From a virus, in IMG/VR virus record IMGVR_UViG_3300007609_000064, positions 1 to 31,207 of that record: a DNA stretch of 31,207 nucleotides, one strand, 5' to 3'. Position 1 is the stretch's first letter. The number at the start of each line of letters is the position of its first letter. Below, piece by piece: positions 1 through 31,207 of the stretch. The notes below the pieces were generated by a model. That model was given only the letters and a program-made list of their open reading frames with translations, was not told where the DNA came from and made no database searches. A program made the position numbers and the translations under genes.

Positions 1-57
1 CACAATGCCTGTAACACCTGTTGTGTTTAGTCCTGGGTTTTTAGTTGGAAATTTCAT
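1..57 (-). CDS. Partial CDS, N-terminus only (unknown phage protein)
   Basis: Only the first 19 codons lie in the window; the gene runs off the left edge. The ATG is at 57-55 and is preceded on the minus strand by AGAGGT about 5 bases upstream, a good ribosome-binding site. The visible residues (MKFPTKNPG, then a Gly/Thr-rich stretch) contain no recognisable domain. It is downstream of, and co-directional with, the MazG-like gene, separated by about 53 bases. I cannot assign a function. Confidence 0.5.
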   Translation of the reverse strand, partial: MKFPTKNPGLNTTGVTGIV

Positions 58-110
58 AAACACCTCTTATACCTTTTAAGTATAACTTAGAAAGCAGGCA
101 GTGTCAATGA

Positions 111-467
111 TTATTTGATAAATTGTGACAAGTTAGGAGCTGTCCAACCTTCTGGCTTTAGAACTTTCCCGTCAACTCTCTTTCGAACTTTGCCTGTGTA
201 TGGATCAATCTTATCAAAGTTTGTTTCCATTACTTCTTTCCAAGCCGCTTCGCCGTCCCAGCCCGCGGCACGAATAGCACCCATAGTAACAACTAGAATA
301 TCTACTAGTGCATCCAATTGTTCTACTTTATCATCTACAGCTACAGCATCTGCTAGCTCGCCTACTTCCTCGTCGATAAGCGACAAGTACATTTTGTAGT
401 TTGCGTCACTGGGCTCTTGGTCGCACGCTGTTTGAAATTTGTCAACATCTTTAAATGGGTTTGTCAT
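111..467 (-). CDS. MazG-like nucleotide pyrophosphohydrolase
   Basis: This 118-residue protein looks like a single all-alpha NTP-pyrophosphohydrolase (MazG/PRA-PH) domain. Enzymes of this family hydrolyse (d)NTPs to (d)NMP and pyrophosphate, using Mg2+ held by acidic residues. The visible metal-site motif is EExxE at residues 33-37, followed by ExxD at 49-52 and D56. The C-terminal part (NFDKID, then TGKVRKR, then LKPEGW) is typical of the short phage members. The ATG overlaps the TGA of the upstream 58-codon gene (ATGA), and AAAGG lies upstream, so translation is probably coupled. In phages these enzymes are thought to clean up or rebalance nucleotide pools during infection; the natural substrate here cannot be read from sequence. 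Confidence 0.8.
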   Translation of the reverse strand: MTNPFKDVDKFQTACDQEPSDANYKMYLSLIDEEVGELADAVAVDDKVEQLDALVDILVVTMGAIRAAGWDGEAAWKEVMETNFDKIDPYTGKVRKRVDGKVLKPEGWTAPNLSQFIK

Positions 468-640
468 CTTACGCCTTTCTTTCTTCTTGCTAATTCTGCA
501 TGTAACGCAGCAATTGTTTCCATGCTTTTTAATTGCATTCTTTTGTCATCAATGTGTAGGAGATTATCATCCATTTTCTGGATTCGTTTTTCTATGTCCT
601 GTGTGTTTAGAGCTCTTAGCCGTTCCTGATCAATCGCCAT
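464..640 (-). CDS. Small coiled-coil protein, 58 aa
   Basis: A short, highly charged, probably helical protein between the co-chaperonin and MazG-like genes. Its start (ATG at 640) overlaps the end of the co-chaperonin gene by 11 bases and its TGA overlaps the next ATG. It therefore fills an otherwise empty gap of about 160 bases in a tightly packed operon. Residues 6-55 are rich in Glu, Lys, Arg, Leu and Ile, with spacing compatible with one amphipathic helix, and there are no Cys or Pro residues. A GGGG run sits just before the start. I do not recognise the family. The case for a real gene rests on fit and composition, not homology. Confidence 0.6.
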   Translation of the reverse strand: MAIDQERLRALNTQDIEKRIQKMDDNLLHIDDKRMQLKSMETIAALHAELARRKKGVR

Positions 641-983
641 CCCCGAACTGTACTCCCTGTGGTTTTTCTGAACTTACAGCCAACACGCTTTCTGCTTCTA
701 CCATGCGCACTTCAACTTCGTCACCGTCTACATCTAATAACACACTTCTTGTCCATCTACCGTGCTCCACTAAAATCCAATCTCCTTCGGCATAGTCGTC
801 GGAGTTTTCTGGACCCTTAGCATATACTTGTGCCCAGCGGGGATAGATACCTCTTGTGGTGCCGTCATCGTCTGCGATGATAATACCACTTTGTGTGGTT
901 TGTTGTCCGAAGTGCATGTCAGTTACCAGCACACGATCGTTGATTGGTCTTAAATCACCTTCGATAGCATTAATGTTAATCAT
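630..983 (-). CDS. groES: GroES-like co-chaperonin (gp31-type)
   Basis: A 117-residue chaperonin-10 family protein. The N-terminal strand LRPINDRVLV (residues 11-20) is the classic Cpn10 start. It is followed by a mobile loop with QSGIIIAD (residues 31-38), equivalent to the GroES segment that docks on GroEL, and then the YAEGDWILVEHG strand region (64-75). Host GroES is about 97 residues; the extra length is the acidic C-terminal tail. In T4 the analogous gp31 replaces host GroES to fold the major capsid protein, and I infer a similar job here. AAAGGTGA precedes the ATG, and the start overlaps the upstream stop as ATGA, so it belongs to the same transcript as the 121-aa gene. Confidence 0.85.
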   Translation of the reverse strand: MININAIEGDLRPINDRVLVTDMHFGQQTTQSGIIIADDDGTTRGIYPRWAQVYAKGPENSDDYAEGDWILVEHGRWTRSVLLDVDGDEVEVRMVEAESVLAVSSEKPQGVQFGDGD

Positions 984-1345
984 CTGTCACCTTTCTTGTA
1001 AAAGTTTCCGTTTTCGTCTTCCAGCCATTCTGGCTCTTCGTTAAATTCTTCAATCATTTCCTGTTCTGCCGCTGTTACTTCCTCAACCTTTGCAGAGGAT
1101 GCAGGAGTAGGTTGCTCCTGGTCTTTTCTTTTGGCGCGACCTGAGCTTTCTTTTGCAACATTTACGTTGTAATATTCCTTCATGCGGTCTTCACGCTTTT
1201 TAACGATCTGTCCACCAGGACCTAACTCGTCTCCGCGAGCATTTACTCTAGCGTTTCCCACTGCGGGTGTGAGTTCATTCTTCTTTTGAAGTAAATCCAT
1301 ATCTACGGTTTTACCTCTCAGCGTTCTGTATGATTTATTAGCCAT
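980..1345 (-). CDS. Conserved marine T4-like phage protein, 121 aa
   Basis: A polar protein with a basic N-terminal half (SYRTLRGKTVDMDLL, then NARGDELGPGG near residues 35-46) and an acidic C-terminal half rich in Glu and Asp that ends in a short NGNFYKKGDR motif. No enzyme motif, membrane segment or signal peptide is visible. The N-terminal motif resembles a small protein that I recall from marine T4-like phages, whose function is unknown. The start is supported by GGGAG upstream and by a late-type box GATAAATA at 1369-1376. It begins a late-type operon with the co-chaperonin, the 58-aa protein and the MazG-like enzyme. Confidence 0.7.
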   Translation of the reverse strand: MANKSYRTLRGKTVDMDLLQKKNELTPAVGNARVNARGDELGPGGQIVKKREDRMKEYYNVNVAKESSGRAKRKDQEQPTPASSAKVEEVTAAEQEMIEEFNEEPEWLEDENGNFYKKGDR

Positions 1346-1368
1346 GATAATCTCCCATTATGTGCGTA

Positions 1369-1376
1369 TATTTATC
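1369..1376 (-). promoter_or_regulatory. Late-type promoter box GATAAATA
   Basis: Reads GATAAATA on the minus strand, one mismatch from the T4 late consensus TATAAATA, and ends 23 bases before the ATG of the 121-aa gene (980-1345). It overlaps the stop codon of the DnaE-like gene. The expected leader then contains GGGAG. Confidence 0.5.
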
Positions 1377-1929
1377 GCAGGAACTCTCGCCAGTCTAGGT
1401 CGTACTGGATCGAATCAATTCGATGCACACCTATCAAATATAATACGTATGATGCAACTGAGCTTCCGCGACCTACACCCCACACAATATCGTTCTCACG
1501 CATGTAGTCTACAAGGTAAATCATATAGCGTAGCAAGTTCATCATTCCTCTACCTTCAAACTCTGCGAGTTCTTCACATACTCTTTGCCATTCTACTGTT
1601 TCTTGCATTTCATATGCATCAATAATGTTTAACTTGTGTATTAGTCGTGACATAACTTCGGCTTGTATATCAATATTTTTATATTTCTCAGGCATGAACC
1701 ATTCTGATTGACACGCACCGTCAAAGGTTTTCTGATCTACATCTAATGGAATATACTTTTGTAGCTTTGGAAGACCTTGTTCTTCCATGGCGGCATTGAA
1801 ACGATCTACATCATCGTTGGCATCACATAAAACTACATGTACCTTATCTGCATGCCCCGAGTAGATCATATCAACGAGATCGCGATTGGAAAATCTAGGA
1901 ATACCCAGTTCATCTGTTTTCATAAGCAT
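1372..1929 (-). CDS. DnaE-like (DNA polymerase III alpha) fragment protein
   Basis: A 185-residue protein whose C-terminal 40 residues match the region of bacterial replicative polymerase (C-family) just before the catalytic aspartates. GVGRGSS at 151-157 and YDLDWREFLR at 176-185 correspond to the DnaE GRGS box and the following FERFL segment. The protein stops exactly where DnaE would continue into its PDxDxD catalytic motif, so it cannot polymerise by that mechanism. The upstream part (LIHKLNIIDAY at about 96-106) also resembles the thumb/palm approach of DnaE. It may bind DNA or a nucleotide, or act through host polymerase; that is inference. No strong Shine-Dalgarno is seen for either ATG (codon 1 or 3). 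Confidence 0.65.
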   Translation of the reverse strand: MLMKTDELGIPRFSNRDLVDMIYSGHADKVHVVLCDANDDVDRFNAAMEEQGLPKLQKYIPLDVDQKTFDGACQSEWFMPEKYKNIDIQAEVMSRLIHKLNIIDAYEMQETVEWQRVCEELAEFEGRGMMNLLRYMIYLVDYMRENDIVWGVGRGSSVASYVLYLIGVHRIDSIQYDLDWREFLR

Positions 1930-1938
1930 CTGTGTAGT

Positions 1939-2172
1939 TTAATTGATATTGATAAGGCTGTCAAGATCGTTATCGTCGTCATCTTGACTTTTTTGGTATT
2001 GTTGTGCCCTGCGAGTGTGTGCTTCCTGGCGATACATTTCCAGTAACACAGCTATTTGCTCTTGCACTTGGGGATTGCGAGTCATCCAGTATTTTCTGCC
2101 CAGCTCAGAAATCTTTTCTTCTACTTCTGCATCTGACAGTGTTTTAAAATCATCTACAAGTGGATTAAACAT
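1939..2172 (-). CDS. Conserved phage protein, 77 aa, helical
   Basis: A short protein with a predicted helical core (LSDAEVEEKISELGRKY, then QVQEQIAVLLEMYRQEA) and an acidic C-terminal tail with a run of Asp followed by LDSLININ. The N-terminal MFNPLVDDF and the TRNPQVQ segment resemble a small protein that recurs in marine T4-like phages next to structural genes; its function is unknown to me. It lies 8 bases after the 1086-aa structural gene and 9 bases before the DnaE-like gene. I see no clear Shine-Dalgarno, so translation may depend on coupling to the upstream gene. Confidence 0.7.
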   Translation of the reverse strand: MFNPLVDDFKTLSDAEVEEKISELGRKYWMTRNPQVQEQIAVLLEMYRQEAHTRRAQQYQKSQDDDDNDLDSLININ

Positions 2173-2180
2173 ACTAGTAA

Positions 2181-5100
2181 TTATACATTAAATTGATAGT
2201 TTGCAAAAAGAATGAATGTTTCGTCTGATTTGTCCAGCGACGATTTTACAATATAACGATCAATATCAAAATTTATGCTTTGGAAGTTGTAACCATTAAA
2301 ATTAATACGATTTATGATATCGTCAGCGGCTCCAGGTTTGCAATAACATAATGGTATAGCACTTACATACCCTAACTCTTGGAACCCATTTTGTGGCGTT
2401 CTCATCCATAAAGGTAAATACTCTCTATCGGTCTTGCCCAGTGTTTTTATATTTTCTCGCATATGTTCTATGCTGGAAAGATATCTCACATTATCTTTGC
2501 TTTGACTTATTTTTACAGCGTCGCTGTCTGCCTTTATTGTGTTAGTTGGCTTTGGTCTAAGGCGTTTTGTATCTGCATCCAAAATTTCCAGTGTAACACT
2601 TAAATCAGTTCCGTTTCTTAATTCTATGTCAAAATCATTATTGTCGCTGTTCACTTCTAACGTAGAATCACGAGTTTCAATAATCAGTGTGTCTTGCTTA
2701 CCTTCAAAAACAAATTTCACAGTATCACGAGTATAAATTGGAATAGCATCACCGCCCTGACCTATGGCATTAGGATCATCTATGCTAGCATACGATTGTG
2801 AATCAACTGTGATTTTGTTTCCTGTGGTTATTTCAAATCGAGAGCGTGTCTGCCCTCGGTCAGTTTCATATGGATCTATTACCGGTATATACACCACTTC
2901 GTATACTGTGTCTCTTGTACCAGGTTGCCTTGCAATTGCTTTTGTTGGTGCACCTAATTTAAACTTTTTTCGCTTATGGTTTTTAGCGGCTGCACCCACA
3001 AACTCTTCGATGTTTTTCTTTTCAATTCCGTTGTACACAATCATTTCTATTTGTGAGGCAACGCCGAATTCCGGGTCATTTGGTCTATAAATGCTGCTAG
3101 GCAAGAACACCTCGGGATCACGCAAAAAGTTTTGAATCTCTGCCCTTTTATCAGCAGATAACATAGGTTTGGCTGTGATATCTGTGTATTGAGTTTTATC
3201 ATCTTCTATAACAGTAAGGGTGAATTCCCGCTCAATTGCCACTAAATTAAACCTATCTCTTGCTTTCACAGTAAAGGTATAAGTTCTCTGTGCAAATTCA
3301 TCTGTGCCAGTATCCTCCAACGTAGGTCTTCCTATAATGTTTCCTAAATAACTGAGAACACAGCCTGCTGGGAAGTTTCCTCTTGTCACAGTGTAAAATA
3401 AGGGTTCGTTAGGTACTGTTGTTTCTGCTTGCAATTGTATAAGGCAAGGCAGATCTTTTTTGATGCTTCCTAAGTCAGAGTCTGTTATCCAACTTATATT
3501 AGAATCAATTTCTCCAATAACACGCAGTTCAAATGTTTTATTACTGCTAGGCCTAATAACCTCGTCAGTATTTGTAATCGTTATTCTTTCCTGGAAACTG
3601 TCACCTCTGAACAGAGCAAGTCCAATGTTTCTTCCTTGATTAAGTCTTAGAGGAAGATTTTTATCAAAACTCATTCTATCAAAAAACTCTTGTATTTTGG
3701 TTACCGTGAGCACAGAAGTAGAATCGCCCAATATTTCATTTGCATTTTCTTCTAGTTTGGCAATATTTTTTGTATATGTTGTTTCCTTGACGGTTAACCA
3801 CCACGTATTTGCATCTGCAACTTCTATGGAATAATCTTTGTAGAATGCTGAAGGATCAAAATTCTGTGGTAATATGTCAGCTGGTCTTTCATATGCTTCA
3901 ATGATTTGATCTAAGAAGTTTGCACTGCTGATCAAACTTAACTCAGGAGACACAATTTGATAAGTCACCATAGGAGTAATATTTTGAACCACTAATTCGT
4001 TTGAAGTGTTAAAATTGTATGTGCGTCCTATATATTCCTCACGTTGATCCTGTGGCATTCTATAAACGTAAACAAAGTCTTGTCCTATAGGTGCTGTTTC
4101 AAATACAACTACACTGCTTTTTGGAGCTAGGCTGTCGTCTAAGAATATTACATCAAAGTCAGGATCATTATTGTCTACTCCTATCACCTTATAATAAAAT
4201 CCGTTGATAAACAAATTTCGTCCAATCAATTCTACAAGATCATTTACCCCGTCAATGTCTCCGGTGAGGTCTATTTTTGCTATCTTAAATCCTGTTGCAC
4301 CGATGAATGTATCTTCGTAATAAGTGCCATTAATTATAACATCGTCTAGGTTTAAATCATAACGGGTGGCATTAACGGTAAATTTATAGTTTTTTGTAAC
4401 CGCAGGTTGATAAGGAATATATCCGTAGACTTCGCCGCTTATTCTTGATAATTCTAAGCCTGGAGGCAATTCCGACGGTGTACCATCATCATTTAAATCT
4501 TGAAGCGTATATTGTAGCACCCCTTCCAATGTTTCATCTTCTATCACATCTAAGAAAATTGTAGTATAATTGTTAGCACGCTTATATCCAAGGTCCCTAG
4601 GAGTAATCCATACTGGTGATCTAATGTGAGTGTTGTCTGCACGAAATACACCAGTATCGGCCTCCATGATAGTGTTGTCAGCTCTTAGAAAATCATCGCC
4701 TACTACATAAATTTTGAAAGAACGTTTAACAATGGTATTGCCATCTGTTACACTTACCTCGAACGGATAATATCTGTTAAGCTTTCTTAAATTTTGTGTG
4801 GCTTCAAAAAATCCGTATCCAATACTGTCGTAGAAGAATGTGCTGTATCCATTTGTTGAACGCAACCCGTAGTCAAAAATTGTGTTTTCAAAAGGAGACA
4901 TATCATATCCTCCTTGTGCATTGCGTCTATCTAAGCTGAGTAAAGGTTCGGTTGTTCCTATTATTCTGCCATCCGTGGTTAATTCTAAACCAGGAGGTAA
5001 GGATCCGCCGTCGTTGCCTATAAAATACTCCAGTTCCTCACCTGCCGCGATATCATCGTCTTGTGCAATGAGTTGAAAATTTATTAATTCGTTGTCTAGA

Positions 5101-5441
5101 ATAAAGAATGTATCGTTTGGTCCTATAGGAAGCAATCCTTGATTGGTTACCCATTTTGGATCATCAGGACCAGTTACTACCAGCTTGAAAGATCGATCAT
5201 CAAAATATCCATTTAGGTGTGCACGAACCACAAATTCAAACACAGTGTCAACCGCCACTTCGGATAGGGGTCCGCGAACAAATCCGTTAACTAGTTTTGT
5301 GTCAGGAGGTAAGGTACCGCTTATTAGCTCTAGGTCGACATCAGCATTTTCTATAGTGGGCAGTTTGATATTAATATCATTGCCTTCGACTATTTGTGCT
5401 AATTCTTGCCCATTGGGCACATTCCATAGAGGTGTTGTCAT
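2181..5441 (-). CDS. Large structural protein with Ig/cadherin-like repeats
   Basis: A 1086-residue virion-type protein. At least four segments carry the putative-Ig (He_PIG-like) signature of a Leu-Pro-Pro-Gly/Asp or Phe-Pro-Ala-Gly turn, then a short strand, then a Gly-x-Ile/Val-x-Gly turn. They start near residues 44, 148, 324 and 689, and the latter two lead into strands such as NYKFTVNATR and TYTFTVKARD. The C-terminal 100 residues (LPLWMRTPQ, ELGYVSAIPLCYCKPG, DIDRYIV) resemble a conserved end that I associate with marine T4-like structural proteins. No signal peptide or membrane segment is seen. A late-type box at 5461-5468 and AAGGGA precede the ATG. It is probably part of the baseplate, neck or tail fibres; the exact place in the particle is not deducible. 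Confidence 0.75.
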   Translation of the reverse strand: MTTPLWNVPNGQELAQIVEGNDINIKLPTIENADVDLELISGTLPPDTKLVNGFVRGPLSEVAVDTVFEFVVRAHLNGYFDDRSFKLVVTGPDDPKWVTNQGLLPIGPNDTFFILDNELINFQLIAQDDDIAAGEELEYFIGNDGGSLPPGLELTTDGRIIGTTEPLLSLDRRNAQGGYDMSPFENTIFDYGLRSTNGYSTFFYDSIGYGFFEATQNLRKLNRYYPFEVSVTDGNTIVKRSFKIYVVGDDFLRADNTIMEADTGVFRADNTHIRSPVWITPRDLGYKRANNYTTIFLDVIEDETLEGVLQYTLQDLNDDGTPSELPPGLELSRISGEVYGYIPYQPAVTKNYKFTVNATRYDLNLDDVIINGTYYEDTFIGATGFKIAKIDLTGDIDGVNDLVELIGRNLFINGFYYKVIGVDNNDPDFDVIFLDDSLAPKSSVVVFETAPIGQDFVYVYRMPQDQREEYIGRTYNFNTSNELVVQNITPMVTYQIVSPELSLISSANFLDQIIEAYERPADILPQNFDPSAFYKDYSIEVADANTWWLTVKETTYTKNIAKLEENANEILGDSTSVLTVTKIQEFFDRMSFDKNLPLRLNQGRNIGLALFRGDSFQERITITNTDEVIRPSSNKTFELRVIGEIDSNISWITDSDLGSIKKDLPCLIQLQAETTVPNEPLFYTVTRGNFPAGCVLSYLGNIIGRPTLEDTGTDEFAQRTYTFTVKARDRFNLVAIEREFTLTVIEDDKTQYTDITAKPMLSADKRAEIQNFLRDPEVFLPSSIYRPNDPEFGVASQIEMIVYNGIEKKNIEEFVGAAAKNHKRKKFKLGAPTKAIARQPGTRDTVYEVVYIPVIDPYETDRGQTRSRFEITTGNKITVDSQSYASIDDPNAIGQGGDAIPIYTRDTVKFVFEGKQDTLIIETRDSTLEVNSDNNDFDIELRNGTDLSVTLEILDADTKRLRPKPTNTIKADSDAVKISQSKDNVRYLSSIEHMRENIKTLGKTDREYLPLWMRTPQNGFQELGYVSAIPLCYCKPGAADDIINRINFNGYNFQSINFDIDRYIVKSSLDKSDETFILFANYQFNV

Positions 5442-5460
5442 TCTGCGAATCCCTTTACAG

Positions 5461-5468
5461 TATTTATT
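5461..5468 (-). promoter_or_regulatory. Late-type promoter box AATAAATA
   Basis: One mismatch from TATAAATA, 19 bases before the ATG of the 1086-aa structural gene, with AAGGGA between box and start. Confidence 0.55.
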
Positions 5469-5476
5469 GCAAAAAT

Positions 5477-6307
5477 TTAGATAGACCCGAGGTCAACAAC
5501 AAACGGAGAAGGATCTGTAATTGTACCAAAATCAATATCGTTTTGAGCAGCTAACCATTCAGTAATACTGGTAATATTATAATAAATGCCGCCAAAATCA
5601 AAATCATAAGGATCTGTGCTAGTAGGCGCTGGCGTCCATTTACTTCCATCCCATTTAAGAACATCACCCTCCAGTGCAGGTTTATTATCAACATCAAGTA
5701 AATCAGCCAGTCTGTTTTTACTGAGATTTATCACTCCAGTCACTGGGTCAAATATTAAATTTTGATTTTGGTCAAATACATTGCCCACAAAATTGCCTAT
5801 AATGGTATTTGCGTCTAATGTGCCCACTGAGGTTAAATCAAATCCTTGGGCATCTAAACTAGCTCCCAATTTAGGATCTGTGTCACTTACAAGTGCTGTG
5901 CTGCCTGTATAGCTTATTTGAAGATTGTTATCGTTTACGATGCTTGTTTCAATATCGTTTGTACCAGACACTGTTAAACTGGCAACTTCATCGAGGAACA
6001 CACTTCCGTTGTCACTGATTACTAAAAGACTTTTTACACCACCGTTTGCTTCTACTAGTATTCTATCATCGTTACTGGATAACAGAATATCTTTGCCGGC
6101 AACCAGTTTTTTGAATTGCAATTCGTAACCCAGTTTACGACCAAAGACACCTTCTCCCACTTCGCCTATGTTAGAAGCGGTTGTGCTTTCGTCGTCTCTG
6201 AGGTCAAGCTCTTGGAAGTTTAGGTTTACTTTGCGAAAGGCTTCGCGAAGATCATCGCCGGTGCCGTCATTTGCAAAGTTACCAATTTTGATTTCTTGTA
6301 AACTCAT
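5477..6307 (-). CDS. Tail fibre/baseplate-type structural protein, 276 aa
   Basis: The N-terminus (residues 5-35: IKIGNFANDGTGDDLREAF, then KVNLNFQEL) is nearly the same as the start of the 2660-residue fibre gene upstream. The two therefore share an attachment or trimerisation module. The middle is a beta-rich, Asn/Asp/Gly/Ser/Thr-rich fibre sequence. Residues around 195-225 carry the module LxDVDNKP...GDVLKWDGSKWTPAP, which recurs in other fibres of this window. AAGGAAG lies 6 bases before the ATG, and the gene follows the 182-aa gene by 9 bases, so both are probably on one late transcript. It may sit at the base of a fibre or in the baseplate wedge. Confidence 0.7.
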   Translation of the reverse strand: MSLQEIKIGNFANDGTGDDLREAFRKVNLNFQELDLRDDESTTASNIGEVGEGVFGRKLGYELQFKKLVAGKDILLSSNDDRILVEANGGVKSLLVISDNGSVFLDEVASLTVSGTNDIETSIVNDNNLQISYTGSTALVSDTDPKLGASLDAQGFDLTSVGTLDANTIIGNFVGNVFDQNQNLIFDPVTGVINLSKNRLADLLDVDNKPALEGDVLKWDGSKWTPAPTSTDPYDFDFGGIYYNITSITEWLAAQNDIDFGTITDPSPFVVDLGSI

Positions 6308-6316
6308 AGAACTTCC

Positions 6317-6865
6317 TTAAAATATTATGCTGTACACAATGGCTTTATTTTCGGAAATTAATTTTTTCCTCTGCCCGTCTTCATAGGTGTAAAGAAACCC
6401 AGTCTGAAAGTCATAAATCAGTCTGGCTTGGCTGTCTTTTAGATCGGCATTTACTGTGTCAGCATTTATGACCAAGGCATTAACTTCTGCCCATTTTCTG
6501 TCATCCTTGCCCACTTGCAGTGTGCCGTCTACATCTGGGTATATTGGTCCTGTAAATTCACCATTCAATAACCCCGCTTCCTCAAGACCTATAAAGTCTA
6601 TGCTTTTTCCGTCACCGCCGACTCGTAAGAATTTAAATTGATTTCCACCGTAGAAATCAAGGTCGCCTGTTTTCTTTAGATAGTTGTCAGGATTTACCTG
6701 CACGTCTGCTACCTTTAAGATAGCGGCATTCAGTGTGCCTTGCGTATCTACATCTTTTACATTGATAATAGACACATCACGAAGATCAAGATTATCCCCT
6801 GCAGGGATTTCCTTGATTTGATTACCGTCGTTGCTGTCAACTATCAGTGGAAATCTATCAGCCAT
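6317..6865 (-). CDS. Short fibre-type structural protein, 182 aa
   Basis: It begins with ADRFPLIVDSNDGNQIKEIP and then a Leu-Asp-Leu repeat region, an N-terminus that I associate with marine T4-like fibre proteins. The rest is beta-rich and contains a LQVGKDDRKWAEVNALVINA segment (about residues 116-135), as in phage fibres that repeat a 'rendered versus reference' strand pattern. No enzymatic motif is visible. A late-type AATAAATA box at 6884-6891 and AGGAAG precede the ATG. It sits between two genes that share an N-terminal module but lacks that module itself. Confidence 0.7.
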   Translation of the reverse strand: MADRFPLIVDSNDGNQIKEIPAGDNLDLRDVSIINVKDVDTQGTLNAAILKVADVQVNPDNYLKKTGDLDFYGGNQFKFLRVGGDGKSIDFIGLEEAGLLNGEFTGPIYPDVDGTLQVGKDDRKWAEVNALVINADTVNADLKDSQARLIYDFQTGFLYTYEDGQRKKLISENKAIVYSIIF

Positions 6866-6883
6866 TATATCTTCCTATACATG

Positions 6884-6891
6884 TATTTATT
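6884..6891 (-). promoter_or_regulatory. Late-type promoter box AATAAATA
   Basis: Lies 18 bases before the ATG of the 182-aa fibre-type gene, with AGGAAG in the leader. Confidence 0.55.
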
Positions 6892-6918
6892 GATTTATCC
6901 GTATACTTTTTCACGCAG

Positions 6919-9900
6919 TTAATGTTTGCCTACCAGCACTTCGATAACGCCTCTGTCACTGCTGTGTTTGCTTTCTAGGGCTTTGCCTATTACTCTGCCA
7001 GGTTTGGCATCATTGTTGACCATTGCATGCCCTGGAACCGCACTTGTAACCAACATGTCACCGCGCTCAACTTTGCCTATTACCTTACACAGCAGTCTTC
7101 CTTGAAGGGCAACCGCAGTCACATGGTCTGCTTCTTGATCTTTGTTCATAAGATACGCAGGGTTTGTTGACACTACTCCAACAACTTTGTGATCATCCTT
7201 TGTGGTGCTTTGTGTAATCTCAGCATCACCACCGATAACCACTACTGTGCCGGGCTCGTACTGCGCATCGGCTGCATAGTTTTCTGCTAAGTCTGCATAA
7301 TATGCTTCTAGTGCTGTACCACTGAACAGGTTAGCATATACAGTATTGTACTGATTGCCATTTGATCCTATGTTGTAAGCATTATTAGAAAGTGGCAGTA
7401 TGTTTTCAGTGTTGAAGCTGCCTCCAGTAAATGTTCTAGCATACACAGTGTTGTAACGATCACTTGGTCCGCCTATATCATATCCTGTAAGGGCAGTGTC
7501 TGCCGTCTCGTCAGGTATTACACCGTTCTTTGAAAATATGAACGGAGCCCTAGTAGTATTAGATGGTATATCAGCTACAAATACCGCAACTTCACCTTCC
7601 TGAGTGATACCAGTGCCGCCGCCTATTGATATTCCGCTTGAATAATCGTTCTTTTCGTCCGGTGCTTCAATGAAACTTGAGTAAATCCAACGTGCCGCAA
7701 GTGATTTAGCTGTGCTAAAACTTGTGCTGTTGGTTTTGAGGCTACTGTCACTGGTGCCGTCAAGGGCAACACCGTCTCCGATCACGTCAACTTTGCCGCC
7801 TACTCTTATTTCAACATCAGTTTGACCTTCTGCTGTGAATACCGGACCTTGTCCAGGAGTGGTAAACACAATATTTGTGCCGTCTATGTCTAATATCTTA
7901 TAAGCTGGGTCCGACCCCACTACTAATTGTTGTACTTGCACCGTGCCATTGGAAGTGGTTTTTACAATACTGTCACTGGCTCCGGTTGTGGTTATTGCTG
8001 TGATATCGTAAGTTTCTGCACCAGTCCTGATCACAGATCCTGCATCGTTGTCAGGAATGTCAGAGTGAAGTAATCCTCCCCCTACGTTAACCACATCATT
8101 AAAACTAACAGTGTCTACAGGACCTTTTTGTGCCGGCGTACCAGATGAGTCCAGTCTAGCTACCACATGTTGATCGTCTATCCAAGTTATCTTTTCTGGT
8201 TGTATACCAGTGGTATCCGAACTGGCTGTTTGAAGCTCAATGAATCCGTCAGTGGCTGTGAACTCTACGTCCTTGAATGCAGATAGGCCTAAGTCGCCTT
8301 GGCTAATTCCTGATGCATCCTCTAATACTCCCGCAGTGTTCATATTCAACTTGCTCTGAGATATTGCTGCATTGGATGCAACATCAGCGTTGAATATAGA
8401 TCCTGGCTTGTATTGAATATCTAGGGTTAAGAATCTATCAGTTACTGATCCGCCGGACTCAATTGATGATCTAAGTATGCTGAATTCTATGTCTGCCGCA
8501 TTGTCATACACTGCATTCATCCATTCGTCGTCAGGACCGTCTATGCAAACACCCTGCGCACCGCCGGTAACTTCCACAGTGTCCTGACCGACTCCTCCTG
8601 CACTGCTAAACACCCCAGAAACAGGAGTATATATGATATTAACAATTGCGCCATCGGACGATGTGCCAGAATATACATCTTCAATTGTGCCCTCTGCACC
8701 GCTTTCGCTTCCTATTATGGTGTCACCTCTGAGGAACTGTCCATTCACAATAGTATCTGCATCTATTGAAATTCTCTTGTATCCAGAGGCTACTAACAGT
8801 TGTGCCTCTTGAATATTATTGAGATTAGTATCCTGCAAATCGGTTAAACTGTCTGTGGCTTCCACCCTTCCGTCTACATATGCTTTGTTAGCTGCATCAG
8901 TTTCACTGGCTGGGAACAATAAGTTGTTTATTCTATTGTCAGCTGCATCTAAGTCATCTGTCATTGGCACAGCGCCGTTAGCAGCTAACACGCTAGGACC
9001 TAACGGATTTGGTACTAGCGATCCGTTAACATCGTAACCTAATCTTCTGTCAAGGTATCCTCTTACGGCACTCTCTGTTGGCACCGAATCGGATGCATTG
9101 TCTTGCATGGTGCTGTCTGTGGAAAACTCCGTAATGGTTACACCGCGCTTGAATCCTATACCGTCTACATTTGACAGTGCAATACTTGCAGAGAAACTTA
9201 CCGTACCAGTACCTTGGTCTACACTAAAGAAACGTCCTACTCGGAACACACCATTTTGGTCTGTGCTCACATAGAACACACGGCCCTTGCCACGTTCGCG
9301 AACTTCTTTGGTTTGATCAGGCTCTCTAGGAGGTCCAAAAATCACATTGGGATAGTTACTGGTGTTAAAGCCGCCCGTTCCTACATTAAGGAAGTCATGT
9401 CCTGTAACTCTACAAGTTGAAATATTAATTGTTATATCACCACCGGATCCTGCTACAATACCTGCTCGTAGATTATTGGTAATTCCTGGTACAACAACAC
9501 TTTCAGGCAGTCCTGATCCTGTGTATGCAGAGTTAATGGACTCGCCTGTTTCTTCAATATCCACTAGAGCATACTCGTTGCCTGCTTTAGTAAAGTCGTC
9601 AAACGGTCTTTCTACTTCATCGGTGCCGTCCAAGGTAACTGTTCTATAGTTGAACACATAAAATTTCTTACCTCTCCACGTGATCACTGGTGCTTCTACT
9701 AGACTGCCTGTTAGGCTTTCTGGTCTGTTAGCCACAGGTGTTCTAGCGTTATTATTGAGTCTGTAAATTTCATTTGGATCAGCCGCGGCTACGATTGCAA
9801 TTGTGGTATCGCCTGCGGTGTTACCCTTTGTTGTTCCACCTGTCAAAGGAAGACCTGCTGTGTCTAGGGTGTTTCCAATTGCTTCCGTTGCCTTAGCATC

Positions 9901-12900
9901 GTCTACAATCAATCGAATATAATCATAAGCGGCATCTATTCCGATGGCTGTTTGATCGTCCGGCAATTCTGCACCGGTGGCATCTGCCGCCTGAAAACTG
10001 ATAGATCTATAAACATACTCAGGATTTTCATCGAATATTAATGCGGTGCTAGGTCTAATATTTAGAGTTCTAAAACTGTTAATATTGTCAAGAATAAATT
10101 GGGTGTTTCTTCTGTAGTCAATAAAATCACCCCAATCAACTGCGGCTATTAGACCTTCTGAGCTGTAATCTTCTTCTCCGGTTGAAAAGTTTAATCTGTA
10201 AATCTTACCGCTGTATTGTGGAGTTAATCCGTCAGTTGCTATAGCACCAGTTATTGACAACCCTGTGATAACATTGTTATCATCAACTGAATCTATTGTA
10301 ACGGTGGCGTCGTTTGTCGGCGTTGATCCGCCAAGTTCCTCACCTGACACAGTGAAAGTATCGCCCGCCGAATAACCGGTTCCGCCCTGTAATAATTCAA
10401 CTGTGTATCCATATTCTTTTGACTTATAAATATTAAAGATAGCACTAGTTCCAGAGGCTGGAGCTGATATCACAGGCAACGTTGAACCAAATTCTAAATA
10501 GCCACCTATCACATGGTTTGCATTTTCTTCTATGCTGGTTACATTATACCTTCCAACTCTGTTTTCTCCAGCATGATATAAATCAAATTCTGAATTATTG
10601 CTGGGTGGCTCCACAAAGTCATATGCATACAAAAACAACTGCTCTTCTAGGTTTTGATAGGTGTCAGCAACAACTGATTCAACTGTTGGGGTAATTGCAC
10701 CTGCTGTGCTTCCCGTCAGTGTGCCTGTGGTATTAAAAGTTCCGCTTATTGTGTCAAGATAAATGTATGTGCTCGCAGAGGATTTCTTAACAACACCTGT
10801 AGCATTCGTGCCAGCCTGTGTTATAGTTTCACCAGCTGTTACAGAAGCATTCCCAGACAACCGCAAAATAATTTCCGCAGAAAATGTTTGTGCCGCAACA
10901 TTTAAATCTTCTTGTAGTGTAATAACATCAGGTACTTCGTTAGGATCAGCGCCTTCCGCTACTAGTCCGAATTCACCATAACAACTAGAACCAGTTAATG
11001 ATCTAATTTCTGAGCCATTTTTAGCATAATACGATGTATGACAGTAGTATGTAAACATTGACACCATTTCTGATATGCCTCCGTTTACGCACACTAACCC
11101 ATATCCCAAATCATTAATTTGAGTAAAGTCATTGCCCAGCATGCTTCTGTTACCAGCGGTTTGCATGGTAATAGGAATAGGACTAGACAGGTCGTCTAAA
11201 TCAACTCCGCCTAAAACTAGATTGCTGCTACCAGTAAATCCTTGTCCTTCATTTGAAGTAGGATCTAGCACTAATACAGCAGTTCCTGCATCTGGATCAT
11301 AATTTGTAACAGTATTAACTTGGAATCTCTTTCCGTCTATGTAGAAAGCACTAGGTGTTTCTGGACGTCGAATAAACAGACCCTGTCCTGCTAAACTTTG
11401 AACATTTAACACAAATGGACTTCCAGCCTCCTTGCTTACCACTTGCAATGCAGAATTTCCGCAGAATGCATCAACGAATAATCCGCCTCTGAACGACTGT
11501 TTGTTAATTCCTTGTGTAAAACTAGAGCCTGTTTGTATGTACGGTGACCTTGTTAGGATTTGTCCTTCAGGATCTAGCACACACATAAATCCGCCGTGTC
11601 CTTGAACGGTTATGTTTCGCAAGATAGTAGAATCGTTCATCAAGAACACATCAATATCTTTGTTGTTCAGTGGAGGATTATATGCCGAGTCGAACGCAAA
11701 TTTAATCAAAGTAACCAAAGAATCCACAGTATCTTCTGGTCTTATGACTTCTTCCCAATATAAATTAATTTCAGCAGTATCAAAAACTGTGCCACTCTCG
11801 TGTAATACAGAAGTTTTGAATATTCTTTCCGTGCCTGCAATAGTGAAACTGACAACATCATTTAGTCTGTATAGCTTGTTTTGTTCCCATTCTGCAGGCG
11901 TAGTATCGCCGTAAAATAAATCTGCTAGAGGATAGTCTAAATTAGATCCATAAGTTGTCGGTGATACGCCTAATAATATTGATTGCATAATGCTAGAAGC
12001 GTGATCGATTGCATCTTGTATTTCTGTTTCGATTCCGCTATATAACGACAGCGAGTCGAACCACACACCTTGATTTTCTAAAGCAAATTCTAATCCACCG
12101 TTGATTAAATCTTCTGCAACAGAGTCTACTAAGTTTCTAATATTCTGTCTGAATACAGATCTGCTGTACTGCCCGAAAATTCCAGTATTGCTTGAATCTA
12201 AATATTCGTCTGTTTGCTCGGCAATAAAGTTTTTGTTGTCTAATAGGGCCTGTGCCTGGGTATTCCAGCGTCCTATATTAACTAAACCTTGTCCTACATT
12301 TATTTCGTCTGCAGGATTTGAAAGATAGTGTCTGCCAAAGTATCCATCGATTGTGCCTGTCAGAGGATTTTGATATTCAACACCATTTGGAACACTGGTT
12401 ACCAAGAAACTAATATTCGGTGCTCCGGTATTTCCTAGCACAGCATCGTCTATTGTAATTCTATCGTTTACTCGGAAATCTTGTCCGCTATTTTCTACAG
12501 TAACAGTGACACTTCCGTCACCTGCAACAGTGACTTCGAATATTGCCGCAGAACCATATCCGGTTGTTATATAATCAGTGTCTGTAATGGTATATGTACC
12601 AGCGGCTGAAGATCTAGTGCCGTTGGCTCCTACATTTTGATAAGATCCTATGGTCTCAATTTCAGAACGTCCTAGTACTAGTCCGTCAAATTCTCTGTCT
12701 CGATAGAAGAATATGTTAGCATTTGGACTTTGAGATCTTCTGTCCTTTGGCTTGATGATACAGCGTCTAAATTCGTCTCCTTTGATTGAAACATTTGCCG
12801 GAACTCGTATAGGATAGTCTTCTTCATACACACCGCTTTCTATTCTAATGCTGATTTGTGTATCTCTTACAATATTTCCAAATTCCAGTTCTTCGCCCGG

Positions 12901-14901
12901 AATAAATTCAATAGGTTCTAGCAAATTCAGCAGGGCATAATCAAACGTTTCACTGCTTTCGTCAGCAGTTAGATAATTCACAATCTGTCCAATAGCACCC
13001 GATGTTTTACCACGTATAACCTTGCCAGGAATTATATCAACATTACCGACTCGTGCTTGGTCAACTGTGCCTTGATTGCCGTTTGTAAGATTTAGTTTAT
13101 AAGATGTAGCACCGTCTCTTACAGGGTCAGCAGTGAATAATCCGTTTTGAATTATGTCAGTCACTGTGTCGAATTTATTTGCGATTGCTGTCTCTGCGTT
13201 AGAGTCTACCACAAGGGCAGGATCTGCTACTTGGGAAAATCTACTCTGTAATGGACTGCTAACCGCAGTGTTAGTTATAATGAACTGGGTAACAATAGTC
13301 TTAGCATGCTCTATTCCTGCTAGAGTTTCCTCTAATTGTGTCTTAACAGCAATTTGTCCAGACTTAGATGAATAATATCTAAATCCAGCCCATCGACTTA
13401 GATAATTAGCATTATCCCCAGTCATAATATCTAAGGCTATGCTGTCTAATATAAGTTTAATGTCACGTTGGCAAATTGCTCTATCATAGTCAAAGTCGGG
13501 AAATTGAGCATCTACATAAGCAGTAACTTCTGCTGCAATAAAATCTTTGTTAAGTTCAATCAGAGCTTTTGCATTTGATCGATTTGTAACTGGGTTTTCA
13601 ACACCTGCTGTGATTACTTCAGCGACGGCTTCTCCGCCCCCATAAGTAATATCTTGCATGTATGGTCCTGGCACATATGGACTTGCAAGAATGATTTCTT
13701 CAGCTTTTCTACAGGCTGCGGCGATTGTTTTGTAAGCATAGCTTTCGCTTCGGCCTTCGCTACCTGCGGGTGTTGCTGTTTGATCATCAGAACCGCCTGT
13801 GCTTACATACAGATTAAACTTGCTTTCGAAACTGAGATTGTCTACATACAGTTTGGTAGCGGCTTGAAGATCATCTTCGGCATTTGGAGTTCCTGCTCCT
13901 CGTAGTGCTCCTGGGTGATCGCTGAGATTTAAAGGCCCTGTCATTGTGTCGCCTTGACGACGAACTACACTTTTTCTAGGAAGCGGCACCGAGTCGAGCC
14001 AATTGCCTTCTAGATTGCTGTTGAAATCTGCATCCACAAGGCTGAAGGGTCCTGTACCACCGCTTAGTTCAATCTTGTTGGTGCCTGCAACAGCATCTGC
14101 TTCAGTTAGATGAGCCGATACAGTATCTTCGTCTCGTACTCGCATATAGAATGCAGTTGTACTATCATATTGCACAACCAAGTTATCAGAATCTCTAGCG
14201 GTAGGTAATACATTTTCTGAACGCAGATTGAATTCAAGTCCAGTAAAATCATCAGTATAACCGTGATCGGTAATTTCTATATTCCCAGCTGCATCTCCTG
14301 CACCTGTTGTAAAAGAAGTTATAGTTTTAAAATATTCTGTTGTATTAACAGGTTCGTCTTCTAATCGTATTCCGCCGCCGACAGTGAACTTTTTCTGATA
14401 AGTTAGATCTGCAAATCTTTTATTAATCACAAGGTCATCTAGAGATATTGTTCCTGACACAGAATGAATAGCATTATAGTTGTTAACAGCGTCCGCATCT
14501 AGACCCACATTGGCAAGAGCAAAGCCTCCCATATCAATGGGGCCGCCAGCCTCAGGTGACTTATCTAGGTTGATATCGATAAATTCCTGTTTAACAATAA
14601 CCTTGCCACTAACACTGTAGTCAAAGCCAATAGTGTCGGGCGAACCGTCTAGATCACTGTTACTGGCAAACTCTCTGAATTCCAATCCACTTGATGTACC
14701 GTTTACTACAGGAATCTTATTTTCGTTTCCAAAATAGGAAATAGGAGTATCGGCAAGATCTGTAAATCCAATTTGCCCGTCCACTCCGAATACTGCATAA
14801 AGTTCTTGAAAGTTTTCGTTGACTTTCTTAAAACTTTCACGGATACTGTCACCAGTTCCGTCATTACCTTCAGTACCGATATCGATTTCTTGTTGTGCCA
14901 T
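6919..14901 (-). CDS. Giant tail-fibre protein, 2660 aa
   Basis: The largest gene in the window. Order of visible parts: N-terminal attachment motif (IDIGTEGNDGTGD, then KVNENFQELY, residues 5-36); a TMTGPLNL / AATKLYVDN fibre segment (about 318-355); a YVSTGGSDD...AYKTI entry to a pectin-lyase-like beta-helix (about 365-395); helical NKxFI module 1 (about 443-513); beta-helix strands with ESGVYEEDYPI (about 680); helical NKxFI module 2 (about 882-952); another beta-helical region (about 1100-1330); a VPTESAVRGYL segment (about 1940); and two YNTVYA strand repeats near 2490-2530. The C-terminal 130 residues start at YYADLAENY and contain KVVGVVSTNPA. They resemble chaperone or autoprocessing ends of phage fibres, which is inference. 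The gene probably encodes a long host-binding fibre. The late-type box GGTAAATA lies at 14932-14939 and GGAG precedes the ATG. Confidence 0.8.
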   Translation of the reverse strand: MAQQEIDIGTEGNDGTGDSIRESFKKVNENFQELYAVFGVDGQIGFTDLADTPISYFGNENKIPVVNGTSSGLEFREFASNSDLDGSPDTIGFDYSVSGKVIVKQEFIDINLDKSPEAGGPIDMGGFALANVGLDADAVNNYNAIHSVSGTISLDDLVINKRFADLTYQKKFTVGGGIRLEDEPVNTTEYFKTITSFTTGAGDAAGNIEITDHGYTDDFTGLEFNLRSENVLPTARDSDNLVVQYDSTTAFYMRVRDEDTVSAHLTEADAVAGTNKIELSGGTGPFSLVDADFNSNLEGNWLDSVPLPRKSVVRRQGDTMTGPLNLSDHPGALRGAGTPNAEDDLQAATKLYVDNLSFESKFNLYVSTGGSDDQTATPAGSEGRSESYAYKTIAAACRKAEEIILASPYVPGPYMQDITYGGGEAVAEVITAGVENPVTNRSNAKALIELNKDFIAAEVTAYVDAQFPDFDYDRAICQRDIKLILDSIALDIMTGDNANYLSRWAGFRYYSSKSGQIAVKTQLEETLAGIEHAKTIVTQFIITNTAVSSPLQSRFSQVADPALVVDSNAETAIANKFDTVTDIIQNGLFTADPVRDGATSYKLNLTNGNQGTVDQARVGNVDIIPGKVIRGKTSGAIGQIVNYLTADESSETFDYALLNLLEPIEFIPGEELEFGNIVRDTQISIRIESGVYEEDYPIRVPANVSIKGDEFRRCIIKPKDRRSQSPNANIFFYRDREFDGLVLGRSEIETIGSYQNVGANGTRSSAAGTYTITDTDYITTGYGSAAIFEVTVAGDGSVTVTVENSGQDFRVNDRITIDDAVLGNTGAPNISFLVTSVPNGVEYQNPLTGTIDGYFGRHYLSNPADEINVGQGLVNIGRWNTQAQALLDNKNFIAEQTDEYLDSSNTGIFGQYSRSVFRQNIRNLVDSVAEDLINGGLEFALENQGVWFDSLSLYSGIETEIQDAIDHASSIMQSILLGVSPTTYGSNLDYPLADLFYGDTTPAEWEQNKLYRLNDVVSFTIAGTERIFKTSVLHESGTVFDTAEINLYWEEVIRPEDTVDSLVTLIKFAFDSAYNPPLNNKDIDVFLMNDSTILRNITVQGHGGFMCVLDPEGQILTRSPYIQTGSSFTQGINKQSFRGGLFVDAFCGNSALQVVSKEAGSPFVLNVQSLAGQGLFIRRPETPSAFYIDGKRFQVNTVTNYDPDAGTAVLVLDPTSNEGQGFTGSSNLVLGGVDLDDLSSPIPITMQTAGNRSMLGNDFTQINDLGYGLVCVNGGISEMVSMFTYYCHTSYYAKNGSEIRSLTGSSCYGEFGLVAEGADPNEVPDVITLQEDLNVAAQTFSAEIILRLSGNASVTAGETITQAGTNATGVVKKSSASTYIYLDTISGTFNTTGTLTGSTAGAITPTVESVVADTYQNLEEQLFLYAYDFVEPPSNNSEFDLYHAGENRVGRYNVTSIEENANHVIGGYLEFGSTLPVISAPASGTSAIFNIYKSKEYGYTVELLQGGTGYSAGDTFTVSGEELGGSTPTNDATVTIDSVDDNNVITGLSITGAIATDGLTPQYSGKIYRLNFSTGEEDYSSEGLIAAVDWGDFIDYRRNTQFILDNINSFRTLNIRPSTALIFDENPEYVYRSISFQAADATGAELPDDQTAIGIDAAYDYIRLIVDDAKATEAIGNTLDTAGLPLTGGTTKGNTAGDTTIAIVAAADPNEIYRLNNNARTPVANRPESLTGSLVEAPVITWRGKKFYVFNYRTVTLDGTDEVERPFDDFTKAGNEYALVDIEETGESINSAYTGSGLPESVVVPGITNNLRAGIVAGSGGDITINISTCRVTGHDFLNVGTGGFNTSNYPNVIFGPPREPDQTKEVRERGKGRVFYVSTDQNGVFRVGRFFSVDQGTGTVSFSASIALSNVDGIGFKRGVTITEFSTDSTMQDNASDSVPTESAVRGYLDRRLGYDVNGSLVPNPLGPSVLAANGAVPMTDDLDAADNRINNLLFPASETDAANKAYVDGRVEATDSLTDLQDTNLNNIQEAQLLVASGYKRISIDADTIVNGQFLRGDTIIGSESGAEGTIEDVYSGTSSDGAIVNIIYTPVSGVFSSAGGVGQDTVEVTGGAQGVCIDGPDDEWMNAVYDNAADIEFSILRSSIESGGSVTDRFLTLDIQYKPGSIFNADVASNAAISQSKLNMNTAGVLEDASGISQGDLGLSAFKDVEFTATDGFIELQTASSDTTGIQPEKITWIDDQHVVARLDSSGTPAQKGPVDTVSFNDVVNVGGGLLHSDIPDNDAGSVIRTGAETYDITAITTTGASDSIVKTTSNGTVQVQQLVVGSDPAYKILDIDGTNIVFTTPGQGPVFTAEGQTDVEIRVGGKVDVIGDGVALDGTSDSSLKTNSTSFSTAKSLAARWIYSSFIEAPDEKNDYSSGISIGGGTGITQEGEVAVFVADIPSNTTRAPFIFSKNGVIPDETADTALTGYDIGGPSDRYNTVYARTFTGGSFNTENILPLSNNAYNIGSNGNQYNTVYANLFSGTALEAYYADLAENYAADAQYEPGTVVVIGGDAEITQSTTKDDHKVVGVVSTNPAYLMNKDQEADHVTAVALQGRLLCKVIGKVERGDMLVTSAVPGHAMVNNDAKPGRVIGKALESKHSSDRGVIEVLVGKH
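12045..12256 (-). repeat. Helical NKxFI module, copy 2, inside the giant fibre
   Basis: Encodes QALLDNKNFIAEQ ... RQNIRNLVDSVAEDLING ... GVWFDSLS. It is the diverged second copy of the module at about 13361-13573. The two flank the beta-helical segment at residues about 680-740. Confidence 0.55.
13361..13573 (-). repeat. Helical NKxFI module, copy 1, inside the giant fibre
   Basis: Encodes ALIELNKDFIAAEV ... RDIKLILDSIALDIMTG ... GFRYYSS. It aligns by eye with copy 2 at about 12045-12256, sharing Asn-Lys-x-Phe-Ile-Ala, the Asp-Ser-x-Ala-x-Asp helix and a Gly-rich end. Confidence 0.55.
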
Positions 14902-14931
14902 TGATTTGCTCCGAATGTGTCCTCTATGTTA

Positions 14932-14939
14932 TATTTACC
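14932..14939 (-). promoter_or_regulatory. Weak late-type box GGTAAATA
   Basis: Two mismatches from TATAAATA, 30 bases before the ATG of the giant fibre gene; GGAG lies between. It matches the consensus less well than the other boxes but sits in the same relative position. Confidence 0.35.
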
Positions 14940-14959
14940 GGATATTTTTATAATCTTAA

Positions 14960-14967
14960 TGTAAATA
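14960..14967 (+). promoter_or_regulatory. Weak late-type box TGTAAATA
   Basis: A plus-strand box before the zinc-ribbon gene, two mismatches from the consensus. If used, transcription would begin near 14973, favouring the start codon at 14993. Confidence 0.3.
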
Positions 14968-14971
14968 CACT

Positions 14972-15259
14972 GTGTTTCTTGAACAATATACGGTGAAAAC
15001 CAAACATTTTAGAAAATCAAAACTGGGTGCGGAGCATGCTTATTATCGCAACAAAACCGTGTTGGTGTTTAGATGCGACAGTTGTTCAGAAACATTTGAA
15101 AGAGAGCGTGGCCAAATGGATCCAAAGCGATTAAACAACAATTATTTCCATTGTTGCTCAAACTGCGATGCAAAAAAATTTGCTCAGAAGCGAGGTGTTG
15201 AAAGAAAGCGTGTTTGGGACTTATCTGCCAGTTCAGATATTCCTATTAACAAACTATAA
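14972..15259 (+). CDS. Small zinc-ribbon protein
   Basis: A basic 95-residue protein with two Cys pairs, C35xxC38 and C62xxC65 (C61 adjacent), separated by a helical MDPKRLNNNYFH stretch. This is a zinc-ribbon arrangement suited to binding nucleic acid. The ending (QKRGVERKRVWDLSASSDIP) resembles a small protein family that I recall from marine T4-like phages, with unknown role. The start is uncertain: GTG at 14972 is given, but GTG at 14993 (codon 8) fits better with a late-type box TGTAAATA at 14960-14967, and neither has a clear Shine-Dalgarno. It is transcribed alone against its neighbours, and its end overlaps the end of the oxygenase gene by 6 bases. Confidence 0.65.
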   Translation: MFLEQYTVKTKHFRKSKLGAEHAYYRNKTVLVFRCDSCSETFERERGQMDPKRLNNNYFHCCSNCDAKKFAQKRGVERKRVWDLSASSDIPINKL

Positions 15260-15772
15260 TTTATATAACAACGGCATGTTAAATGTAAGTCTGTAACATT
15301 CCGTTGTACCAAAAAATCTGTGCCAACTTGGCCATTTTTTTCTTGTGTTATGAAAAACTAACACTCTGTTATGCTTAAATGGTAATAATTTTTGTTGAGT
15401 GCCTGATTCATTACTCAATTCAGTATGTCCGGCCGGATCTGCCCCACCTAGATAATAAATGATTTGATACTTTTTAGTACAACCGTCTATGTGCCAATCA
15501 CGTATAATTTTGCCACCATTTGGTCCATAATGAGGAAAATTTATTTCATAATCTAAATCGTGAAACAGCAAATTAAACTTGTTATCAAAGAGTTCAACTG
15601 TATCTTTTAATTTATCTAACTGTATGCTTATAAATTTTTCCCAAATAGATGACTTTTTGTAAAAGTAGGTGGCTAGTAGAGTATTTGCTACAGATTCTTC
15701 TAGGGCATTTTCTATAGTAAAATATAGAAAGGGCTCTTTATGTACTTCAAAAGACTTCTCAAAAAGATACAC
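15254..15772 (-). CDS. 2OG-Fe(II) oxygenase (prolyl-4-hydroxylase-like)
   Basis: The C-terminal half carries the double-stranded beta-helix signature of 2-oxoglutarate/Fe(II) dioxygenases. These residues are His94-x-Asp96 (in DWHID), a distal His151 (in WHRF) and Arg161 (in YRLTF), which would contact 2-oxoglutarate (numbering from the start chosen here). Such enzymes hydroxylate proteins, small molecules or nucleic acid bases; the substrate is unknown. I chose GTG at 15772, one base after the stop of the 55-aa gene and with a GAAGA-rich leader. An 11-codon upstream GTG extension at 15805 would lie inside that gene. The gene is AT-rich compared with its neighbours. Confidence 0.7.
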   Translation of the reverse strand: MYLFEKSFEVHKEPFLYFTIENALEESVANTLLATYFYKKSSIWEKFISIQLDKLKDTVELFDNKFNLLFHDLDYEINFPHYGPNGGKIIRDWHIDGCTKKYQIIYYLGGADPAGHTELSNESGTQQKLLPFKHNRVLVFHNTRKKWPSWHRFFGTTECYRLTFNMPLLYKL

Positions 15773-15773
15773 T

Positions 15774-15941
15774 TTAGTCTTCTTTTTTCCAAAGTGTCCA
15801 AGCACCGTATACTACGGCAATCAGCCCTGCAAACTTTGCTAGGTTAGCGGCAAAGATAGCAACAAGCCCCATTACGATAAGACCTGCCCCGTCCCATGTA
15901 GTTCTTTCTGTCAGTCTAGACTTAATCCATGATTTAACCAT
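15774..15941 (-). CDS. Small membrane protein, 55 aa
   Basis: It has a short basic/polar N-terminus (VKSWIKSRLTERTTWDG) and one long hydrophobic stretch (about residues 18-51), which would form one or two membrane passes, ending in WKKED. A strong AAGGGGG lies 8 bases before the ATG, and a late-type AATAAATA box lies at 15963-15970. The next gene starts one base after its TAA. The start and the TERTTWDG motif resemble a small membrane protein of marine T4-like phages. A holin-like or membrane-anchoring role is possible but not shown. Confidence 0.65.
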   Translation of the reverse strand: MVKSWIKSRLTERTTWDGAGLIVMGLVAIFAANLAKFAGLIAVVYGAWTLWKKED

Positions 15942-15962
15942 TTCTGTATCCCCCTTGAACTA

Positions 15963-15970
15963 TATTTATT
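15963..15970 (-). promoter_or_regulatory. Late-type promoter box AATAAATA
   Basis: Lies 21 bases before the ATG of the 55-aa membrane protein, with AAGGGGG in the leader. It sits in the 57-base divergent gap shared with the HeH/LEM-domain gene. Confidence 0.5.
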
Positions 15971-15998
15971 AAATATTTCTACCTTAAGGAGGTATATT

Positions 15999-16289
15999 AT
16001 GTTAACATGGTTAAAGAAACTATTCGGTTCCGACATGCCCTCGACGCCAGAAATTGCCAAGGCAGCTCCTGCTCCGGTGGCAAAGGCACCTGAGGTTAAA
16101 GCAACCGAAACAAAGGCAAAGGCTAAGCCTGCCAAGAAAGCACCTGCCAAGAAAGCTCAGGCTGGGAAGGGTGCGGATTTAGACAGCATGAACAAGCGTG
16201 ATCTGCTTGCACTTGCCAAAGAGAAAGGTGTTAAATCTAATGCCAGCATGAACAAGGCTGACATTATAAAGGCTATCAAGAACGGCTAA
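15999..16289 (+). CDS. HeH/LEM (SAP-like) domain protein with Ala/Lys/Pro linker
   Basis: A 96-residue protein. An amphipathic N-terminal helix (LTWLKKLFG) is followed by a basic Ala-Lys-Pro repeat linker (about residues 20-58). The C-terminal helix-extension-helix motif is LDSMNKRDLLALAKEKGV, then MNKADIIKAI. Such HeH/LEM or Rho-N-like folds often bind DNA or RNA. The linker resembles histone H1-like tails, so nucleic acid binding is likely; the partner is unknown. AAGGAGG at 15986-15992 is the strongest ribosome-binding site in the window. Its end overlaps the convergent 93-aa gene by 14 bases. Confidence 0.7.
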   Translation: MLTWLKKLFGSDMPSTPEIAKAAPAPVAKAPEVKATETKAKAKPAKKAPAKKAQAGKGADLDSMNKRDLLALAKEKGVKSNASMNKADIIKAIKNG

Positions 16290-16557
16290 TTACACTTTTT
16301 AAATTTTCTAGTTCTGACTCACAGCGAGTTAGCTTGCGTTCTAGGACGTTTATAGCTGCTCGCTGTTTCTTTGACTGCTCCTCCAAACTGCGAACGTAAT
16401 CAACTGTGGGAATTTCTTTGTGCGATCCGTCCTCGGCAACCATCGTAAAGCGATCTACGCCTTGTGCTCGTAAACCGCCTGTTACACGATTTGGGTTTTT
16501 GTTGGATTCGTTAGGCTGGCTCTGTTTCGAGCCGTACATTTTGCTCAAGTAACTCAT
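16276..16557 (-). CDS. Coiled-coil conserved phage protein, 93 aa
   Basis: The N-terminal 30 residues are polar and disordered-looking (SKMYGSKQSQPNESNKNPN), followed by a short beta segment (RFTMVAEDGSHKEIPTVDYV). A C-terminal coiled coil covers about residues 55-90 (LEEQSKKQRAAINVLERKL and onward). AGGAG lies 6 bases before the ATG, and a perfect T4-type late box TATAAATA sits at 16575-16582. The start is inside the 3' end of the uvdE gene (47-base overlap), so the late box is embedded in uvdE. The function is unknown; the small scaffold-like architecture suggests a structural or assembly accessory. Confidence 0.7.
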   Translation of the reverse strand: MSYLSKMYGSKQSQPNESNKNPNRVTGGLRAQGVDRFTMVAEDGSHKEIPTVDYVRSLEEQSKKQRAAINVLERKLTRCESELENLKSVISRS

Positions 16558-17581
16558 TGTGTTCTCCTACAGCGTATTTATATAGTGCCATGCTGGCTAG
16601 ATTTTTGCCCTTGGCTTCTGTCATGATGTCTGCATGTTCCCAGAATTCAAGTGCCCAGTCATTACAGGCAGTGTTCCACATGTAGTCTGAATGGGCACGC
16701 AGTTTCTGCTTCTTGTAACCCCAATCCAGTAATTCTGCCATATCAGGACGTTGAGTTACAGGATGCAAATTTAAAAGGTCTTCGCGACTGAGAGAATAGT
16801 GTATTACCGGCCGACGAGCACCTCGCCAAGAGTCCATTATGCGCTTAAATCTATCTGACTGGGGCGTAATGTAATGTCCTTCACGGACCCATTCATGGTG
16901 TATATCGAGTACAAGGGCACAGTGGTCGACCAATTCGATGCTGGCGTCTGATCCCCAGCACATTTCGTCGTTTTCGATTGTGATGGTATTTCTTGCTTCG
17001 GGGCTGAGTCGCTTGAGGGCTTTTTTGATCCCTTCTGGACCTTGTCTACCTGATATGTGTACGTTGATCTTAAAATCTTGAAATGATCTACCGTAACCCA
17101 TCCACCTGGCCATATCGGCATGATATTCAAACTCCTCTATGCTTCTATTTACTATATCGGGATTGTCACTAGCAAGAACAGTAAACTGGCCAGGGTGAAA
17201 AGATAAACGAACGTCAAGCCTCCTAGCCAAGGCGCCAACCTCCGCGAACGCTCGTTCTGCATACTGGCGAACGTCCCCACGCCGCCAAAAGTAACTCCAA
17301 GTAGGTTCAGTATAAACAGGAAGACAATCACTGCCCAACCGTACCATCCTAAGTCCATGTGGTAAGTCTCCTACGTATTCTATTAGATTATAATAACTTT
17401 GAATGTTATGTTCCATCAACTCCCATAGACGCTGTTCTGCATCCTCGCGAGATTGACGGTTAAGCCATGCCACGGTTGTAGCACGAGTGTTGAAGGGACG
17501 CTGGATTTCTTCCAGCACTTTTTTCTTCTGATCTTGATCAGGGTGCATGTACTTGCATGCGAAGCCTATACGTTTTGTCAT
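16511..17581 (-). CDS. uvdE: UV-damage endonuclease UvdE family
   Basis: A 356-residue TIM-barrel UV-damage endonuclease, which nicks DNA 5' of UV photoproducts using metal ions. Family motifs are clear: RIGFACKYM at the N-terminus, LSFHPGQFTVLAS (His129), EYHADM (His154), KINVHISG (His175), TIENDEMCWG (Glu203), VLDIHHEW (Asp226, His228, His229), PVIHYSLS (His261) and LRAHSDY (His297). These are the expected metal-binding His/Asp/Glu positions, so the enzyme looks intact. Length fits the family (about 300-400). The start codon is immediately followed by the conserved RIG motif, which fixes it. In a marine phage it would repair sunlight damage. A sigma-70-like box pair lies just upstream (17588-17616). 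Confidence 0.85.
   Translation of the reverse strand: MTKRIGFACKYMHPDQDQKKKVLEEIQRPFNTRATTVAWLNRQSREDAEQRLWELMEHNIQSYYNLIEYVGDLPHGLRMVRLGSDCLPVYTEPTWSYFWRRGDVRQYAERAFAEVGALARRLDVRLSFHPGQFTVLASDNPDIVNRSIEEFEYHADMARWMGYGRSFQDFKINVHISGRQGPEGIKKALKRLSPEARNTITIENDEMCWGSDASIELVDHCALVLDIHHEWVREGHYITPQSDRFKRIMDSWRGARRPVIHYSLSREDLLNLHPVTQRPDMAELLDWGYKKQKLRAHSDYMWNTACNDWALEFWEHADIMTEAKGKNLASMALYKYAVGEHNELLEQNVRLETEPA
16575..16582 (-). promoter_or_regulatory. Perfect T4-type late promoter TATAAATA
   Basis: Exact match to the T4 late consensus on the minus strand, 17 bases before the ATG of the 93-aa coiled-coil gene, with AGGAG between. It lies within the 3' end of uvdE, so that gene would be served late independently of uvdE. 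Confidence 0.65.
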
Positions 17582-17587
17582 GCCTTT

Positions 17588-17616
17588 AGTATACTGCCTT
17601 TATTTCCAATTTGCAA
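17588..17616 (-). promoter_or_regulatory. Possible sigma-70-like promoter before uvdE
   Basis: TTGCAA (17616-17611), 17 bases, then TATACT (17593-17588), 6 bases before the uvdE ATG. There are two mismatches in the -35 and one in the -10. The predicted start falls on or next to the ATG, so it may be a chance match or give a leaderless message. Confidence 0.3.
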
Positions 17617-18337
17617 TCACCCACGGATCATTGCATTTGTGTGGATTTGGATCACCGTGAAATACGGCAATGCTGGTTTCTGGTTTAATTTCTGGCTCGC
17701 CTACATCGGCAAAGTTTCTTCCACCGCGAGGATCAAGTATCATTCTGGGACGATTGCGCATCTCCCACTTGTAGCTCTGTATCCATTCGTCTGGCCAGTA
17801 TTCGTAGTCTTCTTTAATTTTAAAACGGATCCAATCTTGATCGCCTTGAAAGCGTCGAGAATTTGTTCTAGGATCTTTCATAAACTCTTCATACACATAG
17901 CTGTGCTGTCCTGTGTCTAAACGAAAAATGCTAGAGTTAAATTTATCATAATTTGGGTTGCGACATCTGTTAAAATCGCGGATGATGCAGAACTTGCCCG
18001 GCTTATAAGTAAATAAATTATCCATATTCCTAAAGATAACCATATCCAAATCCAGAAACAGCACAGTGCCGTCTAAACCTAGATTTTTGTTAAAGAAAAA
18101 TGGTTTATACCACCAGCCCTCTACATTTTTTGTGACTGGCAGTGGCTCGATGTGAATTTGCGGATCGAGTCCTTCAGGGTCCTCAGTGAAACACACAAAG
18201 TTATAGTTTAGTGTTAGGTTTCTTTTAACCATGTTATACAATGTATTCACATAAGCAGGCGGATATTTTTTGCCATATTTTAGGCAAACTACATAACGTG
18301 GCTTTTCCAATGTGTGTTTCCTGAGTTTTTTCTTCAT
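17600..18337 (-). CDS. GT8-like glycosyltransferase
   Basis: A 245-residue GT-A fold glycosyltransferase. The metal- and nucleotide-sugar-binding DxD is in LFLDLDMVIF (Asp96, Asp98), directly preceded by a WWYKPFFFNK segment. QGDQDW at 164-169 and FHGDPNPHK at 227-235 are the other parts of the family active site. Sugar donor and acceptor cannot be told; possible targets are host surface glycans, a virion protein or modified DNA. The ATG overlaps the TAA of the upstream QueD-like gene, with AAGG just before, so the two are co-translated. Marine phage genomes often carry such genes. Confidence 0.75.
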   Translation of the reverse strand: MKKKLRKHTLEKPRYVVCLKYGKKYPPAYVNTLYNMVKRNLTLNYNFVCFTEDPEGLDPQIHIEPLPVTKNVEGWWYKPFFFNKNLGLDGTVLFLDLDMVIFRNMDNLFTYKPGKFCIIRDFNRCRNPNYDKFNSSIFRLDTGQHSYVYEEFMKDPRTNSRRFQGDQDWIRFKIKEDYEYWPDEWIQSYKWEMRNRPRMILDPRGGRNFADVGEPEIKPETSIAVFHGDPNPHKCNDPWVIANWK

Positions 18338-18921
18338 TAACCTTGAAGTCTTTCTATGGCATCAAGTGGTGCTTCGTACTCCCAGCGAGACTTCATAGGA
18401 AGAGCTTCACCCGAAGGCATTTTCCACTGTGCGTCCGCTTTAGCAGTAGTTTCATCTACTTCTACCATTGCATCATTGCGATCATGTTCGTACACACGAA
18501 CACGTTCCACGTAACAACGTCCGTTTGTTATCTTGTATATATAATGATTGACATGTTCCCAAATGAACAGTGAACTCATTTCCATTGATACACCGCTTGG
18601 CAATACTCGAAGTGTTCCTAACAATCCACCAGTATCTGTCATTGTGTGCGGAATATCTCCAATTCTGGGATCATCCGCAGGTAACACAGTGACATGATCG
18701 AAGTAATATTCCAAGAACTGTTTAACAGGAGCTAAACCACCAAACGGAACTATCCATCCGTGTTCATCTACATCGCCTGCAAATGTGAATTCTACTGAGC
18801 GATCATAACCGTGCACTTGAGCACAGTGTCCGGGAGTGCCATCTGCATTTGCATCAAAATACTGTGCATGTCCGCATGGTAAATTATTATATACTTTTGT
18901 GCTTTTAACTTTAATACCCAT
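18337..18921 (-). CDS. QueD/PTPS-family (6-pyruvoyl-tetrahydropterin synthase-like) protein
   Basis: A 194-residue protein with a T-fold pterin-enzyme pattern. LPCGHAQYF gives the first zinc His (His18), GHCAQVHGYD gives Cys33 and His37, FDHVTVL gives the Asp75-His76 dyad, and VRVYEHD gives Glu145, which would anchor the pterin. In QueD/PTPS the Cys-loop normally reads HGH, but here the second zinc His is Tyr39 (HGY), so zinc binding may be altered. Family members make 6-carboxy-tetrahydropterin for queuosine/7-deazaguanine, or tetrahydrobiopterin; the product here is unproven. GAGGAGG and a perfect late box TATAAATA (18958-18965) lie upstream. It heads a short operon with the glycosyltransferase. 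Confidence 0.7.
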   Translation of the reverse strand: MGIKVKSTKVYNNLPCGHAQYFDANADGTPGHCAQVHGYDRSVEFTFAGDVDEHGWIVPFGGLAPVKQFLEYYFDHVTVLPADDPRIGDIPHTMTDTGGLLGTLRVLPSGVSMEMSSLFIWEHVNHYIYKITNGRCYVERVRVYEHDRNDAMVEVDETTAKADAQWKMPSGEALPMKSRWEYEAPLDAIERLQG

Positions 18922-18957
18922 CTCTTGCCTCCTCGTGAGTAAGTTTGATGCGCAGAA

Positions 18958-18965
18958 TATTTATA
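18958..18965 (-). promoter_or_regulatory. Perfect T4-type late promoter TATAAATA
   Basis: Exact match on the minus strand, 36 bases before the ATG of the QueD-like gene, with GAGGAGG in the leader. It would drive the QueD-like and glycosyltransferase pair. Confidence 0.65.
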
Positions 18966-18988
18966 GAGGGATGAGCGTCTAAGACCTC

Positions 18989-19000
18989 TTAATGCATTAA
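18989..19000. repeat. Perfect 12-bp palindrome TTAATGCATTAA
   Basis: A self-complementary dyad in the 161-base divergent gap between the QueD-like gene and the 998-aa fibre, close to the two opposed late-type boxes. It might be an operator, but chance is possible in AT-rich DNA. Confidence 0.4.
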
Positions 19001-19004
19001 TATT

Positions 19005-19025
19005 ACATGATATTACTTATCATGT
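19005..19025. repeat. 8-bp inverted repeat ACATGATA / TATCATGT
   Basis: Perfect 8-bp arms with a 5-base spacer, only 4 bases from the 12-bp palindrome in the same divergent gap. It could be a protein-binding dyad or a weak hairpin; no T tract follows. Confidence 0.45.
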
Positions 19026-19049
19026 CAAGCAGAAAAAGAAGGATATTCG

Positions 19050-19057
19050 AATAAATA
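19050..19057 (+). promoter_or_regulatory. Late-type promoter box AATAAATA
   Basis: A plus-strand box 25 bases before the ATG of the 998-aa fibre gene, with AGGAG at 19072-19076. It is divergent from the box at 18958-18965. Confidence 0.55.
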
Positions 19058-19082
19058 CACTTAACTAAACCAGGAGTTTCCA

Positions 19083-22079
19083 ATGCCAGCAGCATTTTTC
19101 GATTTTTTTAGAAAGGTTGTTCTCAAGTCGCCAGACGGTTCAACTATTGAGACAGTTATTGAAGCGGACAGTTTCACTGATGAACTGAATATTGTGAGAG
19201 GTCCTGGAGTGGCTTTTAACGGCGACGATGAATCAGACACATTTGAAATTAATGTAGACTACGATTTATCTATACCTGTTGACACCACGGATCTTACCCT
19301 CACAGACATTAATGGAAACACCAGCTCTATCAATTTAGTGCAAGGTGAAGATATTATTCTTACCAGGGTTAACAGCAACACGATAAGAATTGATGCGTCT
19401 AATGTGACCATTGAAATTACCAATATATCTCTAGCTAATCCAATTCAGGTTACAACTTTAGTAGCTCATCAGCTAGTAAACGGAGCCGAGATAACCATTC
19501 AGGATGTTCTAGGAACAACAGAACTGAACGGTAATAGTTACTTCGTTGATGTAATAGACAGTAATAATTTTACACTGTATTCCGATGAAGATTTAACCAC
19601 CCCAATTGATGGAACCACAGGATTTACTTCTTATAGTAGTGGAGGCACCATTCAGGTGCAGAATGTTGCCACTTTAACAGGATTGTTGGACGTTGATATT
19701 GACAATGTTCAAGAAGAAGACGCATTTGTTTATAGAGGCGGACGTTGGATTAACACTGACACTTTGAGTATATCCAGCTTGACTGCGGATTTAACTTCTG
19801 ATAGTCTTCAAGCAATTTCAGATTTAACTATTACCAGCGCCTTTGGCGGGTCTGTTTCTATTACTAACGGTTTTACCACGCAGATTTCTTTAACTCATGA
19901 CACCGGCAATATATCACTGGATGCAGGAAGCACAGTAGAAATTGCTACCACCGACGGGGATATTTTAGTAGGTAATGGTTCAAATACTGTGAGTTTCAAC
20001 AATGGAACCACTGTAGATTTTGCAAATACAACAATTGTAAACGCTGCAATCACAGGCTCATTGACAGGAAATGCTGATACTGCTACTGCCTTGGAAACCG
20101 CAAGGAATATAGGTGGAGTAAGTTTTGACGGTACGGCCGACATCAACTTGCCAGGTGTAAATGCCCAAGGAAATCAAGACACTACTGGAAATGCTGCAAC
20201 CGCAACTGCTCTAGAAACTGCGAGAGATTTCAGCATTACTGGCGGCGGCATAACCGCAACTGCTCAAACATTTGACGGTACTGGAAACATCGTGCTGAAT
20301 GCCAGCGTTGATAACAACAGCATCGAGTTGGGCACCAAGACAACTGGTAATTATGTAGCAACTATCACTGGTGCATCTGGACAAATTGAAGTTACAGGAA
20401 GTGGAACAGAGACCGCCGCTATAACACTAGGGCTACCTAATAATGTGGTTATTCCTAATGATTTGTCTGTCAACGGAGATTTAAATGTTTACGGAAGTGT
20501 AACTTCCATTGAAACCACAAATACCACTATCGCTGATAACATCATAATGCTTAACAGCAATGTCACAAACAATGTTAACGACAGCGGGATAATCATAGAA
20601 CGTGGAGCTGCTGGCGATAATGCAATCATAGCCTGGGACGAATCTGATGATAAATGGATTCTTGGCACAACGACTGCGAATGATGTAAGTGTTGGAGATT
20701 TGACAATAACACCTGCCACGCTGGTAGTTGACAGTATTGAAACTATACAAAGTTTTAGTGGCAACGTAGTTGGTGATATTACCTCAAGCGGCACATCACT
20801 GTTTAATGACATAGAAGTTTCAGGAAATTTCACTGTAGATGCTGTTCAAGGTGATGTAACAGGAAATGTGCAAGGAGACGTATTAGGAGCTGATTCTGCA
20901 ATTTTGGTTGATGGCACCAATAGACAGTTTATAGGAGCAGCTGATACAGCAGATGCTTTTACTACTCCTGTAACAATTACACTTGATGGAGATATTACAG
21001 GACCTGACGTGGTTTTAGACGGTGCAACCAGCAATATCACATTTGAAGCAAATGTTGTAAACGACAGCCATGAACACACTGTTGCGTTTATCACTGATTT
21101 CCAGACTGGAGTTGAAAACAGTTTTGACACACTTATAACTAACGGTACACAAGCTAATGGCATTACTTTTGCAATAGACAAACCAAATGATGCTCTAAAT
21201 GTGTCGCTAGCAACGCCTACTCTTAATTTAACGAACACAGTAGGGGCAGGTATAACTGGATCTGCCACTTTGGATTTAAGTGGAACGATTAATATCGAAA
21301 CTGAATTTGATGGTGAAATTGCTTTAGGCACTAATACTTCTGGTAGCTATGTAGAAAGTTTAGTTGCAGGCACAGGAATCGCACTGGCAAACAACAGTGG
21401 AGAATCGGCAACTCCTACAATTTCTGTTTCTAATATTCCAACTACAGAGCTTAACACGCCTTATATTATTTTAAACGACCAGAGCAACACTGAACAGGTG
21501 GACTTAGGAGAACAGCTAGATTTGATCGGTGCAGACCAGATCGAAATAACTGTTAGCAATCCAAACATTCTCACAATAGGGCACGGAACCAGCGGAGTTT
21601 CAGCCGCAACTTACGGCGGTACAAGCAATTTGGTTTCTATTACTGTTGATGCAGAAGGACATATTACTAGCCTATCAGATGAAGTATTTCCTAGTCCTAC
21701 CGTAACTTTTGATCCAGCCGGACAGGTGATAGGAAGTTTCACCCTTGCAAATCTTGCAGGAACATCTACCCAGCTTGCTCTTAATGCTAATCTAGATGAT
21801 TTGATAGATGTAGTTGTGCCAACACCTTCGGACGGAGACATCCTTGTTTACAACGGCGGAACTTCAAGATGGGTAAACACAGGTACTATAAATAACGACA
21901 TTAAAGGATCTGTTTTCAGTGATGCTAGCGATTTACTAGTTGACGGCGTTAACGGAGAGTTAGTTTATAATCCAGGTAATCCCAGTGACTGGAACGGTAC
22001 GGCTCCTACCACGGTAGGCGAAGCACTGGATAGATTAGCGGCTTGGATTACTGCAAATGGAGGAGCTGGATCACCTTAA
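19083..22079 (+). CDS. Tail fibre protein, 998 aa
   Basis: The only long plus-strand gene. It is a beta-rich, Asn/Thr/Gly/Asp-rich fibre without Cys. Visible parts: N-terminal ELNIVRGPGVAF region; a TLTGLLDVDIDNV...FVYRGGRWINT module (about residues 198-226); two copies of TGNAxTATALETAR (nt about 20065-20106 and 20182-20227), with the phage-fibre phrase GVSFDGTADINLPGVN between them; a SVNGDLNVYGSVTSIETTNT strand block; a second LDDLIDVVVPTPSDGDILVYNGG module near the end; and a C-terminal VGEALDRLAAWI helix. No enzyme domain is seen. AGGAG (19072-19076) and a late-type AATAAATA box precede the ATG. It probably encodes a host-recognition fibre. Confidence 0.75.
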   Translation: MPAAFFDFFRKVVLKSPDGSTIETVIEADSFTDELNIVRGPGVAFNGDDESDTFEINVDYDLSIPVDTTDLTLTDINGNTSSINLVQGEDIILTRVNSNTIRIDASNVTIEITNISLANPIQVTTLVAHQLVNGAEITIQDVLGTTELNGNSYFVDVIDSNNFTLYSDEDLTTPIDGTTGFTSYSSGGTIQVQNVATLTGLLDVDIDNVQEEDAFVYRGGRWINTDTLSISSLTADLTSDSLQAISDLTITSAFGGSVSITNGFTTQISLTHDTGNISLDAGSTVEIATTDGDILVGNGSNTVSFNNGTTVDFANTTIVNAAITGSLTGNADTATALETARNIGGVSFDGTADINLPGVNAQGNQDTTGNAATATALETARDFSITGGGITATAQTFDGTGNIVLNASVDNNSIELGTKTTGNYVATITGASGQIEVTGSGTETAAITLGLPNNVVIPNDLSVNGDLNVYGSVTSIETTNTTIADNIIMLNSNVTNNVNDSGIIIERGAAGDNAIIAWDESDDKWILGTTTANDVSVGDLTITPATLVVDSIETIQSFSGNVVGDITSSGTSLFNDIEVSGNFTVDAVQGDVTGNVQGDVLGADSAILVDGTNRQFIGAADTADAFTTPVTITLDGDITGPDVVLDGATSNITFEANVVNDSHEHTVAFITDFQTGVENSFDTLITNGTQANGITFAIDKPNDALNVSLATPTLNLTNTVGAGITGSATLDLSGTINIETEFDGEIALGTNTSGSYVESLVAGTGIALANNSGESATPTISVSNIPTTELNTPYIILNDQSNTEQVDLGEQLDLIGADQIEITVSNPNILTIGHGTSGVSAATYGGTSNLVSITVDAEGHITSLSDEVFPSPTVTFDPAGQVIGSFTLANLAGTSTQLALNANLDDLIDVVVPTPSDGDILVYNGGTSRWVNTGTINNDIKGSVFSDASDLLVDGVNGELVYNPGNPSDWNGTAPTTVGEALDRLAAWITANGGAGSP

Positions 22080-22087
22080 CGTGATCC
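22068..22087. terminator. Hairpin enclosing the overlapping stop codons of two convergent genes
   Basis: GGATCAC (22068-22074), a 6-base loop, then GTGATCC (22081-22087): a perfect 7-bp stem. The loop holds TTAA, in which the plus-strand TAA (22077-22079) and the minus-strand TAA (22078-22076) overlap. On the plus strand it is followed by a T-rich stretch, so it could terminate the 998-aa fibre transcript. On the minus strand there is no T tract. Confidence 0.5.
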
Positions 22088-22399
22088 GGTTTCTTCTAGA
22101 CTTGATCTAATTTCTTTTTGAATTTCTTTAATATTGTCACTAACGCTGTCAAGCTTATCTTCTGTGTTTTTTAACAGTCTTGCCAGTTGGAAGATTTTAA
22201 TCGTGCTCCACCACCACCAATACACAGACAGGCTGAAAAACAATATTGCCACTAGTACTAATGCGCCGTCAAACACTGATTCGTATCCTATTAAATAAGA
22301 AAAAAACACTAACCCCAAGCATACCATAGGTATTAGTCTGCCTGCCAACTGCCAAATATTGGTTTGTTGTATTATTTCTTGATGTTCTTTGCTAACCAT
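22076..22399 (-). CDS. Membrane protein with C-terminal coiled coil, 107 aa
   Basis: Two hydrophobic segments (about residues 20-38, LIPMVCLGLVFFSYLIG, and 44-62, ALVLVAILFFSLSVYWWWW) form a hairpin in the membrane. They are followed by a charged coiled coil of about 35 residues (NTEDKLDSVSDNIKEIQKEI). I use the ATG at 22399, one base after the stop of the upstream fibre. The GTG at 22447 would add 16 codons inside that gene and has no ribosome-binding site. The stop codon overlaps that of the convergent 998-aa fibre. The architecture (short transmembrane hairpin plus coiled coil) would fit a holin-associated, spanin-like or membrane-anchoring protein, but none is established. Confidence 0.65.
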   Translation of the reverse strand: MVSKEHQEIIQQTNIWQLAGRLIPMVCLGLVFFSYLIGYESVFDGALVLVAILFFSLSVYWWWWSTIKIFQLARLLKNTEDKLDSVSDNIKEIQKEIRSSLEETGSR

Positions 22400-22400
22400 T

Positions 22401-23825
22401 TCATTTACCGATCTGCCCAAACGGTTTCCACTCACCAGGGGAACCACTACGAATACAAACCCAACCTACCCAACCGGTTGGTCTAGGTTTTTCATTCCAC
22501 ACAACGTCGCCTTCTTTCCACACGCCTTGCTTTGGCGCTTCTGTGCCTACAGAAAACTTTTTATCTTCGAACTTTACGGGCCCTGCTGTAACGATATCAC
22601 AGTCTGGACTGTTTACATTGATACCAAGTTTGCCCTGGATCATTGTGTTTGTTTCTATGTTAGAACCAATCACAATCTTGTTGCCTGTTGCTGATATTTG
22701 TATTCTTGGAACATTGTCGGTAACAATGTTTAGAGGGGTTGACGAAAAATTACCAATCTTGCTGGAAGTACCTTCTACGTCAATTATAAAGTCATTGTCA
22801 AGGCTTGCAATACCAATGGTGCCATTTGGCTCTTCTATGCCAAAGCCCAGTCTATTGCTGACATGACTGTAAAATATGTATTCATCTATTTCCACGCTGC
22901 CTGAAGTCTTTAGATTTTGCAGTTTACCCACTTTGGTTAGTTTACTGGAGTAAACTGTGTCGCCTAGTTTTTCTTTTGAAAGAACACTGACTCCGCCAAT
23001 GTGATATTCTTTTTCCTTGCGAATGTCTAAATGCTCAGACATGTAAAATCTATCTGGATCTGGATTGAGAAGCAACTGTCTAGTGGGTCCGTTTCCTACC
23101 CAAAGCAGTCCCTTGCCATAAATGTTGCTGCCTTCGTCTGCGTGGAACTGTAAGGGTTCAGTTCTCTCTAATCTAGTGTCCGCGACATATTCCTCAACAT
23201 TTACTTTTTTTGCAAATATTTCTCCAGCAACTGTGAGGTTGTTGTTAATTCTGGTATTTGAATTGATAGCAAGGGCATTTGAATTTATTTGGTTTACTGA
23301 CAACACATCACTTTTGATGTTGTCGACTACTAATCCTGAATCGTTAACTACTACTTGCAGTCTAGTAGATTTATCCTTGATTCCTATGCTGGAAAAATCA
23401 GCTATTACTCCACCTTTAATATGATTGCCTTTTAAGGCGCCCATCGGAATACTAGTATGATCGATTTTAGCTTTGGAGTTTTTGAGTTTACTGTCAACTT
23501 CCAGCAGTATTTCATCCTTAAGACCAGAAGTGTCTACAATAAGTTCTCCTTGGACTTCTACGCTTCCAGGAAAAACAACATCGCCTACTATGTTTTTGGT
23601 GTGAATGTTCTTTGCGTGTAAGCCGTCATCCTTGACTTTGACTACGAGGTTTTTTGCAATGTCTATAATGCCGGTGCTTTGGAATTCGGTGTATACACCG
23701 CCACGGATAGCATCACCGGTTATGCTGTTCTCAGCCAAACTGGGCTGAGCGGATAAACTCTCAATGGCTTGGTTTAAAGAACTAATGCCCTCTTTTAATT
23801 GATCTATATTGTTGGAACGACTCAT
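22401..23825 (-). CDS. Tail-fibre protein, 474 aa
   Basis: A short N-terminal helix (IDQLKEGISSLNQAIESL) is followed by two tandem copies of a module of about 40 residues. The first is at residues 35-74 (ITGDAIRGGVYTEF to DDGLHAKNI) and the second at 131-170 (LKGNHIKGGVIADF to NDSGLVVDNI). Then come beta-strand repeats with NSNTRINNNLTVAGEI and a C-terminal WVGWVCIRSG...EWKPFG cap typical of marine T4-like fibres. There is no catalytic motif. A late-type GATAAATA box at 23831-23838 is only 5 bases from the ATG. The gene is flanked by a small membrane protein and the 407-aa gene. Confidence 0.75.
   Translation of the reverse strand: MSRSNNIDQLKEGISSLNQAIESLSAQPSLAENSITGDAIRGGVYTEFQSTGIIDIAKNLVVKVKDDGLHAKNIHTKNIVGDVVFPGSVEVQGELIVDTSGLKDEILLEVDSKLKNSKAKIDHTSIPMGALKGNHIKGGVIADFSSIGIKDKSTRLQVVVNDSGLVVDNIKSDVLSVNQINSNALAINSNTRINNNLTVAGEIFAKKVNVEEYVADTRLERTEPLQFHADEGSNIYGKGLLWVGNGPTRQLLLNPDPDRFYMSEHLDIRKEKEYHIGGVSVLSKEKLGDTVYSSKLTKVGKLQNLKTSGSVEIDEYIFYSHVSNRLGFGIEEPNGTIGIASLDNDFIIDVEGTSSKIGNFSSTPLNIVTDNVPRIQISATGNKIVIGSNIETNTMIQGKLGINVNSPDCDIVTAGPVKFEDKKFSVGTEAPKQGVWKEGDVVWNEKPRPTGWVGWVCIRSGSPGEWKPFGQIGK
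23316..23435 (-). repeat. Fibre GGV-module, copy 2, in the 474-aa protein
   Basis: Encodes residues 131-170 and matches copy 1 in the spacing of GGV, the Phe-x-Ser-x-Gly-Ile turn and the Asp-x-Gly-Leu turn. Confidence 0.6.
23586..23723 (-). repeat. Fibre GGV-module, copy 1, in the 474-aa protein
   Basis: Encodes residues 35-80, with IxGGVxxxFxSxGIxD then LxVxVxDxGLxxxNI. The same pattern recurs at 23316-23435. Confidence 0.6.
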
Positions 23826-23830
23826 ACATA

Positions 23831-23838
23831 TATTTATC
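23831..23838 (-). promoter_or_regulatory. Late-type box GATAAATA abutting a start codon
   Basis: Reads GATAAATA on the minus strand and overlaps the stop of the 407-aa gene. The ATG of the 474-aa fibre is only 5 bases downstream, so a transcript from here would be leaderless or nearly so. Confidence 0.35.
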
Positions 23839-25060
23839 AGTTCACTCGCAGGATTATAGTATCAGTATTAAGTCGACCGTTCAATTTTGTGTCTGTAGTG
23901 CCGATGTCTTCCAAGAATTTTCTCAGAGCAACCTTGCCTGCTTTCTTGAATTCCTTCAGCGTGTCAGCGGGTTTTCGCAGTGTCTTTTGCACACTTTTAT
24001 GCTCATCAAATCCCACTAGACTTGTGCCCTTAACCGAAATGGGTCCTGTCATGCTGTCTGCAATATACTTGCCAAGTTTGCGTGTCTTTACATTAAACAC
24101 CCACACTTCATTTGCTTCCAGCATGTCAACCGGATTCAAACTCACAAGTTGATAGGTGTCATCTTGCTTCTTGTATTTCACTTTGGCTACTAGCTTGTCT
24201 TTGCTAGGTGCTTTCTTAACCCTTGGCTTGCGTGTGGTTTTTGCTTTGTCAATGACCACGTCACAGGCTCCAAGGATTTTTTCTAATCCTTCCAGATACT
24301 TTTTGATGTCAGTTTTGCTAAGATGCGAATAAGCATCTCTAAACTGTTGTGTAAGATCTTTTTCTGCTTCGTCTGTGATTTTTGCAATCTGTTGCGGTGT
24401 GGGCATACTGTTCGCAAGTTCTAAGTATTCTTCATACTCGCCGTAATAGAACTCACGTATTTTTCTTGCGTGTGCCTGTGTGATTGATTTTTCTGCAAAG
24501 TGTCCTGCAAAGTTAAAGTCTTTCTTGTTTTCGCGATATCCTTCCAACCATGCATCTATGGCATGACAGGCTTCTTGCGATTGATCTCTGATGCGGTCTT
24601 GAATGGTAGGAGTATAGCCTTTTTTCTGTTCTTCTGCTTGTTCTTCATCGACAGCATCTTTACCATTCTCAATAGCCCTGTCAATTTCTGCTTTGATATA
24701 ATCTGTGAGAGGCTTCATGACACCGTTAGTGCCGTCCAGTCCTTCCCAATACTCTGCATGCTTTTCGTAGTAGTCAGGCACACCCATGTCCAGCATGCGC
24801 ACACAGATAGCCGCAACTGTTCTCACACTGTCTGTTCCGGTAGCGGCTTTGGCAGCTTTGATATCACCTGCGGAATAACCTTCGTTCTTCATCCACTTCC
24901 ACACGCCAGGCTGTAAGTCACTCAGTTTAAAGTTTTCATAGATGTAGTCCCGCATCTTGGTGCGCACATAATGAAACTTTTGTGGACTCCACGATTCGTA
25001 TCCTGCCATATCAGGAATCTGTGCTTTAGGTGCTCTAGCTCTTGGTTTCTTTACCGCCAT
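23837..25060 (-). CDS. Conserved phage protein of unknown function, 407 aa
   Basis: A basic, soluble-looking protein. It has a Lys/Arg/Pro/Ala-rich N-terminus (first 18 residues), a helical middle rich in Glu and Lys (about 150-260), and a Lys-rich linker near 270-290 (TTRKPRVKKAPSKDKL). The beta-rich C-terminus has MLEANEVWVFNVKTRKLGKY, then SVKGTSLVGFDEHKSVQKTLRKP. I see no enzyme motif, membrane segment or Cys cluster. I recall similar C-terminal sequences in marine T4-like phages but cannot name the function. AAGGAA precedes the ATG. Its position beside the DNA ligase and its basic ends would fit a DNA-associated or internal-virion protein; that is speculation. Confidence 0.7.
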   Translation of the reverse strand: MAVKKPRARAPKAQIPDMAGYESWSPQKFHYVRTKMRDYIYENFKLSDLQPGVWKWMKNEGYSAGDIKAAKAATGTDSVRTVAAICVRMLDMGVPDYYEKHAEYWEGLDGTNGVMKPLTDYIKAEIDRAIENGKDAVDEEQAEEQKKGYTPTIQDRIRDQSQEACHAIDAWLEGYRENKKDFNFAGHFAEKSITQAHARKIREFYYGEYEEYLELANSMPTPQQIAKITDEAEKDLTQQFRDAYSHLSKTDIKKYLEGLEKILGACDVVIDKAKTTRKPRVKKAPSKDKLVAKVKYKKQDDTYQLVSLNPVDMLEANEVWVFNVKTRKLGKYIADSMTGPISVKGTSLVGFDEHKSVQKTLRKPADTLKEFKKAGKVALRKFLEDIGTTDTKLNGRLNTDTIILRVN

Positions 25061-25069
25061 GTGTGTTCC

Positions 25070-25378
25070 TTAAAATATTGTGATTCGCAGTGTCTTATTG
25101 TTGTCAACGAAACTATAACTGACTTGCTCCTTTGTGTCAAGTGTTACAGTATAGCTTCTTCCGTTAGCATCAACAACCTCTACTTTTTCTAACTGTGCGA
25201 ATTTATCCATTGGCAGGTCTGTCACTAATGCATCTGGCATTTCCTGTAACAGCTTTTCCTGTGCACTCATTTGTGTCCTGGGTGCAGGTTGTTCTTCTGG
25301 TGCTTGTGCGGGCTCAGGAGCCAGTCCGGGAATGTCTCCAAATTGCTCCATAAGTCTTCTATGTGCTTCTGTGCTCAT
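25070..25378 (-). CDS. Unknown phage protein, 102 aa
   Basis: The N-terminal half is Pro/Ala/Gln/Glu-rich and probably disordered (FGDIPGLAPEPAQAPEEQ). The C-terminal half has a small beta fold (KVEVVDANGRSYTVTL, then VSYSFVDNNKTLRITIF). I chose ATG 25378 because AAGGAG lies 7 bases upstream. A TTG six codons earlier would extend the frame but lacks such a site. The start overlaps the end of the 87-aa gene by 20 bases. No family is recognised. The basic 407-aa gene follows 9 bases later, so it is probably on the same transcript. Confidence 0.6.
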   Translation of the reverse strand: MSTEAHRRLMEQFGDIPGLAPEPAQAPEEQPAPRTQMSAQEKLLQEMPDALVTDLPMDKFAQLEKVEVVDANGRSYTVTLDTKEQVSYSFVDNNKTLRITIF

Positions 25379-25622
25379 CTCTTGCTCCTTGTTCAAATTT
25401 CAGCAGGTACAGTATATAGTCCTTCTCTTTCATCTCGCCAAACACACAGAATTCTACGCCATAATGCGAGGCTGAATATGCGGTTGTAAAGTCAGTTTCG
25501 ATTCCGCGATCTTTACACCATTGTCCTAACGGTGTGTTTTGCCATTCTAGATAAGCCGCGGCAGTATATAGATATATTTCATCTATTTCTCCCACATATC
25601 CTTTATGCAGCCTAACCTTCAC
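25359..25622 (-). CDS. Unknown phage protein, 87 aa
   Basis: A mixed alpha/beta protein beginning at GTG 25622 (GAGAAGA upstream). It contains VGEIDEIYLYTAAAYLEWQ near the start, QWCKDRGIETDFTTAY in the middle and a KDYILYLLKFEQGA strand-helix near the end. There are two Cys residues (Cys36 and Cys59). I do not recognise the family. It directly follows the DNA ligase gene by 3 bases and overlaps the next gene, so all three are probably co-transcribed from the early promoter upstream of the ligase. Confidence 0.6.
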   Translation of the reverse strand: MKVRLHKGYVGEIDEIYLYTAAAYLEWQNTPLGQWCKDRGIETDFTTAYSASHYGVEFCVFGEMKEKDYILYLLKFEQGARDEHRST

Positions 25623-25625
25623 GAT

Positions 25626-26945
25626 TTAGATCTTCTCACCTGCTTCAAAGCCGCGGAATGTTTTAAATCTAGGAAAGCGCAGACTGTAAGTGCCGTCCTG
25701 GTTTTGTGAAACAGCGTCTGCTCTGACTTCTACGATTTGACCAATAAGGCTATCGCGGCTATCCCAATATGCAATGCGATCATTGTCAGTAAACCCACTG
25801 CCACAGTTGACAAGTATGTCTTTACCGTCGTCGGTGCCTCGGCATACAATTGCTCCAAGACGTCCTGCATTCCTTCCAGTACCTTCTTCAACTTCCGTTA
25901 CCTCTAAACTAACTTCTATAAACGGCTTGCTTTTAAGCCAGGCATGACTTCTTTTGCTTTCATAAGGTGCATCTGCATCTTTGATCATAACACCTTCGTA
26001 TCCGCCGTCAACAGCCTGCTTGTTAAGCTCTACAAAGCGAGCTTGTCCTTCTGGTGTATCAAAGTCTACTTCTTCCCAATCCAATGCTTGTACGTGCTGT
26101 AGCATGTGACTGTTTTCTTCTACCCAGTGCTTGGTAAACAAACTGCGGATGTTTTGCGGCTTATCCCAGCCACCATTCAGGAAGTCTTCTAGCGGAGCAC
26201 AATCAAACAGGTGTAACACTGCATCGTTTGCCCTAACATTCTCTTTGCGGTGCACCTGCTTCATTAAGTCTTGAAAGTTTGCACTCATTACTTCGCCGTC
26301 CAGCATCATAGGATAAGGTGCGGGTTTTTCCTGTAGTACTGCTTTTAGTTCTGTGATAATGTGCTCGAAGTTGTGGAACTGTTTGCCGTTGCGGCTGAAC
26401 ATCTCTACCTTTTCACCATTCACGTCGTGTATCACCGTGATCACACGAACACCGTCCAGTTTAACCTCTATCTGCTTTTTGCCTACCAGTTTCTTTTCAT
26501 GATTGGCGGCATCGTGTGCTAACTGACAGGTGAACACAGGAACAGTGCCCGGCACCACTTTGTTCACTGTTTTTTCTGAAACACCACAGCGTAAATCTTT
26601 GATAAGAATACGACGATACCAATCATTCCACTGTTCGGTAGTTGCAATGGTTTGTGCCAATTCAATGGCGTCTCTCGCCGCATGTCCGGTCAGCTCGCGG
26701 TTGATCAGCTTGTCAGCAAGGTCTTTGAACACTTCCCAACTTAGCCCCTGGGCATTTTCGTGATCGCTCAGTGTAGCAGGAACCTGTTTGACACCAAAGG
26801 TTACCAGCGGATCCAGTGCCATACGCAGTCCTTCAAAGAACTCAGGCACACCTTCTTTGTGTGCAGCACGAATGATATCTTCTTTGTTTAAACGACTGTT
26901 ATGAATTTCTAACTGTCGAATAATAGCGTCTGGCTGGGTTCGCAT
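25626..26945 (-). CDS. lig: ATP-dependent DNA ligase
   Basis: This enzyme seals 3'-OH/5'-phosphate nicks in DNA through an AMP-lysine intermediate. Nucleotidyltransferase motifs are all visible: motif I VKLDGVR (Lys162 here, close to T4 ligase Lys159), a FSRNG segment (motif Ia region), motif III MLDGEV, motif IV EGVMIK and motif V WLKSK. A C-terminal OB-fold region has IGQIVEVRADAV and FPRFKTFR. I chose ATG 26945 (439 aa) because AGGAG sits 7 bases upstream and the N-terminus then aligns in length with T4 ligase. The in-frame ATG at 26981 would fall on the transcription start predicted from the consensus promoter at 26988-27016. T4 ligase is 487 residues, so this is a slightly short relative. 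Confidence 0.9.
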   Translation of the reverse strand: MRTQPDAIIRQLEIHNSRLNKEDIIRAAHKEGVPEFFEGLRMALDPLVTFGVKQVPATLSDHENAQGLSWEVFKDLADKLINRELTGHAARDAIELAQTIATTEQWNDWYRRILIKDLRCGVSEKTVNKVVPGTVPVFTCQLAHDAANHEKKLVGKKQIEVKLDGVRVITVIHDVNGEKVEMFSRNGKQFHNFEHIITELKAVLQEKPAPYPMMLDGEVMSANFQDLMKQVHRKENVRANDAVLHLFDCAPLEDFLNGGWDKPQNIRSLFTKHWVEENSHMLQHVQALDWEEVDFDTPEGQARFVELNKQAVDGGYEGVMIKDADAPYESKRSHAWLKSKPFIEVSLEVTEVEEGTGRNAGRLGAIVCRGTDDGKDILVNCGSGFTDNDRIAYWDSRDSLIGQIVEVRADAVSQNQDGTYSLRFPRFKTFRGFEAGEKI

Positions 26946-26987
26946 GTAATCTCCTGCTGTGGTAAACTTTAGATCGTTCATGCTTGT

Positions 26988-27016
26988 ATTATATTACGGG
27001 CGGGGGAGAATGTCAA
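26988..27016 (-). promoter_or_regulatory. Perfect sigma-70 promoter TTGACA-N17-TATAAT
   Basis: On the minus strand, TTGACA (27016-27011) and TATAAT (26993-26988) are separated by exactly 17 bases, a full match to the bacterial housekeeping consensus. The -35 box overlaps the hemE stop codon (27015-27013). The predicted transcription start is near 26981, giving a leader of about 36 bases with AGGAG before the ligase ATG at 26945. It is a strong early-promoter candidate for the ligase and the genes after it. Confidence 0.8.
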
Positions 27017-27984
27017 CTAAAAGTGGATCGTATCTTGTCAACAAACTGGTGAACATGTTTTTCGGGGGTATTCTTGTTTATGCCGTGGCCTAGTCCACAC
27101 ACCCACCCTGTGCGATCAAGTTCTTGCATTTGACCACAAAACTGATCCAGTTGGCGTTCAAATCTATCCGTGGGATATAGCAGATAGTTTTCATTGAAGT
27201 TGCCCTGTACAAATCCCTGTGTGAAGTTGCCCATAACTTGGCTTATATCAACGGCACTGTCTACGCCTACTCCTCCCCAATACTTGTTTAACACCAGTGG
27301 GGTAATATCTGTGGTAAGTCCTTTACAGTAATATGCTACATCGTAGCTGGTAAGCTCATTTAGCAGATGCGTGTATGTTTCTTTTAGATATGTTCTGCCC
27401 AGTCTGTCTAGTCCGCTGTCGATCACCAATACTTTTTGTGCGCCTGCTTCTAATTGCAGAATAATCTGTTCTTTTATTAAGGGTAACACAACTGCTTTTA
27501 GGTATCTGTCTTTGAAATCAACTGGAGCCCGTTCTTCCACACCGTATGTCATCATGGTCCAGGGGCCGCCCACAAATCCTATTAGACTTTTATCGCTGGG
27601 AAGCACGGCGCGAGTAGCCTTGACTGCATCGCCTTGGAACTTGAGGAAATCCACCGCACGTTCTAAATCCATATAGCGTTCATGATTGTCCGGCGACACT
27701 TTCTCTTCAAACTGAGGTCCCGGATTGTACTGTAAATTTAAACCTAACCCTTCGAACGGAAACAGAATGTCACTGAACAGAATGCTTACGTCAAAGTCAA
27801 ATTCTTGGATGGGTCCTAAAGCAACCTCTGCGGCCAGTTCCGGCGTTTTGCACAGCTCTTCAAATGTGTGCTTTTCTTTTAGATTTTGGTAGTGCGAATG
27901 GTATCTACCAGCTTGACGCATCATCCATATAGGAGGACAATCCTGGGCTACGCGATTACAGGCATTTGAAAATTTTTCGTTCAT
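27013..27984 (-). CDS. hemE: Uroporphyrinogen decarboxylase (HemE)
   Basis: HemE converts uroporphyrinogen III to coproporphyrinogen III by four decarboxylations in the cytosol, the step that commits tetrapyrrole flux to heme and chlorophyll. At 323 residues it is slightly shorter than cellular enzymes (about 340-360). Key residues by comparison with the human enzyme are all present: Arg23 and Arg27 (MRQAGRY; human Arg37/Arg41), Asp72 (LFSDIL; Asp86), Tyr147 (GPWTMMTYGVE; Tyr164), Ser190 (Ser219) and His300 (LGHGI; His339). The Gly-rich loop after the Tyr motif, usually EGGGS, is replaced by EERAP. The N-terminus is family-like, so ATG 27984 stands, though no clear Shine-Dalgarno precedes it. 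The neighbours are phage genes, making this an auxiliary metabolic gene. Confidence 0.9.
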   Translation of the reverse strand: MNEKFSNACNRVAQDCPPIWMMRQAGRYHSHYQNLKEKHTFEELCKTPELAAEVALGPIQEFDFDVSILFSDILFPFEGLGLNLQYNPGPQFEEKVSPDNHERYMDLERAVDFLKFQGDAVKATRAVLPSDKSLIGFVGGPWTMMTYGVEERAPVDFKDRYLKAVVLPLIKEQIILQLEAGAQKVLVIDSGLDRLGRTYLKETYTHLLNELTSYDVAYYCKGLTTDITPLVLNKYWGGVGVDSAVDISQVMGNFTQGFVQGNFNENYLLYPTDRFERQLDQFCGQMQELDRTGWVCGLGHGINKNTPEKHVHQFVDKIRSTFS

Positions 27985-28026
27985 ACACTATATATCAGTG
28001 CGGAACAGTGGCAGACACCATATTGG

Positions 28027-28464
28027 TTATTTGCCGAACGTTATCAGTCCCCAGATACTAAACCCAATCAGCGCAACTACACCCACAACTGCTCCTATCA
28101 CAATAAGAGTGTTTTGCAATGCCTTTTTTCTTTTCAGCTTGGCACGCTTCTGTGCCTTCTCTTCTTCTTCACGAGACTTTTTCATGTCTGATTGAAACTT
28201 CAGCCAGTCGTCCCACATGCCACCACGACCTTGATAGATCATCATGTTCTTCAACTCTTCTTCTTGTTTCTTCAGTTGTTCAGCGGCCATAAAGGCTTGT
28301 AGATCACTTTTGTATCCGTGCTCGTGTGCTTTCTTTTGGATTTCGGTTTTAAGTCCGAAGTATTCCGCGACTGCTTCGCCAGCCTCGTAGATTTCTTTGC
28401 CGTTCTGTATGCTCTGTTTGATAACGTCAAACGCGGCATTAGCGGCCGCTAATTCAGCGATCAT
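28027..28464 (-). CDS. Conserved phage membrane-anchored protein, 145 aa
   Basis: The N-terminus is helical (AAANAAFDVIKQSIQNGKEIYEAG). A central amphipathic, Glu/Lys-rich coiled coil follows (about residues 55-115), with YQGRGGMWDDWLKF inside it. A basic KRKKALQ segment leads into one C-terminal transmembrane helix (about 118-142, TLIVIGAVVGVVALIGFSIWG). It is thus a C-tail-anchored topology with the charged bulk outside the membrane. GGAGG is well placed before the ATG. I recall similar sequences in marine T4-like phages. The function is unknown; lysis or virion assembly at the membrane is possible. Confidence 0.7.
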   Translation of the reverse strand: MIAELAAANAAFDVIKQSIQNGKEIYEAGEAVAEYFGLKTEIQKKAHEHGYKSDLQAFMAAEQLKKQEEELKNMMIYQGRGGMWDDWLKFQSDMKKSREEEEKAQKRAKLKRKKALQNTLIVIGAVVGVVALIGFSIWGLITFGK

Positions 28465-28488
28465 AGTGGTGCCCTCCTCCCACTTGTA

Positions 28489-29109
28489 TTACATATCGTT
28501 CAGGGGATTATCCAATGCTTCCTGAACCATCTCAGTTAAATCCGTTTCTAACTGGCGCATATCACCGTCAATCCTGTCTTCGGTGCTACGCATTGTATCG
28601 CGAACGTCTTTTTCAGTTTCGCGCATTAAACTTTCAATCTCACGGGTGCTCTGTGCCACATCTTTTCTTACGTCATTCATTTCGTCACGAATGGTTTCTA
28701 GATGAGTTTCGATAGAGTCTTGGCTGTCCTTGACCCTATTTTCACTGGCATCAACTTTATCTTCCATTCTGTCAATGCTGGACTCCAATTTCAATATATC
28801 GTCACGCAACCCATCTTTTATATCTCTGGTGTAATCAATAGCTTCGTCTAATTTTAATTCTATCTCATTGTTACGCACTTCGATTGCTTCTACATCGAGA
28901 TTGGTTAACTTTTCTCTCATGTCCATGTAATCATTATAAACCATGAACGCACCATATAAGCCGCCAATGATACTGCTTGTTAGTGCAAACGCCGCCATTG
29001 CTGTGGTTGGCGTTATCGTGATACCAAACAGTTTCATCTTTGTGTGTTTTAGGTTCTCAACTTCCGCTTCAAAGTTTTCAGTCATGTCCCCTAGGTCTTT
29101 ATCACTCAT
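28489..29109 (-). CDS. Membrane protein with long coiled coil, 206 aa
   Basis: An acidic N-terminus is followed by one transmembrane helix (about residues 33-57, TPTTAMAAFALTSSIIGGLYGAF). A continuous acidic coiled coil then runs from about 65 to 195, with heptad-like LESSIDRMEDKVDASENRV and repeated T/R/D/E runs. AGGAG precedes the ATG, and the start overlaps the upstream 65-aa gene by 8 bases. This is one of three consecutive membrane/coiled-coil genes (with those at 28027-28464 and 29102-29299), which suggests one membrane-associated complex. Function unknown. Confidence 0.7.
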   Translation of the reverse strand: MSDKDLGDMTENFEAEVENLKHTKMKLFGITITPTTAMAAFALTSSIIGGLYGAFMVYNDYMDMREKLTNLDVEAIEVRNNEIELKLDEAIDYTRDIKDGLRDDILKLESSIDRMEDKVDASENRVKDSQDSIETHLETIRDEMNDVRKDVAQSTREIESLMRETEKDVRDTMRSTEDRIDGDMRQLETDLTEMVQEALDNPLNDM

Positions 29110-29299
29110 TGCCCTCTCCTAATTCGTGATCTACTATAATGTATTCCCCTTGTTGCAATATTATTTTGCCTTCAGGGTATTTGTTCTCTTCAGCACACTG
29201 TGTTTGTATGCATTCTTGTATTCTGTCATATGTGTTATGGGTGTACTCTGCTATTTCCGAACCAAAGTACGCCAGAAACCCAAATATTATTGCTTCCAT
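29102..29299 (-). CDS. Small membrane protein, 65 aa
   Basis: A short N-terminal hydrophobic helix (MEAIIFGFLAYFGSEIAEY) is followed by a soluble tail with two Cys (Cys30 and Cys35, ECIQTQC) and a beta-like end (GKIILQQGEYIIVDHEL). The Cys spacing and N-terminal anchor are compatible with a periplasm-facing domain with a disulfide, but that is inference. GAAGGGC lies just before the ATG, and the start overlaps the previous gene by 13 bases. It could be a spanin-like or holin-like component; no family is recognised. Confidence 0.6.
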   Translation of the reverse strand: MEAIIFGFLAYFGSEIAEYTHNTYDRIQECIQTQCAEENKYPEGKIILQQGEYIIVDHELGEGNE

Positions 29300-29442
29300 G
29301 CCCTTCTTGCCATTTCCTTATCTAATGCTTTTTGAAAGTTTGAACTTTTCGTGTTCAACTTCTTGATTTTCAAAGTGTCGCCCTGCCACTCACTGGTCCA
29401 GCATAATACAGGAGAATATTTTGTTCTTTCTGCACTATTCAT
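29287..29442 (-). CDS. Small basic protein, 51 aa
   Basis: A 51-residue basic protein that fills the gap between the large structural-like gene and the 65-aa gene. It starts at ATG 29442, overlapping the upstream stop, with AAGGAG 5 bases before it, and ends at TAA 29287-29289, overlapping the next start. Residues 8-25 look beta-like (KYSPVLCWTSEWQGDTLK); the rest is a basic helix (SSNFQKALDKEMARRAWK). The strong ribosome-binding site and the overlaps on both sides argue that it is real. No family recognised. Confidence 0.65.
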   Translation of the reverse strand: MNSAERTKYSPVLCWTSEWQGDTLKIKKLNTKSSNFQKALDKEMARRAWKQ

Positions 29443-31207
29443 ACTGACTCCTTACCATCTGTTTGTGCTTTGCGTCACTGGCTCCGTTGAAAAAACGTGA
29501 ACTGGGATTATCATAATTTTCCTGTCCTGCATAAACTTGCTTCGGAGGATAAATTTCACCGTCCGGTAATTGCGGTTGTTGATAAGCTCTAAAGTCTGGA
29601 TTAAATCCTAACAGTGCCAATTGTGCTTCTTCTGAGTCGGAACCTGCAAGAGCTTCTGCCACTAATTCATCTTCCAGTGCATTTGATTCAGCAATGCTTT
29701 TTTCATTTGCCTGTTCCATTTCTTCTTCTTGCTCTTCTTTGATATCTTTCAGTGTGTTCTTGGCAATACTATTTACTACATCTGCAATTAGGTCTAAATT
29801 TAGTGAAGCCAATTCAATGTCGGCCATGTCCGCACCCTGACTGAGTTCATTGCTTTGTGCCAGTGCAGATTCTCCGGTGATATCCTCTGTCTGCACAGAG
29901 CCGCCCTGTGCGAGAGCAGTGTCGTTATCGTTGCTAGTTGAGCCTGTCATGCCCATTGAAGAATTACCTGTGTTATTACCGAAACTGTTTGATCCGAAAC
30001 CGGTGCCTGCGCCATCAGTTGATCCAGGTGAACTCCAACTTGATTGGGGGTTAGCACTGCTTGTAAGACTCTGTGCTGAACTTTGCGATGCAATGCTTTG
30101 TGCACTGTTAGCAACACTGTCAGCCGCTTCTAGAGCGGCTAATTGATCGGTGTTCAGTCCTGGTCCTTGTGTTTGATTGCTGGCTGGCTCTGTTTCGGCC
30201 TGCGTTTCTTGCACATTTGATCCTGGTGCCTGCGTAGCTTGATCCACTCCAGCCATTCCAGAATTTGTTGAATCCATTGTACCATCATTTGTCCCTCCCA
30301 TGGTAGAACTAGATGAGCCTGAAAAGTCTTGTGTGCCTGTACCGTATATATCTTGTTGAGGTGAAATCTGCGCCATTACAGCATCATTATAGCCTGGACA
30401 TTCTGGTGAAAACGTAGGATCTGCTGAACACTGTGCTGACAGCAATACTCGATCCTCCAGGCTTTCGTCTGCTACAGGATTGCCTGCATATCTGTAGTTC
30501 AGTTTGATTGAAGGATCTTGAAATTCTGGACCGTAGTATCCTGCCCAGTATCCCAAATCTTTACCAGTCACATTTAGTTCAATCTCTGATAGAGTGTTTG
30601 CATCGAAAGGATTAGCAAATGTTTCTTCCCCGGCGAATGTTGTCCATTCAGAAATATAACGACTGTAATCATAGGTTTTTGAAAATACGGCATTGCCTTG
30701 TGTGTCACGAACCACTATTTCCACCTGAAAAGGATCTGCTGTGCTTCTACCGTTACCACTGTCTTTGTATTCCGAATCCCAATTCTTCACACGCCAAGAA
30801 TAGTTGTAGCCTGTTGCTTCTATGCCAGCCTGTTCCAGTGCGATGTTTATTGCGGCGAGGTTTGTAAGTGTGCGTTCTACATATCCATAGTTGATCTGTC
30901 CGCCATATTGATCATTTAGAGCAGGACAACCACCACCTGAAGTTCCACCCCATCCTTGATTGAGTTCATAGCACCCACTCCAATATTGGCTGGTGTCTCC
31001 TATCAAGTCACCTGTCTGTCCCACAATGTATTCCTGTGTGGCCCAGTCTATCTTGTCAATCTGTATATAACTGTAGGTAGAGTCCATTGACCTATTGACG
31101 CAGACATCTGAACGACCCACATACACTTTGTTGACATCGTCTCGCAAGCAGATGTATTCATTGCCTAATACGCCGTCCGATCCTGTGGTTGAGTTTTCTG
31201 AATAGAA
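29435..31207 (-). CDS. Large low-complexity structural-like protein (5' end beyond window)
   Basis: The frame is open to the right edge, so the true start lies outside; at least 590 residues are visible. The N-terminal part is a beta-rich domain with several Cys, Trp and Tyr (DWATQEYIVGQTGD, YWSGCYELNQGWGG). It is followed by CSADPTFSPECPGY (nt about 30390-30435), then a long Ser/Gln/Asn/Gly/Thr-rich linker (nt about 29850-30360). An acidic helical region comes next (DIKEEQEEEMEQ), and then a C-terminal FNPDFRAYQQPQLPDGEIY motif followed by a basic, His- and Gln-containing end. The CPGY motif and C-terminus resemble pieces I recall from marine phage proteins of unknown function. It may be an extended virion protein; the role is not deducible. 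Confidence 0.65.
   Translation of the reverse strand, partial: FYSENSTTGSDGVLGNEYICLRDDVNKVYVGRSDVCVNRSMDSTYSYIQIDKIDWATQEYIVGQTGDLIGDTSQYWSGCYELNQGWGGTSGGGCPALNDQYGGQINYGYVERTLTNLAAINIALEQAGIEATGYNYSWRVKNWDSEYKDSGNGRSTADPFQVEIVVRDTQGNAVFSKTYDYSRYISEWTTFAGEETFANPFDANTLSEIELNVTGKDLGYWAGYYGPEFQDPSIKLNYRYAGNPVADESLEDRVLLSAQCSADPTFSPECPGYNDAVMAQISPQQDIYGTGTQDFSGSSSSTMGGTNDGTMDSTNSGMAGVDQATQAPGSNVQETQAETEPASNQTQGPGLNTDQLAALEAADSVANSAQSIASQSSAQSLTSSANPQSSWSSPGSTDGAGTGFGSNSFGNNTGNSSMGMTGSTSNDNDTALAQGGSVQTEDITGESALAQSNELSQGADMADIELASLNLDLIADVVNSIAKNTLKDIKEEQEEEMEQANEKSIAESNALEDELVAEALAGSDSEEAQLALLGFNPDFRAYQQPQLPDGEIYPPKQVYAGQENYDNPSSRFFNGASDAKHKQMVRSQYE

Follow-up and report, generated by a model that had tools for sequence, protein, structure and literature searches.

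An HGY variant of QueD in phages and its association with genes of 7-deazaguanine DNA modification

The QueD-like gene in the window

The stretch of DNA analyzed here, which we refer to as the window, is the virus record IMGVR_UViG_3300007609_000064 (31,207 bases). On its minus strand it contains a gene of the PTPS family, identified by its open reading frame, Pfam, PHROG and an AlphaFold2 model, with a second gene immediately downstream:

18337..18921, minus strand: QueD-like (PTPS family) gene, HGY variant, 194 amino acids
18928..18934, minus strand: GAGGAGG, by its look a ribosome-binding site, upstream of the queD ATG
17600..18337, minus strand: glycosyltransferase (phrog_1962, E 5e-26)

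The queD frame opens with an ATG at 18921 and closes with a stop codon whose last base is 18337, with 194 uninterrupted codons before the stop, and the plus strand over the same stretch contains many stops. The end of queD overlaps the start of the glycosyltransferase gene in the sequence TAATG, in which one base, the second A, is common to both. Comparison with seven relatives (eight were tried, and one was saturated) gave a dN/dS of 0.05-0.10, i.e., the window gene is under purifying selection.

Several neighboring genes were also recorded. A UvdE-type UV endonuclease is encoded at 16511-17581 (minus strand), and is kept downstream of queD and the glycosyltransferase gene in this genomic context. 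Upstream of queD is a 998-aa open reading frame on the plus strand (19083-22079), at a place where 24 relatives have a 199-aa gene (phrog_30607). A homologue of HemE (uroporphyrinogen decarboxylase) at 27013-27984 (minus strand; E 4e-59) looks unusual for a phage: IMG/VR has only four relatives, at 49-51% identity, and no match in the phage collection exceeds 30% identity. For the 2OG oxygenase that a preliminary description of this locus had placed nearby, the Pfam match in the window is a weak one, at 17.3 bits where the cut-off is 27.

The protein belongs to the PTPS family, as the preliminary description had proposed: it matches PF01242 at 51.9 bits, against a gathering cut-off of 22.4 (E 9e-14), and the QueD-like family phrog_2389 at E 3e-29. 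Prediction of its structure from the single sequence reached a pLDDT of only 33.8, and we used instead an AlphaFold2 model built from an 85-row alignment (pLDDT 94.8). This predicted structure is consistent with the PTPS T-fold, with QueD/PTPS structures matching it at Z 11.5-14.4 and the next family at 8.1; the match to E. coli QueD (PDB 4ntm) has a Z of 12.8, with 118 of its 120 residues aligned at 1.8 Å.

In E. coli QueD the zinc is held by three His ligands, and the window protein departs from this arrangement. The equivalents of the three zinc ligands are His18, His37 and Tyr39, and the protein does not reach the cut-off of the NCBIfam QueD equivalog TIGR03367 (28.9 against 89.25 bits). 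The residues expected of the catalytic Cys, the Asp-His pair and the anchor Glu are all present (Cys33, Asp75-His76 and Glu145). Every residue named in the preliminary description is in its stated place, with one zinc His replaced by Tyr39 and the other catalytic residues kept; His18, Glu114 and His146 are additions of the present analysis. The signature motif of QueD (PTPS-I), as given in the available part of PMC5041015, is CxxxHGH, where the window protein reads CAQVHGY. We conclude that this is a PTPS family member that is probably QueD-like in its working, yet cannot be filed as QueD by its signature.

Conservation of the active site and a virus-only branch

An alignment of 169 rows, 168 of which have a residue at Cys33, His37 and Tyr39, was used to count conservation. 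The row set was built by an IMG/VR scan with the window protein, two further profile scans, and one scan with the QueD of phage Iggy. In the window, the motif CAQVHGYD contains Cys33, His37 and Tyr39, FDH contains Asp75-His76, and YEH contains Glu145-His146; we take Cys33, Asp75-His76 and Glu145 to have the roles of catalytic Cys, catalytic Asp-His and pterin anchor. The positions, with their window codons and conservation, are as follows:

18868..18870, minus strand: His18 (CAT), corresponding to the first zinc His; of 169 rows, 74 have His, 93 Phe and 1 Tyr, and 1 has a gap
18826..18828, minus strand: His32, immediately preceding the catalytic Cys; His in every one of the 94 rows without His18
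18823..18825, minus strand: Cys33 (TGT), equivalent of the catalytic Cys; 168 of 168
18811..18813, minus strand: His37 (CAC), equivalent of the second zinc His; 168 of 168
18805..18807, minus strand: Tyr39 (TAT), replacing the third zinc His; Tyr in 166 of 168, His in 2 of 168
18694..18699, minus strand: Asp75-His76 (GAT, CAT), catalytic pair; 169 of 169
18580..18582, minus strand: Glu114, invariant; 169 of 169
18484..18489, minus strand: Glu145 (GAA; pterin-anchor equivalent) and His146 (CAT); Glu in 169 of 169, His in 165, Thr in 3 and Gln in 1 of 169

Tyr39 formed part of none of the scan patterns, and its presence in 166 of 168 rows demonstrates that Tyr39 is a fixed feature of a large group and not a private mutation of the window protein, as might have been supposed from that protein alone. 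The motif reads HGY without exception in the 51 relatives from the first IMG/VR scan that cover it (52 loci, with locus L053 a fragment), and the two HGH rows among the 168 are canonical phage QueDs, those of 9g and PA5oct gp230.

Changes at two other positions accompany Tyr39. His146 is absent from four of the 169 rows, namely the two HGH rows and one HGY row, which have Thr, and one row with Gln; this count is partly selected, since the E-H stretch was part of the later scan patterns and of one of the six first-scan patterns. Among the HGY proteins that are the window's own or matches found by tblastn in GenBank, 13 of 13 read EH. About half of the HGY branch lacks His18 and then always has His32 beside Cys33, whereas His32 is present in only 20 of the 72 HGY rows that keep His18; PA5oct gp226 has both. 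If His18 and His32 are able to replace each other, this is the pattern to be expected, yet the loss of His18 has one origin on the tree, and the 94 of 94 therefore represents one evolutionary event and not 94. Positions 39, 146 and 18/32 appear to be linked, and the metal site gives the impression of having been rebuilt and not simply broken, with His32 and His146 as candidate suppliers of the third ligand.

A tree of 65 rows placed the 40 HGY proteins on one side of a branch with support of 100/100, although the motif columns were included in this tree and some of the HGH end branches are long. The phage HGH proteins of 9g, Dp-1 and PA5oct (gp230) group on it with cellular HGH proteins, the Phe18 proteins form a sister group inside the HGY branch, and PA5oct gp226 is an unresolved early offshoot of that branch. 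As a cellular control, we found a PTPS match in 22 of 148 genomes of one bacterial phylum. Twenty of these are cellular, and all read HGH and E-T; of the other two, one is HGY and lies on a virus-like contig (L277/L283), and one has no HGx motif. A scan of cellular genome contigs with strict window-type patterns, which may miss Phe18 types in cells, returned 21 stretches with one relative. Judged from these sequences, the HGY QueDs form a branch of the PTPS family that is confined to viruses, of which the window gene is one sample. Phage PA5oct encodes two QueD-like proteins, one canonical with HGH and one with HGY (L056:2694-3212 and 4989-5459), and so offers an internal comparison.

Two readings of the metal site itself were weighed. 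The first is that of an ordinary zinc enzyme, in which Tyr39 would be the third zinc ligand (His18-His37-Tyr39), with the chemistry the same and the rest of our explanation kept. Tyrosine is able to bind zinc, and in the window's clade His18 and His37 are kept and Tyr39 is invariant. However, the Phe18 sister group, which has no His18, still keeps Tyr39, and a simple swap of one ligand leaves the accompanying His146 unexplained; we regard this reading as less likely than not. The second is a refitted site with a different metal or none, where another metal, or Tyr39 as an acid/base, would do the job of zinc. The model for such a role of Tyr39 is dihydroneopterin aldolase, a metal-free T-fold enzyme. 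Consistent with a refitted site, the Phe18 group has lost two of the three zinc His with its other catalytic residues kept, Tyr39 goes together with His146, and QueD2 of Acinetobacter baumannii, a paralog that tolerates metal replacement, is the closest protein of solved structure in the profile search. The invariant His32 in all Phe18 proteins nevertheless suggests that the ligand has moved and was not abandoned, and we consider this second reading rather unlikely.

Genomic contexts and pathway partners

Comparison of 53 loci (the 52 IMG/VR loci and the window) revealed two contexts for queD. In the window-type context, queD is followed by a glycosyltransferase (a cluster present in 26 of 53 loci) and the UvdE endonuclease (27 of 53). 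In the second context there is no glycosyltransferase, and queD is accompanied by queE in 18 loci, by folE in 20 and by a phosphoribosyltransferase in 11. The glycosyltransferase company noted at the outset marks one genomic context and not the pathway. These counts bear on whether the protein could instead act with the adjoining glycosyltransferase in a sugar or surface-glycan pathway and have no part in DNA modification. The frequency of the glycosyltransferase cluster would fit such a role, as would the DAHP-synthase-family and phosphomannomutase-like genes found beside queD in 5 of the 53 loci each, but the same protein lies beside queE/folE with no glycosyltransferase at other loci, and two longer records with the window's context (G010 and G031) carry folE, queE, DpdL-like and TGT-like genes elsewhere. 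We judge a glycan role very improbable.

A pathway gene was present within 3 kb of queD, or less at contig ends, for 44 of 68 His18 proteins, 63 of 84 Phe18 proteins, the one Tyr18 protein and the one fragment (154 distinct proteins). For example, in phage pf16, whose HGY protein is 58% identical to that of the window, queE, folE, a DpdA2-like gene, queF and queC lie within about 7 kb, and the loci L046-L049 together contain queE, queD, folE, a DpdA3-like gene, a formyltransferase gene, queF and queC in one run. In pf16, Iggy, RHEph04, MiCath and HD01, the HGY gene is the only annotated QueD near queE, queC and folE in the stretch shown. This company argues against a catalytically dead or regulatory paralog, as do the invariance of the other catalytic residues and the low dN/dS given above; the loss of a zinc His, and a PA5oct genome that also keeps a canonical HGH copy, are what such a paralog would predict, and we think it improbable.

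Three further observations were made at these loci. In several phages, queE and folE have a phosphoribosyltransferase gene between them (L019:3867-4361; L325:5840-6235), as they do in Flavobacterium phage immuto. A formyltransferase gene, which we take to be a DpdN candidate, occurs beside DpdA3-like and queF genes (L046:3905-4411; L325:8948-9475). Finally, phrog_5949, which is labelled GTP cyclohydrolase, looks like QueF (L054:16206-17150; L046:4668-5585), and TIGR03138 matches its pf16 member at E 1e-63, a score under the cut-off of that model.

The genes that the preliminary description had proposed to look for in the rest of the genome (folE, queC, queE and dpdA) were searched for in 34 records: the window, pf16, I1_18 and 31 of the 52 relatives from IMG/VR. 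We found folE in 15 of 34 records and strong queE matches (E < 1e-36; weaker radical-SAM matches were left out) in 16 of 34, with queE present in 14 of the 15 folE records. Strong queC was found in 2 of 34 (eight matches in all, with six weak and partial ones left out). A small QueD-like protein, phrog_17812 (e.g., L051:4395-4739, and 13 other records), was present in 14 of 34; by eye it resembles the C-terminal motif of QueD, and by resemblance we take it to be DpdL-like. It occurs in 13 of the 15 folE records, and is absent from exactly the two that have strong queC. A transglycosylase-like gene was identified in all 15 folE records: a new TGT-like type in 8, DpdA3 in 6 and DpdA2 in 1 (pf16). 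Over all 34 records, the new type was found in 10, a DpdA2-like gene in pf16, and a DpdA3-like gene in 6, five of them strong with one query and G029 at E 4.8e-6 with the same query; G029 carries a DpdA3-like cluster 58% identical to a Flavobacterium phage ‘DNA guanine transglycosylase’. These gene sets support the link to 7-deazaguanine DNA modification that had been raised as possible. Separately, six records (G001, G002, G003, G004, G007 and G031) each have 4-11 matches to the QueE radical-SAM profile, most of them weak and away from queD, which points to numerous radical-SAM proteins in a single phage.

The new TGT-like proteins are 490-530 amino acids long, contain the motif DSGGFQ, and are encoded near the DpdL-like gene; the protein of 510-530 amino acids identified beside that gene also contains LQG, GWSMGG, HFLG and FDCASP. 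Examples of the family are:

L103:12224-13813, minus strand: TGT-like gene
L106:1841-3370: TGT-like gene
L105:3-1226: TGT-like gene
G031 58845-60371: TGT-like gene
G018 316-1860: TGT-like gene

Their profile matches DpdA2 at E 1.6e-5 (probability 79%, 173 columns), DpdA3 at E 0.0016 (16%) and DpdA1 at E 0.096 (0.6%). No Pfam match was found at E 10 for this family or for the DpdA2/3-like controls, and a PDB sequence search with the TGT-like protein found no TGT. PF01702 matched none of 16 records, including those with DpdA2/3-like genes; it is blind to these phage enzymes, and its absence proves nothing. Proteins of phages PA5oct, Phosso and PhiXhv that are related to the TGT-like ones are annotated as hypothetical. 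This family may be an undescribed DpdA type. Before it was recognized, the lack of DpdA1/2/3 profile matches in G031 and G022 had led us to consider insertion independent of DpdA, by the phosphoribosyltransferase in the queE-folE gap, an explanation that was dropped once the DSGGFQ protein turned up beside the DpdL-like gene.

The window itself, at 31 kb, contains no folE, queE, queC, DpdL-like or transglycosylase-like gene, as first reported for queuosine partners, and many records of its type likewise lack them. Two longer records with the window's context account for this. In G010, queE and folE are at 3.3-5.3 kb and queD at 61.9-62.5 kb; in G031, they are at 51.2-53.0 kb and 109.4-110.0 kb, i.e., about 57 kb apart in both, so that a 31-kb fragment that includes queD is too short to reach them. 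Among close relatives that lack the partners, the longest (G002; 155 kb, 84% identical) has none of the pathway genes, but it also lacks a DNA polymerase and almost all of the stretch corresponding to 48-72 kb of G031, which bears the partners, and we read it as an incomplete record. G018, also of the window's context, starts inside the partner region, with the TGT-like gene followed by DNA polymerase at 3,032-5,701. In the 10 records whose polymerase is of this close type, the TGT-like gene is present in 10, the DpdL-like gene in 9 and folE in 8. It is likely that the window's own phage carries the partner set outside this fragment.

Proposed role of the HGY branch and comparison with known systems

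In the pathway as described in the available parts of PMC13329287 and PMC6884629, FolE produces dihydroneopterin triphosphate, QueD converts this to 6-carboxytetrahydropterin, QueE forms 7-carboxy-7-deazaguanine, and QueC forms preQ0. The residues, the fold and the gene company set out above suggest, with a probability that we put at about three in four, that the HGY branch protein is a working phage QueD that feeds 7-deazaguanine DNA modification with changed metal ligands, its activity, its metal and the product base all being inferred. The HGY QueD would convert dihydroneopterin triphosphate from FolE to 6-carboxytetrahydropterin, from which QueE would form 7-carboxy-7-deazaguanine; the small DpdL-like protein or QueC would then alter the base, and a DpdA/TGT-like transglycosylase would exchange the altered base for guanine in the phage DNA. 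In the enzyme, the third zinc His would have become Tyr39, nearly always together with Thr to His at 146, and the first ligand would be either His18 or His32. One idea is a mixed complex of the HGY QueD and the small DpdL-like protein, the latter supplying an HxH site. The phosphoribosyltransferase may salvage the guanine freed by base exchange.

HGY genes are often accompanied by queE, whose enzyme depends on the usual product of QueD, and this product is therefore the simplest expectation for them. Of the altered metal use or new reaction suggested in the preliminary description, the change of ligand is borne out, whereas the new reaction is weakened by this company. We are aware of no assay of an HGY protein. 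The QueD of phage 9g was considered as proof of HGY activity and rejected, since it is a canonical HGH protein, like that of Dp-1, and says nothing for HGY enzymes. According to the available part of PMC6884629, this 9g protein was shown to replace E. coli queD, and the host of phage Rosebush is without preQ0 genes.

A bolder form of this proposal, which we regard as speculative and unlikely, would be a virus-only QueD that abandoned the three-His zinc site by linked changes, with a non-zinc metal or metal-free tyrosine chemistry driving 6-carboxytetrahydropterin synthesis; if true, phages would be freed from host zinc at this step of infection. QueD is a textbook zinc enzyme whose signature motif is used for annotation, and the existence of a large virus-only branch that lacks this motif and lies among 7-deazaguanine genes implies that phage QueDs are under-called by models specific for QueD. 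The HGY branch also provides a natural experiment for learning which features of the metal site are required by the reaction. Modified DNA would be expected from it in uncultured T4-like phages, and it draws attention to a transglycosylase-like family that Pfam and PHROGs did not name in this analysis. A literature search limited to titles, abstract openings and text passages returned no report of an HGY QueD, a partial coverage that makes this weak evidence of novelty. What is new is the coupled remodelling of the metal site, together with the tie to DNA modification genes, and not one odd residue.

Compared with E. coli QueD (PTPS-I; PDB 4ntk/4ntm), the window protein is alike in its T-fold, catalytic Cys, Asp-His pair, anchor Glu and two of three zinc His, and its HGY relatives are alike in their folE/queE gene company; it differs in that the motif reads HGY in place of HGH, the anchor Glu is followed by His and not by Thr, and the C-terminal part is longer. 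The best PDB profile match, QueD2 of A. baumannii (PDB 7v0f; E 5e-13), is cellular and differs in reading HGH in the aligned stretch SIHGHS. The family phrog_2389 mixes both types, with PA5oct gp230 (HGH) and Iggy (HGY) both matching it. DpdL, DpdN and DpdA3 were reportedly described by Cui et al. in 2023; DpdL-like, formyltransferase and DpdA3-like genes accompany HGY QueDs, where we use these names by resemblance. With the phage FolE-QueD-QueE-QueC-DpdA system, as presented in the available part of PMC6884629, pf16 and its relatives share the gene set, whereas in window-type phages a DpdL-like gene replaces queC, and the TGT-like protein is one that our own DpdA1, DpdA2 and DpdA3 profiles miss.
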